The position numbers and the translations under genes were made by a program. Below, one piece after another: positions 1 to 64,000 of a stretch of 64,000 nucleotides of DNA (position 1 is its first letter; each line of letters opens with the position of its first letter). This stretch comes from Sphingobacteriales bacterium (GTDB lineage Bacteria > Bacteroidota > Bacteroidia > Chitinophagales > Chitinophagaceae). Location of the stretch: assembly GCA_004144185.1 (NCBI GenBank), contig SEFP01000003.1, positions 186,001-250,000 of the forward strand. Reading direction: 5' to 3'. Under the pieces are notes generated by a model that saw only the letters and a list, made by a program, of their open reading frames with translations, was not told the origin of the DNA and ran no database searches.

Positions 1-331
1 CCTTGCAATGACACAGAAAGGACCCGAACTCCGGACTTGTAACCTAATTCAATCCAGTAACCAAGTCATTGTAAGGGACGAAGCAATCTCACTCTATCCA
101 GATTGAAGATTGGATATGAACTGGCTGTTGAGATCAAAACACACCGATACCGGAGCTAACCAAGAGGAATTCTATGTGGCTGCCTAGTGCTCTGCCAGCG
201 TTTATCAATCGGGTTGCATAGCAATAAGTTCTTAGCAGTAAAATAAATACGTCCGCAAATTTTGAATAGATTATTCGGCTGATACCTTTGCGCCGCATTA
301 AAAGACGAAACACTCCTCACTCCCCACATAA
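1..331. other. Leader interval with no recognisable gene
   Basis: No convincing coding region, RNA gene or repeat is visible in these bases. The only open frame (minus strand, about 156-338) has no recognisable protein features and runs over the start of the neighbouring plus-strand gene. The last 70 bases hold a good Bacteroidota-type promoter (261-290) for the LamG protein that follows. Confidence 0.5.
261..290 (+). promoter_or_regulatory. Bacteroidota-type promoter for the LamG/T9SS protein
   Basis: TTTG at 261-264 is followed after 18 bases by TACCTTTG at 283-290. This fits the Bacteroidota housekeeping consensus TTG-N17-23-TAnnTTTG. The ATG at 332 lies 41 bases downstream, a normal leader length. 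Found by eye; no transcription start is known. Confidence 0.6.
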
Positions 332-2452
332 ATGACAAAATTCTACGCGATTGTTCTATTCCTGGCCGTCTTATTTCTACGGCCTTTAGTAGCCCAGTCT
401 CAAATCAACGCCTCACCGATTCAGACCAATTCGTTAACGATCAGTACAGGTTCCGCTTCCTTTGTACAGGGATATCCGTATACCATCTCCTACTCCAGCA
501 GCGGTTATGTCTTTAATTCCGGCAATACCCTAACGGTTCAGCTCAGCGATGCGAGCGGATCGTTTGCGAACACAACCAGTATCGGCTTAGCCAATACCAC
601 TTCTACATCCGGTACGATTCCTGTGGTTGTTCCTTCCAATGCAAGTGGAACAAGCTACAGAATGCGGATTGTCAGTTCTACTACAGCAGTTACCGGCTCC
701 GACAATGGTAGCAATCTGACCGTTACCGCAGCTCCAACCAATGCGCTACATTTTGATGGTATCGACGATTATGTAGCCATTGGAAGCCCTCTTGCTGCCG
801 GCAGTTCCTATACAAAGGAAGCCTGGGTTTATCCGACCAATGCAGCTTCCGCACGAAACATTGTTTCATCAGATAGCAACCCGTTTTGGTTTACGCAAGG
901 AAAGCTTTGTGCGGGTAATGGAACGAACTATTCCGTTGTTTCTGAACCCAGTACAACCGCACTAAATACCTGGACGCATGTGGCTGTAACCTATGATGCA
1001 GCTACTGCTACCATGAGATTGTATAAAGATGGGGTTCTCGTCGGTACCGGCACCAATGCTCCAGTTCCACCGGCAGAAGCGGTTTTTATCGGTAGTCACA
1101 ATGGGACCCTTTCGTATTTTGAAGGTGCGATCGATGAAGTCCGGGTGTGGAACCGCGCCCTGTGCCCAACCGAGATTCAGAACAACATGAACGGATTGTT
1201 GCCCACTTCGAACCTGCAAAATGGCCTGATTCGCTCCTACGACTTTAATCAGGGTGCTGCCAGCGGCACGAACACATCCATTACCGCCTTGCCTGACAGA
1301 AGTGTTTCCGGAAGTACTGGTACGCTAACCAATTTCTCCCGTACCGGCGCCACTTCAAATTTTGTAACCAGCACAGTTGCAACAACTACTGCCACCGCAT
1401 ATCAGTCCGCTACTGCAGGTGCAAGCAACAGCAGTACACAAATGATGTATGGTGCCACCAGTTTCTATTCAAACTGTGATGGAATTGCCGTTGTTTCGCC
1501 CACCGGTTCACAGCCGGTTTCCGGATCCGTCAGTGCGCGGGTCTGGATTGAAAGCAACGGACCTACTTATAATGGTGCGCCTTACCTCGCCCGGCATTAT
1601 GAGATCACACCGGCAACCAATGCTACAACAGCTACCGGAACCATCACGCTGTTCTATACCCAGGCAGAATTTACCGGCTATAATGCGGCGGCCAATCATG
1701 GTCTGAATCTACCAGTAGATGCAACCGATGCGCAGAACTACAAAGCCAATCTGCGCATTACCAAAAAGAGTGGTACCTCCTCTAATGGAACCGGTCTTCC
1801 GGGTACTTATAACAACGGTAAAATTGTCATCATTCCAACCAGTGTAACCTGGAATGCGAGTACCTCCCGTTGGGAAGTGGTACTCCCCGTAACCGGTTTC
1901 TCCGGGTTTTTTGCCTCGACCTCCACAACAGCGCTCCCGGTGAAGGTGCTTTCTTTCACTGCTCGCAGGGCTGAACAAGGCACTGAGCTTACCTGGCAGG
2001 TTGCTGCTCAGGAAGTCGGTACAACTTATCAAATCGAACGAAGCAGCGATGGCAACCAGTTTACGGCTCTTGACGAAATTGCAAGCCGGGAAGATCGTTC
2101 AGCATACCAGTATCTGGATAACCAATTGCTGAACGGTACTCACTACTACCGGTTGCGGATCACTGAAACCAGTGGCGAATTCGCATACAGTTCGGTTGTT
2201 GTGGTACGCGGCGGCAAAGCCTTTTCCGGAACCATCACCATAGCGCCACAGCCTGCTGCTGATTTCCTTACTGTAACCACTACCGATCCGGGTTTAGAAG
2301 GCACGAATGGTACCGTGTTGGATATTCAGGGCCGGGAAGTGACCCGGTTTAAACTGGAGCGCTCGAAAAAAATGGATATCAGCAACTGGCTTCCGGGCTT
2401 ATACCTGATGCGGCTCTCCAATGGAGAGGTGCTGCGAATCATCAAGCAGTAA
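332..2452 (+). CDS. LamG-domain protein with T9SS type A sorting domain
   Basis: A 706-residue secreted protein. A signal peptide occupies about residues 1-22 (hydrophobic core, ending ...VAQ). An Ig-like/adhesive beta region follows (about 30-135). A LamG/concanavalin-like jelly-roll domain spans about 138-290; LHFDGIDDYVAIG opens it and DEVRVWNRAL closes it. The C-terminal 75 residues fit the T9SS type A sorting domain: a PQPAADFLTV start, DIQGREV, and a GLYLMRLSNG...K end. That domain is normally cleaved as the protein crosses the outer membrane and is anchored or released. The role is therefore probably extracellular carbohydrate or surface binding; no catalytic motif was seen. It is Ser/Thr-rich throughout, monocistronic, with its own promoter and a strong terminator at 2476-2507. 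Confidence 0.85.
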   Translation: MTKFYAIVLFLAVLFLRPLVAQSQINASPIQTNSLTISTGSASFVQGYPYTISYSSSGYVFNSGNTLTVQLSDASGSFANTTSIGLANTTSTSGTIPVVVPSNASGTSYRMRIVSSTTAVTGSDNGSNLTVTAAPTNALHFDGIDDYVAIGSPLAAGSSYTKEAWVYPTNAASARNIVSSDSNPFWFTQGKLCAGNGTNYSVVSEPSTTALNTWTHVAVTYDAATATMRLYKDGVLVGTGTNAPVPPAEAVFIGSHNGTLSYFEGAIDEVRVWNRALCPTEIQNNMNGLLPTSNLQNGLIRSYDFNQGAASGTNTSITALPDRSVSGSTGTLTNFSRTGATSNFVTSTVATTTATAYQSATAGASNSSTQMMYGATSFYSNCDGIAVVSPTGSQPVSGSVSARVWIESNGPTYNGAPYLARHYEITPATNATTATGTITLFYTQAEFTGYNAAANHGLNLPVDATDAQNYKANLRITKKSGTSSNGTGLPGTYNNGKIVIIPTSVTWNASTSRWEVVLPVTGFSGFFASTSTTALPVKVLSFTARRAEQGTELTWQVAAQEVGTTYQIERSSDGNQFTALDEIASREDRSAYQYLDNQLLNGTHYYRLRITETSGEFAYSSVVVVRGGKAFSGTITIAPQPAADFLTVTTTDPGLEGTNGTVLDIQGREVTRFKLERSKKMDISNWLPGLYLMRLSNGEVLRIIKQ

Positions 2453-2475
2453 TTTTCCTGAAATAAATTCCACAA

Positions 2476-2507
2476 AACGCCCTGGCATCACTAACCAGGG
2501 CGTTTTT
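2476..2507 (+). terminator. Rho-independent terminator after LamG gene
   Basis: A perfect 10-bp stem (2476-2485 with 2495-2504) and 9-base loop are followed by a run of T residues, 24 bases after the stop codon. Confidence 0.85.
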
Positions 2508-2662
2508 GATTTTTATTGGTATGCATTAAACGAATGACCTAAGGGTTAACGATGTATAATCAGGAACACTGATTATGCTTTCATTGCCTCATTCTACCTG
2601 TAATCTATTTTCGCTACCCGTGTCTTACACTCCGGCAGTGTCCGGCATTCCCTCCTCACTCG

Positions 2663-2685
2663 TTATCCGGAACTATTCCGGATAA
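2663..2685. repeat. Small inverted repeat, 10-bp arms
   Basis: TTATCCGGAA (2663-2672) and TTCCGGATAA (2676-2685) form a perfect 10-bp inverted repeat with a 3-base loop. It lies about 30 bases past the 3' end of the minus-strand lipoprotein gene at 2719. There is no T run on either side, so a terminator role is only possible. Both arms are near-copies of the window's abundant TTCCGGAA octamer. Confidence 0.4.
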
Positions 2686-2718
2686 TTAGTTGTTTTCTGG
2701 ATCCTCATTTTAGTATGC

Positions 2719-3051
2719 TTACTTCCCGATCTTGTTGCATACGGCGGCCACTTCGGCTACTTTGGCAGTGGCAACAGTGTTTTTCCGGAGCGAGTCGTCA
2801 ATGAGGCTTCTCATGATCTCGGCATCCAGTCGCCATTCATAAACGGATTCGTATTTCTTTCCATAGCCTTTTTTGATAGCAGTCGCCAGATCCGCACAAC
2901 TGGCCAGCTTGTTTTCCGGCGTTGCCTGGTTCCATTCCGCTACCGTCGCCTGCTGAAGCGTACCTCCTTTCATCCAGTTCGTATCCGAGCCTTGGGAGCA
3001 GGATAGGAACGCCACGATCGCAACTACACCAACTGTTTTGAGGATAAGCAT
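2719..3051 (-). CDS. Small putative lipoprotein of unknown function
   Basis: A 110-residue protein. It begins with a hydrophobic segment (about residues 5-16) ending in a lipobox-like FLSC at residue 18, so it is probably a lipoprotein, although the lipobox is not ideal. The mature part is mostly helical in character, with conserved-looking Cys residues (SCAD, AVCNK). It resembles small Bacteroidota proteins with a periplasmic helical bundle, but I do not recognise a family. Neighbours give no functional hint; the next gene upstream (3192-3551) lies on the same strand 140 bases away. Confidence 0.6.
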   Translation of the reverse strand: MLILKTVGVVAIVAFLSCSQGSDTNWMKGGTLQQATVAEWNQATPENKLASCADLATAIKKGYGKKYESVYEWRLDAEIMRSLIDDSLRKNTVATAKVAEVAAVCNKIGK

Positions 3052-3191
3052 TTGCCCTCCTCTTCTAAAAGCGTGCCGACTTCAGTGCCCCGGTAGCAGA
3101 TGGATGCGCCCTATCTGCATGCAATCACTGGTTGTCAACCCAATAAATTCTTTTTACAGCTTTTCTTCTCTGGTGGAACCCTTTCAGTACC

Positions 3192-3551
3192 TTATCCTTG
3201 CTTCTGTGTGCTCAGAAGGGCTGTCAGGGCATTTGCGTACCCCTCGATCACGTCTAAAAGCAACCGGGACTTCTGCGTGTTGCTGCCATTTGGATTGTAC
3301 TGCTTTAGCAACCGGGTAGACGTATCCAGCGGTTTGCCGGGGCCTTTTTCAAAGGCATTGCGCGTAATCTGAAGCTCCCGGATGATCCGGGTATTTGTCA
3401 GCTGAATCAGATCGTGGTAATACTGGTACGCCCGTCCCGTTTGCAGCCCGAAAGGGCGGTCGGCCAGCTTCTCCAGCACATATTCCAGAAACAGCCCGAA
3501 ATCCATCCGGTCGAGCTGCGCCTTTACCACACTATTGATCTCAGTTGTCAT
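3192..3551 (-). CDS. Hypothetical cytoplasmic protein
   Basis: A 119-residue soluble protein with no signal peptide, membrane segment or recognised motif. It is rich in Leu and charged residues and probably all-helical (DRMDFGLFLEYVLEKLADR, LLLDVIEGYANALTALL). It starts at an ATG and sits downstream of a strong inverted repeat (3594-3627) that separates it from the PAP2 pair. Codon use looks like that of its neighbours, which supports a real gene. No function is proposed. Confidence 0.55.
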   Translation of the reverse strand: MTTEINSVVKAQLDRMDFGLFLEYVLEKLADRPFGLQTGRAYQYYHDLIQLTNTRIIRELQITRNAFEKGPGKPLDTSTRLLKQYNPNGSNTQKSRLLLDVIEGYANALTALLSTQKQG

Positions 3552-3593
3552 TGGTAGGAACCGCGTCCAAATACCATGCTCAACAAAGCTGCT

Positions 3594-3627
3594 GCGCGTT
3601 CCGGAACTTGATGGTTCCGGAACGCGC
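3594..3627 (-). terminator. Perfect hairpin carrying TTCCGGAA in both arms
   Basis: The 14-bp arms 3594-3607 and 3614-3627 are perfectly complementary around a 6-base loop, and each arm contains the octamer TTCCGGAA. It lies 27 bases past the stop of the minus-strand PAP2 gene at 3654 and just ahead of the gene starting at 3551. Stem strength suggests transcription termination, but no strong T run follows on the minus strand. Confidence 0.5.
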
Positions 3628-3653
3628 GCCTGAAATACGTTGTTCTGTACTCT

Positions 3654-4571
3654 TTAAAACCGATATGCAATGCTCATACCGGTGCCCTGCCCGATGTATG
3701 GGGAGATCCGTAAGCCAGTGCCGTCGGCCCGCAGCTTTTTATGCAGTTGCGGTACCAGAATACCTGCGGCAACGCCTACAGCTGTTCCGAGCGCCAGATC
3801 GGTAGGCCAGTGTTTGCCTGCTTCATGACGCATATAGGCGGTAGCACCGGTGGCCAGTGCGGCCCCACCCCAGAACGCCCAGCGCCACGGAGAGTTGGGA
3901 TGGTAATCGTGAAAAATCTTCGCCGTAAAGAAGGAAATGGCCCCTACATTGGCTACGTGACCGGCAAAAAAGGCATTCTTGTAATTGCCGTCTACCCGTT
4001 CGCTGGCCGGCTTGTCAAAATTGTAGGTTTCCGGACGGTACCGGTCTACGAAAAACGTAGCGCCCGTATAGAGCGTTCCGGTAATGGCCATGGTTTCCAG
4101 GTACAGCGCACCTACTTTCCAGAAGTCTTTCCGGATCGCCGGATCCAAACCTGCCAGCACGAGCGGCGCCGGGATGAGTCCATAAAACAGGTAGTTGCTG
4201 TTGGCATCGGCCGCTTCCGAATCTTTACCGGCCGCCCAGCGGTCAAAGCTGTTGACATCTTCTTTCTTCAGTGCCTGGATTTCTGCAAGGGTGCTGGTGT
4301 CTTTATCATAGACATGCGTAAATGCCCAGAGCGTCCAGGCCGTACCGGCTGCGGTAATCGGTGCATCCACCTTCCAGCTCAGGTGATAATCGGGCCGGGC
4401 CGCCAGAACATCCTGCTGTGGCCGGGGCATCAAAAACCGTTCGTTTCCGGAATCTTCCGGAACCACCTGGGCCGTCGGTGCCGCCAATGCCAATGCGTCC
4501 TGTGCCTGCGTGGCGGTACCCGTCAACAGGGCAAGAGCGGTTGCGATCGGGAGTACATAGTTTCTGACCAT
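3654..4571 (-). CDS. Periplasmic PAP2-family phosphatase (variant active site)
   Basis: About 305 residues from the ATG at 4571. A TTG nine codons further upstream is also open, but the ATG gives a clean signal peptide ending TATQAQ. PAP2 (lipid phosphate phosphatase) signatures are present: RYRP at 177-180, FAGH at 202-205 in place of the usual PSGH, and R248...H254-W-P-T-D258 for the third motif. The catalytic histidines and aspartate are kept, so activity is plausible. The substrate could be lipid A, undecaprenyl pyrophosphate or a phospholipid phosphate. Hydrophobic helices flank the motifs. It is the second gene of a pair with another PAP2 gene 47 bases upstream on the same strand. Confidence 0.8.
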   Translation of the reverse strand: MVRNYVLPIATALALLTGTATQAQDALALAAPTAQVVPEDSGNERFLMPRPQQDVLAARPDYHLSWKVDAPITAAGTAWTLWAFTHVYDKDTSTLAEIQALKKEDVNSFDRWAAGKDSEAADANSNYLFYGLIPAPLVLAGLDPAIRKDFWKVGALYLETMAITGTLYTGATFFVDRYRPETYNFDKPASERVDGNYKNAFFAGHVANVGAISFFTAKIFHDYHPNSPWRWAFWGGAALATGATAYMRHEAGKHWPTDLALGTAVGVAAGILVPQLHKKLRADGTGLRISPYIGQGTGMSIAYRF

Positions 4572-4618
4572 AAAAGAGAAGTTCGAGAGGAAACGCAACG
4601 CATAAAAAAACTGCGCCT

Positions 4619-5506
4619 TTATGGAAACAGATACGACAGTTGCAGCCCGAAGCTGTTGCCACCGTTCCAGGTTGGCAGCAGCATAGCATCGCCTTTAATC
4701 TTGGGTGCCTTAAACAGCTTTTTCTTGATGGCCGGATACACGAAGTAGGCAAAGCGGGTTGAGACAATGCCCACCCCGGCACCGGCAATAACGTCCGACA
4801 GCCAGTGTTCGTTGTTGTACATCCGCAAAAAACCGGCACCGACCGCAAAGGCATATCCTACCAGTCCGGGCCAGGGCGAGATGCCCCGGTATTCCAGCCG
4901 GGCAAACTCGGCGCTTACAAAGGCCTGTGCCGTATGTCCGGACGGAAACGACTTGTAATTATTTCCGGCCGGCCGCAGTTCCCATTCCTGCTCTTTGAGC
5001 CCGAATACAATCCCGTTGCTGATGAGATTGGCCATCCCATACATGATGGACCGGTCTACAATGTTGTTGTGGCCTTTGTATCCGGCAAAGTTGAGTCCAT
5101 ACACCATCACAGCCGGAGCCAGCAGAAAATAATCTTCGTACTGATGGCCTTTTTCGCGGGGATTTTTATCCCAAAGTTCCCGCTTTACCGCGCCATTGAT
5201 GTCCTGTAAGGTGCCGTTTTTAATGGCTAGTGCCCCATATCCAAACATCACTCCGGGAATAATCAGGCTCCGGGCAGTCACCGGTATTTGTACAATCGGC
5301 GCTTTGATCTTGCGCTTCACCTTATCGTGCAACGAGTCTATCACTATAGCGGCTATGGTTTCCGGCGTGTCGGTAACTACAGGACTTTCCACGGACTGAA
5401 CAGTGGGTTGCACGCTGCTGTCCGGAAGCGTTTGTGCACGAATGACCTGCGTTCCGATCGTTCCCAGCAGGAGCTGAACTACCATCCATTGTACTATTTT
5501 TTTCAT
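4619..5506 (-). CDS. PAP2-family phosphatase
   Basis: A 295-residue exported protein: signal peptide about 1-24, then a low-complexity linker, then a PAP2 domain. The three PAP2 motifs are clear: K171-x6-RP (ending P179), FPSGH at 187-191, and R228...H234-WLSD238. Family members remove phosphate from membrane lipids such as undecaprenyl pyrophosphate or lipid A; the exact substrate cannot be read here. It is first in an apparent two-gene unit with the PAP2 gene 3654-4571. Two adjacent, divergent PAP2 paralogues point to separate substrates. Confidence 0.87.
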   Translation of the reverse strand: MKKIVQWMVVQLLLGTIGTQVIRAQTLPDSSVQPTVQSVESPVVTDTPETIAAIVIDSLHDKVKRKIKAPIVQIPVTARSLIIPGVMFGYGALAIKNGTLQDINGAVKRELWDKNPREKGHQYEDYFLLAPAVMVYGLNFAGYKGHNNIVDRSIMYGMANLISNGIVFGLKEQEWELRPAGNNYKSFPSGHTAQAFVSAEFARLEYRGISPWPGLVGYAFAVGAGFLRMYNNEHWLSDVIAGAGVGIVSTRFAYFVYPAIKKKLFKAPKIKGDAMLLPTWNGGNSFGLQLSYLFP

Positions 5507-5615
5507 TATACGTATTCTTTAGAAGCTAATGAAAACGCACTACAAAAATCGAGCACATTCCGGAATAGTTCTTGCTGTTACGTCCGGAAAACCATGTTCC
5601 AGATCTGATCTGCCG

Positions 5616-6314
5616 ATGAAAAACTGCCTGCTTTCCTGTCTGTGTGCCTTTTGGGTAGCGCTCTCCCCTGCCACCGCGCAAACCAGCAGCAATCCTGCTT
5701 CCCCAAATGTGCTGGCCCCGGTTGTATCCGACCCGTTACTGCTTTTTCCGGAAGCCGGCGACGGCCTGCAGCGGACAGTTTTGCGACTGCCGGCCAAATC
5801 CAATGAGGCACATTACCGGGTTGAGCTGATGGTTGGCAAAACGGTTCTGGTAGATGCCTGCAATCAGCATTTTATAGGCGGCAGCTACAATGTCCGGCAG
5901 GTGGAGGGCTTTGGTTACGATTATTATCTGGTGGAGTCGGAAGGGGTTGTAGGCGGTACGCTGATGAGTTGTACAGATACCTTCCGGAAAGCAAAATTTG
6001 TATGGATTATCCAGGATAACCTTATCCATTACTCCAGTAGAGGACCGCTGGTCATTTACGCCCCCAAAGGCTTCGAGGTTCGGTACCGGATCTGGTCAGC
6101 CGGAAAAACGCAGGTTACCTCCCAACCTGCGGTGGTTACCAAAGGCATCCGGGATTGTCCGGAGGAACGTGTAGTCAACCGGCTCCCAAGTTCCGGCTCC
6201 CGCACGACTCCCGACGAGTATTACATCTACAAGGGTACCCGCCATGAACTTGCTGAGTTTGATATGGACTGGCTGCGTAAACATTGTCGCATCAAGGTAT
6301 CAGCCGTTCAGTAA
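5616..6314 (+). CDS. eco: Ecotin-family serine protease inhibitor
   Basis: About 232 residues from the ATG at 5616, which starts a good signal peptide ending ATAQ. An upstream in-frame ATG at 5529 would add 29 residues and bury the signal, so it was not chosen. Residues about 43-165 follow ecotin closely: LFPEAGDGLQRTVLRLP, VELMVGKTVLVD, EGFGYDYYLVES, PLVIYAPKGFEVRYRIW. Cys82 and Cys119 match ecotin's disulfide. By alignment to E. coli ecotin the P1 residue in GGTLMSC is Leu116, not Met, which would still suit chymotrypsin/elastase-like proteases. A 65-residue C-terminal extension with two further Cys is not part of standard ecotin. Probable role: periplasmic defence against foreign serine proteases. 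Confidence 0.88.
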   Translation: MKNCLLSCLCAFWVALSPATAQTSSNPASPNVLAPVVSDPLLLFPEAGDGLQRTVLRLPAKSNEAHYRVELMVGKTVLVDACNQHFIGGSYNVRQVEGFGYDYYLVESEGVVGGTLMSCTDTFRKAKFVWIIQDNLIHYSSRGPLVIYAPKGFEVRYRIWSAGKTQVTSQPAVVTKGIRDCPEERVVNRLPSSGSRTTPDEYYIYKGTRHELAEFDMDWLRKHCRIKVSAVQ

Positions 6315-6356
6315 CGACCTGCACATCCGAACTTCAATGTCTTCCTCATATGCTGT

Positions 6357-7112
6357 ATGGAATCGCCAAAACTTGATTTCAAACCTATCACACCCGATCA
6401 GGTATTGTATGACTTTGTGTATGCCTATTCATCCCTGCAGCAGTTGGCAGGGTTTAAAAATGGAGTCATCATCCCCAACGGACGCATTGATCTGATCTTC
6501 AGTCAGACGACTCCGGACGAGCTGCAAATCGTATTGATGGGACTTGAAACGGAACCCAAACCGATTCCGGAACAGCCCATAGATGGATTCTTTGCCATCA
6601 GCCTCAATCCGCTGGCCGTCGAATACCTGCTCCAGCAGCCCGTGGCCGATCTTTTAAACCGTGGCGTTTACCTGCCGGCAGATTTCTGGGGCTTTCAGGC
6701 CGCCGATCTGGTTAATTTCGAAACCTTCTGCAGTCGGGCTACCCAACTTCTGACGGCCCGCCTTCCGGTCGATACCGATTCCCGGAAACGGAGCCTGTTT
6801 CAGTTGATTTTTGCTGCCAACGGTGAGATTGCCATTCAAACTCTTTCCAAAGCGATTGGCTGGAGTGAGCGGCAAATCAACCGGTACTTTAATCAACAAT
6901 TGGGGTTGTCTCTTAAAGCCTATTGCAATATTCTGCGGTTCCAGGCCTCGCTGCCGCACATCCGGGCCGGCGCTCTTTACCCGCAACTCAACTTTACCGA
7001 TCAGTCTCATTTCATCAAAGAAATCAGGAAACACGCCGGGGTTTCACCCAAGGAACTTTTCCGGAATCAGAATGACCGTTTTTTACAATTCCTGGTGTAT
7101 GGCTCCAGGTAG
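6357..7112 (+). CDS. AraC-type transcriptional regulator
   Basis: A 251-residue protein. The C-terminal third (about 145-240) is a two-HTH AraC/XylS DNA-binding domain: TLSKAIGWSERQINRYFNQQ forms the first HTH, and FTDQSHFIKEIRKHAGVSPKEL is the conserved second HTH. The N-terminal about 140 residues form the DUF6597-like sensor domain common in Bacteroidota AraC proteins (GFKNGVIIPNGRIDLIF). It ends 28 bases before the TetX-like gene on the same strand, so it probably regulates or is co-expressed with that monooxygenase. Confidence 0.85.
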   Translation: MESPKLDFKPITPDQVLYDFVYAYSSLQQLAGFKNGVIIPNGRIDLIFSQTTPDELQIVLMGLETEPKPIPEQPIDGFFAISLNPLAVEYLLQQPVADLLNRGVYLPADFWGFQAADLVNFETFCSRATQLLTARLPVDTDSRKRSLFQLIFAANGEIAIQTLSKAIGWSERQINRYFNQQLGLSLKAYCNILRFQASLPHIRAGALYPQLNFTDQSHFIKEIRKHAGVSPKELFRNQNDRFLQFLVYGSR

Positions 7113-7140
7113 GTTTGCAGGGTACAAAACAACTCTGATA

Positions 7141-8310
7141 ATGCTTTTGCCCACTCAACAGGTAGCTATTGTAGGCGGAGGACCGGGCGGTCTCACACTG
7201 GCCAATCTGCTTCAACAGGCAGGTCTTATGGTACGGGTTTACGAACGGGACATTGACCGAAACGCCCGCGTTCAGGGATCCCCGCTTGACCTGCACGAAG
7301 AATCCGGTCTGGCAGCCTTGCGCAAAGCCGGTCTGATGGATGCCTTTAAGACGCATTTTATGCCGGATGCCGATCATACGGTCATTATGAATCCAGATGC
7401 TGAAGTCGTTTTCAGCAATTCGGAAGATAAACGTCCTGGCTTCGGCGATGCCGGGTTCCGGCCGGAGATTGATCGAGGTGCCCTTCGGAACATTCTCTTG
7501 GACGCCCTGCATCCCGAGACAGTTGTCTGGAACCGCCATCTGCGTTCCATGACGCCACAAGGGGCAGGCTGGCAGTTACAGTTTGAAGAACAGGATGCAG
7601 TCTATGCCGATTTTGTTGTTGGTGCTGATGGCGCCCGCTCCAAAATCCGGCCGTATCTCACGGATAGCCAAGCCTTTTATTCCGGAATCACCATGATAGA
7701 AGGGCTGATTGAAGACGCCGCTGAAAAGATCCCATTTCTTTACACGGTCCTCCGGGGTGGCAAAATCATGGGGTTTGGAGACGGTATCAACATTCTGATG
7801 GGACAGAAAGAGGCCGGGGCGGTTGGATTTTATTTCAGCTTTAAAGCCGATAAGCAGTGGGTTTCTACCAGTGGGCTTTCCTTGAACAACCGCAATCAGC
7901 TGCTGCAGTGGTTTAAAAGTCGATATACCGGTTGGAACCCGGTCTGGCAGGAATTGTTGGAACAGACTGCCCTACCCCTGATTCCTCGTCCCATTTATTG
8001 CATACCACCCGATCAAACATGGCCGGCGCAAGCGAATCTGACACTGATGGGAGATGCCGCACACGTAATGCCTCCTTTTGCAGGAGAAGGCGTTAATATG
8101 GCCATGCGAGACGCGCTGGAGCTAGCCGCTGCTCTCACCTCTGGAACAGATTCGTCTCCAGCAACTGCCATAGCCGCCTACGAAACATCGATGCGGTCCC
8201 GGTCTGCCGAAAAAGCACTGGAATCTCTTCAAAACGGAGAACGGATGCACAGCGAAACCGCACTAGATACCATGACGGCCTTTTTCAAAGGCACAGTAGC
8301 TATCCAATGA
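7141..8310 (+). CDS. TetX-like FAD-dependent monooxygenase
   Basis: A 389-residue flavoprotein, essentially the length of TetX. It has an N-terminal Rossmann FAD motif (VAIVGGGPGGLTLANLLQQ, glycines at 12-17), then YERDIDRNARVQGSPLDLH, very like the corresponding TetX segment. The second FAD motif GDAAHVMPPFAGEGVN begins at G304. Family members hydroxylate aromatic or polyketide substrates using NADPH and O2; TetX itself inactivates tetracyclines. Whether this one does cannot be told from sequence. The start is the ATG at 7141; the frame is open further upstream but overlaps the regulator gene. It is probably co-transcribed with the AraC gene. Confidence 0.87.
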   Translation: MLLPTQQVAIVGGGPGGLTLANLLQQAGLMVRVYERDIDRNARVQGSPLDLHEESGLAALRKAGLMDAFKTHFMPDADHTVIMNPDAEVVFSNSEDKRPGFGDAGFRPEIDRGALRNILLDALHPETVVWNRHLRSMTPQGAGWQLQFEEQDAVYADFVVGADGARSKIRPYLTDSQAFYSGITMIEGLIEDAAEKIPFLYTVLRGGKIMGFGDGINILMGQKEAGAVGFYFSFKADKQWVSTSGLSLNNRNQLLQWFKSRYTGWNPVWQELLEQTALPLIPRPIYCIPPDQTWPAQANLTLMGDAAHVMPPFAGEGVNMAMRDALELAAALTSGTDSSPATAIAAYETSMRSRSAEKALESLQNGERMHSETALDTMTAFFKGTVAIQ

Positions 8311-8427
8311 AATACATAATCTAGTATTAGATCAATTAGTTGTGCTGCGCTCGTTTCCGGAACGGGCATAGATTTTCTACCGGTCTGGCAGGTGCTTCCA
8401 ATTCCGGAAGCGCTTTTCCCCTTCCCT

Positions 8428-8634
8428 ATGACCGATTCCCCTATCCCCACCGAGTCCAACAAATTCAGTCGTCGCAAAGTGCTGGCCGGTCTCGGCGCTA
8501 CGATGGCCCTTGCAGCCGCTGCTCCGTTTGCGTCTTTTGCACAGGCACCTTTGCGCAATACCACCAGCGGCGCACCCGATATGAGCGATCCGCGCAGCAA
8601 ATATCCCAAGCCTCCTTTCGCTCCTCAGGAGTAG
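8428..8634 (+). pseudogene. Tat-leader fragment of a split short-chain dehydrogenase
   Basis: This 68-codon frame encodes the N-terminus of an exported SDR: a twin-arginine signal (SRRKVLAGLGATMALAAAA, cut near FASFAQA) and a linker (DMSDPRSKYPKPPFAPQE). It ends at TAG (8632-8634). The same frame then continues through PWPGLASK straight into the SDR domain starting at ATG 8659. In intact homologues of the YghA type these parts form one protein, and a Gln codon (CAG) is common at this spot. So a single C-to-T nonsense change, a sequencing error or re-initiation must be assumed. An upstream in-frame ATG at 8392 gives a poorer leader. Confidence 0.7.
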
Positions 8635-8658
8635 CCCTGGCCGGGACTGGCGAGTAAA

Positions 8659-9456
8659 ATGACGCCGCGTCCCGACCATGGCGAAACCAGCTACAAAGGT
8701 TCCGGAAGACTAACCGGTCGCAAGGCCTTAATCACTGGTGGCGACTCCGGTATGGGCCGTGCAGCCGCCATCGCTTATGCCCGGGAAGGTGCCGATGTAG
8801 CCATCAACTACTACCCGACTGAAGAACCAGATGCCCAGGAAGTGGTCGCGCTGATTAAAGCCGCCGGCCGTAAAGCCGTAGCAATTCCGGGCGATCTGCG
8901 GGATGTGGCGTTCTGTCGCAGGTTGGTCAAAGAAGCGGCAGAAGCGCTGGGTGGACTTGATATCGTAGTGAACAACGCCGCCCGGCAGCAAACCCGCGCT
9001 TCGATCACCGATGTTTCGGACGAAGATTTTGATGCGACGATGAAAACCAACATTTACGCACCTTTTTGGATCATCAAAGCGGCCATGCCGTATCTGAAAC
9101 CGGGTTCGGCTATCATCGGCACGGCTTCGGAACAAGCTTACGATCCTTCCCCGGACCTGTACGATTATGCACAGACCAAGGCCGCTACCATGAACTATGT
9201 CAAATCACTAGCCAAGCAACTGGGGCCCAAAGGCATCCGGGTCAATGCGGTAGCACCGGGACCTATCTGGACGCCCTTGCAAGTAAGCGGCGGAGCCACA
9301 CAGGAAAAACTGCAAAAGTTTGGAGGCGATACGCCACTGGGCCGTCCGGGTCAGCCGGCAGAACTGGCGTCTATTTATGTCCAACTGGCCGACAACGGCG
9401 CCAGCTACGCCAACGGCCAGGTCTATGGTGCCGGCGGTGGCAGCGGTCAACCGTAA
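8659..9456 (+). CDS. Short-chain dehydrogenase/reductase (separated from its Tat leader)
   Basis: A 265-residue classical SDR. The NAD(P)-binding motif is TGGDSGMGRA (about 26-35), followed by NNAA (about 106), a catalytic Ser in IIGTASEQAY and YAQTK as the active-site Tyr-x3-Lys. It closes with GQVYGAGGG. It most resembles the YghA/YdaD-type 'general stress' oxidoreductases that carry long N-terminal extensions. The frame is uninterrupted from upstream apart from a TAG at 8632-8634, so the natural product is probably longer. As it stands, initiation at this ATG would give a leaderless cytoplasmic enzyme with a complete catalytic domain. A hairpin terminator follows at 9483-9519. Confidence 0.82.
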   Translation: MTPRPDHGETSYKGSGRLTGRKALITGGDSGMGRAAAIAYAREGADVAINYYPTEEPDAQEVVALIKAAGRKAVAIPGDLRDVAFCRRLVKEAAEALGGLDIVVNNAARQQTRASITDVSDEDFDATMKTNIYAPFWIIKAAMPYLKPGSAIIGTASEQAYDPSPDLYDYAQTKAATMNYVKSLAKQLGPKGIRVNAVAPGPIWTPLQVSGGATQEKLQKFGGDTPLGRPGQPAELASIYVQLADNGASYANGQVYGAGGGSGQP

Positions 9457-9482
9457 CCTTTACAGAACACATTTAAATGCAG

Positions 9483-9519
9483 ACAGGGCACTCTTTTCCG
9501 GAAAAGAGCGCCCTGTTTT
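9483..9519. terminator. Bidirectional terminator centred on TTCCGGAA
   Basis: A 34-base near-perfect palindrome (9483-9516, one mismatch) with a T run on the plus side. It lies between the convergent SDR and mocA-like genes. The octamer TTCCGGAA forms its exact centre. Confidence 0.8.
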
Positions 9520-9552
9520 GTAGGTATAGACATCCGGAAGCAGGCCTTACGT

Positions 9553-10152
9553 TCAGTCATCGTCCTGAACCTGATTTTGGTAGGCTTCGGGGGTATCGAA
9601 GTCCTTCAGCGCCTGGGGTTCGGGAATGTGGAGCAGGCGTAAATGCGAAGCATGCTGAAGCACCAGTTCTTTACAGCCTTCCGGAAACGTATGATTCAGG
9701 ATACCCTCCCGATAATGACTGGAAAAAATCACCGGATTACGCTGCCGGCCGTCGCGGGCAGCCGCGATCATACAAGCTATATCTTCCCGGTAGGCCTGTT
9801 CAAAGGCATTCACCAATCCTGTATAATTTTCCGCTCTCAGCAGTGGCATATCCGCCAGGCCGATCAGATAGCCGGTTCCTCCGGCGACAGCCACTCCCGC
9901 CTGAATGGAACTGGTCATACCACTTTGATAATTGGTATTATGCACCCACCGGATGGGCAGCCCTTTCAAGGCATCCCGGACTTCAGCCTCCTGATGACCG
10001 GTCACAACGATGACCTCCTGCAATCCGGCAGCGAGCAGTTGCGTCACCACTACCCTCACCATGGGCTGTTTTCCAAACGGCAACAGCAGTTTGTTCTGCG
10101 GTCCCATGCGAGACGACAGTCCGGCGGCCAGTACAATCGCGCTTACACTCAT
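9553..10152 (-). CDS. mocA: Molybdenum cofactor cytidylyltransferase (MocA-like)
   Basis: A 199-residue NTP transferase. The opening motif IVLAAGLSSRMGPQNKLLLP is the nucleotide-binding LAAGxSxRMG...K signature of the MobA/MocA/IspD fold. GLADMPLL carries the metal-binding Asp, and later NPVIFSSHY matches MocA. MocA converts molybdopterin cofactor to the CMP dinucleotide form used by xanthine-oxidase-family enzymes. It is the last gene of the molybdenum oxidoreductase operon; its ATG overlaps the stop of the XdhC-type gene by 4 bases, suggesting translational coupling. This context favours MocA over MobA (GTP) specificity. Confidence 0.87.
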   Translation of the reverse strand: MSVSAIVLAAGLSSRMGPQNKLLLPFGKQPMVRVVVTQLLAAGLQEVIVVTGHQEAEVRDALKGLPIRWVHNTNYQSGMTSSIQAGVAVAGGTGYLIGLADMPLLRAENYTGLVNAFEQAYREDIACMIAAARDGRQRNPVIFSSHYREGILNHTFPEGCKELVLQHASHLRLLHIPEPQALKDFDTPEAYQNQVQDDD

Positions 10153-11249
10153 GCTTCGGTATGAATGGGTGCATTCCGGAATTTCAGCGGCTGCCCATCG
10201 CGCCGGGCAAAGGCTGCCTGAATTCCGGAAACAATGGATACCGCAATTTCGGCCGCACCTTCGGCCCCAATATCCAATCCTACCGGGCCATAAATACGGG
10301 ACCGCTGGCGTTCGGTAATCGGAGCCCCGCTTTCCGAAAGCGCATCGATCATCTGTTCGGTTTTGGTTTTCGGTCCCAGAATACCAATGTAAGAGCAGGG
10401 CGATTCCAACAGCGGTCGGAGCAACGCCAGATCGTAATTGTAGTTGTGGGTCATCAGCACGGCAGCAGTTTGTTCATCCGTGAGCACTGATTCCAGGGCG
10501 TCTTCCGCTTTGACCACCCGGATCCGGTCGGCCTGCGGAAAACGAGCCGGTGTAGCGTGTGTTGCCCGGCCATCGATTACGGTCAGTTCCCACCCCAGCA
10601 GCGAAGCCATGGTGGCGACCGGCTGGGCATCATTTCCGGCACCCACCAGGAGCAGATGTACCGGTGGCGGCACCCATTGATACAAGGCCTGGTAGGATTC
10701 ATAAGTCTGTACCTGGGAGGATTCCGCTGCAAATCCATTCACAGCCTCGGTTCTCAACGGGTTGTCAGATGTGTACCAGAGCGTTTCAGCTTCACTAATA
10801 AACCCACAGGTGCCCAAATGTTGTTGCGTATTGTCCGGAGCAAAGGCTGTTACCAGCAAACCCGGACGGCGCGTAGCCACAGCTTTCCGGAGCAGCTCAA
10901 TCGGGTTTTGAGGCGCGTCCGGAACAATCGGCTCAAACAAAATGGACACGATGCCGTTGCAGCCTAGTTGCACCCCGAATTGCAGGTCATCTTCATCGGT
11001 GGTCGTATCGTAAATCACCAGCTTATTGCGGCCCTGCACGATTGCCAATTGTGCTTTCCGCAGCGCGTCGCCCTCCAGACAACCGCCACTGATGGCACCG
11101 GTCAGTTGTCCGGCCTCAGTTACCAGCATCCGGGCACCGGGACGGCGGTAAGACGAGCCTTCCACCGCTACAACCGTAGCCAGCGCCATCTGTTGCCCTT
11201 GCAATACCGCTTCGTCGTAGGCCCGCACGATAGCTTTGAGTTCGTTCAT
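10149..11249 (-). CDS. XdhC/CoxI-family molybdoenzyme maturation factor
   Basis: A 366-residue protein with the two parts of the XdhC/CoxI family. The N-terminal part has ATVVAVEGSSYRRPGARMLV and AISGGCLEGD (Cys often needed for Moco binding). The C-terminal Rossmann part has HLLLVGAGNDAQPVATMASL. The family binds Moco, protects it while it is sulfurated and hands it to the apo-oxidoreductase; in E. coli the equivalent is PaoD. It overlaps both neighbours by 4 bases (Moco subunit upstream, mocA downstream), strong evidence for one translationally coupled operon. Confidence 0.88.
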   Translation of the reverse strand: MNELKAIVRAYDEAVLQGQQMALATVVAVEGSSYRRPGARMLVTEAGQLTGAISGGCLEGDALRKAQLAIVQGRNKLVIYDTTTDEDDLQFGVQLGCNGIVSILFEPIVPDAPQNPIELLRKAVATRRPGLLVTAFAPDNTQQHLGTCGFISEAETLWYTSDNPLRTEAVNGFAAESSQVQTYESYQALYQWVPPPVHLLLVGAGNDAQPVATMASLLGWELTVIDGRATHATPARFPQADRIRVVKAEDALESVLTDEQTAAVLMTHNYNYDLALLRPLLESPCSYIGILGPKTKTEQMIDALSESGAPITERQRSRIYGPVGLDIGAEGAAEIAVSIVSGIQAAFARRDGQPLKFRNAPIHTEA

Positions 11250-13486
11250 GGCTCCAGCAGCTGATCAAAATGGATGGGCAGATTGGTGATCCGTTTCCCG
11301 GTGGCGTGATAGAGGGCATTGGCAATGGCCGCCGGCATCGCGACCATACCTACTTCCCCCACGCCTTTAATCCCCAGTTCATTGATGAGCGGATCGGGTT
11401 CGTCTACAAATAGAACCTCCATTTGCGGAACATCTGCGTGCGTTTGAATGTGGTATTCGGCGTAATTATCGTTCAGGTACTTTCCCAGCTGCGAATCCAT
11501 GACCGAGCCTTCATGAAGTGCTTTGCTGATGCCCCAGAGCATGGCTCCGTAAATCTGACTGCCGGCTGTTTTAGGATTGATGATCTTGCCCGCTGCAATC
11601 GCAGTAAGCGCGCGCGTCACAGTGATCGTTCCCAGCTCCTCGTCTACTTCCACTTCTGCAAATGCAGCGCTATGAGAAGCCTTGGTATACTTGCGCAGTT
11701 TCAAGGCATCGGGACCGACCAGCTTTTTAACGGCAATCGGTTTGTTTTCATTTGACGCCAGGATTTGAGCAAACGAAACCGCCTGTTCCGGAAATTGACG
11801 CAACCGGATCCAGCCGTTTTCGAAATACACGTCGTCAAATGTTGCCTTGGCCAGCGGACTGCCTTTGATGCGACTGGCTTTCCCGAAGAGAATTTCCTGC
11901 AGCTTCCGGCCCACTTTGGCGATTGCTGCACCTACCGAAGCGGTCATGGCAGAGCCTCCCTGAAACATGGAAAACGGCTTTTTGCTGTCGCCATACTGAA
12001 CCTCGATAGCCTGCATCGAAATGCCTACGGCATCAGCCGCCATCTGGGTCATCACGGTTAGCGTGCCGGTACCAATATCGGTGGTTGCGTTGGTCACCAG
12101 TAGCGTTCCACCGGGCCGTAAGACCATCTCCACCCGGGCCGGAAACTGAAATGCGTCCCAGATGCCCGTTGCCATGCCATAGCCCACCCATTTATGGCCC
12201 CGCTTCATGCTGCGGGGTGCCGGGTGGCGTTCGTTCCAGCCAAACGCTTCTGCGCCCTGCAGGTAACAGTCCCGTAGTGCTTTACTGGTGAAGGGCTTTC
12301 CGGAAGCAGGATCTGTTTCGGCATAATTGCGCAGGCGTAGCTCCAGCGGATCGATTCCCAGTTCATACGAGAGCGCATCCATGGTACATTCAATGGCGTG
12401 CAACCCTGTAACACCGCCGGGTGCCCGCATATCCAGCGGCGTAGCCACATCCAGCGGCACCACCTGCGCTTTAAATTTCGTGTGATCAGCCGGATACAGT
12501 TTATGACTCCAGGCCGCAATGCCTTCAGTATAATCCTCGTAGCGTGAGGTTTCGGTCAGCGCCTGATGACCCAACGCGGTCACCTTTCCGGAATCATCCG
12601 CACCGAATTGCAACTGCTGAATGCACTGTGGCCGATGCCCGAAGGTGAACATCTGCTTCCGGTCGAGCGTAAGACGAACATTGCGCTTCAGATGCAAAGC
12701 TGCCATCACCGCCAGAAACAACTGATATTGCGGACGCAGTCCAGCGCCGAAGCCACCACCCACATACGGTGCCAGTACCTGCACTTTTTTGAACGGCAGC
12801 CCAAATGCGTTAGCGATAAACACCTGATTATTGATGGTTCCCTGCGTCTTGTCATAGATCGTCAGCCGGTCCCCTGCTTCGTATTGTACAGTCGTGGCAA
12901 ATAGCTCCAAAGGATTGTGATGCTCTGCGAGGTGCCGGTACTCGGCCTGCACCTTAAAAGGCGCTTCGGCAAATGCCTGTTCGAAATGCCCGGTAGGCTT
13001 GGGTGGCGGCGGCTTGAACGTTGTTGCCAGCCCTTTTTTAGCGTTCCGGGCCTGCTGCATCTGATCGTCGATGTTGGTTTCAAATGCTTCGGCTTCGTAC
13101 CTGATCCGGACCAGGGTCGCCGCATATCGCGCGGTTTCAAAATCTTCGGCAACGACTACCGCAACCGGCTGACCGTTGTACCGCACCTGCGCATCGTACA
13201 GGGGTTTAAAGACCGTTCCGGGCGGCGCATCCAGATCGGCAAACTGGAAGTCAAACGCAGCCAGTGCAGGCCGGTTGGTATGGGTAAGAATTTCTACCAC
13301 ACCGGGCAACGCTTTGGCAGCGTCGGTGTCAATGGCCTGAATAACGCCTTTCGGAATAGCGCTGTTGACCACGTACGCATACAGCAAATGAGGCAACGGA
13401 TATTCTGCGGCATACGGCGCAGCGCCGGTCACCTTAAGCGGGCCTTCAAGTCGGCTGATCGGTTGACCGATACTAGGTTGAGACAT
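11246..13486 (-). CDS. paoC: Molybdopterin-binding subunit of aldehyde/xanthine oxidoreductase
   Basis: A 746-residue large subunit of the xanthine oxidase family, close in length to E. coli PaoC (732). It opens with IGQPISRLEGPLKVTGAAPY. Moco-binding segments include VGGGFGAGLRPQ and MRAPGGVTGLHAIEC. GVGEVGM places the expected general-base glutamate at Glu711. The enzyme should hydroxylate aldehydes or N-heterocycles with water as oxygen source, with electrons passing through the 2Fe-2S and FAD subunits. There is no Tat signal here, nor on the small subunit, so the complex is probably cytoplasmic. It is the third gene of the operon, 55 bases after the FAD subunit and overlapping xdhC-type by 4 bases. 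Confidence 0.9.
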   Translation of the reverse strand: MSQPSIGQPISRLEGPLKVTGAAPYAAEYPLPHLLYAYVVNSAIPKGVIQAIDTDAAKALPGVVEILTHTNRPALAAFDFQFADLDAPPGTVFKPLYDAQVRYNGQPVAVVVAEDFETARYAATLVRIRYEAEAFETNIDDQMQQARNAKKGLATTFKPPPPKPTGHFEQAFAEAPFKVQAEYRHLAEHHNPLELFATTVQYEAGDRLTIYDKTQGTINNQVFIANAFGLPFKKVQVLAPYVGGGFGAGLRPQYQLFLAVMAALHLKRNVRLTLDRKQMFTFGHRPQCIQQLQFGADDSGKVTALGHQALTETSRYEDYTEGIAAWSHKLYPADHTKFKAQVVPLDVATPLDMRAPGGVTGLHAIECTMDALSYELGIDPLELRLRNYAETDPASGKPFTSKALRDCYLQGAEAFGWNERHPAPRSMKRGHKWVGYGMATGIWDAFQFPARVEMVLRPGGTLLVTNATTDIGTGTLTVMTQMAADAVGISMQAIEVQYGDSKKPFSMFQGGSAMTASVGAAIAKVGRKLQEILFGKASRIKGSPLAKATFDDVYFENGWIRLRQFPEQAVSFAQILASNENKPIAVKKLVGPDALKLRKYTKASHSAAFAEVEVDEELGTITVTRALTAIAAGKIINPKTAGSQIYGAMLWGISKALHEGSVMDSQLGKYLNDNYAEYHIQTHADVPQMEVLFVDEPDPLINELGIKGVGEVGMVAMPAAIANALYHATGKRITNLPIHFDQLLEP

Positions 13487-13541
13487 CGTTTGACGGTTTT
13501 ACTGCACCCGGATACTAGACGCTTCCGGAACAGGGATAAAT

Positions 13542-14561
13542 TCAGGCGCTGGGCCGCGCGCCCGGAAGCTGGGTGTCGGGGCTGAGTGCCATGAGCCCGT
13601 TGCGAATAATGGCCCGTTTGGCCAGATCGATTTTAAAGCTGTTGTGCGCATAGCCTTTGGCGCCCTCCAACAGGATATCGGCAGCGCCGGCGAAGCTTTC
13701 ACGGGTAGCCGGTTTTCCAATCAAAAACCCTTCGGCTTCCGGTATCCGCCAGGGTTTGTGAGCCACGCCTCCCAACGCAATCCGGGCCTCCTGAATCCGG
13801 TCGCCCTCCAGAATCAACCCGGTGGCGACGCTGACCAGGGCAAAGGCATAGGAATGCCGGTCGCGCAGTTTCAGGTACGAATAGTTCTGGGCAAATCCTT
13901 CTTCCGGAAGATCGATCGCTGTAATCAGTTCGCCGGGTTGCAGGGTATTGTCTTGTTCGGGATGATCGCCCGGTAACCGGTGGAACTCGCTGAACGGAAT
14001 GACCCGGTCGCCCTGCGGTCCGGAAACCTGTACCACAACCTTCAACGCGGCCAGTGCCACGCACATATCCGAGGGAAACACCGCTATGCAGGAGTCGCTT
14101 TGTCCCAGAATGGCGTGAATGCGGTTGTAGCCGGTGAGCGCGCCGCACCCGCTACCCGGTGTCCGCTTGTTGCAAGGGGCCTGCGGCTCGTAAAAGTAAT
14201 AACAACGGGTGCGCTGCAACAGGTTACCGCCATTGGTGGCCATGTTCCGGATCTGTCCCGAAGCACCGGCCCCGATCGCTTTCGACAGCAGCGGATACCG
14301 GGTTTCGATGATCGGATGCCAGGCGGTAGTCGCATTAGTGGCAAAGGCGCTGAGTCGCACCCCCCCGTCCGGACGTTCGGTAACCGGTTTATCTGTGTTC
14401 AAACCGTTGACATCTACCAGCCGGTCCGGATGCGTCAGATCGTATTTCCACAGGTCAATCAGGTTGGTACCGCCCGCAACAAAACAGGCGTTCGGCTCTC
14501 CGGAAACCGCCACCACTGCTTCCGGAATGCTACCCGCCCGGGTATATTCAAATGGATTCAT
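13542..14561 (-). CDS. paoB: FAD-binding (4Fe-4S) subunit of aldehyde oxidoreductase
   Basis: A 339-residue medium subunit. The FAD-binding features are FVAGGTNLIDLWKYD near residue 28 and ATNGGNLLQRTRC near 108. Cys120, Cys130, Cys139 and Cys158 lie in an insert (CYYF...APCNKRTPGSGCG...DSC). The same insert distinguishes E. coli PaoB from typical FAD subunits and binds an additional 4Fe-4S cluster. The C-terminal CO_deh_flav_C domain is present. It overlaps the 2Fe-2S gene by 14 bases. Together with that gene and the Moco subunit it makes a PaoABC-like heterotrimer. Confidence 0.9.
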   Translation of the reverse strand: MNPFEYTRAGSIPEAVVAVSGEPNACFVAGGTNLIDLWKYDLTHPDRLVDVNGLNTDKPVTERPDGGVRLSAFATNATTAWHPIIETRYPLLSKAIGAGASGQIRNMATNGGNLLQRTRCYYFYEPQAPCNKRTPGSGCGALTGYNRIHAILGQSDSCIAVFPSDMCVALAALKVVVQVSGPQGDRVIPFSEFHRLPGDHPEQDNTLQPGELITAIDLPEEGFAQNYSYLKLRDRHSYAFALVSVATGLILEGDRIQEARIALGGVAHKPWRIPEAEGFLIGKPATRESFAGAADILLEGAKGYAHNSFKIDLAKRAIIRNGLMALSPDTQLPGARPSA

Positions 14562-15024
14562 GCGGAACGGTTTGTTTTACCTGAAGAATAGCCTCCAGAA
14601 TGCCTTTATTGGCTCCACACCGGCAAAGGTTACCGCTCATGGCATCTTTAATCTCCGCCTCAGAATGCGCTTTTCCTTCCCGGAGCATCCCGATGGCCGA
14701 ACAAATCTGTCCGGGCGTGCAGTAGCCACACTGAAAGGCATCGTGGTCGATAAACGCCTGCTGCAAGGGATGCAGGGTGTCGCCGGAAGCGATTCCTTCG
14801 ATGGTGGTGATATCGGCGCCGGCTTTCATCACCGCCAGCGTCAGGCAACTGAGAATACGTTTGCCGTCGCACAACACCGTACAGGCGCCGCACTGACCAT
14901 GATCGCAGCCTTTTTTGGTGCCCATCAGTCCTAGTCGCTCCCGCAGGGCATCGAGCAGACTCACCCACGGCAACACCTGCAATGTATGGGGGTGCTTATT
15001 TACAGTAAACGTTAGTTCCGGCAT
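14548..15024 (-). CDS. paoA: 2Fe-2S subunit of aldehyde oxidoreductase
   Basis: About 158 residues from the ATG at 15024; a GTG ten codons upstream is possible but adds nothing recognisable. Two iron-sulfur sites are seen. The plant-ferredoxin type has Cys40, Cys45, Cys48 and Cys60 (GCDHGQCGACTVLCDG...SC). The helical-bundle type has Cys99, Cys102, Cys134 and Cys136 (CGYCTPGQ...LCRCG). E. coli PaoA is about 70 residues longer because of a Tat leader; none is present here. That points to a cytoplasmic complex. It is the first structural gene of the minus-strand oxidoreductase operon. Confidence 0.9.
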   Translation of the reverse strand: MPELTFTVNKHPHTLQVLPWVSLLDALRERLGLMGTKKGCDHGQCGACTVLCDGKRILSCLTLAVMKAGADITTIEGIASGDTLHPLQQAFIDHDAFQCGYCTPGQICSAIGMLREGKAHSEAEIKDAMSGNLCRCGANKGILEAILQVKQTVPHESI

Positions 15025-15105
15025 ACGGTTGGTTGCATGAGCGGAAACACGCACTAAAAATGAGCCATTGAATGCTGCCAGACGTTTCCGGAACCGAATC
15101 TAGGA

Positions 15106-15855
15106 TTACGAATCCTGTTTCATGCCGGGAAACGCCATCGGAAGTGCCTGGAGCGTTGCTACGACCTGTTGCGCAACCAGCAGTTCTTTATACCAGTTCT
15201 GATCGGCCGGGATGATCTGCCACGGCACCTCGCTGCATTGTTTAAAAATGGTTTCGTATTCAGCCATATAGTCGTCCCACCGCGCGCTTTCGACCAGATC
15301 ATTGGCGTTGTACTTCCACATCTTTTCCGGAACGTCCATGCGCTCCTGGAGTCGTTTGTGTTGCTCTTCGTGCGATACGTGGAGGAACAGTTTCAGGATA
15401 TGCGTATTACTGTTTTGAGTGAGGTGGCGCTCAAAATCATTGATGCTTTGAGCCCGGTGGTTCCAGTCCGTTTTGCTGATGGTGTTCCGGATGGCCGGCA
15501 TAATCAAATCTTCGTACTGGCTACGGTTGAACACCATCACCTGTCCCCTGGCAGGGGTATGCTTGTGAATGCGCCACAGAAAATCGTGCGACGCTTCCTC
15601 TTCGGTGGGTGCCTTAAATGCCTGTACCCGGATGCCCATAGGGTTCATCGCGCCAAATACGGTGCGGATCAACCCGTCTTTCCCGCTCGCATCCATTCCC
15701 TGAATCACGACCAGCAACGAATGATTGTGATCTGCCATCAGCAGGTTTTGAAGCGCAGCAATCTCTTCAAGTAGCTTTTCGAGTTGCGCCTTGCCATCGG
15801 CTTTAGACAGCGACTCGGGCGCGCGTGCGGAGATTTTGGACAGTTCGACGTTCAA
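15106..15855 (-). CDS. ppk2: PPK2-family polyphosphate:nucleotide phosphotransferase
   Basis: A 249-residue PPK2 kinase. Walker A is GMDASGKDG at 53-61, Walker B FNRSQYEDL at 109-117, and the lid segment KHTPARGQ precedes it. The enzyme transfers phosphate between polyphosphate and a nucleoside mono- or diphosphate; the class (AMP, ADP or both) cannot be fixed by eye. The start is a TTG at 15855: residues MNVELSKISARAP match the usual PPK2 N-terminus and no in-frame ATG precedes it. It lies 81 bases upstream of the 2Fe-2S gene on the same strand and may share transcription, though no functional link is known. Confidence 0.87.
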   Translation of the reverse strand: MNVELSKISARAPESLSKADGKAQLEKLLEEIAALQNLLMADHNHSLLVVIQGMDASGKDGLIRTVFGAMNPMGIRVQAFKAPTEEEASHDFLWRIHKHTPARGQVMVFNRSQYEDLIMPAIRNTISKTDWNHRAQSINDFERHLTQNSNTHILKLFLHVSHEEQHKRLQERMDVPEKMWKYNANDLVESARWDDYMAEYETIFKQCSEVPWQIIPADQNWYKELLVAQQVVATLQALPMAFPGMKQDS

Positions 15856-15978
15856 GGGGATAGAATTATAAATGAATAACCAGATGCAGATTCCGGAAAG
15901 AATGATGCCAGATAGCCGTTAAATCCGCAAATATGGCTAAGGGATCTCCTGAAGTGCTTCTGTTAGATCGATTCTACA

Positions 15979-16563
15979 CTACAATACAAAGTAATCCTCC
16001 TTTGCAGAAATCATATTGAGTAGTAAGATGAGCTTACCATAATCGTAGTGGTTTTGTAAATAGAAAGAACTGTTCTGATTTCTCACTACCCAAGAAGAAG
16101 CCGACAGGTATTCTTCACCAAATTTTATATACAGATTGATGTACGGGCCATGGCTACTAAAACCTTCTCTTGCATCTAAGCTTACTACCCCGTACACAGG
16201 CGCACTATCCTTCTTTAAATTGCCCAACAAACGATTGGTAGCCAATACTATATTTTTCAATAAATGGTGATCAGCCTTGTTTTTAACACGTTCGAAGCTA
16301 TCACTCCTATTATCCCATTCAAACAGTTCGACCCGAAACCTTTTTCTCTTACCCTTATATAGAACTAGCGCCTCCTCTTTCATTCCTGACACGCAGTACG
16401 AACAGTTCTTCTCAAACACCAGTACCGAATCATACGTGTTTTTCAGATAATTGATTCTTCTTTGCGCCGTATTTGGTTGTGCAAAAGAAGAAGGAGAAAG
16501 CAGCGTCCCAGTGCATAACACCAAGACAATAAGAAGCTCCTTCACAAGGCGCCGATACCTCAT
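15979..16563 (-). CDS. Exported protein of unknown function
   Basis: A 194-residue protein with a signal peptide (about 1-28, ending SSFAQ). The mature part is basic and mixed alpha/beta, with a Cys pair (NCSYC at about 53-57). No family is recognised. Its ATG overlaps the stop of the upstream 733-residue gene by one base, so the two are probably translationally coupled and may act together in the periplasm. The local sequence is more AT-rich than its neighbours, hinting at a faster-evolving or acquired gene. Confidence 0.6.
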   Translation of the reverse strand: MRYRRLVKELLIVLVLCTGTLLSPSSFAQPNTAQRRINYLKNTYDSVLVFEKNCSYCVSGMKEEALVLYKGKRKRFRVELFEWDNRSDSFERVKNKADHHLLKNIVLATNRLLGNLKKDSAPVYGVVSLDAREGFSSHGPYINLYIKFGEEYLSASSWVVRNQNSSFYLQNHYDYGKLILLLNMISAKEDYFVL

Positions 16564-18764
16564 TAACTTTCTGACGCGTTCGACAGTTTCCGGTACGACT
16601 TGATGAAGAGGGCACCCAGGTTTTTGTGGGGCGGTACGTAATCTTTAAATCGTTTGGCCGGATCGCCTCCTTTTTTAGCAAAAGCTTCGCCCAGTCCGCG
16701 CCACATCGACGGCCACTGGATGTCTTTGCCCGCAAGGATCTGCGTATTGAGCGCCGCAATGATGGGTTCATTCACCGACATGGTTCCGGTTTGCTTCGTG
16801 GAGATAATCTGCGCGTCGGGGGAATGGTCGATCACCGTTCCCAGATTGTGATAGCCTCCACAAGACCCCAGCATCACGATCTTGGTTTCTTTTTGCAGCC
16901 CGTCGAGGGTAACCGGCAGGTGATAGCTGTGACCGCGGTGAATGATCACGGTAGGGTGAATATCTTTTTCGGCCAGGTAGGCGTTGAGTTTTGCCTGTGC
17001 CTGCTCATCTTCCGGCTCGGTGAGTGGATTATTGGCAAAGATCACAATCGGTTTTCCGGAAGTCGAGGCGATGCGCGTCCAGTACTTTTCGGAGGTTACT
17101 TTCCACTTACCATCCCGGAAGGCGGGCAGGAAGTTCTGGTACGAGACTTTGCCGTCTTCATCACCATAGAAATAGACCTGCTGGTACACGATTCCGGAAT
17201 CGTTGGTGAGGGCTGCGTACGGCATATAATTGACCGGCGGGAGACCCAGTTCACCACCTTCTACCCCACCTTTAAACAAAGCACTGAGCAAGCCATAGAC
17301 GATGATTCCCTTGCGGTTGTTGACCGCCTTGTTGCGTTCGTAATTGCTTTCCACTTCGGCCGTCAGCAGTTTGGCTAACGTAAAGTCTTCAAGCGATGAA
17401 TAGGCATCTGCGACATCAACAGCATCTTCCAGATCATCTTCCGGACCTTTCTCCAGCCCGTTCATAAAGCTTTTCATCAGGACTACCTGATTGTCTTTAT
17501 TCATGGTGTTTAGGAACGGGTCGAGCGTGTTATAGTTGGCTGCCAGCCGGATAAACGTCCGGAAACGGTCGTAGTTCACGCCCTGCAACAGCGAGTCGCC
17601 GCTCCGGCCTTTCATACGCTCCATCATGCGATTGAATGCTCCTACATACGAAGAGGTGTACAGTTCGTCCTGACCGTTGACCAGAATGTAGTAGATCTGC
17701 TCCGGGCTAAAGCCGTCGATGCATCTGAAACGGGTGGCATCGGCACTTTCGTGCAGATCGTTCATGGTGCGTACGTACTTGAGGCTTTGCAGTACAAACG
17801 GATCTGAGCCGGGAGCCATCGGAGTTTGTCCGGCAGAGGCAATTCGCAGATCGACCAGGGCTTTGTAATACGCGTCTTCGTTGGCGACGATTTTATCGAT
17901 TTCCCCTACGGTGCGTTTTCCGGAAGCGATATCACGGTAAAACGGCATCACAGACAACGGCTTTTTGCTTTCGCTGCCGATTTTTACGATGGCCTGTACG
18001 GTCGGATCCTGGCAGTTCCGGATGGGGCTGCTCAATTTGTAATTGGTTGAGGAAGCAAAACTGTAGACCTCGTTAGGAATCACCTGTGCAGCCGCAGCGA
18101 TAATATCACAGGCATACGGCTCCTGGGCAAACTCGCCAAGCCGCCGGAACATCACTTTAGGATTCTCAGCCCCTACTTTCCGGAAAATGTAAGCCTTCGC
18201 CTCCGGAGCAGATTCAAGCAGCTCCGCATTAGCGATCGAAGCCATCGTCGCATGCGTTTGCGCCCATTCGGTCAGTTTTCCTTCCTGGCGGGCAATAATC
18301 ATCTCACGCAGGTTGGTCACCTGCCGCCGGTAGGCATACGGATCGATCCGGCTGTCTCGGTTGTAACGCTGCAACAAATTGCGGACAGCGGTGAGGTACC
18401 GGATCTTGGTTTGGTTTTGCAGCTGCATATCACCCGGCACCGGCAGATTTTCAATCATGACCTGCAGGTGATTGATATCAGTCAGCATCGCTTTGGTCAG
18501 CAGCTGCGACACAGCCGTATCCTCGCCGTAGTACACCACCCCATCTACCTGGCCATCGCTTACATCCACCCCCCGCTGTTCGCGGTCAATGTAGTTGTGA
18601 AACAGCTCGCGCTGGCGGGGAATGCGCTCTTTGAGGGAGTCTGCATCATAGATAGACACGACAACCGGGGCCTTCTCTTTCTTTCGACGCTGCGCATGGG
18701 CAGTTTCCGGAAGTGAGCAGGCCAGCAGACTAAATGCCGTGAGGGTAAGAATCGAAATACGCAT
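16563..18764 (-). CDS. Large exported protein with a possible clan CD peptidase-like C-terminus
   Basis: About 733 residues from the ATG at 18764 (a TTG one codon earlier is also open). The N-terminus is a signal peptide with either a lipobox-like LLAC or a signal peptidase I site at AHAQ. Most of the protein is helical and unrecognised. In the last 150 residues, VIIHRGHSYHL (His609/His612) and then IVMLGSCGGY (Cys635) follow the order and spacing of the His and Cys strands of caspase/gingipain/CHAT-type peptidases. This is a motif-level inference only. It is coupled by a one-base overlap to the unknown exported gene 15979-16563. Confidence 0.65.
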   Translation of the reverse strand: MRISILTLTAFSLLACSLPETAHAQRRKKEKAPVVVSIYDADSLKERIPRQRELFHNYIDREQRGVDVSDGQVDGVVYYGEDTAVSQLLTKAMLTDINHLQVMIENLPVPGDMQLQNQTKIRYLTAVRNLLQRYNRDSRIDPYAYRRQVTNLREMIIARQEGKLTEWAQTHATMASIANAELLESAPEAKAYIFRKVGAENPKVMFRRLGEFAQEPYACDIIAAAAQVIPNEVYSFASSTNYKLSSPIRNCQDPTVQAIVKIGSESKKPLSVMPFYRDIASGKRTVGEIDKIVANEDAYYKALVDLRIASAGQTPMAPGSDPFVLQSLKYVRTMNDLHESADATRFRCIDGFSPEQIYYILVNGQDELYTSSYVGAFNRMMERMKGRSGDSLLQGVNYDRFRTFIRLAANYNTLDPFLNTMNKDNQVVLMKSFMNGLEKGPEDDLEDAVDVADAYSSLEDFTLAKLLTAEVESNYERNKAVNNRKGIIVYGLLSALFKGGVEGGELGLPPVNYMPYAALTNDSGIVYQQVYFYGDEDGKVSYQNFLPAFRDGKWKVTSEKYWTRIASTSGKPIVIFANNPLTEPEDEQAQAKLNAYLAEKDIHPTVIIHRGHSYHLPVTLDGLQKETKIVMLGSCGGYHNLGTVIDHSPDAQIISTKQTGTMSVNEPIIAALNTQILAGKDIQWPSMWRGLGEAFAKKGGDPAKRFKDYVPPHKNLGALFIKSYRKLSNASES

Positions 18765-19047
18765 CAAAATATCAAAAACGGTCCGTTACAAAAATACACC
18801 GGTACGTAGGGAGGAGTTGCCAAACGGACGGTAAAAAAGGAGAAGTCAAAACATACGCGAAAATGAATGTGCCATCAAACTCAATCGTTCACAGGTACGT
18901 ATAATTTGAATGGATGGTAAAGTTCAAAAGTCAGTACGATCCTTCCAGCCATGACTGAATTAATTTAAATAGCTAATTATCTTATTTACATAATAAATAT
19001 TACAGGTCTTATGTAGGATCAGTATTTCACGGGTTCCACTTTAAAGA
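18765..19047. other. Intergenic interval before glyA terminator
   Basis: About 280 bases with no coding or RNA gene that I can support. The end nearest 18764 holds a -7-like box for the minus-strand gene. The stretch 18950-19015 is distinctly AT-rich. No TTCCGGAA octamer is present. Confidence 0.5.
18789..18796 (-). promoter_or_regulatory. -7 promoter box for the 733-residue exported protein
   Basis: On the minus strand this reads TATTTTTG, a perfect TAnnTTTG match, 24 bases before the ATG at 18764. A TTTG occurs 24 bases further upstream (18821-18824), slightly beyond the usual spacing. Confidence 0.45.
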
Positions 19048-19080
19048 AAAACGTCCCGACTAAATCAGTCGGGACGTTTT
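19048..19080 (-). terminator. Rho-independent terminator of glyA
   Basis: A perfect 14-bp stem (19048-19061 with 19067-19080) and 5-base loop are followed by T residues on the minus strand, directly after the glyA stop codon. Confidence 0.88.
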
Positions 19081-19084
19081 AAAA

Positions 19085-20392
19085 TCAGGCTTGGGTTTTC
19101 CATTCCGGATACAACGGAAAGGCGTCCATAAACGCATTCACTTCGGTGCGCACCGCAGCAAGGACCGATTCGTCATCAGGCGCCATCAGCACCCGGTCGA
19201 TCCAGTCGCAGATCTTGGACATATCTGCTTCTTTCATCCCACGGGTCGTCACAGCCGGCACGCCAATCCGGATACCAGACGTCACAAACGGCGACTTATC
19301 GTCGTAGGGAACCATGTTTTTATTGAGCGTGATATCGGCTTTCACCAACGTATTCTCCGCTTTCTTTCCGGAAATGCCTTTGTTGCGCAGATCAATCAGA
19401 ATCAAGTGGTTGTCGGTCCCCCCGCTCACAATGTGATAGTCTTTTTCCAAAAACGCCTGGGCCAGCGCCTGTGCATTTTTCTGCACCTGCTGCTGGTAGG
19501 TTTTAAACTCCGGTTGCAAAATTTCGAAAAATGCTACGGCTTTGGCAGCAATTACGTGTTCCAGCGGACCGCCCTGGATACCCGGGAATACCGCCAGGTC
19601 CAGCAGTTGCGCCATCGTACGGAGCTCGCCTTTAGGACCGGTAAGTCCCCACGGATTGTCGAAATCCGTTTTCATCAGGATAATGCCGCCCCGTGGCCCG
19701 CGCAAGGTTTTGTGCGTGGTAGACGTCACAATATGGCAGTGCTCCAATGGGCTGTCGAGCAATCCGGCGGCAATGAGGCCGGCGGGGTGACTCATATCGC
19801 AGAGCAGAATTGCACCGATCTCATCCGCCACTTTCCGGATGCGGGCATAGTCCCAATCGCGGCTGTAGGCCGAGGCTCCACAGATAATAACCTTTGGCTG
19901 GTGTTCCCGCGCCTGCGCTTCGAGCATCTCATAATCGACCCGGCCATCGTCTTTTTTTACGCCGTAAAACACCGGGTTGTACAGCTTTCCGGAAAAATTG
20001 ACCGCCGAGCCATGCGTCAGGTGGCCACCCATACTCAGATCGAGTCCCAAAATGGTATCGCCCGGTTTGAGGCAGGCCAGAAACACGGCTGCATTGGCCT
20101 GGGCTCCACTGTGGGGCTGCACATTAGCATACGCACAGTCAAAAATTTCTTTAACACGGTCGATGGCCAGTTGCTCGCTTTTGTCTACCACTTCGCAGCC
20201 ACCATAGTAGCGCTTGCCCGGATAGCCTTCAGCGTATTTGTTGGTCATTACATTGCCCATGGCTTCCATTACCTGCACAGAGGTAAAATTCTCGGAAGCA
20301 ATCAGCTCAAGGCCACGCTGTTGCCGCTGGTACTCTTCGTCGATCAGATGAAAGAGTTCGGTATCGCGCTTGGAGGGGTGAGTCGTAGTCAT
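19085..20392 (-). CDS. glyA: Serine hydroxymethyltransferase
   Basis: A 435-residue PLP enzyme of normal GlyA length. It interconverts serine plus tetrahydrofolate with glycine plus 5,10-methylene-THF, the main source of one-carbon units. Signatures seen: [10 protein letters not shown] near residue 30, [15 protein letters not shown] near 53, [13 protein letters not shown], the PLP lysine in [15 protein letters not shown], and [11 protein letters not shown]. It is monocistronic, flanked by its own terminator at 19048-19080 and divergent from the M1 peptidase gene at 20554. Confidence 0.95.
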
Positions 20393-20553
20393 AGCGGAAG
20401 CCGCAAGGTAGCGCCGGAACGGAACATTTTAATGCCTATTCAGCGGGCAACCTGATTTTACAGAAAGGCTGGGCGCCGTCTGGAGATTGACTTTGCAGTA
20501 AAGGCAATTCCGGACGCTTGCAGAAGCGCGGGCAGACACCCCATCTTTGCGCT

Positions 20554-23500
20554 ATGCATTTCCGGAAGAGACTTTTTTTACTGCTGTTAGTACCTGTGGT
20601 GGCGCACAGTCAGATCACCAAACCTTATTTTCAGCAGCGGGTCGATACCAAGTTGCAGGTGAGTCTGAACGATGTAACCCACGTCCTTACAGCTACGACC
20701 GACTATACCTATACCAACAACAGTCCGGATACCCTCCACTCGGTCTTCTTCAATCTGCATCCCAACGCGTACCAAAGCGATCAGGCGGCCTTTAACTACC
20801 AACAGGTCGAAAACGGTAAAACAGCCTTTTATTATAGCAAGGACAACGACAAAGGAGGCTTCCGGACGTTAAGCTTTGGTGAGGCCGGACTGCTGCGCTA
20901 TCGGGACAACGATTCGGTTCACAACATTGATCAGGGCGAACTGCTACTGCAAACCCCAATTCTGCCGGGCGAGACCCGTTTGTTGCACGCCGATTTTACG
21001 GTCAAGATTCCGGCCGTTTTTTCACGCTTCGGCCATACCGGTCAAGCGTATTTTATTACCCAATGGTTTCCGAAGCCGGCGGTATACGACCGCGAAGGCT
21101 GGCACCCGATGCCTTATCTTGATCAGGGCGAGTTTTTCGACGAGATCGGATCGTATGATGTGACAATCACCGTTCCGGAAAATTATGTGGTGATGGCAAC
21201 CGGAAACCTCCAGACTGAACGCGAATCGCAGTGGCTGGATTCGCTGAGCCGAATTCCGCTCAACAATGTCCGGAATCCGCGCGATACGTTTCCGAGGTCG
21301 GCTTCGATGACGAAAACCCTGCGGTTTACGGAAGCTAATATTCACGACTTTGCCTGGTTTGCCGACAAGCGGTTTATCGTGCGCAAAGACAGTTTACAGG
21401 TCGCCGGAAACGATTTTTATACCACTACCTGGACGGCCTTTCTGCCTTCGGATACGGGTTACTGGAAACGCGGCAATCAATACCTGAAAGCGGCTTTAAA
21501 AACCTATAGTGCCAACCTGGGGCCGTATCCGTACCGGACCATCAAAGGCGTTGAAGGCGATATGAAAGCCGGCGGCGGTATGGAATATCCCACTATTACA
21601 GTGATTGACAAAGATGCTTCGTCCAGCCTTAAAACCGTGCTGATTCACGAAGCGGGTCACAACTGGTTTCAGGGCATCTTGGCCAGCAATGAGCGGCGCT
21701 ACCCGTGGCTGGATGAAGGCATGAACTCCTTTTATGAATGGAAGGCTGTGCAGGAATACGATCAGATGCGGCGCGATTCGGCGATTCAAAAGAATATCCG
21801 GGTTTCCAAAAATGATCTGCGCAAATCGAGTGCCGAAACGATGCTGTATTATGAGCTGGCCCGCACCGGCGACGACCAGGCCCTGAATCTGTCATCCGAA
21901 GATTACCGCAATGCCAACTACGGCGGTGATGTCTATTATAAAACGGCGGCGTGGATGCGCTGGCTGGAAGCGTATATGGGTGAAGAACCATTCCGGAAAG
22001 CGACGCAGGCCTATTACGCTGAATGGAAATTCAAGCATCCGCAACCCGAAGATCTGTTTGCCCAGCTCCGGACCCACAGTCCTAAAAACATCGACTGGTT
22101 TCTGAACCATGTTTTCTCTACAACCGAACCGGTCGATTTCTCGTTGCGTACGGCCGGTCGTACGAACGACTCGATCCGGGTCCAGATTAAAAACAGGCTT
22201 TCGTTTGCAGCCCCGGCAGTGGTTTTGGGTCTTAAAAACGACAGTGTAATTGCGCAGGCACAAACAGCTCCGTTCAGCGATCAGACCACGGTGTCCCTCC
22301 CCCGACTCGATTACGATCAGATTCTGCTGTCACCAGCCGTTCCGGATGTCAAAAACAGCAACAATTCGACTGCGCGGGGCATTAAATTAGGCTTTGCAGG
22401 TGGTTTCCGGAATGCGTATAAAGCGCAGACCTGGCTGTCACCGGCAATTGGGTACAATACATACGATGGTGTGCAACTGGGCCTGCTGCTGCAAAATATC
22501 TTCGCCGTGCCGCAATCGCCTTTCCGGTATGCGCTGGCGCCTACCTATGCCTTCCGGAGCAAGTCGCTCACTGGAGCAGCCTCAGCCGGTTACTTCTGGT
22601 TTCCAAAGCGAGGGTTGTTTCAGTCGGTAGGCCTTCAGGCCGATTTCAAAAGCTATCATTATACCGAATCAGGTTTCAACGTTCCGGAATTAATCCAGGC
22701 GCGCTACACCAAACTGACCCCGGAGCTGTCCTTTATTTTCCGGAACGGGAACCCACGCAGTCCGGTAACGAACAGCCTGTCGTTGCGGGCCTATGGCATC
22801 CGGGAAGAAGGATTCAATTATATCCAGTCGCCAGCCGATAGTCTGTACCGGCCTACGATTGCTTCAACGGACCTGTATTATGGACGGGTGCGGTACGAAC
22901 ATAGAAATGAGCGCGCGGTCAACCCATTTAGTTACGGAGCAGAAGTACACGGCAATGGTGATTTTGTAAAGCTGATACTGGAAGGCAATTTGCGCATCAA
23001 TTACCATAAGCAAGGGCAATGGCTGGACCTGCGTGGATTTGCCGGCAAGCTGATTGTTCCATCCGGAACCCTGCTGCCCCGCCGGTATGCATTACAGGCC
23101 AGCTCCACCGGTATCAATGATTATTTGTATGACGGGACGTATTTGGGGCGCTCCGAGCAGGATGGCATTTCCGGACGGCAGTTTGCCATGCGGGAAGGCG
23201 GCCTGAAAATCCCGACGCCCCTGTATGCCAATCCGCTGGGTGTATCCGATGACTGGTTGGTGGCCGCTAATCTATCCACAACCCTTCCCGTGTTACCAAT
23301 CCGGCTGTTTTTTGACGTAGCCACATTCAAGGATGCGGGCCAGCTCAATCCTTCCGGAAGCAAGTTTTTATACGATGGCGGTGTGTCTTTGCATCTACCT
23401 TACGATATCCTGAGCGTGTACTGGCCGTTTATCATGAGTAATGATTACAAAGACTATCTGCAATCCGTACACGGCAAAAGCGGCCTTTCACAAACACTGG

Positions 23501-23571
23501 TGTTTCAATTGAAATTGCAGAATATCAACTGGTTGCGGTTTACCAGCAAAGCCATAAAAGAAGCCATGTAA
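20554..23571 (+). CDS. M1-family metallopeptidase fused to a probable outer-membrane beta-barrel
   Basis: About 1005 residues from the ATG at 20554, which begins a signal peptide (FRKRLFLLLLVPVVAHSQ); an in-frame start 12 codons earlier breaks it. Residues about 30-560 are an M1 aminopeptidase: substrate motif GGGMEYP, zinc site H365-E-A-G-H369 and Glu388 (HExxH-x18-E). Residues about 600-1005 change to alternating aromatic beta strands with Gly/Asn turns, typical of a Bacteroidota outer-membrane barrel. The peptidase is therefore probably tethered at the outer membrane. Family function is removal of N-terminal residues from peptides. Monocistronic; a terminator follows at 23601-23629. Confidence 0.85.
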   Translation: MHFRKRLFLLLLVPVVAHSQITKPYFQQRVDTKLQVSLNDVTHVLTATTDYTYTNNSPDTLHSVFFNLHPNAYQSDQAAFNYQQVENGKTAFYYSKDNDKGGFRTLSFGEAGLLRYRDNDSVHNIDQGELLLQTPILPGETRLLHADFTVKIPAVFSRFGHTGQAYFITQWFPKPAVYDREGWHPMPYLDQGEFFDEIGSYDVTITVPENYVVMATGNLQTERESQWLDSLSRIPLNNVRNPRDTFPRSASMTKTLRFTEANIHDFAWFADKRFIVRKDSLQVAGNDFYTTTWTAFLPSDTGYWKRGNQYLKAALKTYSANLGPYPYRTIKGVEGDMKAGGGMEYPTITVIDKDASSSLKTVLIHEAGHNWFQGILASNERRYPWLDEGMNSFYEWKAVQEYDQMRRDSAIQKNIRVSKNDLRKSSAETMLYYELARTGDDQALNLSSEDYRNANYGGDVYYKTAAWMRWLEAYMGEEPFRKATQAYYAEWKFKHPQPEDLFAQLRTHSPKNIDWFLNHVFSTTEPVDFSLRTAGRTNDSIRVQIKNRLSFAAPAVVLGLKNDSVIAQAQTAPFSDQTTVSLPRLDYDQILLSPAVPDVKNSNNSTARGIKLGFAGGFRNAYKAQTWLSPAIGYNTYDGVQLGLLLQNIFAVPQSPFRYALAPTYAFRSKSLTGAASAGYFWFPKRGLFQSVGLQADFKSYHYTESGFNVPELIQARYTKLTPELSFIFRNGNPRSPVTNSLSLRAYGIREEGFNYIQSPADSLYRPTIASTDLYYGRVRYEHRNERAVNPFSYGAEVHGNGDFVKLILEGNLRINYHKQGQWLDLRGFAGKLIVPSGTLLPRRYALQASSTGINDYLYDGTYLGRSEQDGISGRQFAMREGGLKIPTPLYANPLGVSDDWLVAANLSTTLPVLPIRLFFDVATFKDAGQLNPSGSKFLYDGGVSLHLPYDILSVYWPFIMSNDYKDYLQSVHGKSGLSQTLVFQLKLQNINWLRFTSKAIKEAM

Positions 23572-23600
23572 AAAATAAATTAGAACCAACTATATGCCAG

Positions 23601-23629
23601 AACGGCCGCCTGATGCAGGCGGCCGTTTT
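23601..23629 (+). terminator. Rho-independent terminator of the M1 peptidase gene
   Basis: A perfect 12-bp GC-rich stem (23601-23612 with 23616-23627) with a 3-base loop and trailing T residues, 29 bases after the stop codon. Confidence 0.85.
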
Positions 23630-23702
23630 AGTGGAAGCGGTTTATGAGCTGGTAAAGGGCCGAACCTCAGCTCCTATCGGTCCGGAATCAAAAACGACAC
23701 AG

Positions 23703-23735
23703 AAAAGGCCGCTTCCGGAATGGAAGCGGCCTTTT
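23703..23735 (-). terminator. Terminator of rplS containing TTCCGGAA
   Basis: A perfect 14-bp stem (23703-23716 with 23722-23735) whose tip spans the octamer TTCCGGAA, 20 bases past the rplS stop on the minus strand. It has a T-rich tail in that direction. Confidence 0.82.
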
Positions 23736-23755
23736 GAATCTTGTAGTGCTCAGGA

Positions 23756-24169
23756 TTATGCCTCGGCAGTAGTCGTCGGAGCAGGTGCTGCTTTCGGAGC
23801 GGCAGGGGTTTTTGGAGCCACAGCGCGTTTTTTCTCCTTGATACGGGCGCTCTTACCAAAACGCTCACGCAGGTAGTACAGTTTCGCACGACGTACCCGA
23901 CCGGACTTGTTCAGCTCGACCGACTCGATGTTTGGGCTATACAGCGGGAACAGACGCTCCACACCTACACCATTGGACATCTTGCGAACAGTGAAGGTTT
24001 GAGTCATGCCAGTACCCTGACGCTTGATAACGTCGCCTCTGAAAGCCTGGATACGCTCTTTGGCTCCCTCAATGATGCGGTAGTTAACGGTAACGTTATC
24101 GCCAGCCTTGAAAGAAGTGACTTCTTTCGGGTTGGTCATTTGTTCGTGAACAAAAGCGATGGCGTTCAT
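23756..24169 (-). CDS. rplS: 50S ribosomal protein L19
   Basis: About 137 residues from the ATG at 24169 (MNAIAFVHEQM, the standard Bacteroidota L19 start); an open frame 18 codons upstream is not used. Core L19 features: FKAGDNVTVNYRIIEGAKER, RQGTGMTQTFTVRKMSNGVG and VERLFPLYSP. L19 sits at the 30S-50S interface. After RIKEK there is an Ala/Pro/Lys-rich tail of about 30 residues that E. coli L19 lacks. It is the last gene of rimM-trmD-rplS, 91 bases after trmD, and has its own -7 box (24221-24228), so it may be expressed separately. Confidence 0.95.
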   Translation of the reverse strand: MNAIAFVHEQMTNPKEVTSFKAGDNVTVNYRIIEGAKERIQAFRGDVIKRQGTGMTQTFTVRKMSNGVGVERLFPLYSPNIESVELNKSGRVRRAKLYYLRERFGKSARIKEKKRAVAPKTPAAPKAAPAPTTTAEA

Positions 24170-24220
24170 GGGATGATTTCGATTTGAGCGGGCGAAAGTA
24201 CGCCATTTAGTGCCACCATG

Positions 24221-24228
24221 CAAAAGTA
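24221..24228 (-). promoter_or_regulatory. -7 promoter box upstream of rplS
   Basis: The minus strand reads TACTTTTG, a perfect TAnnTTTG match, 51 bases before the rplS ATG. A weaker copy TACTTTCG lies at 24193-24200. No clear -33 TTG was seen. Confidence 0.45.
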
Positions 24229-24260
24229 ATTGCGCTTTTTAGCCGGATTTCCGAAGAAAT

Positions 24261-24953
24261 TTAGCTCTCGGTCTCATGCTTGTCCCATAAATCAGGACGC
24301 CGCGCCTGGGTGCGGGCAATGCTTTGTTCCATCCGCCATGCATCTACTTTTTTCGGATCGCCGCACAACAGCACTTCCGGAACCTCCAGTTCCCGCCAGG
24401 TAGCCGGACGGGTATATACCGGTGGGGCCAGCATATCATCCTGAAACGAATCGGTAAGCGCAGAGGTTTCGTCGTTGAGAACCCCCGGAATCAACCGGCC
24501 TATGGCATCTACCAACACAGCAGCGGCCAGCTCTCCTCCACTCAATACATAATCGCCAATCGAAATTTCGCGGGTCACATATGTCTGCCGGATGCGCTCG
24601 TCGATGCCTTTGTAATGCCCGCAGATCAGCAACAGGTTTTGCGCCAGCGACAGTTGGTTGGCATCGGCCTGCTCAAAGCGTTTCCCATCGGGGGTCAGGA
24701 AGATAATCTCATCGTAGGTACGCGTCTGTTGCAGCGCATCAATCGCATTGGCCAGCGGCTCGGGCATAATGACCATTCCGGCACCGCCACCAAACTGATA
24801 GTCATCAATCTGAGCATGCTTATTGATTGCCCAGTTACGCAGATTATGAGTTTGCACCTCCAGCAGTCCCCGTTGCTGGGCACGCTTCATAATGGAATGA
24901 CTAAACGGGCTGCTGAGCAGATCCGGAACCGCCGAAAGAATATCAATGTGCAT
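24261..24953 (-). CDS. trmD: tRNA (guanine37-N1)-methyltransferase
   Basis: A 230-residue SPOUT methyltransferase. It methylates G37 next to the anticodon with S-adenosylmethionine, which prevents +1 frameshifting. Hallmarks: MHIDILSAVPDLLSSPFSHS at the start, DYQFGGGAGMVIMPEP, LICGHYKGIDERI and EISIGDYVLSGGELAA (the trefoil-knot SAM site). It sits between rimM (62 bases upstream) and rplS, the usual conserved order. Confidence 0.95.
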   Translation of the reverse strand: MHIDILSAVPDLLSSPFSHSIMKRAQQRGLLEVQTHNLRNWAINKHAQIDDYQFGGGAGMVIMPEPLANAIDALQQTRTYDEIIFLTPDGKRFEQADANQLSLAQNLLLICGHYKGIDERIRQTYVTREISIGDYVLSGGELAAAVLVDAIGRLIPGVLNDETSALTDSFQDDMLAPPVYTRPATWRELEVPEVLLCGDPKKVDAWRMEQSIARTQARRPDLWDKHETES

Positions 24954-25015
24954 AAAAAAGTAAGTACTGCCTGAATGGATTGGATAGCATGAACGCCTGA
25001 TACAGTCGCTGAATC

Positions 25016-25516
25016 CTATAGGTCTACCAGGCCATCCGGAAGCTGCACACGTAAAAAACGGTTGCGGTCATTCGTGTCTTTAATAAAAGCCTCGATCAGC
25101 GGAAACAGCACTTTTTTCGCGCCGGTATCAATCTGCGCCAGCCATTGCGTTCCCGCTTTGTACACATCATCTATTGTACCCAGCGCACCCAGGGTTACAT
25201 CGACTACTTTATAACCGATAAAACGCAGGGGCGATGTGGTATTGGCCATGGATAGCTTCACATTTTCCACATGTACTAACCGGCCAACCAGTTCCTTGGC
25301 CGCAGTCACATCCGCTACATCGTCAAGCCGGAGGATGACTTCGGTGTCGGATTTGCCCCGGATTCCTTCTACGAAAAAAGGAATGAACGAGCCTTTCTTC
25401 AGTTCCAGATGCAGGGGTTCGCCTACCGTCAGCCACTTCATTTCCGGAAGCTCATGCGTCAGGATCACCTCTCCGGTCAGCCCGTGGGCCGCCGCAATTT
25501 TTCCGATACGGATCAA
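25016..25516 (-). CDS. rimM: Ribosome maturation factor RimM
   Basis: A 166-residue protein with the N-terminal RimM barrel (GKIAAAHGLTGEVIL, VEGIRGKSDTEVILRLDDV) and a C-terminal PRC-type barrel ending FLRVQLPDGLVDL. It binds S19 and assists 30S head maturation. The start is a TTG at 25516; the nearest upstream in-frame stop leaves only GTT and ATT as alternatives. It is first in rimM-trmD-rplS. rpsP, often found just ahead of rimM, is absent; dnaX lies there instead. Confidence 0.92.
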   Translation of the reverse strand: MIRIGKIAAAHGLTGEVILTHELPEMKWLTVGEPLHLELKKGSFIPFFVEGIRGKSDTEVILRLDDVADVTAAKELVGRLVHVENVKLSMANTTSPLRFIGYKVVDVTLGALGTIDDVYKAGTQWLAQIDTGAKKVLFPLIEAFIKDTNDRNRFLRVQLPDGLVDL

Positions 25517-25674
25517 AACAACAATTCGTGATTAAAAGCCCAGATAAAACTCAAATTTCAGTTCCTCACCTCCAAAGACCAAATTTCAGGTTTCGGGAAG
25601 CCCTTTACATTCCGGATGCGCACCGCTGCAATTCAGATCAGGATTGGATTGCCTGGCCCCTGACACCCAAAAAA

Positions 25675-27480
25675 TCAGTAGTCAATCTGCAGGCCTAATG
25701 TATTCCGGAGGGTTTGCAGCAGCGGATTTTCCCGGACCAGCTCTTCATACATTTCCTGCTTGGAAAGCTGCTTCGGCGGCTTGGGCAACGAGTCATCCAC
25801 CACCACACGGGTCAAAACCCGGATGACACGACCATACTGCTTCTGGAAAAAATCCAAAAGCCGGTCACGGGTGTTTTTCACATACACCTCAGCCATCTCC
25901 GTCGGGCAACTGATTTCCACCTCGGAGTCGCCTATTTTCTGGATCTGCAACTGCGAAAACTGCGCATAGAGGGTGTGCTCGTTGTTGGCCCGCAACTGCT
26001 CGCCAAATTGTGCAAACACATCATTGAGGGTATCAGGTTCCAACGGAACCACCGGCTTCGCAGCATACTGGTTAGCACCGGTCTCCGTTACTTTGGTAAG
26101 GAGGTCGGCTGAGATCCGCCGCCGGGAGGACGTTGGCCGGTCAGGCGTCGGAGCCGTTATTGGTAATGGGGGCTGCGGTACAGGGACGGCAATGGGTTTT
26201 TCCGGAATGGGCTGCACCACTGGTGGAGGAGCAACGGGCGGCTGAATCGGAGCTTCCGGACGAACAGGTGTCGGAAGAACGGGCGGAGGGATAGCAGCAA
26301 CCGGTGGCACGGCCGCAGGCGTTACGGACGGACTAGAATTTTTTTTTGGCGTCGCAGCTTCTGCCGGCGGTCCGGCGGGTTCCGGATACCAGCTATACGT
26401 GAGCCGGATCAGCGTTACCTCTACATGGATACGCTTGTTAGTAGCAACGCGATACTCCAGGCCGGCCTGATGCAACAGCGTCAGGCCGTTCATCAGAAAC
26501 GAGGGGGTTGCCTGACGGGCTTTTTCGAAAAACTGCAACCGGGTATTGGCTGGCACATCCAGTAGCCGCGCCATGCGCTCATCCCGGCACAGCAACAGAT
26601 TCCGGAAATGTTCGGCCAGTCCGGACAGAACGGCATCGCCTTCAAAGCCCCGCGCCACGGCTTCTTCGAATTGCATCAATGCAGCCGGCATATCTGCGGC
26701 CAGCATGCAATCGGTAATCCGGAAGTAAAAAGCAGCATCCAGCATGGCCAGATGTTCCAGGGTTGCCGCATACGTCAGTTTTCCATCGGTAAAGGCCGAA
26801 ATCCGGTCCAGCATCGACAAGGCATCACGCATGCAGCCTTCACTTTTCTGAGCGATGACATGCAGCGCTTCTTCTTCTGCCGGAATGCCTTCTTTCTGAG
26901 TAATCGTTTCCAGGTGCGCAACGGTATCACTCGTTTTGATGCGCTTGAAATCGAAAATCTGGCACCGACTCAGGATTGTGGGCAGAATCTTGTGTTTCTC
27001 GGTGGTTGCCAGAATAAAAATGGCATACGGCGGCGGCTCTTCCAGTGTTTTCAGAAACGCGTTGAATGCAGCCGTACTCAGCATATGCACCTCATCGATA
27101 ATGTACACTTTAAATCGGCCCTGCTGCGGCGCAAAGCGCACCTGCGCAACCAGCTCACGGATATCATCGACTGAGTTATTGGACGCGGCATCCAGCTCAA
27201 ATACGTTGAAAGAGGCGTTGGCATCAAACGCCCGGCAGTTTTCACACACGCCACAAGCTTCAGTATCGGGTGTGCGGTGTTCGCAGTTGAGCGTCTTGGC
27301 CAGAATCCGGGCGCAAGTAGTTTTACCTACGCCCCGCGGACCGCAGAACAGGTACGCGTGAGCCAGCTGATCGTGCCGGATGGCATTTTTCAGAGTTGTG
27401 GTAATATGCTCCTGCCCGACCACCGTATCAAAGGTCTGTGGCCGGTATTTACGCGCGGAAACCAGAAATTGCTCAGCCAT
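25675..27480 (-). CDS. dnaX: DNA polymerase III subunits gamma and tau
   Basis: About 601 residues from the ATG at 27480. The clamp-loader AAA+ domain has Walker A GPRGVGKT at 47-54, a zinc site of Cys66, Cys76, Cys79 and Cys82, and DEVHMLSTAAFNAFLKTLEE. Domain III ends near residue 365. A Pro/Ala-rich linker and a tau-specific C-terminal domain follow. At 26339-26347 the coding strand has nine consecutive A's (codons P378 K379 K380 N). A -1 slip there reads Lys-Phe-stop (TAG at 26333-26335), giving a 382-residue gamma form. E. coli and Thermus dnaX use comparable slippery tracts. The gene has its own -7 box at 27507-27514. Confidence 0.94.
   Translation of the reverse strand: MAEQFLVSARKYRPQTFDTVVGQEHITTTLKNAIRHDQLAHAYLFCGPRGVGKTTCARILAKTLNCEHRTPDTEACGVCENCRAFDANASFNVFELDAASNNSVDDIRELVAQVRFAPQQGRFKVYIIDEVHMLSTAAFNAFLKTLEEPPPYAIFILATTEKHKILPTILSRCQIFDFKRIKTSDTVAHLETITQKEGIPAEEEALHVIAQKSEGCMRDALSMLDRISAFTDGKLTYAATLEHLAMLDAAFYFRITDCMLAADMPAALMQFEEAVARGFEGDAVLSGLAEHFRNLLLCRDERMARLLDVPANTRLQFFEKARQATPSFLMNGLTLLHQAGLEYRVATNKRIHVEVTLIRLTYSWYPEPAGPPAEAATPKKNSSPSVTPAAVPPVAAIPPPVLPTPVRPEAPIQPPVAPPPVVQPIPEKPIAVPVPQPPLPITAPTPDRPTSSRRRISADLLTKVTETGANQYAAKPVVPLEPDTLNDVFAQFGEQLRANNEHTLYAQFSQLQIQKIGDSEVEISCPTEMAEVYVKNTRDRLLDFFQKQYGRVIRVLTRVVVDDSLPKPPKQLSKQEMYEELVRENPLLQTLRNTLGLQIDY
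26333..26347 (-). promoter_or_regulatory. Probable programmed slippage site in dnaX (A9 tract plus -1 stop)
   Basis: The coding (minus) strand carries nine A's at 26347-26339, then TTC and, in the -1 frame, TAG at 26335-26333. The tract falls at the junction between clamp-loader domain III and the Pro-rich tau linker, exactly where a gamma product should end. The mechanism could be ribosomal -1 frameshifting on A-AAA-AAA or RNA polymerase slippage adding one A. Confidence 0.7.
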
Positions 27481-27506
27481 ACCTATAGATAACAAACGAA
27501 AGGAAA

Positions 27507-27514
27507 CAAAGTTA
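27507..27514 (-). promoter_or_regulatory. -7 promoter box of dnaX
   Basis: The minus strand reads TAACTTTG, a perfect TAnnTTTG match, 26 bases before the dnaX ATG. The nearest upstream TTG is 27 bases away, longer than usual. Confidence 0.45.
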
Positions 27515-27574
27515 TCGGATTCCCGGTTTCAGACCGAGGCTCAACTTTGAAGGCCCGGTCAAGGGTACAGTCTC

Positions 27575-28114
27575 CTATCCTGGTTGACTGGCAAAGTATT
27601 TCCAAAGTGGTGCAGCGTGGAGCGCCTGAATGATGTTTCCGGAACGCAACAGTTCTTTAACCTCTTCCGGACGGCACAGATGGACGGTCATTTCCTCACC
27701 GGTATCATAGTGAGGTTCTGTTGTTTTGGTCACACCTACGGCCAGAAAGGTGTGCGACCAGTTGGTAACAATCGCCGGGTTGGGACTCAGCGAATCCCAG
27801 TGTTGCCAAACGCCACCGCTGTAACCGGTTTCTTCCAGCAACTCCCGTTGCGCCGCTGCCAGGTACGAAGCTTCACCGGCTTCGGCGTACCCCGCGCAGA
27901 GTTCATAGTCGGTACGTTGCAGCCCGTGGCGGTATTGCCGCACCAGCACAAAATCGCCTTCAGTGGTAATGGCAATCGTATTGACGAAATCGCCGGATTC
28001 GAAAATGTAATAATCTTCCAGCTCGGTGCCTTTCTCCAGTTGCACGTGATCGCGGCGAACGGTCAGAAACGGTTTTTGGTGCAGGTATTCGCTGTGCAGC
28101 ACTTTCCAGGACAT
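27575..28114 (-). CDS. NUDIX hydrolase (ADP-ribose pyrophosphatase-like)
   Basis: A 179-residue protein. The complete Nudix box lies in GYAEAGEASYLAAAQRELLE followed by ETG (pattern Gx5Ex7REVxEExG, about residues 74-97), which binds the metal and hydrolyses a nucleoside diphosphate linked to another group. The N-terminal beta strands (LTVRRDHVQLEKGTELEDYY) resemble the ADP-sugar pyrophosphatase subgroup. It is a single gene between dnaX and the aldo/keto reductase, with a hairpin at 28150-28186 upstream that isolates it from the reductase transcript. Confidence 0.85.
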   Translation of the reverse strand: MSWKVLHSEYLHQKPFLTVRRDHVQLEKGTELEDYYIFESGDFVNTIAITTEGDFVLVRQYRHGLQRTDYELCAGYAEAGEASYLAAAQRELLEETGYSGGVWQHWDSLSPNPAIVTNWSHTFLAVGVTKTTEPHYDTGEEMTVHLCRPEEVKELLRSGNIIQALHAAPLWKYFASQPG

Positions 28115-28149
28115 ACAGAAGGGTTTGAGACCGCGAAGGTGCGATACAA

Positions 28150-28186
28150 CAACGCATTCCTGCTTCTCACAAACAGGAATGCGTTG
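28150..28186 (-). terminator. Terminator-like hairpin after the aldo/keto reductase gene
   Basis: A perfect 13-bp stem (28150-28162 with 28174-28186) around an 11-base loop, 28 bases past the reductase stop. The T-rich tail on the minus strand is weak. Confidence 0.65.
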
Positions 28187-28213
28187 CAGATGCTATCCTC
28201 TTCCGGAAAAGGA

Positions 28214-29203
28214 CTAGGCCGGAACCTGTGCCTTCTCGTAGATCAGCCCTTCCTGTTTCAGCTCTTTCCAGAACTCGGCCGGAATCGGCTCTTTCCAAGC
28301 AGCTACATTATCTTCTACCTGTGAGGGGCGACTGGCACCGGGAATGATGGCGGCAAACGCATCGGCAGCCAGTACAAACTGCAAGGCCGCATGCACCAGT
28401 GTAGTATCGTATTTTTTAGCAACGGCAGCCATCCGATCGCGCTTTTCGGTCATGCCTTTGGGAATGACGTTTTTGTAATTGTACCGGTTGCGCCCGGCAA
28501 TAAAACCGGAATTGTATGCCGCTCCCGAGACCAGATGCACACCTGCTTTTTCGACTGCGGGTAGTAGCCGGTCACAGGCATCTTCGTGATCCAGCAGTGA
28601 ATACTGGGTAGCCGAAAGGCAGATATCCGGGTCGGCGGATTCAATGCAGTCCAGGATCGGCTGAATTTTATTGACGCCCATCCCCCAGGCTTGGATTACG
28701 CCTTCATCACGAAGTTGCGAAAGCACTTTAAAGGCTCCTTTACGGGCCTGCTCCATAAAGAAATCGTAGCGGTCGCCCACTTGATCTTCTGATAAATCGT
28801 GGACATAGATAATATCAATAGTGTCCAGTCCCAGCCGGTTCAGGCTTTCCTCCAGCGAACGTTTGATGGCATCGGCGGTGTAATCGTGGCGATAGTCAAA
28901 CGAAAGCGGATCTTTCCACATAGTGGGCGGTACTTCTGCTTCCGGAACCGGTGTAAACAACCGTCCGACTTTGGTAGACAGTATAAACGATTCGCGTGGC
29001 TTTGTTTGCAGAAACTCGCCAAACCGGCGTTCACTTTTAGTTAGGCCGTACCAGGGTGAGGTATCAAAATGACGAATGCCTAAATCCCAGGCCGCCTGTA
29101 AAATATCATGGGCTTTTTCGTCAGAAATCTTTTCAAAAGCAGTTCCAATCGCGACACCGCCCAGCCCCAGTGCATGTTGTTTTTGAAGGATAGATTGACT
29201 CAT
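28214..29203 (-). CDS. Aldo/keto reductase
   Basis: About 329 residues from the ATG at 29203 (MSQSILQKQHALGLGGVAIG); an upstream start adds 31 unlikely residues. AKR TIM-barrel signatures: GIRHFDTSPWYG holds the catalytic Asp and Tyr, LNRLGLDTIDIIYVHDL holds the active-site His region, and AAIIPGASRPSQVEDNVAAW is the NADPH-binding C-terminus. The subgroup resembles L-fucose/pyridoxal dehydrogenase-like AKRs common in Bacteroidota. The substrate is not assignable. It is monocistronic. Confidence 0.87.
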   Translation of the reverse strand: MSQSILQKQHALGLGGVAIGTAFEKISDEKAHDILQAAWDLGIRHFDTSPWYGLTKSERRFGEFLQTKPRESFILSTKVGRLFTPVPEAEVPPTMWKDPLSFDYRHDYTADAIKRSLEESLNRLGLDTIDIIYVHDLSEDQVGDRYDFFMEQARKGAFKVLSQLRDEGVIQAWGMGVNKIQPILDCIESADPDICLSATQYSLLDHEDACDRLLPAVEKAGVHLVSGAAYNSGFIAGRNRYNYKNVIPKGMTEKRDRMAAVAKKYDTTLVHAALQFVLAADAFAAIIPGASRPSQVEDNVAAWKEPIPAEFWKELKQEGLIYEKAQVPA

Positions 29204-29285
29204 ATCGTTCCGGAAAATTTGTTTTCCGATTCGTAAAAACATAATGCCGCCTGTTCCGGAAAGAAATTCTTTTTCCCGAAAATTA

Positions 29286-29312
29286 AAAAGCCGCACGTAA
29301 ATCGTGCGGCTT
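29286..29312 (-). terminator. Terminator of the lipoprotein gene 29330-29923
   Basis: A 10-bp stem (29288-29297 with 29303-29312) and 5-base loop, with a T run on the minus strand, 18 bases past the stop codon. Confidence 0.8.
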
Positions 29313-29329
29313 AATATGAAATATGAGAC

Positions 29330-29923
29330 TTATTTTTTATTGACAAAGAAGCTACCTTCTGTAATTTCAATGTAATCGTTGGTGTCGATTTCAAAGGTTG
29401 CCTGTTTGCGCCGGTATACACGGCCGGAGAACACCCCTTTCATGGTGAGCGGATTTTGCTCCGTTACAGTAATAGTTGAGTAGGCTTTCCCTTTGGCTTG
29501 TAAACTATATGAGCTGTAAAGACGGGATAGTTGATTGGTACCGCTGTCTTTGGAATCCTGGAAAACCAAGGTCAAATAGCTGCTGTCGTTGTTATTGTAT
29601 GACGTACGGGCTGCTTTATAGTCGTACAACTGAACGCTCATTCCTTCCAACTGCCCATTAACGGTCATAGTGCCTGTCACCTGCCGGACAGCCATAGTGC
29701 CAAAAACTTGCTCATTCCAAGTACCACTGGCCATGCGAATTTTATCGGACCAGCGTTTGTAGCGGATCTGGCCGGCGGCATCTGCCGTACCCAGGGGCAG
29801 CAATGGATTTACTGAGCCGGTGCTGTCGCTTCCGGACGGGCTGGCGTTGTAATCCTGGCCGCAGGAAGCCATTGAAAGCAGTGCAACCGCAGCTGCAAAA
29901 ACACGTACGTAATGAGTAGCCAT
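29330..29923 (-). CDS. Putative lipoprotein of unknown function
   Basis: A 197-residue protein with a classic lipoprotein signal: hydrophobic segment, then SMASC with Cys at about residue 21, followed by a Ser/Gly/Asp-rich flexible linker. The mature domain is mostly beta strands (FGTMAVRQVTGTMTVNGQL, AKGKAYSTITVTEQNPL) and could be a small periplasmic beta-sandwich. I do not recognise the family. It has its own terminator and is divergent from the DUF5686 gene that starts at 29995. Confidence 0.65.
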   Translation of the reverse strand: MATHYVRVFAAAVALLSMASCGQDYNASPSGSDSTGSVNPLLPLGTADAAGQIRYKRWSDKIRMASGTWNEQVFGTMAVRQVTGTMTVNGQLEGMSVQLYDYKAARTSYNNNDSSYLTLVFQDSKDSGTNQLSRLYSSYSLQAKGKAYSTITVTEQNPLTMKGVFSGRVYRRKQATFEIDTNDYIEITEGSFFVNKK

Positions 29924-29994
29924 ATCTTAAAGGCTAAAGATAATAGACGGGCTTTGAATATTCCGAATCATACCCCACTTATTTTTGACGCCGA

Positions 29995-32409
29995 ATGAAG
30001 GACTATCGATGGGTACTGCTTGTGGGATTGTGGCTGCTGAGCCCTGTTTGCGGATTTACACAGCAGCTGGTCCGTACGATTTCCGGAACGGTTTTGAACC
30101 AGGCTACCCGTACCGGGATTCCGTTTGCCACCCTTAAAACGCCCGATGGTCGTCAGGGGGTTGTGGCCGATCTGGAGGGCCATTTCGACTTTCCCAACCT
30201 GCCGGTGCAGGTAACAGCACTGGAGCTTTCCAGCATTGGCTTTCAAACCAAATCCGTTGCACTGGTTGCATCCCAGTCGGTTTACCACTGGCAGCTCTCC
30301 CCTGCCGCCGAATCCGAACTGGCGGAGGTCACCATTCAATCGCCGGAACGTAAAATCAGGCGCATCCTCCGGGCGGCAATCGATGCACGGGACCAGCACA
30401 ATCCGGAAAAAAAGCCGGCGTACCAGTGCAGCGTCTACTATAAAATGATGGCCGATGTAGACCTGCTGGAATTTCCGCTCAACGACAGTGAAAAGCAGTG
30501 GCTGCGCAATTTTCAGGAACGTCAGCACCTGCTGGTCGCCGAAACCTACAGTCGACGGCTGTTCCGGAAACCTGCTTCCCTGCACGAGGAAATTCTGGCG
30601 ACGCGCTTTTCCGGACTTTCATCGCCTGCCTTTACCAACCTCATCACCGATGTACTGCCTTTTCAGATTCAGTCCGATTTTATCCGGCTGGGGCAGCTGG
30701 ATTATCCCAACCCGGTTGCCAAAGGATTCGAAAGCCGCTACCGGTTCCGGTTGCGCGAAGAGTTTCAGAACGAAGGCGATACCATCTGGGTACTGGCCTA
30801 TGAGCCGCGCAAAAATGTACGGGGCTTACAGGGCACCCTCACGATCCGCTCTGATGGGTATGTGGTGCAACAGATGATTGCCGATGCCCGCGACAGCGCG
30901 TTGCGTCAAAGCACCCGCATTGATATTCAATACGCCAAAACCGAAGGGCAGTGGTTTCCCGAGAAGCTGAATTACCGGATGGAATGGCGCTCGGCGCTGA
31001 TGAAAGGCCAGGATATCTTTATTTCCGGAACCTCCCGCATTGACAGCGTGTTGTTTTCCCTGCCGCCGGGCTATCGGTTCGACAATGCCCACACGGCTAC
31101 CCTCGCCTCCGATGCCGTTAAAACCGAAGACAGTTCCTGGACCGCCATCCGGCCCGATCCGCTCAGCGCCAAAGACACTCAAACCTATCATTTCAACGAC
31201 AGTTTCGCCAACTCGCTGCCGACTGATAACATCGTTCGCCTGGCCTCCGCCTTACCCAAAGGCTTGTTTCCCATCTGGAAGCTGGATGTAAATCTGAACC
31301 GCGTTTACAGTTTCAATGACTTTGAAGGCAACCGCTACGGACTGGGCATCCAGACCTCTGATAAAATCTCCAAGAAATGTATCGCCGGTGCCTGGGGCGG
31401 ACGTGGCCAGCACGACGGGCTCTGGAAATATGGCGGCTTTGGTGAAATTTTCTTCGATCGCTACCAGGAACAAGTACTTCGCCTCAGCTACGACCGCGAT
31501 CTGCGCGATCCGGGCCGGGTATTCCTCGATCCCTCGCTCGATAAAGGTTATATCCGGCAGTACCTGATTCAGCGGGCCGATCTCTCCGAACGGGCAGCGG
31601 TGCAACTGCGCAACCGGATCGGGTATCTCAGCACCGAACTGGATGTGGCGTACGAGCGCATCACCCCACTCTATGGCTATCGATTTACCCCTTACGGCGA
31701 CACGTCCGTACAATTGAGCGTCAAAGAAGCGACCCTGCGACTGCGTTACGCATTTGGCGAGAAACGTGCCTACTCATTCGGGACGTATTTGCCGATCAGT
31801 ACCAAGTATCCAATCCTATACGCCTCCGTAACGGCCGGGACTCTTTCGCCACAGCAACCGGAGCCGGGCATTCCGGAAAACCGGTATCTGCAACTCATCG
31901 GCGGCATTCAGTTTCAGAAACACATTAACCGTCTGGGAACCAGCCACCTGCTGCTGATCGGCGGTGATAATATTTCCGATGCGCCCTTGCCAATCAGCCG
32001 GCTGTTTGCTGCGCGGGGTTACCGGTTGGGCAACTTTGCGGCCTTCAGCTTTGGCAATTTTTATACCCTGCGACCGTATGATCTGTACAACGATGCCTTT
32101 ATAAGCCTGCACTTCCGGCACCAGTTCGATTTCCATTTTTATAAGACGTCGTTTTCGTATCCCAGCCTTTCAGTGGGTTATAGCGGCATTTACGGAGAAG
32201 CGCTTAATTATTCGCTGCACGAAGGCATCGAATTTCACGATGCGGCCGGCGGCTACCATGAAGCAGGCCTTGCGCTGCACGATCTGTTACGGCTCAAAGT
32301 GTACGGACTGGCGTATGCAGGCGTTCATGCCGGCTACTATATCCCGCTTTCCGGAAACGCTTTTTTCCGGAATGGCGCTACAGTCCTGGGAATTGAGATT
32401 ACACTTTGA
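29995..32409 (+). CDS. DUF5686 outer-membrane protein with carboxypeptidase-like regulatory domain
   Basis: An 804-residue protein. Signal peptide about 1-22 (WVLLVGLWLLSPVCGFTQQ). A CarboxypepD_reg-like beta sandwich follows at about 28-105 (ISGTVLNQATRTGIPFATL, SSIGFQT). Then comes the DUF5686 region (RKIRRILRAAIDARDQHNPE) and a long C-terminal barrel-like part with many aromatic beta strands. Relatives are TonB-receptor-like outer-membrane proteins without a plug; the role is unknown. It is monocistronic and ends in the perfect palindrome 32445-32498. Confidence 0.82.
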   Translation: MKDYRWVLLVGLWLLSPVCGFTQQLVRTISGTVLNQATRTGIPFATLKTPDGRQGVVADLEGHFDFPNLPVQVTALELSSIGFQTKSVALVASQSVYHWQLSPAAESELAEVTIQSPERKIRRILRAAIDARDQHNPEKKPAYQCSVYYKMMADVDLLEFPLNDSEKQWLRNFQERQHLLVAETYSRRLFRKPASLHEEILATRFSGLSSPAFTNLITDVLPFQIQSDFIRLGQLDYPNPVAKGFESRYRFRLREEFQNEGDTIWVLAYEPRKNVRGLQGTLTIRSDGYVVQQMIADARDSALRQSTRIDIQYAKTEGQWFPEKLNYRMEWRSALMKGQDIFISGTSRIDSVLFSLPPGYRFDNAHTATLASDAVKTEDSSWTAIRPDPLSAKDTQTYHFNDSFANSLPTDNIVRLASALPKGLFPIWKLDVNLNRVYSFNDFEGNRYGLGIQTSDKISKKCIAGAWGGRGQHDGLWKYGGFGEIFFDRYQEQVLRLSYDRDLRDPGRVFLDPSLDKGYIRQYLIQRADLSERAAVQLRNRIGYLSTELDVAYERITPLYGYRFTPYGDTSVQLSVKEATLRLRYAFGEKRAYSFGTYLPISTKYPILYASVTAGTLSPQQPEPGIPENRYLQLIGGIQFQKHINRLGTSHLLLIGGDNISDAPLPISRLFAARGYRLGNFAAFSFGNFYTLRPYDLYNDAFISLHFRHQFDFHFYKTSFSYPSLSVGYSGIYGEALNYSLHEGIEFHDAAGGYHEAGLALHDLLRLKVYGLAYAGVHAGYYIPLSGNAFFRNGATVLGIEITL

Positions 32410-32444
32410 CGGATTCTGTGCCCAAAACACAGTATGTGAATGCT

Positions 32445-32498
32445 ACTTACTTGAACAAGGGCTTGCTTTCCGGAAAGCAAGCCCTTGTTCAAGTAAGT
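32445..32498. terminator. Perfect 54-bp palindrome, bidirectional terminator
   Basis: The two 27-base arms (32445-32471 and 32472-32498) are exact reverse complements with no loop, centred on TTTCCGGAAA. The element lies between the convergent DUF5686 and aspS genes, 36 bases past one stop and 23 past the other. Its RNA would form a long stem, consistent with two-way termination, though perfection over 54 bp is more than termination needs. Confidence 0.75.
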
Positions 32499-32520
32499 TT
32501 TGGAATCGGAAGCCTGATCG

Positions 32521-34278
32521 TTACAATCCAAGCTCCTTCTTCTGTGTTTCGTCAATCCTGGAAGGCGCATCCAGCATCACGTCCCGGCCGCTGTTGTTTT
32601 TAGGGAAGGCGATAAAGTCACGGATGGTTTCCTGACCACCGAGCAATGCGCACAACCGGTCGAAGCCTAATGCAATGCCCCCATGCGGCGGTGCGCCGTA
32701 CTCAAACGCGCCCAGCAAAAAGCCAAACTTTTCCTGCTGTTCATGGGCGTCCATTCCAAGGGCAGCAAACATCTTTTCCTGAATGTCGCGCTGGAAAATC
32801 CGGATAGAGCCGCCGCCGATTTCAGTTCCGTTTAGTACCAGATCGTACGCATTTGCTTTGATATCATGGTATTTGGACAGGTCGCTCATCCAGCTCAGAT
32901 GCTCCGGTTTAGGGGCTGTAAACGGATGGTGGCGGGCTACAAAGCGAGCGCCTTCTTCGTCATATTCAAACAGCGGAAAATCGATCACCCACAGCGGCTT
33001 GTATACACTGTGATCGCGCAGTCCCAGGCGTTCGCCAAGTTCCAGGCGCAGTGCTGAAGCGGCCTTCCGGGTTTGCGTCTCGGTACCGGCCACTACAAGA
33101 ATCAGGTCGCCTTCCTGGGCTCCGCAATAGGCCGCGATATCGCTCAGTTCGTGCTGGGTAAAAAACTTATCCACACTGCTTTTGTAGGAGCCATCGCGGT
33201 TGTAGCGGATGGTTACCAGTCCGCTCATGCCGACCTGCGGACGTTTTACCCAGTCCGTCCATTCGTCGGTCTGCTTCCGGCTCCATTCGGCACCTTCTTT
33301 CACCACTACACCCAGCACGGTTTCAGCATTCCGGAACGGAGCAAAGTCGATTGTTTCCAACAGTGGCAATTCATAGGTACCGGCAGCTTTCAAATTGGCC
33401 AGCTTCATCTCAAACCGCAGGTCCGGCTTATCGTTGCCATAATCGCGCATAGCGTCGTCCCAGGTCATCCGGGGCAACGGGTCGGTCATATCAATGCCTT
33501 TGATTTCGGCCAGCAGTTCTTTGAACAGCGATTCGAAGATTTGCAGAATATCTTCCTGCTCCACGAAGCTCATCTCGCAGTCGATCTGGGTAAACTCCGG
33601 CTGCCGGTCGGCACGCAGGTCCTCGTCGCGAAAACATTTCACGATCTGGTAGTACCGGTCATAGCCGCTCACCATCAGCAATTGCTTAAACGTCTGCGGA
33701 CTTTGCGGCAGGGCATAAAACTGGCCTTCGTTCATCCGGGACGGCACTACAAAATCGCGGGCTCCTTCCGGGGTGCTTTTAATCAGGAACGGCGTTTCAA
33801 TTTCCCAGAAGCCGTTGCGGTCCAGAAAGTTCCGGACGGCACGGGAGACGCGGTAGCGCAGTTCCAGATTGCGCTTCAATGGCGGACGGCGCAGATCGAG
33901 AAAGCGGTATTTCATCCGCAAGTCTTCTCCGCCGTCGCTGTCTTCTTCGATGGTAAACGGTGGTGTAACAGCTGCATTCAGCACCTCAAACGTCGTTACA
34001 TCGATTTCGATGTCGCCCGTCGGGATTTTATCCGTTTTATTGTGCCGCTCAATCACCCGGCCGTTAGCCTGCAGAACGGTTTCGCGACCAATCTCCTTTC
34101 CGGACAACTGCGGGGCCAGTGTTTCGTTGAAATACAACTGTGTAACGCCATAGCGGTCGCGCAGATCTATAAACGTGATCGCACCGAATTTACGAACGGC
34201 CTGCACCCAGCCAGCGAGGGTGACTTGTTGATCTACATCGGTGAGCCGGAGCTCGCCACAAGTATGCGAACGGTACAT
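32521..34278 (-). CDS. aspS: Aspartyl-tRNA synthetase
   Basis: A 585-residue class II synthetase of bacterial AspRS length. It has an N-terminal OB-fold anticodon domain ([30 protein letters not shown]). Motif 2 is [18 protein letters not shown], preceded by [22 protein letters not shown] insertion domain follows, and motif 3 is [15 protein letters not shown]. It charges tRNA-Asp. A -7 box (34311-34318) lies 33 bases upstream and overlaps the divergent PAP2 promoter region. Confidence 0.96.
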
Positions 34279-34310
34279 AAACAGCGTCTGAATTTTTAAA
34301 GAAAGGAGCG

Positions 34311-34318
34311 CAAAGATA
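34311..34318 (-). promoter_or_regulatory. -7 promoter box of aspS
   Basis: The minus strand reads TATCTTTG, a perfect TAnnTTTG match, 33 bases before the aspS ATG. It lies back to back with the plus-strand PAP2 promoter, only a few bases apart. Confidence 0.5.
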
Positions 34319-34322
34319 GCCG

Positions 34323-34351
34323 TTGTCGGTTGCGGAAGCCGGTTACCTTTG
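34323..34351 (+). promoter_or_regulatory. Bacteroidota-type promoter for the membrane PAP2 gene
   Basis: TTG (34323-34325) - 18 bases - TACCTTTG (34344-34351) matches the consensus and has the same spacing as the promoter at 261-290. It places the transcript start downstream of the earliest open codon of this frame, which supports the later ATG at 34419. Confidence 0.55.
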
Positions 34352-34418
34352 CCGGAACGATTCCGGAATTTTTGCTCACTCTTTTCTTTTTTACCTACTT
34401 GTGGAAACCCTGCGGACG

Positions 34419-35033
34419 ATGATCCGGCAAATTGACCAGATCATTTGGTATTATATCAATACCCAATGGCACAATGCCTTTCTGGACTGGCTGATTCCGT
34501 TTCTCCGCAACCAGTATTTCTGGGTGCCGGTGTATTTGTTTTTGTTCGTGTTTATGTTGCTCAACTATGGCCGTAAAGGGCTGGACTGGGTAATCGGATT
34601 TCTGCTTACGTTTGGTGCGGCCGACTGGATCTGTGCGTCGGTGATCAAACCATTTGTAGGGCGGTTACGTCCCTGTAACAACCCTGACCTGCAGAATTAT
34701 ATTCACTTGCTGGTGGAGTGCGGCGGCGGCAAAAGTTTTCCATCCAACCACGCGGCCAATCACTTTGCCTTCGCCGCCTTTATCAATGCCACTATCGGCA
34801 AAACGTATCCGGGCATCCGGAAATGGACCTGGTTGTGGCCGGTTATAGTGTCGTACTCGCAGGTATATGTAGGCGTCCACTTTCCGCTGGATGTACTTGC
34901 AGGGGGCTTACTGGGAGTGTCCATCGGCAGTCTTACCGGTTCGCTTTACAATCGGTATGCGGGCCGGTTACAGCCGCTTCCCGTACGCGCATCTATCCAA
35001 CAACCGGTTGCAGAGCAGCCAACCGGTTTCTAA
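34419..35033 (+). CDS. Membrane-bound PAP2-family phosphatase
   Basis: About 204 residues from the ATG at 34419; the frame is open earlier, but a promoter occupies that part. Several transmembrane helices (about 35-50, 57-74, 113-125, 137-150, 158-175) make it an integral inner-membrane protein. PAP2 motifs: K77-PFVGRLRP85, FPSNHA (His111), and S147-x6-His154-x3-Asp158, with Gln in place of the usual Arg after the Ser. Relatives dephosphorylate undecaprenyl pyrophosphate or phosphatidylglycerol phosphate. It differs from the two exported PAP2 proteins at 3.6-5.5 kb. Confidence 0.86.
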
Positions 35034-35070
35034 ACTCATCCGGAACAGCGATTCGGTTGAACGCGGCCCG

Positions 35071-35811
35071 CTATCGGGTCTGCTTCAAAGCCGTTTCAAA
35101 CATTTTCCGGTTCGCCGGAGCTTCGAAGGTGGCCGTTATGTCGGACAGGCGTTCCCGATCTGTGACATTGGGGATCGCAGCCGTGGCCAGAGCCAGCCTG
35201 GACTCTTCAAACAACAATTCCGGAAGCATTTGTTGCAGCTCCTGAGTCGTGAGGCTGTGGCCGCTCACATAGGCTTTGAGCGCAGGCAGCTTTTCAGTGT
35301 CGGTGCGCTTACCGGCAATGGTTTCCGACCACCGGGGCGCAGTCGTTGCCGCCGTACCGGAATACGAATGTGGTTCCGGAACCGCAGGTTCTGTGGGTGC
35401 AGAAGCAGGTGCAGGATCGCCGGCCGCCACCGTAGCCGGATACAGGTCTTCCTGCACCACCCGCATATTTCCATTGGATGGATTGATACTCATTCGGCTG
35501 CGTCGGTTGGGCTGGATCAGCAGATTTCCTTCGTACACCGTCTGGGCTGTAGCACCCCGGTCGTAATTGTGTGGCTTGAGGCGGTAAATCACGATTCGTT
35601 TCCGGCCGGCCGGGATATTCCGGAGCATCAGGTGCGTACCAAAGCGATCGAACCGGCGACCGTCGATTTCGACACTCAGCGATTCTCCGTTTTCGGCAGT
35701 CAGATCCAGCTCGCCCGTCCCTCGTCGCTGCTGCGCGTTTACAGTCAACTGGAGTGCCAGCAGTCCTAGCAATGCAACTACAGGTTTCAGGAGCGTCCGG
35801 GTGGTGTTCAT
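35071..35811 (-). CDS. DUF4476-domain exported protein
   Basis: A 246-residue protein. Signal peptide about 1-26 (ending VNAQ). An N-terminal beta domain (GELDLTAENGESLSVEIDG, NIPAGRKRIVIYRL) looks like the surface beta-sandwich often paired with DUF4476. A Pro/Ala linker (about 130-160) is followed by a helical DUF4476 region (about 175-240: LPALKAYVSGHSLTTQELQQ, RLALATAAIPNV). The function of DUF4476 is unknown. It is downstream of the RNA methyltransferase on the same strand, 36 bases apart, and may share its transcript. Confidence 0.75.
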   Translation of the reverse strand: MNTTRTLLKPVVALLGLLALQLTVNAQQRRGTGELDLTAENGESLSVEIDGRRFDRFGTHLMLRNIPAGRKRIVIYRLKPHNYDRGATAQTVYEGNLLIQPNRRSRMSINPSNGNMRVVQEDLYPATVAAGDPAPASAPTEPAVPEPHSYSGTAATTAPRWSETIAGKRTDTEKLPALKAYVSGHSLTTQELQQMLPELLFEESRLALATAAIPNVTDRERLSDITATFEAPANRKMFETALKQTR

Positions 35812-35847
35812 AGCTGCCGGGATAGACGGATAAAAGTAAAAAAGGTT

Positions 35848-36576
35848 TTATGCCCGAAGCCGGTCGCATAAAATACCGGCGGCCACAGCGGCATTCAACG
35901 ATTCGGCCCCGCCCCGCCGAGGAATGGTGACCTGGTGTGTAGCCAAATCCAGAACTGCCTGAGACAAGCCTTTGCTTTCGTTGCCGATCAGCAAAATCCC
36001 TTCGGATACCGGTGCATACTGATGCAGGTCAGTGCCCGATAGCGCAGCAGCGTATACCGGAAGAGACGTTCCGGACAGCAACGGTTCCAGCGGCGATTCG
36101 ATCATCCGGACCCGCAGATGGGCGCCCATTGCCGATTGGATCACTTTGGCATTGTAGAAATCAGCGCTTCCGGGCGTGCAGACCACCTGATCGATGCCAT
36201 ACCAGTCGGCAATGCGTAAGATAGTGCCCAGGTTACCGGGATCCTGAATGGTTTCACAGGCCAAGGTCCAGCCACCCGCCACAGGTGCCGGCGATTTGGG
36301 CAGTATAGCAACGGCCAGCACACCCGGTGGGCTTTTAAACTGACTCAGGCTTTCAAATTCGCTGTCCCGAATCTTAAAGCATTTTTCCGGAGCTATAGAT
36401 TCCGGAAATGGTTCGGCCCAGCTTTCAGCTACAACGATCATGGAAAGGGTTTCCGGGGCCTGCCGGAGCCATTCCAGAAGCAGTTTGGGGCCTTCTAACA
36501 CAAACGCACCAGCTGCTTTCCGGCCGGCCGGCGTGCTCAACGAGCGTATGTATTTACCTTGCGCTTTCGTAAGCAT
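35848..36576 (-). CDS. TrmH/SpoU-family RNA 2'-O-methyltransferase
   Basis: A 242-residue protein. An N-terminal substrate-binding domain (KYIRSLSTPAGRKAAGAFVL, EGPKLL) is followed by the SPOUT catalytic domain. SAM-binding knot motifs are IQDPGNLGTILRIADWYG (motif 1), ILLIGNESKGLS (motif 2) and IPRRGGAESLNAAVAAGIL (motif 3). Family members methylate a ribose in rRNA or tRNA; the exact site is unknown. Divergent from the TamA-like gene. Confidence 0.9.
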   Translation of the reverse strand: MLTKAQGKYIRSLSTPAGRKAAGAFVLEGPKLLLEWLRQAPETLSMIVVAESWAEPFPESIAPEKCFKIRDSEFESLSQFKSPPGVLAVAILPKSPAPVAGGWTLACETIQDPGNLGTILRIADWYGIDQVVCTPGSADFYNAKVIQSAMGAHLRVRMIESPLEPLLSGTSLPVYAAALSGTDLHQYAPVSEGILLIGNESKGLSQAVLDLATHQVTIPRRGGAESLNAAVAAGILCDRLRA

Positions 36577-36628
36577 CTTTTATCAAAAACAGTTCTGGAA
36601 ATTGCCTACCCGTATCAGACCGTTCCGG

Positions 36629-39022
36629 ATGTTGTCTGGACTCTTGCCGGTGCTTCTAGTACTGGTGCTGCAAAGTTGCGATTCCACCCGGTATTTACCG
36701 GAGGGCACGTACCTGTTGCGGTCCAACAAAGTAACACTCAAAACCCCATCTTACGTAGATGAGAAGGCGACTCTGAGTGATAATCTCACCGCCCTGATTG
36801 CCCAGAAACCCAACAAGCGGTTGCTGGGCATTCCGGTGCAGTTGTACCTGTACAACCTGCGCCATCAGAAATACGTTCAGGACACGGCCAACTACCAGCT
36901 GGAATCGGGTACTGTGGAAAAACCGGTGATTCTCGATAGCAGCCTGACCGCGCGTACGGTGCAGAATATGCAGTCGTTTCTGTTTAACTCCGGCTTTTTT
37001 TATGCCCGGGTACGCGATACTGTCAAACTGAATGCCCGGAAAGCAGCCGTTACCTATCAGGTAGCGACCGGCCCCAACTACCTGTTGCGGGGAACGACCT
37101 ACGACGTAGATGATTCGCTTATTAAACAGCAACTGCTTTCCGATACCGGTCAGACGCTGCTGCAACCGGGCAAACCGTTTACGATGATGTTGCTGGATGA
37201 AGAACGCGCCCGGCTAACGGCACACATGCAAAACCTGGGGTATTACCGGTTCTCCAATGAAAACATTTCCTTTGAGATAGACACTCTGGACCCCAGCGTG
37301 CTGCAATCTCTCGGCGATCCATTCAGTGCACTGGCAGCCACGGATTCGGTACCGCCCTCCCGGCGCAACACCCTCTCGGTGCGGATTCTGGTCCGGAACA
37401 GTGCCGACAGCAATGCCTACAATGCGTATAAAATCGGCCGGATCCGGGTGTATCCGGATTTTGCCGACCGCAACGATTACCGGAACAACACCCTGATCGA
37501 AAAGCAGCTGGGCGATGTTACCTTCCGCTACCACAACTATTGGTTGCGGGAAGACGTGATCTTCCGGAATATCTTTTTTGAAACCGGTGCCCGCTATTCG
37601 CAGGATAATTACGACCGTACGGTAACCCGCCTGAATGATCTGGGCGTCTTTCAGTATGTGCGCATTTCGCTGACTGATGACACAACCGTTCCGGAAGATC
37701 ATGTACTGCGCTGCACTATTTACATGAATCCGACGCCGCGTTATGACTTCAACACCAATTTTGAAGTCTCCAGCGCCAGTACCTACACGCTGGGCAGCGC
37801 CGTCAGCTTTGGAATTCGCAACCGCAATCTGTTTAAAGGCGCCAATCAGTTTTCTGTTACGGCCAGCACTGGTATTGAACTGATTTATGATGACGCGCTG
37901 GGCGAAAAGATTAGTCAAAAGTTTTTTACCCGCAGCCGCAATATAGGCGCCACCGCCAGTCTGAATCTGCCACGGTTTCTGGTGCCGTTCCCCATCCGGA
38001 AAGCCACTAAAAGCAACCTGCCCCGCACCATTATCAGTCTGGGCAGTACCCTGCTCGACCGGACCGATTACTTTACGCTGATCAATACCACGGCCAGCCT
38101 GACCTACAACTGGCGGCAATCTCCGACGAAGACCTGGGAGTTGTCGCCGATGTTTGTAAGTGTGTTCCGGCTGCCATATACCTCACCCGATTTCCAGGCG
38201 CGGCTGGATACCAATACCTTTCTGGCCAATAGCTACCGGGAAGTCAGTATTGTAGGCGAAAGCCTGACCTATACGTTCAGCAACAACGAACAAAAGCGTG
38301 GTCAAAACTATACCTATCTGCGACTGGCGGCAGAAGAAGCCGGCGGCCTGCTGAGCGGTGTGGCTTCGCTTTCCAAGCGACTGGATGAAGGACTCGGCAA
38401 TCGTTTTGCCCAATACCTCCGCTTTGATTCTGATCTGCGCCATTTTCTGTCGCTGGGACGCAAGGTCCTGGCCATGCGCCTGGCAGCCGGTGTTGGCCTT
38501 CCATACAGCAATAACACGTCGCTTCCGTATCCGAAACAATATTTTGCCGGTGGTGCATACAGTGTGCGCGGCTGGCGGGTTCGGACGCTGGGGCCCGGCT
38601 CGTACTACAACCCGGCAGATGTGGACCGGATTTACTTCATTGACCGCACTGGTGACATTCGCATTGAAGGCAGCGCCGAGTTGCGGTTTGATCTGTTCCG
38701 GTTGTTTGGCGGCGGAATCAAGTTTGCGGGGGCCACGTTTGCCGATGCCGGGAATGTGTGGCTGGCGCAGCCCAACGCATCGTACCCCGGGGGTGAATTC
38801 CGGTTCAACAAGCTCTGGCACGACCTGGCAGTGAGTACCGGTGTGGGCATCCGGCTCAATTTCAGCGATTTCATTATTCTGCGGGTCGACGGAGCCATTC
38901 CGGTCAAAAGGCCCTATCAGGATGCCAATGGCGGCTGGACATTCAGCGACATCCGGTTGGGCAATTCCGACTGGCGCAGCAACAACCTGGTGCTGAACTT
39001 CGCAATCGGGTATCCGTTTTAA
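36629..39022 (+). CDS. TamA/BamA-family outer-membrane lipoprotein (TamL-like)
   Basis: About 797 residues from the ATG at 36629. The start of a lipoprotein signal is followed by lipobox LQSC (Cys17), then STRYLPEGTYLLRSNKV. Periplasmic POTRA-like repeats (about 30-400) precede a C-terminal Omp85 barrel with YFAGGAYSVRGWRVRTLG (the VRGF-type lid motif) and final strands ending ...NFAIGYPF. Bacteroidota carry such lipidated TamA proteins. A TTG nine codons upstream (36602) would add a positively charged n-region (LPTRIRPFR) and may be the true start. Role: assembly of outer-membrane proteins or transport of lipids, inferred from family. Confidence 0.87.
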   Translation: MLSGLLPVLLVLVLQSCDSTRYLPEGTYLLRSNKVTLKTPSYVDEKATLSDNLTALIAQKPNKRLLGIPVQLYLYNLRHQKYVQDTANYQLESGTVEKPVILDSSLTARTVQNMQSFLFNSGFFYARVRDTVKLNARKAAVTYQVATGPNYLLRGTTYDVDDSLIKQQLLSDTGQTLLQPGKPFTMMLLDEERARLTAHMQNLGYYRFSNENISFEIDTLDPSVLQSLGDPFSALAATDSVPPSRRNTLSVRILVRNSADSNAYNAYKIGRIRVYPDFADRNDYRNNTLIEKQLGDVTFRYHNYWLREDVIFRNIFFETGARYSQDNYDRTVTRLNDLGVFQYVRISLTDDTTVPEDHVLRCTIYMNPTPRYDFNTNFEVSSASTYTLGSAVSFGIRNRNLFKGANQFSVTASTGIELIYDDALGEKISQKFFTRSRNIGATASLNLPRFLVPFPIRKATKSNLPRTIISLGSTLLDRTDYFTLINTTASLTYNWRQSPTKTWELSPMFVSVFRLPYTSPDFQARLDTNTFLANSYREVSIVGESLTYTFSNNEQKRGQNYTYLRLAAEEAGGLLSGVASLSKRLDEGLGNRFAQYLRFDSDLRHFLSLGRKVLAMRLAAGVGLPYSNNTSLPYPKQYFAGGAYSVRGWRVRTLGPGSYYNPADVDRIYFIDRTGDIRIEGSAELRFDLFRLFGGGIKFAGATFADAGNVWLAQPNASYPGGEFRFNKLWHDLAVSTGVGIRLNFSDFIILRVDGAIPVKRPYQDANGGWTFSDIRLGNSDWRSNNLVLNFAIGYPF

Positions 39023-39154
39023 ACCGGACGTATTTTGCACCGATTCTGAAAGTCGGTTTCCGGAACAAAGCGTTACCAAGCAGGGCAGTTCTCATTCAAC
39101 CCCGGAACGACTGGCTCCTTACAAACCTGACTTACCTTCGCGCTTCTGTTTTTT

Positions 39155-40102
39155 ATGCGAAATGTAAAAATTATTGAAGTTGCGTCTGAGATCGGTGCCG
39201 GCACCCGTGGCGCCTCGCTCGGCGTTGATGCCCTGAAGATTGCCGCACTCGATTATATGAGCTCGTTTTTCGTGAACTTTCCGAGCGAGCCGATCGAGAC
39301 ACTGAACAAACTGTTGTACGAACCCGTATCGTCTCCGTATGCGAAGCGGGCCTCCGGCGTGCTGGAGATCTGTTCGCGCGTAGCCGAATCCGTGCGCAAC
39401 ACTCTTAAAAGTGGCTTGTTTCCGGTGGTGCTGGCAGGCGATCACAGCTCGGCGCTGGGGACCATTGCAGGCATTAAACTGGCGCATCCCAAACGCCGGT
39501 TGGGCATTATCTGGATTGATGCACACGCCGATATGCACACCCCGTTTACGACGCCTTCCGGAAACATGCACGGCATGCCGCTGGGAGCTGCGCTGGGCCT
39601 CGACAACAAGGAAAGTGCGATGCACCAGCCCGATAAGGCAACGGTCGAGATCTGGGCCAAGCTGAAAGGGTTGGGTGGCGACGGTCCCAAGATCTTACCA
39701 ACCGACTTGGTATTTATTGCACTACGCGATTACGAAAAAGAAGAGGAAGAGCTGTTGAAGCGCTTGGGGATCCGGATCATTCCGGTATCGGAAGTCCGGA
39801 AGAAAGGTGTGGAACAGGTGGTACGCCAGACGCTGTTGCATCTTTCGGCCTGTGATGATATCTATGTATCGTTTGACGTGGATAGTCTGGACAGCACGAT
39901 TTCGCGCGGTACCGGTACGCCGGTTACCAATGGGTTGAAAGAGCGGGAAGCCGAAGACATGATGGCCGCGCTGATGCAAAACCATAAAATCTGCTGCTTT
40001 GAAGTGACTGAGGTCAATCCGACTCTCGATAAGGAAAACCTAATGGCCGAGATCGCCTTTACCATCCTGCAACGGAGCGTCAATGTGCTGCTGCTGAACT
40101 AG
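39155..40102 (+). CDS. Arginase/agmatinase-family ureohydrolase (probable arginase)
   Basis: A 315-residue protein with the manganese-binding signatures GDHSSALG, WIDAHADMHTP and SFDVDSLDS. The run SRGTGTPVTNGLKEREAED matches the arginase substrate loop. Arginase hydrolyses arginine to ornithine and urea; formiminoglutamase or agmatinase remain possible. Compared with classic arginases (FDVDGLDP) it has Ser where Pro usually follows the last Asp. It is monocistronic with its own terminator at 40131-40163. Confidence 0.87.
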   Translation: MRNVKIIEVASEIGAGTRGASLGVDALKIAALDYMSSFFVNFPSEPIETLNKLLYEPVSSPYAKRASGVLEICSRVAESVRNTLKSGLFPVVLAGDHSSALGTIAGIKLAHPKRRLGIIWIDAHADMHTPFTTPSGNMHGMPLGAALGLDNKESAMHQPDKATVEIWAKLKGLGGDGPKILPTDLVFIALRDYEKEEEELLKRLGIRIIPVSEVRKKGVEQVVRQTLLHLSACDDIYVSFDVDSLDSTISRGTGTPVTNGLKEREAEDMMAALMQNHKICCFEVTEVNPTLDKENLMAEIAFTILQRSVNVLLLN

Positions 40103-40130
40103 TATGTTCCCAGAAAACGAATTACAATAG

Positions 40131-40163
40131 AAAAAGCCTTTGGAAAATTTCAAAGGCTTTTTT
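40131..40163. terminator. Bidirectional terminator after the arginase gene
   Basis: A 12-bp perfect stem (40131-40142 with 40151-40162) with A-run and T-run flanks, between the convergent arginase and Gly/Asn/Tyr-rich genes. Confidence 0.88.
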
Positions 40164-40202
40164 ATAGCATTCTAAGCGGAATCTCAGCTTCCGGAAACGA
40201 AC

Positions 40203-40730
40203 CTAATAGCGCACGTAGCCTCGGCGGTAGTCGCGCTGCAACCGGGCATCCAGTTGCGCCAGCTCGCGGTTGAGAACGGCCTGCTCCCGTGGGCCGACGC
40301 GACCATTGCGGCTAAACGCCCATTCCATTTGTTCGATCCGGGCCATATCGCGCATCACATTGCGTTGTTGATTCACCGGCAGCCGGGCCGCCATCAGGTT
40401 TCGGTATACGGGGTGACTGCGTACATAACTGTAGCCATTGCCGCGACGGGGATCGGCATTATTGCCATATCCATACTGGCCGTTATTGCCGTACTGACCA
40501 TTGTTCCCATACTGACCGTTGTTGCCGTTATACTGGCCATTATTGTAGCCTCCATTCTGATTTCCGTAGCCATTGTCGTAACCGGGATTGGTGCCATAAC
40601 CAGCGTTATTTCCATATCCATTGGTGCCGGGTTGAGGCCGGGGATCGGTCCGGCCGGGGCCGCCATACTGGGCAAACGCGCTGGCACTCATGGTCAGCAA
40701 AGCGAAAGCGGCGAGGAAGGTTTTTTTCAT
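40203..40730 (-). CDS. Exported Gly/Asn/Tyr/Gln-rich repeat protein
   Basis: About 175 residues from the ATG at 40730 (MKKTFLAAFALLTMSASAFA, a clean signal peptide). Residues about 25-90 are low-complexity, with repeats of NNGQYG(N) and NGYGN types rich in Gly, Asn, Tyr and Gln. The C-terminal 80 residues are charged and helical (MRDMARIEQMEWAFSRNGRV and beyond) and contain a pair of Met/Arg-rich helices. The family is not recognised; the repeat could be flexible or self-associating. An earlier in-frame start would add 46 residues without a signal and was rejected. Confidence 0.72.
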   Translation of the reverse strand: MKKTFLAAFALLTMSASAFAQYGGPGRTDPRPQPGTNGYGNNAGYGTNPGYDNGYGNQNGGYNNGQYNGNNGQYGNNGQYGNNGQYGYGNNADPRRGNGYSYVRSHPVYRNLMAARLPVNQQRNVMRDMARIEQMEWAFSRNGRVGPREQAVLNRELAQLDARLQRDYRRGYVRY

Positions 40731-40872
40731 CTTTTTGTGTTGTTTATGATGAATAGACGCTCCCCTTTCTATTCTGTTTAATCCGCCTCCAACGGTTTTC
40801 AAAACTACTGAAAAAAACAACTGCCCTGCAGTGAACATCACCACAGGGCAGCCATGCGTTTCGCACATATAG

Positions 40873-41316
40873 TTACTTCGTAATCATCACCCGCAATGGC
40901 TTTCCGGACGCCATTTTTCCGGAAGCGCCTTCCAGCCGGATATTGGCGATGTAGGCCGTATCTCCCCGCTTTACCCGAGCCGGCAATAAGTTCTTGATGT
41001 TTCTGGTCAGCGTATCACCGGGGCAATATTCAGTCAGGTAGTCCACTACCATCAGCGGATTGCCGGCCGAGTCTTCGTACATCCCCCGTTCGGCATAGGT
41101 AAACTCAAATCCACGTACCTGCCAGCCCGCCTCCACAGGCAGTACCCGTGCGCTCATCAGCTTCCGGAAGGCCTCAGTATTGAGCGCCGGCGATTGCAGC
41201 TGCTCACTGCTTCCCCAGCGCATGTCCACCTGTTTTACAGGCGTAGATTTCTGAGGTTTTTGTGCCCATCCGATCAGCGAAGCGGCTATCAGGCCCAGAA
41301 AAAGAGTTTGTTTCAT
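40873..41316 (-). CDS. Exported protein of unknown function (GldM-C-like beta domain possible)
   Basis: About 147 residues from the ATG at 41316 (a TTG two codons earlier is open). It has a signal peptide ending GWAQ. The mature part is beta-rich (GFEFTYAERGMYEDSAGNPL, YCPGDTLTRNI), faintly like the small beta domains of the Bacteroidota gliding/T9SS protein GldM. The resemblance is weak. It is followed 142 bases later by the Gly/Asn/Tyr-rich gene and preceded by valS, 27 bases away on the same strand, so it could be co-transcribed with valS. Confidence 0.62.
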   Translation of the reverse strand: MKQTLFLGLIAASLIGWAQKPQKSTPVKQVDMRWGSSEQLQSPALNTEAFRKLMSARVLPVEAGWQVRGFEFTYAERGMYEDSAGNPLMVVDYLTEYCPGDTLTRNIKNLLPARVKRGDTAYIANIRLEGASGKMASGKPLRVMITK

Positions 41317-41343
41317 AATCAAGAGTGTTCCGGAAAAGACCGA

Positions 41344-43962
41344 TTAAGCAAGAACCCGCAGACTTTCTTCCAGCGCTTCTATTTTGGCCTGTGCATCCGC
41401 CTGCTTTTTCTGTTCGGCGGCGATGACCTGCGGCTGGGCGTTCTGCATAAATTTCTCGTTGCCCAGCTTTTTTGCGACAGATTGCAAGAAGCCCCGCAGA
41501 TGGGCCAGCTCTTTTTCAAGCGCCTCCCGGCCACCGGCCATTTCATTCCCGCCCAGCAGATACAGTTTGTCAGTGCCACACACCAGCGTCTGTGCGCCCG
41601 CAATAGGGGAATCGGTTGGCTCCAGGGTTTCAAGTCCGGCGCTGCGTTTCAGCAACGATGCATACTGCTCGTAAAAGCCCGGATCTGCAGTGGTCATTGA
41701 GACCGCGACTTTTTCTTTCGGTTTAACACCCGCTTTGTTCCGGCCATCCCGCAAGGCGGTAATCACCAGTTGCAGTTTACTTCCTTTCTGAAGTAGTTCT
41801 TCGTTCGGCGCCGACAGCTTTTGCTCTTGAATTGCAAACAGCAATTCGCCTTGAGGACGGATCCGTAAGGTCTGGTAGATTTCTTCGGTTACGAAGGGCA
41901 GGAACGGATGTAGCAGTTGCAACAGTCGATCGAAGGAGTCGCAGGCAGCCATCCAGACGGGTCCGGAAAACACCTGTTCCGGAAGCGGTTTGATCCACTC
42001 CAGAAACCAGGAGCAGTAGTCGTTCCAGATCAGCGAATAAATGGTTTTTAGCGCTTCGCTCAAACGAAAATCTTCCATCATCCCATCCACCTCGGTAGCC
42101 ACTTGTGCAATACGCGCCTGCATCCAGTTGATGGCAAAAGCTTCTTCTGAAGTCGGAGCCAGATCAGCGTCTATCCGGTCGCCCCAGGAACGCACCAGCT
42201 TCATGGCATTCCACATCTTGTTGATGAACGCACGCCCCTGCTCGATCTGTCCTTCATCGTACAGCAGATCATTGCCCGCCGGAGAGGAGATAATGACGCT
42301 GAATCGGATCGCATCCGCACCGTTGTCTTCAATCAGCTGAAGTAAATCGGGCGAGTTGCCGAGGCTTTTACTCATCTTCCGGCCTTGCTTATCGCGGACG
42401 ATGCCGGTGAAATACACTTTCCGGAATGGAATCTTACCGGTGTACTCAATGCCGGACATAATCATCCGGGCCACCCAGAAAAAGATAATTTCCGGAGCGG
42501 TTACCAGCGTGGCTGTCGGATAGTAATATGCCAGTTCGCTGTTGTCAGCGTCTTTGTTCCAGCCAAAAACCTCGAGTGGCCACAACCAGCTCGAAAACCA
42601 GGTATCCAGCACATCATCTTCCTGACGAACCAGTCGTCCGTCCGGATTTTTTTCACGGCATTCGGCTTCGGCTTCGGCCTCGGTCTCCGCAACGTAGATG
42701 GTTCCCTTATCGTCGTACCAGGCCGGAATCCGTTGTCCCCACCACAACTGGCGACTGATATTCCAGTCTTTAATATTTTCCATCCAGTGCCGGTACAGGT
42801 TCCGGAACTTGGGCGGAAAAAACTGAACCTGATCGTTCATCACCGCATCCAGGGCCGGCTGGGCCAAATCCGGCATCCGGCACCACCACTGCATGCTGAG
42901 CCGGGGTTCGATCACAGCCTGGGTACGCTCGCTGTATCCCACCGGGCTGGTGTAGTCTTCTTCTTTTTCAACCAGGCCTTGTTCCTTCAGCAACGCAATC
43001 ATTTTCTTACGGGCCGTAAAGCGGTCTTCACCGACAAATACACCAGCGGCTTCGCTCATCGTCCCATCCGCATTGATCGTGTCAATGACTTCCAGGTTGT
43101 GTTTCTGCCCCAGATTGTAATCGTTGATATCGTGCGCCGGCGTCACCTTCAGCGCACCGGTACCAAATTCCGGATCGATGTACTCATCAAAAATGATAGG
43201 CACTTTTTTTCCGGAAACCGGAACGATACAGTGCAATCCTTTCAGGTGCGCATAGCGCGGATCGTCCGGATGGACACAGACCGCCGTATCGCCCGGAATG
43301 GTTTCGGCACGCACGGTCGCTACAGTTATGTATTCACCTTCACGCTCTACGATGGGATACTTTACGTATACCAGCTTGGAGGCCGTAGGCTTGTGAATCA
43401 CTTCTTCATCCGACAACGCAGTCTGGGCATTCGGGTCCCAGTTAATCATCTTGATGCCGCGATAGATGTGACCTTTGCGGTAGAGATCTACAAACACCCG
43501 GATCACCGCCGCGTAATAGTCCGGATCCAGCGTAAAGTGCGTCCGTTCCCAGTCGAGTGCGCAGCCCAGTTTCCGGAGTTGCGACAGGATAATCCCGCCA
43601 TATTGTTCTTTCCAGCCCCAGGCATGCGTCAGGAAGGTTTCACGGTCCAGCGTGGCCTTATCGATTCCCTGTTCCCGCAACCGGGCTACCACTTTGGCTT
43701 CTGTAGCAATGGATGCATGGTCGGTACCGGGCACCCAGCAGGTATTATACCCTTTGGCTTTGGCGCGGCGAATCAGCGCATCCTGAACGGTATTGTTGAG
43801 CGCGTGGCCCATGTGCAGCACACCCGTCACGTTGGGCGGCGGCATTACGATCGTATACGCCGGACGGTCGTCCGGAACGGAATGAAACAGGCCAGCTTTT
43901 TCCCAGGTTGTATACCAGTGTTGCTCAGCAGGTCCGTGCTCAAATGATTTTGAAATATCCAT
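41344..43962 (-). CDS. valS: Valyl-tRNA synthetase
   Basis: An 872-residue class I synthetase. The HIGH motif appears as PPNVTGVLHMGHALN (about residue 41), KMSKS as GRKMSKSLGNSPD, and tRNA/editing-domain segments such as MINWDPNAQTALSDEEV are present. The C-terminal coiled coil (about 805-872: EKELAHLRGFLQSVAKKLGN) binds tRNA-Val. The upstream region has a perfect -7 box (44002-44009) and a small hairpin in the leader (about 43976-43995); I see no T-box. Confidence 0.96.
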   Translation of the reverse strand: MDISKSFEHGPAEQHWYTTWEKAGLFHSVPDDRPAYTIVMPPPNVTGVLHMGHALNNTVQDALIRRAKAKGYNTCWVPGTDHASIATEAKVVARLREQGIDKATLDRETFLTHAWGWKEQYGGIILSQLRKLGCALDWERTHFTLDPDYYAAVIRVFVDLYRKGHIYRGIKMINWDPNAQTALSDEEVIHKPTASKLVYVKYPIVEREGEYITVATVRAETIPGDTAVCVHPDDPRYAHLKGLHCIVPVSGKKVPIIFDEYIDPEFGTGALKVTPAHDINDYNLGQKHNLEVIDTINADGTMSEAAGVFVGEDRFTARKKMIALLKEQGLVEKEEDYTSPVGYSERTQAVIEPRLSMQWWCRMPDLAQPALDAVMNDQVQFFPPKFRNLYRHWMENIKDWNISRQLWWGQRIPAWYDDKGTIYVAETEAEAEAECREKNPDGRLVRQEDDVLDTWFSSWLWPLEVFGWNKDADNSELAYYYPTATLVTAPEIIFFWVARMIMSGIEYTGKIPFRKVYFTGIVRDKQGRKMSKSLGNSPDLLQLIEDNGADAIRFSVIISSPAGNDLLYDEGQIEQGRAFINKMWNAMKLVRSWGDRIDADLAPTSEEAFAINWMQARIAQVATEVDGMMEDFRLSEALKTIYSLIWNDYCSWFLEWIKPLPEQVFSGPVWMAACDSFDRLLQLLHPFLPFVTEEIYQTLRIRPQGELLFAIQEQKLSAPNEELLQKGSKLQLVITALRDGRNKAGVKPKEKVAVSMTTADPGFYEQYASLLKRSAGLETLEPTDSPIAGAQTLVCGTDKLYLLGGNEMAGGREALEKELAHLRGFLQSVAKKLGNEKFMQNAQPQVIAAEQKKQADAQAKIEALEESLRVLA

Positions 43963-44001
43963 GCAAATCAGAAAACCGCTGGTTAGAGCGGTTCAGGGCC
44001 A

Positions 44002-44009
44002 CAAAGATA
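44002..44009 (-). promoter_or_regulatory. -7 promoter box of valS
   Basis: The minus strand reads TATCTTTG, identical to the aspS box, 40 bases before the valS ATG. No -33 TTG was found at the usual spacing. Confidence 0.5.
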
Positions 44010-44041
44010 CAGGCACACATCATTGCATTCCGGAAAACGGC

Positions 44042-44063
44042 ATTGCGGCCCGAAAGCCGCAAT
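44042..44063 (-). terminator. Possible terminator after gene 44113-44889
   Basis: An 8-bp stem (44042-44049 with 44056-44063) and 6-base loop downstream of the minus-strand gene; a short T run follows several bases later. Weak. Confidence 0.4.
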
Positions 44064-44112
44064 CTGATTAATTTTTATAGGAATGACTGGGGGTTTCCGG
44101 TACTCGAAAAAG

Positions 44113-44889
44113 CTACCGGATATAATACTCGCCCAGCGAAACGGTGAAGTTGGCATTCCGGTTCAGGTCTTTCATCGTCACAAACGATTTCAACGCGCCG
44201 TCTTCGTAAAAATGACCTTCAACCAGTACTCCACCGGTTTTCTGTGCTACCCGCAACTGCGGTGCAAATGGTGACCGCAATCCGGTCGGCGACATATTGG
44301 CGTTCAGGTCGAATGTAACCCACATCGTACTCGAGGCACCGCGGGGTTCGTCGATACAAATACACTCTTCGCAACGCAGGGTCAGGATTACCTTCTTTTT
44401 GCCGGTTTTGCGGCATTTCCAGTTTTCTTCGGTTGCTTTCAAGGTAGTTCCCGTGGTGCCCTGCACATAGGTAGTCCCGTCAAATTCCATTGCCAGTCCA
44501 CACTTGCGGGAAGGCGTCAGCAGCAAAACGGTTTTGTTGTCGAAGTCATAAACGGCCATGGCAGCATCGGGCTTCCGGGCATTGGGAGCCGGGCTATGGT
44601 CGCCGGCACAGGTGGCCATCCAGGATTGCGATACATTGATGTAGTACCGCATTTCATTCGATTGTTTAAATCCGTTGCGGTAATACTGGATGCCGCTCAA
44701 GGTCAGCGCCAGAGGAAATCGGTATTCCGGCTCGTAGTTTACTTCTGTAAGGGGTTGTGCCGACATGGCGCTAGCCATACGTACCGGCAGCCCGTTACGG
44801 GTAGACAGCTGGTAGGCAGGTGCGGCAGGCTGCGCCAGAACAGATCCGGCAGGAGCAATACAGAAAACAGCAACAATCCAAAATTTCAC
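44113..44889 (-). CDS. Exported protein of unknown function
   Basis: A 258-residue protein starting at a GTG (44889). The signal peptide about 1-19 ends VLAQ. The mature part is beta-rich with several Cys (WMATCAGD, SRKCGL, NWKCRK, LRCEECICIDEP), suggesting disulfides. The middle (MAVYDFDNKTVLLLTPSRKC) resembles DUF4412-type domains in Bacteroidota, but only faintly. The promoter-like TAATTTTG lies 46 bases upstream. No function proposed. Confidence 0.65.
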   Translation of the reverse strand: MKFWIVAVFCIAPAGSVLAQPAAPAYQLSTRNGLPVRMASAMSAQPLTEVNYEPEYRFPLALTLSGIQYYRNGFKQSNEMRYYINVSQSWMATCAGDHSPAPNARKPDAAMAVYDFDNKTVLLLTPSRKCGLAMEFDGTTYVQGTTGTTLKATEENWKCRKTGKKKVILTLRCEECICIDEPRGASSTMWVTFDLNANMSPTGLRSPFAPQLRVAQKTGGVLVEGHFYEDGALKSFVTMKDLNRNANFTVSLGEYYIR

Positions 44890-44934
44890 AGGGGTCAGAG
44901 TAGTTATGTCGCTATAGAGGCGGGTTTATGCTTT

Positions 44935-44942
44935 CAAAATTA
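44935..44942 (-). promoter_or_regulatory. -7 promoter box for gene 44113-44889
   Basis: The minus strand reads TAATTTTG, a perfect TAnnTTTG match, 46 bases ahead of the GTG start. Confidence 0.4.
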
Positions 44943-45090
44943 ACCGTTTACACCATCGGTTTGGATGCTCCATACGCCTTTGGCATCCTATTTAACAACA
45001 ATTTCTGCCGGATCGAATGAGGCTGTTAAATCTAATTGGTTTAACCTTGATTAAACGTTTTTAACCCAACCCATTGAATTCTTTGTTTTG

Positions 45091-46452
45091 ATGCGTTCCT
45101 TTCTACTGTTTTGGCGCTCGTTTCCGGTTCGGGCCGGATTCTGGATGCTGCTATTGCTGGGCGCCCTTTGTTACGCATTCATTTTTACCGCTTCAACCGG
45201 AAGCGCTTCAGAAGCCGGCGTCACCAATACGGTATTGCCTCTGGCGCAACTCCTGCTTCAACTGGGATGTATGGTTGCGCTGGCGGCTCTGGGCCTGGGA
45301 CTGCTTTCAACGTTACTGGCCTGGGTATGGCAGCACCGTACCGCTTCCAAAGGCACGACGACCCTTTCGCTGCAACCCACAACCGATCAGCAGCAACCCT
45401 TTGAGGTCCGGTATTCCGGAACCGCGATTCCGTTCTGGGGCAACCGGCAGGTGCAGCTTCTTTTTGAAAACGGAGAAGCTACCCCATTGGTGCCCATGCA
45501 GGTTCAACGTCTGTTTTCAGTTTCGGATCGCCGGCAAACTGCTACCGGAATCCTGCACCTACAACATGTACAGGTGTATCAGCTCCGGGCAGTGCGGTAT
45601 TGGTTTAAAGATGTGTTTGGATTGCTGGCTCTGCATACGGATGTGCCGGCTACGGCCGTTGCGTTCCGGAATCCGGAAGAAATGAGCGGTATGAACCTGG
45701 TGCGTCCACCCCGGCAGGCTGTAGAGATGACCCGGCGTACGGATGTGTTACAACGGATAGAAGGCGATTTGTACAATTCCCGGCTGTTCAGCACCGGCGA
45801 TGATATGCGCCGGATTTTATGGCCCGTATATGCCCGCACCGGCGAACTCATGGTGCGCATTCCGGAAATCTTCGAACCTTACGCATCGGTGCTGACGGTA
45901 TTTGCCGCCTTTGGTGCCCGGCTTCCGGTCGGCTTTTCAGCGGAGGGCGCTGCATCCGGTCAGGCACTTGATTTTTATAAAAATGCGGTCTGGACGCTGT
46001 ATCAGAACCTGCGTCAGAACGGTTCGGACGTCCGGTTGAAGCTGGCTCAAAGCCAGCCGTATCCGGAAGACAGCGATCCGGCTGCAATCCTTCGGTACCA
46101 GTTGAGTGCCAGCCATTGGCAACCCGAAGAAGAATCTCCGGAATCCAAAACCGGACTGCTTCTCGTTTCGTCACTGGTTCCGGAACCCTGGCTTCAAAAC
46201 TGGCTGGATCGTTTTTCCGGCATGCAGCAGGTGGTGCTGGTGCAGCTGAGTGCTGCGTTTGATGAACCCCGCAGACGTTCGGTGCTGTCCAGACTGCTGT
46301 TTCGCCTCCCGCAGGGTAAAGCACAACGCGAAGCCCGGCTCAGCACCCGTCTTTTCAAGCAGCAGCTACAGGCCCGCGAAGCGAGCCTGCTGTCCATGCT
46401 TCAGCGCCACGATGCGCTGGCAGGAACCTTTCCGGTATCGGAAGGCCTGTAG
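45091..46452 (+). CDS. DUF58-domain membrane protein
   Basis: About 453 residues from the ATG at 45091. Two N-terminal transmembrane helices (about 12-32 and 48-75) are followed by a beta region and the DUF58 signature YNSRLFSTGDDMRRILWPVY (normally YxxGDDxRxIxW) ahead of ARTGELMVR. DUF58 proteins usually partner a MoxR-type AAA+ ATPase and VWA proteins in envelope or stress functions; none is nearby here. The C-terminal 150 residues are unrecognised. Downstream lie Kbp-like and DUF937 genes on the same strand. Confidence 0.8.
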   Translation: MRSFLLFWRSFPVRAGFWMLLLLGALCYAFIFTASTGSASEAGVTNTVLPLAQLLLQLGCMVALAALGLGLLSTLLAWVWQHRTASKGTTTLSLQPTTDQQQPFEVRYSGTAIPFWGNRQVQLLFENGEATPLVPMQVQRLFSVSDRRQTATGILHLQHVQVYQLRAVRYWFKDVFGLLALHTDVPATAVAFRNPEEMSGMNLVRPPRQAVEMTRRTDVLQRIEGDLYNSRLFSTGDDMRRILWPVYARTGELMVRIPEIFEPYASVLTVFAAFGARLPVGFSAEGAASGQALDFYKNAVWTLYQNLRQNGSDVRLKLAQSQPYPEDSDPAAILRYQLSASHWQPEEESPESKTGLLLVSSLVPEPWLQNWLDRFSGMQQVVLVQLSAAFDEPRRRSVLSRLLFRLPQGKAQREARLSTRLFKQQLQAREASLLSMLQRHDALAGTFPVSEGL

Positions 46453-46521
46453 GGATGGAATGAATTTGGTAGACGCATCCCCTTTAAACCTCTTTTCTCT
46501 CTACCTCCAAAACACACGACC

Positions 46522-47031
46522 ATGGGACTGTTCTCATTCATTAAAGAAGCGGGCAAGAAAATCTTTCATTCGGGCGATGACGCCCGCAAGGAAAATCCGG
46601 CAATCACCGACGATGCCATCCGCCAGCAGCAGGTAGCCGCGCTCCGGGCACACGTGCAAAATCTGGGACTGAACATCAAGAATCTGGATGTGCGCTTTGA
46701 CGCTGCTGATGGTGAAGTAGTGCTGAGCGGCGAAGCCCGCTCAATGGCCGACTATGAAAAGGCAGCGCTGATGGCAGGTAACGTATCCGGCATTTTCAAA
46801 GTAGACAATCAGATGACGATTGCAGCTTCGACCACGCCTCAACAGGCTCCGGAAACACAGAGCGATACCTACGAAGTGAAGAAAGGCGATACGCTCTGGG
46901 CGATTGCAGACAAATACTACGGCAACGGCGCTCAGTATAAAGCTATTGTAGAGGCTAACCAGCCGATGATCAAAGACGAAAATGAAATCTATCCGGGTCA
47001 GACCCTGCGGATTCCTAAACTGAACGCTTAA
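46522..47031 (+). CDS. kbp: BON-LysM protein (Kbp/YgaU-like)
   Basis: A 169-residue protein: MGLFSFIKEAGKKIF start, a BON domain (about 40-100, ADGEVVLSGEARSMADYEKA), a short linker and a LysM domain (about 115-167: YEVKKGDTLWAIADKYYGNG and beyond, ending YPGQTLRIP). The order and start match E. coli Kbp (YgaU), a cytoplasmic potassium-binding protein. No signal peptide, consistent with that. It precedes the DUF937 gene by 23 bases, so the two likely form an operon. Confidence 0.88.
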   Translation: MGLFSFIKEAGKKIFHSGDDARKENPAITDDAIRQQQVAALRAHVQNLGLNIKNLDVRFDAADGEVVLSGEARSMADYEKAALMAGNVSGIFKVDNQMTIAASTTPQQAPETQSDTYEVKKGDTLWAIADKYYGNGAQYKAIVEANQPMIKDENEIYPGQTLRIPKLNA

Positions 47032-47054
47032 TCTCTTTTAAATTACTCCTAACA

Positions 47055-47657
47055 ATGCTCGATCAGCTCAATACATTAGCACAGCAGGTAGTTCCACAAG
47101 CCCTTCCGTCCGGAACGGCGCCACAAGGCATCTCTTCTGACGTCATTACGCAGGAAGCGTCCAGCAGCCTTTTTTCCGGCATGCAGGATCTGTTGCAACA
47201 AGGCGGTCCGGGAGCTATCAAAAGCCTGTTTCAGGGAGCGGCCGCACAGGATGCTTCCAATCCGGAAGTGCAACAGGTATCCAACCATTTTGCTCAAAAC
47301 CTGAGCCTTAAAACCGGTATGGGGTCTTCGATCGCTAAAACCATTGCGATGGCGGTGATCCCAATGCTGCTGTCCAAACTGTTTCAGCGCACCAAAGACC
47401 CGGGCGATTCTTCCTTCAGCATTACCTCCATTCTCGGCTCTTTACTGGGCGGCGGCGCCTTGGGTGGTATGCTGGGTGGAAACAGCACCGGCGGCGGTGG
47501 CCTGGGCGGAATGCTCGGTGGATTGCTGGGTGGCAATGATGCTCCTGATGCTGCGGCTCCGGCTCAACCCAAGAAAACAGGTGGCCTGGGCGGCATGCTC
47601 GACCGGGATGGCGACGGCGATACCGATCTCAACGACCTGATGGCGATGTTCCGGTAA
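47055..47657 (+). CDS. DUF937-family protein with Gly-rich tail and Ca-binding-like loop
   Basis: A 200-residue protein. The N-terminal 110 residues are helical, like DUF937/YidB-type proteins (IAKTIAMAVIPMLLSKLFQR). A Gly/Leu/Met-rich stretch (about 125-165) follows, with repeats of GGLGGMLGG. The last 20 residues, DRDGDGDTDLNDLMAMF, look like an EF-hand or dockerin calcium loop. Function unknown. It is the second gene after kbp and ends in terminator 47681-47717. Confidence 0.8.
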   Translation: MLDQLNTLAQQVVPQALPSGTAPQGISSDVITQEASSSLFSGMQDLLQQGGPGAIKSLFQGAAAQDASNPEVQQVSNHFAQNLSLKTGMGSSIAKTIAMAVIPMLLSKLFQRTKDPGDSSFSITSILGSLLGGGALGGMLGGNSTGGGGLGGMLGGLLGGNDAPDAAAPAQPKKTGGLGGMLDRDGDGDTDLNDLMAMFR

Positions 47658-47680
47658 TACGGAATACGCTATTAGTTATC

Positions 47681-47717
47681 AAAACCGCTCACCGGCATAG
47701 GCTGGTGAGCGGTTTTT
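47681..47717. terminator. Bidirectional terminator after DUF937 gene
   Basis: A 13-bp stem (47681-47693 with 47704-47716) with flanking A and T runs, between convergent genes. Confidence 0.87.
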
Positions 47718-47794
47718 GTCTATTCCGGAATCAGTCCGGTCAATCGAAAGGTCACTTTAAAAAGCCGTACTTCTGCCCTCTTTTAAAAAGATAG

Positions 47795-48475
47795 TTATTT
47801 CCGGCTCCAGCGAAGGGCATACAGGAGCCATACATTAAAGTCAAAACTGGTGGAGCGGTCGGCCTGGCCGAAACCGGCTACATAGCTGGGACGCAGTTCT
47901 GACGTCGTCAGATTGGTGATCATAAACTTGCCCCGGATATTCCAGCCGGCAAAAATGTTTTTCAGAATCTCCAGACGCATTCCGCCGGTGAGTTCAATCC
48001 AGTGAAAGCCATAGGTTTTAGCCCCCTCCGTTCCACTCTGATACCCCCAGAGATCGTTGCCGGTCGTAAACTGCGCGGCGCCTCGATTTACAGCGGCAAA
48101 TCCATACCGCAGGCCAAACAGTCCGCCGTCCCAGTCTTGTGGCAGAAGCCGGCGCAAAATACCCCGATCCGCTCCAATCCGGATAAAAGCACCCGTACTC
48201 TGGTAACTCAGATCGGCGTAGTCAGCTTCGTAGCGGCCAAAACCCGCTTCTACAACACCGTAAATCTCCTTCCGGAACGCCCAGTCGGCCTGCACTTCAT
48301 AGCTGTATTGGTTGGGCGACAAGGCATGAATAAGGGGCCGGGCCATGTCAATTCCGATCCGGAGCTGGTGATCATAGGCAGCGGTATCGCGCACTTTGGC
48401 AGGCACCGATTGAGCCCATGCGGATCCGGATGCAAAAAGAAGCAACGCACTAACGGCGCAGGTAAATCTGTACAT
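47795..48475 (-). CDS. DUF6048 outer-membrane protein
   Basis: A 226-residue protein. Signal peptide about 1-21 (ending AWAQ). It then has eight or so amphipathic beta strands with aromatic girdles (QLRIGIDMARPLIHAL, GLFGLRYGFAAV, DFNVWLLYALRW), as in a small outer-membrane barrel of the Bacteroidota DUF6048 family. Its start overlaps the end of the DUF6452 lipoprotein gene by 26 bases, so the two are coupled. In Bacteroidota these families commonly occur together. Confidence 0.78.
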   Translation of the reverse strand: MYRFTCAVSALLLFASGSAWAQSVPAKVRDTAAYDHQLRIGIDMARPLIHALSPNQYSYEVQADWAFRKEIYGVVEAGFGRYEADYADLSYQSTGAFIRIGADRGILRRLLPQDWDGGLFGLRYGFAAVNRGAAQFTTGNDLWGYQSGTEGAKTYGFHWIELTGGMRLEILKNIFAGWNIRGKFMITNLTTSELRPSYVAGFGQADRSTSFDFNVWLLYALRWSRK

Positions 48476-48941
48476 GGGCCGGGCTGTTTATGTTATTGTC
48501 GACTACAGGATTGCGGATGTAAATCGAATCGATGAACCGGTTGCCGGCGGTGGCGGCAGTCAGGGTAAAGTTGGTGCTATATCCGCAGGCATCCGAGATA
48601 AACCGAAGCTGGCGCGTATACCCGAACGTAAGCGTATCAGCTATCGTAGCGTTGGAATCAGGCAACAGTGCATATCGACAGCCGTCGGCCTGCGGCGACA
48701 GAAACAACTGCACATCCACAGCCGGACTGGTATACCGCAACGCCCCGGTGCCGGCGATCGGACTCAGGATAGGCGACCGCAAGGCCGAGTCCCGGATCGT
48801 GGTATCTACCCGCTGGCTAAAATGAATGCGCAGGGCCGCGTTTTTAGGCTCCAAGCAGGGCGAACGCTGGCTTTCCTTCTGGCAGGCCGCCAGACATAAG
48901 GCCATGCCGCCCCACCCGATCAGATTCCGGAAGCGATGCAT
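48450..48941 (-). CDS. DUF6452 lipoprotein
   Basis: A 163-residue protein with a lipoprotein signal: GMALCLAAC, Cys at about residue 20. The mature part has a DUF6452-like arrangement: a Cys (SPCLEPKNAALRIHF) and ALRIHFSQRVDTTI, then LTFGYTRQLRFISDACGYS. Function unknown; probably works with the DUF6048 barrel next to it. Its ATG overlaps the pheT stop by one base, so it is translationally coupled to pheT. Confidence 0.78.
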   Translation of the reverse strand: MHRFRNLIGWGGMALCLAACQKESQRSPCLEPKNAALRIHFSQRVDTTIRDSALRSPILSPIAGTGALRYTSPAVDVQLFLSPQADGCRYALLPDSNATIADTLTFGYTRQLRFISDACGYSTNFTLTAATAGNRFIDSIYIRNPVVDNNINSPAHVQIYLRR

Positions 48942-51340
48942 CAGAGCCGGATGGTTGCGCCCAGCGCATTTTGATAGCCTGCAATCAGGTTTTGCATCCA
49001 GCCATCGATTTCCGCATCAGTAGGCGTCTGCTCCAGCGGCTGAAACCGGTAGCGGATCGCCAGCGATTTTTTACCTTCCCCAAGCTTCTCATTCTGGAAC
49101 ACGTCAAACAACTGAAACCGCTGCAAGGTCGCCGGGGCTTCCTGACGGGTCACACGCGCCAGCGCTTCATAGGATAATGCAGCATCCACCACCAGTGCCA
49201 GATCGCGCTCTACAAACGGCAACTTAGGTAGTTCACGGAAGCGTACGTTGGAAGCCGTAGCGGCTCCCGTCAGCAGCGCCCATTGAATCCCGGCAAACAA
49301 AACGGGGTCTTTAATTCCAAAGGCAGCAGTTGTCTGCGTTAAAACCAACTCTACACGGGCCAGTTCCGTTTCACCATTCCGGAATACCACCGCACCGTTT
49401 TCGGTATGGCTTTCGGTGGCGACGCCAAAGGCCGTCAATATGTTTTCCACGATGCCTTTCAGCCAGTAGACGTCCGGTTTAAGGGTTTCTTTTTTCCAGT
49501 TGGTCAGGGTCATGGAACCGCACACCCACAATGCCAGCTGCGGCGTTTCGATATACTCATTGGCACCCTCGCCTTTGTGGTACACCGTACCCAGTTCGAA
49601 CAGCGCCATACCGGGCACCTTCCGATTCAGGTTGTACTCGAGCACCACCAGTCCGCTTTGCAGCATCGAAGGCCGAAGCGCATCCAGTTCGCTCGACAGT
49701 GCATTGCACATCGTAATGAGCCGGGGCTCCTGTGGAAACCAGCGACTGTTGATAATACTGTTGGTCAGGATTTCATAGAAACCCATACCGCCCAGCAACC
49801 GGGCGGCCTTTTCTTTCAGTGCGCGGTCGTTGGGACGTGCCGCCAGGCGGGGCAAACGCAGGTGCTCCGGAAGGGTAATCTCGTCCAGGCCGTCGATGCG
49901 GACGATTTCTTCGACCAGATCGGCCGGCAGCGAAATGTCTGTCTTGTAGGTTGGAACGGATATTGAGAAAGACGTTCCGGATGCATCTGCTTCAATTCCG
50001 AAACCCAGTGCCTGCAAGATGCCTTCAATGGCTTCCGCAGCATAATTCTTACCGCTCAATTGCTGCACCTGGGCAACCGAAAGGGAAATCGTTTTCTGCG
50101 TCGGCGTTTGCGTAACCACATCCGTTTTTCCGGAAGCCGTGGCACCACTTACCGCCTGCAACAACGTCAGCGCACGGGACAGGACAAACGGAGTGTCGTC
50201 AAAATCCACACCCTTTTCGAAATGCGTGGCCGCATCCGAGCGCAATCCATAACGAAGCGAGGTATTCCGGACCGTCGACGGGCTAAACACGGCGCATTCC
50301 AGCACTACGGAGGTTGTCTGGTCTGATACGCCGCTGTCTTTGCCACCCATCACCCCGGCCAGCGCTACGGGCTTTTCGGCATCACAGATCAACAGATCGT
50401 TGAGGTGTAGCGTTCGCTCGTTGCCATCGAGTGTTACAAAGCGCTCACCAGACTGGGCCATCCGGATGCGGATGTCAGTTCCGGAAAGTTTAGCGGCATC
50501 AAACGCATGCAACGGATGACCGGTTTCGTGCAGTACATAGTTAGTCACGTCCACCACATTGTTGATGCTGCGTACGCCGATCGTTTGCAGCCGGTCGCGC
50601 AACCAGTCGGGCGATTCGGTTACCTGGACGTTCGTCAGCGTCAGGGCCGCATAGCGAAAACATTGTTCCGGCGCTTCGTTGATGACGGCAACGGTATTTT
50701 CAGCTTCCGGAAGCGTGGCTGTCTGAGGCAGCCGCACCGTCCATTTACGGCCGGTGTGGTATGACTGGTAGGCGCAGATGTCACGCGCCGTACCCATATG
50801 GCTGGCAGCGTCGGAACGATTGGGCGTCAGGCCCACAAAAATGGCGGTATCAACGGTTGTTTTCGGGAACGCATCGGCAGCAGGCAGACCCGCCGGCAAT
50901 GAGGCATCCAGCAACAACAGTCCGGAGGCATCATCGCTGATCCCCAGTTCGGCAGCCGAGCACAGCATGCCTTCACTCACTTCACCACGCAGTTTGGATT
51001 TCTTAATGGTAAGCGGAGCGCCTTCCTTAGGGGTAATCACGGCACCGGGCAACGCGACAATCACCGTTGCGCCTTCGTGCACATTGGGTGCCCCACAGAC
51101 AATCTGGCTCATGGTCCCGTTCCCGGTATCAACAGTGGTCAGCTTTAGCCGTTCAGCATTGGGATGCTGAATACAGGTCTGCACCTTGCCCACTACAAAG
51201 TGGGTAAGTCCGGAAAAATCGGTACCGCTTGTTTCAGTCCCTTCGACTTCCAGCCCGATCCGGGTGAGAATGGTGCTTAATTCCGGCAGCGCAATCGGCT
51301 CCGGCAAATACTCCATCAACCAGTTATAAGAAAGTGTCAT
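48941..51340 (-). CDS. pheT: Phenylalanyl-tRNA synthetase beta subunit
   Basis: About 799 residues from the ATG at 51340 (MTLSYNWLMEYLPEP); an upstream start adds 50 residues and was rejected. Domains: tRNA-binding EMAP-like domain (about 42-150), the B3/B4 editing region, B5, a class-II-like core, and C-terminal FDX-ACB (FRELPKLPFVERDLALVVD). It pairs with PheS, which is not in this window. Gene order pheT-DUF6452-DUF6048 with 1- and 26-base overlaps. Confidence 0.94.
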   Translation of the reverse strand: MTLSYNWLMEYLPEPIALPELSTILTRIGLEVEGTETSGTDFSGLTHFVVGKVQTCIQHPNAERLKLTTVDTGNGTMSQIVCGAPNVHEGATVIVALPGAVITPKEGAPLTIKKSKLRGEVSEGMLCSAAELGISDDASGLLLLDASLPAGLPAADAFPKTTVDTAIFVGLTPNRSDAASHMGTARDICAYQSYHTGRKWTVRLPQTATLPEAENTVAVINEAPEQCFRYAALTLTNVQVTESPDWLRDRLQTIGVRSINNVVDVTNYVLHETGHPLHAFDAAKLSGTDIRIRMAQSGERFVTLDGNERTLHLNDLLICDAEKPVALAGVMGGKDSGVSDQTTSVVLECAVFSPSTVRNTSLRYGLRSDAATHFEKGVDFDDTPFVLSRALTLLQAVSGATASGKTDVVTQTPTQKTISLSVAQVQQLSGKNYAAEAIEGILQALGFGIEADASGTSFSISVPTYKTDISLPADLVEEIVRIDGLDEITLPEHLRLPRLAARPNDRALKEKAARLLGGMGFYEILTNSIINSRWFPQEPRLITMCNALSSELDALRPSMLQSGLVVLEYNLNRKVPGMALFELGTVYHKGEGANEYIETPQLALWVCGSMTLTNWKKETLKPDVYWLKGIVENILTAFGVATESHTENGAVVFRNGETELARVELVLTQTTAAFGIKDPVLFAGIQWALLTGAATASNVRFRELPKLPFVERDLALVVDAALSYEALARVTRQEAPATLQRFQLFDVFQNEKLGEGKKSLAIRYRFQPLEQTPTDAEIDGWMQNLIAGYQNALGATIRL

Positions 51341-51380
51341 CTTCTTAAAAAATACCTCGAAAATCGTGTATGAAAAGCTG

Positions 51381-51388
51381 CGAAGATA
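51381..51388 (-). promoter_or_regulatory. Possible -7 box of pheT
   Basis: The minus strand reads TATCTTCG, one mismatch from TAnnTTTG, 41 bases before the pheT ATG. Confidence 0.35.
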
Positions 51389-51564
51389 CAGTGGGAACAC
51401 CGCCAGACCGGATAGGCAGCCATAACCTGTGAACCGGGGTTTTCGGGCGAACATCTCAAATGCTAAAAATTTGCTTTTCAGGAAGCGCAATAGATTGTTT
51501 TCAAAACATTATACATCTGAATAAAATTCTTTTTACGCGCCGGGAGGATTAGCTTTATTTTCGG

Positions 51565-51595
51565 TTGGATGGTGAGCCGGAATCCCCCAATTTTG
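51565..51595 (+). promoter_or_regulatory. Probable promoter of dnaB
   Basis: TTG (51565-51567) - 20 bases - CAATTTTG (51588-51595), one mismatch from TAnnTTTG. It lies 38 bases before the dnaB ATG and implies that the earlier open codons of that frame are untranslated. Confidence 0.45.
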
Positions 51596-51633
51596 CCGCC
51601 CCCTGTCCATCACCCTTTCGTTTCCCTCCCCTC

Positions 51634-53310
51634 ATGACTCCTAACCTTCGCAATAATCTGGGCGCTTCCCGCAGACCCAAGCCAGACTTAGGAAATTTGG
51701 TTTTTGGCCGGATTACCCCACAGGCCCGGGAACTGGAGGAAGCTGTTTTGGGGGCCGTCATGCTGGAGAAAGACCGGCTGGCACAGGTTCTGGAAATCAT
51801 TCAAAGTCCGGATTGCTTTTACGAAACGGCCCACCAGAAGATCTATGCGTCAATCCGGCGGCTTTTCGATACGAGCATGCCGGTGGATCTGCTAACGGTT
51901 ACGGAAGATCTGCGCAAAACGGGCGATCTGGAGTTGGTTGGCGGTGCCTATGCACTTACCAAACTCACGATGAACGTAGTGTCTTCGGCACACGTAGAAG
52001 CCCACGCCCGGATCGTGATGGAGAAGTACGTTATGCGCGAACTGATCCGGATTTCCGGAGATATTATCGGTGATGCCTACAACGAAGGCTCAGATGTTTT
52101 TGATCTGCTCGATAAGGCTGAAAGCAACCTCTACGAGATCACCGACAAGCACCTTCGCAAAAACTTTAAAAGCCTTTCGGATGTACTGGTCGAGACCGTT
52201 GCCGAAATTGAAAAAGCAAAGAATAACCAATCGGATGTAACCGGTGTTCCTACCGGATTTACAGCCCTCGACCGGCTCACGGCGGGCTGGCAAAAAAATG
52301 CATTGATCATCGTGGCAGCCCGTCCGGCGGTGGGTAAAACCGCCTTCTGTCTGAACCTGGCGATGAACGCCGCCATGCACGCTGAAAAGCCGTATCCGGT
52401 AGCCTTTTTCTCGTTGGAGATGGGTGCGGGCGAACTGGTAAAACGGATGCTGGCTGCACAAACGGAGGTGAACATGGATGCCATCACCAAAGGCCGGATG
52501 CAGGAGCATGAGTTTGTGCAGATGACCCAGCGGATGAACCGGCTGTCGTCTGCGCCCATATTTCTCGATGATCAGGCAGCACTGAATATTTTCGAGCTGC
52601 GGGCAAAAGCCCGTCGGTTGAAGCAGCGGCACGACATCCAGATGATTGTAATTGACTACCTCCAGCTGATGCAGGCCGATATCAACAAAGGCGGCAACCG
52701 CGAACAGGAGATTTCTAAAATCTCACGCGATCTGAAGTCCTTGGCGAAGGAACTGGAAATTCCGATCATCGCCCTTTCGCAGTTGAACCGGAGTGTGGAA
52801 AGCCGCAAAGAAAGCAAAGTGCCTCAGCTGTCGGATCTCCGGGAATCGGGAGCGATCGAGCAGGATGCCGATATGGTCATGTTCCTGTACCGTCCGGAAT
52901 ACTATGGCATCAACAACGACGAAATGGGCCAGTCGATCGAAGGCGAAACCCATATTCACATTGCCAAAAACCGGAGTGGTCAGACCGATACCGTAAAGCT
53001 GCGATTCATTAAAGAATACCAGAAGTTCGTAGACCTGGACGATGGAACCGGATTTTATGCCGGTGGAATGCCGGGCGGCGGTAGCAATCCGTTTGCCGGT
53101 ATGCGCGGTGCTCCTGCTGATGACAGTGGGTTTGAAGGCTCCAAGCTGTATATCCAGCCCGGCGCACAGACCTTTAAGTCGAAAGCCAACGATTTTAATT
53201 ACGACGATGAAGACGAAGGTTTTGGCGGTGGACGAATGCCGGGTGCTCCGTTTGGTGGCTTCCGTCCGCAGCGCCCCGGTGCAGACGAGCCGGATGATGC
53301 TCCGTTCTAG
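51634..53310 (+). CDS. dnaB: Replicative DNA helicase DnaB
   Basis: About 558 residues from the ATG at 51634; the frame is open for 23 earlier codons, but a promoter lies there. N-terminal DnaB domain (about 28-130), then the RecA-type core with Walker A AARPAVGKTAF near residue 230 and Walker B VIDYLQLMQAD. The conserved LNRSVESR and DLRESGAIEQDADMV follow. A Gly/Met-rich, acidic C-terminal tail of about 80 residues is longer than in E. coli. This hexameric helicase opens the replication fork. No TTCCGGAA octamer occurs within the gene. Confidence 0.96.
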   Translation: MTPNLRNNLGASRRPKPDLGNLVFGRITPQARELEEAVLGAVMLEKDRLAQVLEIIQSPDCFYETAHQKIYASIRRLFDTSMPVDLLTVTEDLRKTGDLELVGGAYALTKLTMNVVSSAHVEAHARIVMEKYVMRELIRISGDIIGDAYNEGSDVFDLLDKAESNLYEITDKHLRKNFKSLSDVLVETVAEIEKAKNNQSDVTGVPTGFTALDRLTAGWQKNALIIVAARPAVGKTAFCLNLAMNAAMHAEKPYPVAFFSLEMGAGELVKRMLAAQTEVNMDAITKGRMQEHEFVQMTQRMNRLSSAPIFLDDQAALNIFELRAKARRLKQRHDIQMIVIDYLQLMQADINKGGNREQEISKISRDLKSLAKELEIPIIALSQLNRSVESRKESKVPQLSDLRESGAIEQDADMVMFLYRPEYYGINNDEMGQSIEGETHIHIAKNRSGQTDTVKLRFIKEYQKFVDLDDGTGFYAGGMPGGGSNPFAGMRGAPADDSGFEGSKLYIQPGAQTFKSKANDFNYDDEDEGFGGGRMPGAPFGGFRPQRPGADEPDDAPF

Positions 53311-53504
53311 ACTGTTGAGTCAATAGTCTTCCCCAATACTCCAAAAGGTACATATCAGGCTTTGGTTCTGTGGTCGTTTTCGCAAGTGGTCTATCCAGGC
53401 GCTTTTGGGTAACCCCAGATTCCGGAAGACCTCACAGTTTGGGCATAAAACTGCTGGATTGGCTGGTATTTGCAGTGTGCTCACCAATCCTGCTTCCGGA
53501 AACC

Positions 53505-53512
53505 TAATTTTG
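53505..53512 (+). promoter_or_regulatory. -7 promoter box of the cysteine desulfurase gene
   Basis: TAATTTTG, a perfect TAnnTTTG match, 23 bases before the ATG at 53536. A TTCCGGAA octamer lies directly upstream. No -33 TTG at the usual distance. Confidence 0.45.
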
Positions 53513-53535
53513 TACCCTTATTTGTTTTTTCTGCG

Positions 53536-54669
53536 ATGACCCGGATCTATTTTGACAACGCTGCCACCACTGCCCTAGACCCTGAAGTGCTGGAGGCTAT
53601 GATGCCTTACCTAACGGAAAAATTCGGCAATCCCTCTTCGGTGTACTCATACGGTCGGGAAGCCAAGATGGGTATTGAAGCAGCGCGCAAGAATGTAGCC
53701 AAACTGTTGGGCTGCAAACCCGGTGAAATTTTCTTTACCTCCGGCGGTACTGAAAGCTCCAACGCTGCGATCGTAGCGGCCGTGCGCGACCTGGGTTGCA
53801 AGCGTATCATTACCTCTCCGCTGGAACATCATGCTACCCTGCATGCCACCGAGGCTATTGCCAAAGAGCGTGGATTGACCCTGGAACACGTGCGTGTACT
53901 TCCGGATGGGCATCTGGACCTGGAACATCTGGAAACGTTGCTGGCGGGGTCTCCGGAAAAAGCGCTGGTTACCTTGATGCACGCCAACAATGAAATCGGC
54001 AATCTGCTCAACGTCGAAAAAGTAGGTGATCTGTGCGAGCAATACGGCGCGGTGTTTCACTGCGACATGGTGCAGACAATTGGTCACTATCCAATTGATT
54101 TCAGCAAACTCAAAATGCATTTCGCCTCCGGTGCCGGTCATAAATTTCACGGCCCCAAAGGCGTCGGGATTAAATACGTCAGCGAAAATGTGCAGGTAAA
54201 ACCGTTTCTGCACGGTGGCTCGCAGGAACGCAACATGCGTGCCGGCACCGAAAACCTGTATGGTATTGTTGGCTTCTCCAAGGCCCTCGAACTGGCGATG
54301 GCTCGCTACGAGTCGGACGCACAGCAGATCCGTTCGTTGCGGGATTATATGTGCGAACAACTCCAAAAAGAAATTCCGCAGATCAGCTGCAATGGTGATG
54401 GCGGCGACCAGCGGCTATACACCGTGCTGAACGTATCGTTTCCAAAGACCGATAAATCTGAAATGCTGTTGTTTGCACTCGATATGGCCGGTGTCTGTGT
54501 GAGCGGCGGTTCGGCCTGTAGCAGTGGTGCATCCTCCGTCAGCCATGTAATCAAAGCCCTTCACAACGGACAGTCGGAATCGATGGTACCGGTGCGGTTC
54601 TCGTTTTGCCGCCACAACACCAAAGCAGAAGTCGACGCCGTGATCGAAAAGCTGAAAGGATTGCTGTAA
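53536..54669 (+). CDS. Cysteine desulfurase (NifS/IscS family)
   Basis: About 377 residues from the ATG at 53536 (MTRIYFDNAATTALDPEV). It is a PLP enzyme: Lys203 in GAGHKFHGPKG binds PLP, and the catalytic Cys328 lies in GGSACSSGASSVSHV. It converts cysteine to alanine and donates sulfur for Fe-S clusters or tRNA thiolation. No iscU, iscR or mnmA is adjacent, so the recipient cannot be assigned. Ends at terminator 54700-54744. Confidence 0.93.
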   Translation: MTRIYFDNAATTALDPEVLEAMMPYLTEKFGNPSSVYSYGREAKMGIEAARKNVAKLLGCKPGEIFFTSGGTESSNAAIVAAVRDLGCKRIITSPLEHHATLHATEAIAKERGLTLEHVRVLPDGHLDLEHLETLLAGSPEKALVTLMHANNEIGNLLNVEKVGDLCEQYGAVFHCDMVQTIGHYPIDFSKLKMHFASGAGHKFHGPKGVGIKYVSENVQVKPFLHGGSQERNMRAGTENLYGIVGFSKALELAMARYESDAQQIRSLRDYMCEQLQKEIPQISCNGDGGDQRLYTVLNVSFPKTDKSEMLLFALDMAGVCVSGGSACSSGASSVSHVIKALHNGQSESMVPVRFSFCRHNTKAEVDAVIEKLKGLL

Positions 54670-54699
54670 ATCAGCTTCCGGAACGCTTACTTTATATTT

Positions 54700-54744
54700 A
54701 AGCCCCTTCGTCAACGGAGCTTTTCCGGTAACGAAGGGGCTTTT
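54700..54744 (+). terminator. Rho-independent terminator of the cysteine desulfurase gene
   Basis: A 12-bp perfect stem (54700-54711 with 54731-54742) and 19-base loop with T residues after it; the convergent dapB gene ends at 54782. Confidence 0.8.
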
Positions 54745-54781
54745 GTTATGGACCGGATTCAATCCGGTTCCGGAATGAAGA

Positions 54782-55498
54782 TTAGCTATTCAGGACATCC
54801 TGCATTGTAAAGACGCCTTTTTTACCGGCCAGAAACTCGGCCGCCAGTACCGCGCCCAACGCAAAGCCGTCGCGGCTGTGAGCCGTGTGCGCAATTTCAA
54901 TGGTATCAATGGCCGAGGTGTAGCGGACCTGGTGCGTACCCGGAATGCCTTCGATCCGGAGCGCTTCCACCGGAATGGAGCCTGCTTTAGAATCAGTGCC
55001 CAGATGCCAGTTTTGATAGGTATCCGTTTCGTTCAAAATGCCTTCGGTGAGGGTTACCGCCGTGCCACTCGGCGCATCTTTCTTCTCGGTATGGTGGGTT
55101 TCCGAAACCTTCAGTGCATATTCCGGATGCGTAGCCATCAACTGCGCCAGCTTCTGGTTGAGCAGAAAAAACAGTTGTACGCCGATGCTAAAATTAGAGC
55201 TTTGAAGCATGGTTCCACCCACACGGTTGCACACGGCTTGAACCTCCGGAATGCGGGCATTCCATCCGGTGCTTCCGGAAACGACCGGAACGTTTTTCTC
55301 CAGGCACGTCAGCGCATTTTCAGCGGCGGCATCCGGACCGGTAAACTCGATAGCGACATCAGCGGCTGCAAATTCCGGAGCCTCGAAAGCTGCGCGGTTC
55401 TCCGCCGTAATCCGGGTCGTGATCTGATGACCGCGGCTCAGCGCGAGCCGTTCAATGGCCTGGCCCATTTTACCGTAGCCGATGAGTGCAATATTCAT
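54782..55498 (-). CDS. dapB: 4-hydroxy-tetrahydrodipicolinate reductase
   Basis: A 238-residue DapB. NAD(P)-binding GYGKMGQAI at the start, EFTGPDAAAENALTCLE, and the catalytic loop SETHHTEKKDAPSGTA (His135, His136, Lys139). It makes tetrahydrodipicolinate on the lysine/diaminopimelate path, feeding peptidoglycan. It lies 36 bases downstream of the prenyltransferase gene on the same strand; the shared transcript need not mean a shared pathway. Confidence 0.95.
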   Translation of the reverse strand: MNIALIGYGKMGQAIERLALSRGHQITTRITAENRAAFEAPEFAAADVAIEFTGPDAAAENALTCLEKNVPVVSGSTGWNARIPEVQAVCNRVGGTMLQSSNFSIGVQLFFLLNQKLAQLMATHPEYALKVSETHHTEKKDAPSGTAVTLTEGILNETDTYQNWHLGTDSKAGSIPVEALRIEGIPGTHQVRYTSAIDTIEIAHTAHSRDGFALGAVLAAEFLAGKKGVFTMQDVLNS

Positions 55499-55534
55499 AC
55501 AGAGAGAGATTAAGAAGCCAAAAGCGAACCTGAC

Positions 55535-56386
55535 TTATGATAAGAGCAGTGCGCCAATGGTTCCAACGGCAAACAGCACTGAAGCAATGCCATTGGTTGT
55601 ACCAAAAGCCAGATTGACACGGGATAAATCTGCAGGCGAAACAATGCTGTGCTGATAGAGCAATAGGCCTATGAACACGGCTGCAGCAGCCCAGTACAGC
55701 GGATGCAGTTGCCCGTAGATACCGACCGTGATGATGAGGGCAGCGGCACAAGCATGCAGCAACCGGGAGACCAGCAACGCGTTTCGGCCACCCAGCGCTT
55801 CCGGAATCGAATGCAGCCCCTGCGCCCGGTCGAAGGCTTCATCCTGCAATGCATAAATAATATCGAAACCAGCGACCCAGCAAAAGACCGCTCCGGAAAG
55901 CAGTACCGGCAGCGTGGCAAACTCACCTGTAACGGCGAGGTACGCCCCAATCGGCGCCAGGGCTAACCCTACGCCCAGCACCAGGTGGCAGAGCGGTGTG
56001 AAGAGCTTGGTGTAGCTGTAAAACAGGATCACGGCCAAGGCTACAAACGACAACGCAAAACACAATGGGTTAATAGCCCAGGTTGTGGCTATAAACAGCA
56101 CACTGCTACTGATCGTAAACAGCAGCGCGTTGCGCGGCGAGATCTGTCCGGCCGGAATCTCACGGGTGGCGGTCCGGGGATTGAGCGCATCAAACCGGCG
56201 ATCCAGATAGCGGTTAAACGCCATCGCTGCGCTGCGGGCAAACACCATGCACAGCACCACGGCAATCAGCTTTTGCAACGACAGTCCGCTACCGGTGGCT
56301 TTTACAGCCAGGCTAAATCCGACGGCAGCAAACGGCAGCGCAAAAATGGTATGGCTGAACTTAATCAGCGACAGATACTTTTTCAT
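55535..56386 (-). CDS. UbiA-family prenyltransferase (MqnP-like)
   Basis: A 283-residue integral membrane protein with about nine helices. Two Asp-rich prenyl-diphosphate motifs are seen: NRYLDRRFDALNPRT (N-x3-D-x3-D) and DEAFDRAQGLHSIPEALG. The sequence RTATREIPAG is typical of the MqnP/UbiA-like subgroup that prenylates 1,4-dihydroxy-6-naphthoate in the futalosine menaquinone route. That assignment is inferred; 4-hydroxybenzoate prenyltransferase is the generic alternative. It is upstream of dapB. Confidence 0.87.
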   Translation of the reverse strand: MKKYLSLIKFSHTIFALPFAAVGFSLAVKATGSGLSLQKLIAVVLCMVFARSAAMAFNRYLDRRFDALNPRTATREIPAGQISPRNALLFTISSSVLFIATTWAINPLCFALSFVALAVILFYSYTKLFTPLCHLVLGVGLALAPIGAYLAVTGEFATLPVLLSGAVFCWVAGFDIIYALQDEAFDRAQGLHSIPEALGGRNALLVSRLLHACAAALIITVGIYGQLHPLYWAAAAVFIGLLLYQHSIVSPADLSRVNLAFGTTNGIASVLFAVGTIGALLLS

Positions 56387-56500
56387 CTGAAAGGAGAAAA
56401 CTGTATTAGGTACTAGGTACTATGGATCAAGTATTAGGTATCAGGTGTTGAGTTCTTTATTACTTTGTACTTTCTACCTTGTACCTGCTACTTACACGGG

Positions 56501-56998
56501 TTAATTTGAATCCGGGGTTACGTCGGCATCGAATGATAATTGCATCCGCGGCTCCTGTGCATTGCTGTGTACAAAAACGGTTTTTTCCTGAAAGCCACCG
56601 CGGTTGGTACTGTTGAACGCCAACGTGATCTCGCCGGTCTCGCCCGGTGCTACCGGTGCCGTCGGAAACGACGGAGCGGTACAGCCGCAACTGGCATCCA
56701 CCTTGGTGATGAGCAGCGGCTGGGTGCCCACGTTCTTAAACGTATACACATGCTGCACCTTATCACCATTCCGCACTTTCCCGAACGAATGGTGCGTTTC
56801 CTCAAACTTGATTTGTGTGGCCGGCATTCCAGCCGGTGCTTTTGCAGGGATATTAACTGCTGCTGCGTTGCCGATGCCGTATTTGTTGACCAGCGCGGTC
56901 TGGCTGATGCCCGATACTTCAATCACCGCAATGACGAACAGCGATAAGGCTGCCAGCGCCAGCAATACGGTGTGAAGTGGATTTGGTTTCTTCATCAT
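56501..56998 (-). CDS. DUF1573-domain exported protein
   Basis: About 165 residues from the ATG at 56998 (MMKKPNPLHTV). A single N-terminal hydrophobic helix (about 10-27) anchors or exports it. DUF1573 region about 65-160: HHSFGKVRNGDKVQHVYTFK, NVGTQPLLITKVDASCGCTA, APGETGEITLAFNSTNR. It is a small immunoglobulin-like periplasmic domain with the characteristic CGC pair. DUF1573 function is unknown. Close to pepT (17 bases), so probably co-transcribed downstream of it. Confidence 0.82.
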   Translation of the reverse strand: MMKKPNPLHTVLLALAALSLFVIAVIEVSGISQTALVNKYGIGNAAAVNIPAKAPAGMPATQIKFEETHHSFGKVRNGDKVQHVYTFKNVGTQPLLITKVDASCGCTAPSFPTAPVAPGETGEITLAFNSTNRGGFQEKTVFVHSNAQEPRMQLSFDADVTPDSN

Positions 56999-57015
56999 AA
57001 GGTTGGTTTTTAAAT

Positions 57016-58284
57016 TCAATCGACTCTGTTTTCTTTCGCTCCTTCTGCTACCAACTGTGCCAGGTGTACGCAGACTTCCACGGCTTTCTGCATATCCTGT
57101 ACGCTGACATATTCCTGCCGGGAGTGAATACCCATTTCGCCAGTAAAAATATTCGGACACGGCAGCCCCATAAACGACAGCCGGCTGCCATCGGTTCCAC
57201 CCCGTACGTTCATCCGCACCGGTTCCAGGCCGGCTTTGCGATACGCCGCTTCGGCATAGTTCATCACCTGCGGTTGCTCGTCCAGAATGGTTTTCATGTT
57301 GCGGTACTGCTCCTGCACCTTAAAATCGGCGGTGCAGCCCGGAAACGCCTGCAGACTTTCGGACAGGATTTGTTGGAGCCGCGCTTCATGAACTGCCAGT
57401 TGAGCCGTATCGAAATCGCGGATGATAAAGCTGACGGTTGCTGTTTCGATGCTTCCGGAAATGCCGGTTGCATGGACAAAGCCTTCATAACCTTCCGTGG
57501 TTTCCGGACTCCAGCGGTCGCGGGGCAACGCGTCTACAAAATGAGCGGCGGCTTTAATCGCGCTGACCAGTTTGTCTTTGGCATAACCCGGATGTGCCGA
57601 AACGCCATGAATGGTTACAGTTACGGCATCAGCCGAAAAGGTTTCGCCTTCCAGGTAGCCGCGCTCCCCGCCATCGAGGGTATAGCCAAAATCGGCGGCC
57701 AGCTTTTCCATATCGACAGCCGCTACGCCCCGCCCGATTTCTTCATCCGGCGTAAACAGAATCCGGATGCGACAGCGCTTGTGTTCGGGATGGGCCATCA
57801 GATACGCGGCGGCATCCATAATCACGGCCACACCGGCTTTGTCATCGGCACCGAGCAGCGTCTTTCCGGAAGCAGTGATCAGATCGTCGCCAATTCGCTC
57901 CTTCAGGTATGGATGATTCTGGGTGGTGATCACAACCGTCGGATCATCCGGCAATGTCAGCTCCTGTCCCTGGTAATTTTTATGCAAAATCGGTTTTACG
58001 TTGGTACCGCTGCTGTCGGGCGAGGTATCTACGTGGGCACACAGGCAGATCACAGGTGCATCGACGTCCTCACTTTCCGGAATGGTGGCATAGACATAAC
58101 CATGCTCGTCCAGCGCAGCGTCTGCAATACCCAGTGCTTTCAGTTCGGCTACCAGTACCCGGCTTAAGTCTTTTTGCTTTTCGGTAGACGGCTGGCTTTC
58201 GGAAGCCGGATCGCTTTGGGTGTCGATTTGCACGTAGCGCATCAGCCGCTCCGCAGCCGTAAAGTCGTAGTTGGGTAAAGCCAT
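57016..58284 (-). CDS. pepT: Peptidase T (tripeptidase)
   Basis: About 422 residues from the ATG at 58284 (MALPNYDFTAAERLMRY); an earlier start is not needed. M20-family zinc sites: CAHVDTSPDSSG, LLGADDKAGVAVIMDAAAYL and FTPDEEIGRG. The length is close to PepT (about 410). It removes the N-terminal residue of tripeptides in the cytoplasm. Divergent from marC, 56 bases apart; DUF1573 lies downstream. Confidence 0.93.
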   Translation of the reverse strand: MALPNYDFTAAERLMRYVQIDTQSDPASESQPSTEKQKDLSRVLVAELKALGIADAALDEHGYVYATIPESEDVDAPVICLCAHVDTSPDSSGTNVKPILHKNYQGQELTLPDDPTVVITTQNHPYLKERIGDDLITASGKTLLGADDKAGVAVIMDAAAYLMAHPEHKRCRIRILFTPDEEIGRGVAAVDMEKLAADFGYTLDGGERGYLEGETFSADAVTVTIHGVSAHPGYAKDKLVSAIKAAAHFVDALPRDRWSPETTEGYEGFVHATGISGSIETATVSFIIRDFDTAQLAVHEARLQQILSESLQAFPGCTADFKVQEQYRNMKTILDEQPQVMNYAEAAYRKAGLEPVRMNVRGGTDGSRLSFMGLPCPNIFTGEMGIHSRQEYVSVQDMQKAVEVCVHLAQLVAEGAKENRVD

Positions 58285-58340
58285 CAGTTGAAATTGAAGA
58301 ACCGCAAATTTACGGTCTTCTCCAGCGCTATTTTTGCAGG

Positions 58341-58922
58341 ATGGATGGCCTCGAACATATAGCGCTCGCTCCACTACTGACGGTGACCCTCACCCTGCTG
58401 GCCGTAATCGATATTTTAGGATCGGTACCGATTCTGCTGTCGCTCAAAAGCAAGATGGGCGATATCCATGCGGGTACCGCGACATTGGTGTCGGGGATGC
58501 TGATGATTTTGTTTCTGGTAGTCGGCGAAAAGCTGCTGTCGTTTATGGGAATCGACGTCAGCTCCTTTGCCATTGCCGGTTCAATCGTCATCTTCATCCT
58601 GGCACTGGAGATGGTGCTCGGCCACGATTTGTTTCGGGCCGATACCTCGACCCGTTCTGGCAATATTGTTCCGATTGCCTTTCCGATTATTGCCGGTAGC
58701 GGTACCCTAACGACGATCATGTCGTTTCGGGCTACGGTGCATGTCTATAATATTATTCTGGGCATTCTGATCAACCTGTTGATCGTTTTTATCGCCCTTA
58801 AATCGTTGAACACGCTGGAGCGCTGGCTGGGACCGAATGGGATTGCCGTGGTCCGGAAGTTTTTCGGGGTGATTCTGCTGGCGATTGCCGTTAAGATTTT
58901 CCGGACTAATATCGGCATTTAG
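58341..58922 (+). CDS. MarC-family integral membrane protein
   Basis: A 193-residue protein with six hydrophobic helices and the conserved MarC segments: LLAVIDILGSVPILLSL, GSIVIFILALEMVLG, IVPIAFPIIAGSGTLTTIM. Length is usual. MarC was named after the multiple-antibiotic-resistance locus but its function is unsettled; no marker of transport substrate is seen. Single gene, divergent from pepT. Confidence 0.88.
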   Translation: MDGLEHIALAPLLTVTLTLLAVIDILGSVPILLSLKSKMGDIHAGTATLVSGMLMILFLVVGEKLLSFMGIDVSSFAIAGSIVIFILALEMVLGHDLFRADTSTRSGNIVPIAFPIIAGSGTLTTIMSFRATVHVYNIILGILINLLIVFIALKSLNTLERWLGPNGIAVVRKFFGVILLAIAVKIFRTNIGI

Positions 58923-58934
58923 AACCCGCCCTGC

Positions 58935-59405
58935 TTACTGCAACTGGGCCAGTTCGACTACGTAACCGCCATTGTCTTTATAGGCGATAAACCGGTACAC
59001 CATATACATCCGGTAGGCATCGGCCTGCCAGAGACCCAGAATCCGGCGGTTGTTGGTATTGACGAAATAATAGGGCGCGTTCACAGATTGCGAGCGTCCG
59101 GTACTGGCTGCCAGCACCGTATCACCAGCAGGATACTGCTTCATCTCCAGCAGGCTGGTCGGGGAAAAATTAAGCGAGTACGTCGGTCCGGCATCCGGTT
59201 CGGCCCGGCGCATCAGATCGGCACGGCTAAACAACGTCAGCGACTGGGTGCCTTTGGTCAGGATATTTCCGTGCGTATACCAAACGCGGCCGGTGCCGGG
59301 ATTGGCCATAATCTCTTCATTAATTGTGACTACTTTTTTAGAAGACTTACAGGCCGCAAAAAGAGTCAGCAACAGCAGAAATAACGTTGTTTTCTGGATA
59401 CGCAT
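58935..59405 (-). CDS. Small putative lipoprotein
   Basis: A 156-residue protein with a lipoprotein signal: hydrophobic segment, LFAACKSS, Cys at about 19, followed by SKK. The rest is beta-rich (RILGLWQADAYRMYMVYRFI, KDNGGYVVELAQLQ). Family not recognised; common type of small Bacteroidota envelope lipoprotein. It is convergent with marC (12 bases between ends), so transcription may overlap. Confidence 0.65.
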   Translation of the reverse strand: MRIQKTTLFLLLLTLFAACKSSKKVVTINEEIMANPGTGRVWYTHGNILTKGTQSLTLFSRADLMRRAEPDAGPTYSLNFSPTSLLEMKQYPAGDTVLAASTGRSQSVNAPYYFVNTNNRRILGLWQADAYRMYMVYRFIAYKDNGGYVVELAQLQ

Positions 59406-59544
59406 CAGTGTTTTTATTTAACAAGAAAGTTTCATTACTATAATCTTGCCAAGGATACATCCGGTCTGATTTTTATGTCGGCAACCCAATCCCGACCGTT
59501 TCCGGAAGCATTCATTCCTGACATCCATTAACCCTCTCTTCGTT

Positions 59545-60039
59545 ATGAAATTCATTTTCGCTCCGTTGGCAGCCCTGCCGTTGTTTTCTATGGTCGTCGC
59601 CTGCAATCCGCCGGAAGCCGACCATGCACCGGGTACCGCAGCCGTCGCTAATCCCCCGGTTGCAGTTTCTCAGGAAGCCACCCTACCCGGCACCATGTGC
59701 TTTTTGAACGTTGAAGGCCGGGATACATCCCATATCCAGCTGACGATTACCGGCAGCCAGATTTCCGGAAACTACGACTGGCTGCCCTACGAAAAAGACG
59801 CACGCCGGGGAACGCTCAAAGGCACGATGGAAGGCAGCGGTGCCGAACAGAAAGTACGGGGAACCTGGAGCTATATGCAGGAAGGCATGAACCAGGAACT
59901 TCCGTTTGAAGCCATGCTCACCCGCGAAACACTGCGTCAACGGGACTACGAGTCTGATGCAGCCACCGGTCAGGAGAAACTTTCGGCTGCCGCTACCTAT
60001 CCGGTGGTATTCAACGCTGTTGCATGTGCAGGTAACTAA
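59545..60039 (+). CDS. Small putative lipoprotein with beta-barrel-like domain
   Basis: A 164-residue protein. Lipoprotein signal: FAPLAALPLFSMVVAC with Cys at 20. A Pro/Ala linker is followed by a beta region (TMCFLNVEGRDTSHIQLTI, TGSQISGNYDWLPYEKDARR) that resembles the small lipocalin-like/NigD-like exported beta proteins. Two Cys remain near the ends. Function unknown. Ends before the strong palindromic terminator 60054-60102. Confidence 0.65.
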   Translation: MKFIFAPLAALPLFSMVVACNPPEADHAPGTAAVANPPVAVSQEATLPGTMCFLNVEGRDTSHIQLTITGSQISGNYDWLPYEKDARRGTLKGTMEGSGAEQKVRGTWSYMQEGMNQELPFEAMLTRETLRQRDYESDAATGQEKLSAAATYPVVFNAVACAGN

Positions 60040-60053
60040 AACCTCTTTCCTAT

Positions 60054-60102
60054 ATATAAAATTCCGGAAGCCTCCAGTTAAGAGCCTTCCGGAATTTTAT
60101 AT
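60054..60102. terminator. Bidirectional terminator with TTCCGGAA in both arms
   Basis: A perfect 17-bp stem (60054-60070 with 60086-60102) and 15-base loop with AT-rich flanks, between the convergent lipoprotein and clpB genes. Each arm carries one TTCCGGAA. Confidence 0.85.
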
Positions 60103-60117
60103 TTCAGCTGTGTTTTC

Positions 60118-62733
60118 TTACGCTGTTTGCGGGGCTTCGTTTCGGACCACCACCATACCGTCAAAGACATCGACCAGCACGGGCTTAGCCTTGTCAATCG
60201 CACCGGCAATAATCTTTTTCGACAGCAGGTTGATGATGTCTTTCTGGATCAGCCTTTTTAGTGGACGGGCACCGAATTGCGGATCGTAGCCGCGCTGACT
60301 GAGATACTCCAGTGCATAATTCGTGAATTGCAGATCGATTCCCTGTGCTTCCAGCATCCCCCGCAGCCCTTCCAGTTGAATCCGGATAATACCTTGCAGC
60401 TCTTTGGGTTGCAGCGGACGGAACATCACGATGTCATCAATCCGGTTCAGAAATTCCGGACGCATGGTTTGCTTCAGCAGATCGATGACACCCTCTTTCG
60501 CGATTTCGGCGACATCGTCCAGGTTTTTACCGGTGCTCTGCTCAAAAGCATCCTGAATGAGGTGCGATCCGGTATTGCTCGTCATGATGATGATGGTATT
60601 CTTGAAGTTCACCACCCGGCCTTTGTTATCGGTGAGGCGACCATCATCGAGCACCTGCAACAGGATATTGAACACATCCGGATGCGCTTTCTCGATTTCG
60701 TCGAGCAACACCACGCTGTATGGTTTGCGGCGAACGGCTTCGGTCAGCTGTCCGCCTTCTTCGTAACCCACATAGCCCGGAGAGGCGCCGACCAGCCGGC
60801 TTACGCTGTGTTTCTCCATGTACTCGCTCATGTCGATCCGGGTCATCATGTGCTCGTCATCAAACAACACTTCGGCCAAGGCTTTAGCCAGTTCGGTTTT
60901 ACCCACGCCGGTGGTTCCGAGGAAAATAAAGGATCCGATCGGTCTGCGCGGGTCGTTGAGACCGGCCCGGTTCCGGCGGATGGCATCACTGACCGCAGTA
61001 ATCGCTTCGTTTTGACCCACGACGCGCTTGTGCAGTTCGTCTTCCAGGTTCAGCAGTCGCTCGCGTTCGCTCTGCATCATACGCTGCACCGGAATGCCGG
61101 TAGACTTGGCGACGCTTTCGGCGATGTCTTCGGCATCTACATCTTCCTTGGTCAGGCGGCGCTGGTCGGCTCCCAGTGCGTTGAGTTGATCGTTGAGGTC
61201 TACGACTTTCTTTTCTTCTTCCTGGATGCGGCCATAGCGGATTTCGGCTACGCGACCGTAGTCGCCTTCCCGCTCGGCTTTTTCGGCGTCCTGCTTCAAC
61301 TGCTCGATCGCTGCGTTGGCACTGTTGATCCCGTCGACCAGTTCTTTTTCTTCCAGCCACTTGGCTTTGAAGGTGTCGCGCTGGACGTTCAGCAGACTGA
61401 GGTTCTGGTTGATCGTCGTTAGCTTGGCTTCGTCGTTTTCACGCTTGATGGCTTCGCGCTCGATTTCCAGTTGCCGGATGCGGCGTTCCATCTCATCCAG
61501 TTCTTCGGGCATCGAGTTCATCTCCAGCTTCAGCTTGGCCGCACTTTCGTCGATGAGGTCAATGGCTTTATCGGGCAGAAAACGGTCGGTGATGTACCGG
61601 TCGGAGAGTTCGACCGCAGCGATGATCGCTTCGTCTTTGATGCGCACGCGGTGGTGACTTTCATACCGGTCTTTGAGTCCCCGCAAAATAGAAATGGCAT
61701 CCTCCACGCTGGGCTCATCGACCATCACGCGCTGAAAGCGGCGCTCGAGGGCTTTGTCTTTCTCAAAGTATTTCTGGTATTCAGCCAGTGTAGTAGCACC
61801 AATGGCGCGGAGTTCGCCACGGGCCAGTGCAGGCTTCAGGATATTGGCGGCATCCATGGCGCCATCGCCCCCACCCGCGCCAACCAGCGTGTGGATCTCG
61901 TCGATAAAGAGAATGATTTCGCCATCACTTTGGGCCACTTCGTTGACGACTCCTTTGAGGCGTTCTTCAAACTCGCCTTTGTATTTGGCTCCGGCAATCA
62001 GCTGACCCATGTCGAGGGCATAGATGATTTTAGTGCGCAGGTTTTCCGGAACATCGCCGTTGATGATGCGGTGCGCCAGTCCTTCGACAATAGCTGTTTT
62101 ACCGACACCCGGTTCACCCACCAGAATGGGATTGTTTTTAGAGCGGCGACTGAGGATGTGCAGGGTACGGCGGATTTCCTCGTCGCGGCCGATAACCGGA
62201 TCGAGCTTGTTTTCACGCGCCAGTTCGTTGAGGTTTTTGGCGTACCGCTCCAGCGTCTGGTACTGGGTATCGGAGGTCTGGGAGTTGACGGTGTTGCCTT
62301 TCCGAAGCTCTTTAATGGCGGCGATCAGCCCTTTCTCGGTAAGACCGGCGTCCTTGAGAATCTTGGCGGCGGCATCTGATTGCGACAGGAGACCGATCAG
62401 CAGCAGTTCGGGTGTAACAAACTCATCACCGAAGTCTTTGAGCATGGCCCCGGCTTTAAGCACGGCGTTGTTGGCTTCGCGGGACACATTCTGCGCCGGT
62501 TCGCCGGTTGTGAGCTTCGGTCCTTTGCTAATAGCTTCGGCCAGACGGCTTTGCACGGTAGCCAGATTGACGCCGTTTTTCTTCAGCAGGTAGGAAATCG
62601 GGCCTTCGGTATCTGCGAGCAGCGACTGAAGGATATGAATGGTTTCAATGGAAGGGCTTTGAGCAGCGTAGGCACTTTGCTGTGCGGCCGCTACGGCTTC
62701 CTGAGCTTTTATGGTGAAGTTGTTGAGGTTCAA
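60118..62733 (-). CDS. clpB: ATP-dependent chaperone ClpB
   Basis: An 871-residue Hsp100 disaggregase. N-terminal Clp repeats (about 1-150), first AAA+ with [16 protein letters not shown] and [12 protein letters not shown], the coiled-coil middle domain (about 400-525: [20 protein letters not shown]), second AAA+ with [17 protein letters not shown] and GAPP-type pore regions. The start is a TTG at 62733 ([11 protein letters not shown], usual ClpB N-terminus); the upstream in-frame codons reach a stop without ATG. It works with DnaK to rescue aggregated proteins after stress. Almost no TTCCGGAA inside the gene. Confidence 0.96.
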
Positions 62734-63171
62734 GGCTAAAGGATTTTGCCTTCAACCCACAAAGAGTATTCCGGAAAGGATTATCTGAAAATATGTCGTA
62801 TTTATTTGATTCAAACCGACAAATCTTCCTGTTTCCGGAATTTGAAAAGCCGTTTTGGCGGTACTAACCATAACTATTCATGAATAAACATTCTTTCTCA
62901 TATTGAGTAGGATCTTATACTTTAACTATGGGAATCCTATTTCTAAATAAAAAACGTTATAATAATAAACAGTTCTGTGATGTGTAAACTTGCATAAAGA
63001 TGATCAGAAAAGTAAGGTAGATACATTTGGAAGTCACACGTTATGCTGAAATAAACCTTTTGCACCTTCAATCAACTTGATAAATGGTTATCTGACAATC
63101 ACTATTTTAAAGATGGACATATACTAACGATCTACGAAAACCCATTGAAATAATTGTAGGCTATACTGTAG
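62734..63171. other. AT-rich interval with no intact gene
   Basis: About 440 bases, clearly more AT-rich than the rest (particularly 62870-63170). Two TTCCGGAA octamers lie near the clpB end (about 62770 and 62833). From about 63055 the plus strand has a coding-like stretch (LDKWLSDNHYFKDGHILTIY), ending in a stop that one single-base shift would bypass. This could be a decayed gene, but evidence is thin. No RNA gene was recognised. Confidence 0.4.
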
Positions 63172-63220
63172 TTGGAAATTATATTGAGAGCGATGTCAAA
63201 ATCGTCGTTTTACCGTTACG

Positions 63221-63445
63221 TGCCCGTCTGCAACGTTGAATTCGTCGATTCCAACGTTGGAAGCCCCTCTGTCAACGGGTACTACCCCTCCGTCAAGACT
63301 TCCCGACCCTCTGACCACTTTGAATTACCCTCCGGCAACGTTTCCCGACCCTCCGACCGGGTTGAAATCGCCGTCGTCAACCTTTCCGGACCCTCCGGCG
63401 ATGTTGACATCTCCTCCGTCAACATTTCCCGACCCTCCGTCATGC
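63221..63445. repeat. 21-bp tandem repeat array (42-bp higher order)
   Basis: On the plus strand, units of the form (A/C)CCCTCCGxCAACxTTxxxx recur every 21 bases from about 63222 to 63445. Alternate units are more alike, giving a 42-bp period (landmark G at 63263, 63305, 63347, 63389, 63431). A further unit starts near 63493 out of register (62-base step). The minus strand reads as heptads V-x-G-G-S/D-x-N but with a stop codon in one unit, and there is no start. The array lies just beyond the 3' end of the nucleotide cyclase gene. Confidence 0.7.
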
Positions 63446-63549
63446 CGGAATGGGGGGTGAAAACGCTGTCCCCCCTTCCGGCAGTGTTTCCCGACCCTCC
63501 GTCACGATTGACAAGGGGGGTTATTTCGATTGACCCAGCGCTGTTCCGG

Positions 63550-64000
63550 TCAAATCCGGAGGGAATACAGCTCCATGCCTTCGCTTTTTCCTTTCAGCTC
63601 GATAGCGCCAATCGGCACTGCCTGCCAGGGCTTCAGCGGTAACAACTCCAGAAAGGTGCCGGAAACCAGAAATTTCTTCTTCAGCGCTGATGAGGCCGTC
63701 CGGATCCGGGCTGCCGTGTTCATGGTGTCGCCACTCATCGCCAGATCTTTTTTTACCACGCCGATTTCGCCGATCGTCACTTCTCCTTCATGGATGCCCA
63801 CCCGGAACTCGGGCACAAATCCATACAACCGACGGAACATAGTGCCGTTGCGCTGAATCGACCGTTGCGCGTCAATCAGTGCCGAGTAACATTTGCGGGC
63901 ATTCTTCTTGGAACTTTTCCAGGAGGCGACCACCTCATCCCCCACATACTGATAGATATTGGCGTCGTACTCGGTCAGCGCATTGGAGATCTGAAAGATA
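63550..64000 (-). CDS. Class III adenylate/guanylate cyclase catalytic domain (5' end outside window)
   Basis: Only the last 150 residues of the protein are in the window; the frame runs off at 64000. Seen: YQYVGDEVVASW with the second metal-binding Asp, HEGEVTIGEIGVVKKDLAMS, and GDTMNTAARI, in which Asn and Arg stabilise the transition state. This marks a class III cyclase making cAMP or cGMP, or a diverged relative. Upstream domains (CHASE, TPR, membrane helices) cannot be seen. It ends LYSLRI at 63550, just ahead of the 21-bp repeat array. Confidence 0.87.
   Translation of the reverse strand, partial: IFQISNALTEYDANIYQYVGDEVVASWKSSKKNARKCYSALIDAQRSIQRNGTMFRRLYGFVPEFRVGIHEGEVTIGEIGVVKKDLAMSGDTMNTAARIRTASSALKKKFLVSGTFLELLPLKPWQAVPIGAIELKGKSEGMELYSLRI

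Follow-up and report, generated by a model that had tools for sequence, protein, structure and literature searches.

In the dnaX gene of Escherichia coli, a -1 frameshift takes place on the heptamer A_AAA_AAG, with an SD-like sequence and a stem-loop acting as stimulators, an arrangement represented in Rfam as RF00382. In Thermus thermophilus, the dnaX event is instead transcriptional slippage on a run of nine A's (Larsen et al. 2000, as described in PMC5009743, PMC1088944 and PMC3711429), and the 2013 GeneTack survey reports a two-ORF dnaX layout for 17 genes of 12 genera, nine of them with a run of ten A's (PMC3711429). According to a 2012 review, most bacteria beyond the enterobacteria and Thermus have no dnaX frameshift signature and may make no gamma (PMC3290774), while the role of gamma in E. 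coli is described as having long been controversial (PMC5009743).

Here we analyse dnaX from a member of the Chitinophagaceae (Bacteroidota), carried on a stretch of DNA of 64,000 nucleotides that is referred to throughout as the window. The features of the gene and its surroundings are:

25675-27480, minus strand: dnaX, DNA polymerase III subunit gamma/tau, a tau frame of 601 residues with its ATG start at 27480 (NCBIfam NF011531, TIGR02397).
26383-27480, minus strand: residues 1-366, encoding clamp-loader domains I-III (AAA+ domains followed by domain III), which gamma and tau have in common (Pfam DNA_pol3_gamma3 ends at residue 366).
26339-26347, minus strand: A9 slippery tract, from the third position of codon 378 to the second position of codon 381 (from the sequence).
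26333-26335, minus strand: TAG in the -1 frame, closing a predicted gamma of 382 residues from a 10-A transcript or a -1 ribosomal shift (simulated transcripts).
26322-26324, minus strand: TAA in the +1 frame, closing the 8-A (385 residues) and 11-A (386 residues) products (simulated transcripts).
25675-26338, minus strand: C-terminal part present in tau only, a Pro-rich linker and C-terminal domains (NF011531 match over residues 3-600).
25016-25516: neighbouring rimM (63.1 bits, slightly under the cut-off of 66.2).
24261-24953: neighbouring trmD.
27575-28114: neighbouring NUDIX-like gene (weak match to NudE).

The product is matched by NF011531 over residues 3-600 (E=1.3e-199; 665 bits, under the 685-bit cut-off of that profile) and by TIGR02397 (436.5 bits, cut-off 250). 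At the junction the coding strand reads CCA AAA AAA AAT TCT AGT in codons from 378, and AAA TTC TAG in the -1 frame, with the TAG 3 nt and the +1-frame TAA 14 nt past the run. A preliminary description of this DNA had proposed a nine-A tract in dnaX, a full-length tau of about 601 residues and a short product of 382, and all three are borne out. Its early -1 stop is also present, with one codon (TTC) rather than two between tract and TAG, and its short product does end past domain III, although 16 residues beyond residue 366 and not exactly at the domain boundary; the +1-frame TAA had not been mentioned. Simulated transcripts with 7, 8, 9, 10, 11 and 12 A's encode products of 381, 385, 601, 382, 386 and 602 residues, respectively, and a -1 ribosomal shift gives a product of 382 residues (...TPKKKF) identical to that of the 10-A transcript. 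The predicted short form has a mass of about 42 kDa, and the 8-A and 11-A products would have the C-termini KKILVRP and KKKILVRP. The slipped products of 381-386 residues all terminate shortly past clamp-loader domain III.

The window gene resembles that of T. thermophilus in its nine A's on the coding strand, its one-ORF tau, its nearby stops in both other frames and its two kinds of Lys tRNA. It differs in the position of the tract, which lies about 63% of the way along the ORF and directly past domain III, compared with 'seven-eighths' in the text of PMC1088944 for Thermus; in having relatives with two-ORF forms; and in the standing of the slippage itself, which is experimentally proven for Thermus and predicted here. 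Because the two positions differ, we lean towards an independent origin for the window tract. With the GeneTack two-ORF genes it shares a poly-A gamma/tau junction and a -1 transition, a layout found in 42 of 302 distinct relatives, but the tau of the window is a single 601-residue frame. As in E. coli, gamma would end past domain III at a -1-frame stop; unlike E. coli dnaX, the window gene has a longer pure-A run, a +1 stop as well and no RF00382, and its family shows no excess of stimulators. Since reversals of layout had been foreseen for an event of roughly 50% efficiency (PMC5009743), and two-ORF A10 dnaX genes were reported in 2013, we regard the window gene as a further case of a known kind. 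A-run dnaX as a trait of the Bacteroidota was not found in the literature searched; the A10 species of the GeneTack survey may include Bacteroidota.

By itself, a run of nine A's in this DNA is unremarkable. A single A9 is seen on the two strands of the window, against 2.08 expected from dinucleotide shuffles, and A9 can be placed 22 times in the genome as a whole, in 21 runs, some of them in other long ORFs. Two further sense-strand A9 runs in this genome, in ORFs of 351 and 473 residues (L182 and L187), are possible slippage sites. As the tract is not above chance, its conservation among relatives was examined. From 98 genomes of the family, dnaX was recovered in 93, the other five having no match at E<=1e-100, and omission of two loci that stop at a contig edge (L171, L232) left 91 readable genes. 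A run of at least nine A's lies within codons 361-420 in 84 of the 91; it is A9 or A10 inside one ORF in 82 and A10 or A12 between two ORFs in two (L134, L169), with seven genes lacking A>=9. Taken with no threshold, the longest A-run in these codons measures 9 in 54 genes, 10 in 29 and 12 in one, with 4-8 in the remaining seven, and runs of 7 or 8 are found in just three of the 91. Within the genus of the window species, three of four genomes have A9 or A10 and the fourth, L007, has no A>=9. Among relatives that can be cultured, Terrimonas ferruginea (L040), also of this family, carries the A9 in its dnaX.

The other samples were scored for an A-run anywhere in codons 336-470, which is looser than the junction. 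On this basis A>=9 is present in 67 of 80 named loci, which were chosen by similarity and include a few species that are also in the family sample; in 32 of 33 newly fetched members of the class, two of which are also in the family sample; and in 17 of 30 genes read from outside the class, being absent from the remaining 13. The last two sets derive from a phylum sample in which 146 of 148 genomes have dnaX and 67 of the 146 were read, comprising every one of the 37 class members and, from beyond the class, 30 of 109, which represent 18 of 24 families. For the Bacteroidota group sampled, these counts argue against the view of the 2012 review that most bacteria lack the signature. Looked for in relatives, as the preliminary description had advised, tract and -1 stop both prove to be conserved (84 of 91 and 81 of 82, respectively), and its reading of this gene as a case of gamma/tau recoding in Bacteroidota gains support from the family-wide occurrence of the two.

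What is remarkable about the window tract is its conservation in all codon phases, together with the double stops. Each of the 82 single-ORF family genes has a run of 9 or 10 A's, placed in phase 0 in 40 genes, phase 1 in 4 and phase 2 in 38; because the run is read in three codon phases, the encoded peptide changes while the run stays. The first -1 stop is found within 9 nt in 81 of the 82, compared with 21% for random positions within the same linkers and 40% when the 20 codons after the run are redrawn synonymously. For a first +1 stop within 16 nt the count is 63 (77%), against 30% and 53%, a modest excess over the synonymous null, and the two stops occur together in 62 genes, against 6% and 19%. 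For single-ORF tract genes of the other sets, the counts with a -1 stop no more than 9 nt away are 45 of 52, 17 of 17 and 7 of 8. Phase-independence and the stops carry more weight than retention of the run: when the run itself is redrawn synonymously, 42% of draws still contain A>=9, so that part of its retention follows from the Lys codons.

The layout of the gene is itself changeable. On a FastTree phylogeny of 302 distinct DnaX N-terminal parts (310 rows less eight duplicates of identical proteins), the 210 genes with A>=9 switch at least 19 times between the one-ORF and the two-ORF form, the run being counted anywhere in codons 336-480, again looser than the junction, and some branches being weakly supported. 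Of the two-ORF genes, 42 have tau in the -1 frame and three (L103, L134, L221) have it in the +1 frame. One clade, f5/g103, is two-ORF in all six of its members, with a support of 100; because whole clades are filled in this way, the two-ORF genes as a group are not sequencing errors, and single metagenome-assembled cases may be.

How would gamma be made from the single frame of the window gene? We consider it quite probable, from the pattern of runs and stops, that slippage of RNA polymerase on the A9 tract yields both tau and a gamma-like DnaX in this species. The polymerase would slip on the nine A's, at some rate, to give dnaX mRNAs with 8, 9, 10, 11 or more A's; those with 9 or 9+3n would encode tau, of 601 residues or one Lys more, and those with other counts would meet a stop within a few codons, either the TAG of the -1 frame or the TAA of the +1 frame. 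The stopped products would be gamma-like clamp-loader subunits of 381-386 residues, retaining domains I-III without the tau tail, and we infer that such subunits are both produced and used.

Weighed between slippage and FRAMESHIFTING, the evidence appears to favour slippage of RNA polymerase, the Thermus mode, over the E. coli mode, given runs of 9-10 in every phase, stops in both frames, no excess of SD-like sequences or hairpins, and the presence of both Lys tRNAs. An A_AAA_AAA heptamer needs only seven A's in phase 2 or eight in phase 1, and a -1 shift by the ribosome would work without a +1 stop, so that runs held at 9-10 regardless of phase and the enrichment of +1 stops both point to slippage. 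The genome of the window has two copies of tRNA-Lys UUU and one of CUU among its 42 tRNA genes; Thermus also has two Lys tRNAs, a point described as possibly relevant to its polymerase slippage (PMC5009743). Experiments in vitro with E. coli ribosomes are reported to give robust sliding on A11 and little truncation on runs of A9 or A10, with some truncated product already from three consecutive AAA lysines (PMC4363877).

The foremost alternative, which we judge unlikely, is that the mRNA is homogeneous and gamma is made by programmed -1 ribosomal frameshifting on A_AAA_AAA, much as in E. coli. Every run of A>=9, that of the window included, contains an in-frame A_AAA_AAA, so that ribosomal -1 slippage could occur there, and the -1 stop is the best kept of the stops. 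The 42:3 bias to tau in the -1 frame among two-ORF relatives agrees equally with a ribosomal shift and with slippage biased to insertions. Among the seven family genes with shorter runs, L035, L139 and L172 each have an A_AAA_AAG in frame, followed 5-8 nt later by a -1 TGA, and frameshifting of the E. coli mode may have taken over in these; in 49,789 codons of 92 genes, counted outside codons 361-416, there are two A_AAA_AAR sites with a -1 stop no more than 15 nt away. The window gene has no in-frame A_AAA_AAG, its A_AAA_AAA being followed by A, A and T. Nor is there an excess of the stimulators that accompany the E. coli site. SD-like cores precede the tract in 23 of 82 family genes, against 30% in the synonymous null; an apparent enrichment over random gene positions (28% vs 13%) was dropped when it disappeared against that null, and none of the cores GGAG, GAGG and AAGG is present in the 40 nt upstream of the window tract. 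Structure in the 60 nt that follow the tract shows no excess (mean z -0.10, with z < -1.5 in 9 of 82 family genes), and the hairpin predicted downstream in the window (-12.4 kcal/mol) starts after 18 unpaired nt. RF00382 has no match in the genome of the window, in a search that recovers E. coli as the sole match of 14 controls, and an Rfam search of the window dnaX region returned only a sub-threshold match to an unrelated snoRNA.

A second alternative is that the run simply encodes a cluster of lysines in a disordered linker, maintained by selection on the protein or by drift, and that no useful amounts of gamma result. The A9 runs elsewhere in the genome, including those in other long ORFs, and the 42% of synonymous redraws that retain A>=9 agree with such a view. 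It does not, however, account for a run whose three reading phases give different peptides, for the enrichment of stops in both other frames, or for two-ORF relatives that need a change of frame to make tau at all, and we regard it as very improbable. Less credible still is a DNA-level contingency locus at which replication slippage would switch cells between tau and gamma, for although run length differs among species and gene layout flips, the single-ORF family runs are all 9 or 10, unlike hypervariable tracts, two-ORF forms occupy whole clades, and tau is expected to be essential.

We return to polymerase slippage as the preferred reading for the window gene and consider what takes its place elsewhere. 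On balance we are inclined to think that two DnaX proteins are a widespread rule in the Bacteroidota, kept under selection while the recoding device changes between a one-ORF or two-ORF A-run, A_AAA_AAG and in-frame UAG readthrough. Some relatives appear to have swapped the A-run for another device at the same spot. In three loci of one family in which there is no A-run (L060 and L061, Bacteroidales; L088, Bacteroidetes), an in-frame TAG lies directly past domain III and the tau tail continues in that frame without a stop for 201, 254 and 189 codons, respectively; in L061 this tail corresponds to the tau end of the NF011531 profile (positions 374-607, E=4.3e-17). The motif TAGATTGCNAGG gives 65 matches in 57 of 190 genomes of this Bacteroidales family, against 31 for a reversed control, and 16 of the 29 loci fetched with it are dnaX. 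A protein search finds dnaX in 179 of the same 190 genomes. Loci were read from both searches, 70 from the protein search (the 30 nearest and 40 chosen by the length of their open frames, 20 long and 20 short) and seven from the motif. The 30 nearest, picked by protein similarity alone, all have the in-frame TAG, followed by 196-259 open codons, whereas the 40 chosen loci comprise eight UAG genes, ten one-ORF and six two-ORF genes with A>=9, ten one-ORF genes without it, four others and two that are unclassifiable (L379, L380). Five of the ten one-ORF genes with A>=9 (L343, L345, L347, L348, L349) have an A10 at codons 449-463, some 70-80 codons downstream of the usual place, which would lengthen gamma.

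Since the UAG class is defined by a TAG followed by 120 or more open codons, the presence of TAG in 45 of 45 elements is circular. The codons that follow are a separate matter: in 39 distinct elements not picked by the motif these are ATT (29) or ATA (10), GCA (37) or GCT (2), and AGA (22) or AGG (17), with neither ATC nor a CGN arginine codon at these positions. A short stem can be drawn in all 45, with a mean score of 11.6 compared with 6.1 for synonymous shuffles (maximum 7.9 of 200). These are per-sequence stems, with ten distinct stem pairs, that of L088 probably being spurious, and RNAalifold finds no consensus structure on a MAFFT alignment of the 45 elements, so that the claim of a hairpin is weaker than true covariation would make it. 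The full arrangement of UAG, AUW GCW AGR and a short stem is seen at L061:3596-3640 and also in L060, L088, L311-L340, L361-L366, L368 and L371, with 189-259 open codons. An Rfam search of the L061 region gave one sub-threshold, unrelated match. Across 395 genomes of the class the motif has 15 matches, similar to the 12 of a reversed-pattern control, and none of the 15 loci is dnaX; the UAG motif is thus not seen in dnaX in the class sample.

Programmed UAG readthrough to give tau, with termination giving gamma, is apparently the most economical reading of these genes; no description of UAG readthrough in dnaX was found in the literature searched. UAG looks like an ordinary stop in the genomes concerned. 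Thirteen non-dnaX ORFs ending in TAG were followed in seven stretches from six genomes, and ten meet the next in-frame stop within 34 codons, making genome-wide recoding of UAG unlikely; the other three stay open for 99, 133 and 343 codons. The longest of these follows an ORF of 298 residues (L384:17108-18004, minus strand) in a UAG-type genome, and is possibly a recoded gene or an artefact. Reinitiation at the AUU after the UAG, which would produce the tau tail separately, is a live rival to readthrough. Bypassing like that of T4 gene 60 was set aside, as inspection by eye showed no consistent matching landing codon. Simple readthrough leaves unexplained three relatives of the UAG-type genes whose tau is in the +1 frame, the junction being AGG CYT AGC TAG (CTT in L367 and L369, CCT in L370), which looks like a site for a +1 shift ahead of a stop.

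A dnaX recoding signature is thus the norm in one family and frequent far outside it, an argument for a selected function of gamma. The A-run device known from Thermus is here kept widely across a bacterial phylum, and the UAG-type genes, if confirmed, would add both a mode of recoding and a natural signal for UAG readthrough. The interesting part of the finding is the apparent retention of one output through changing recoding devices.

Finally, two further arrangements were seen in dnaX genes that have no A-run. A Bacteroidales gene (L079:3500-3700) has a gamma ORF of 383 residues with tau in the +1 frame, and has neither an A-run of 7 or more nor the UAG element. Three Bacteroides-like genes (L052, L064, L097) have in common GGGGCGTAGC, which leads to a -1-frame TAG right past its G-run; this could be another slippery site, or could reflect only a conserved GRS peptide.
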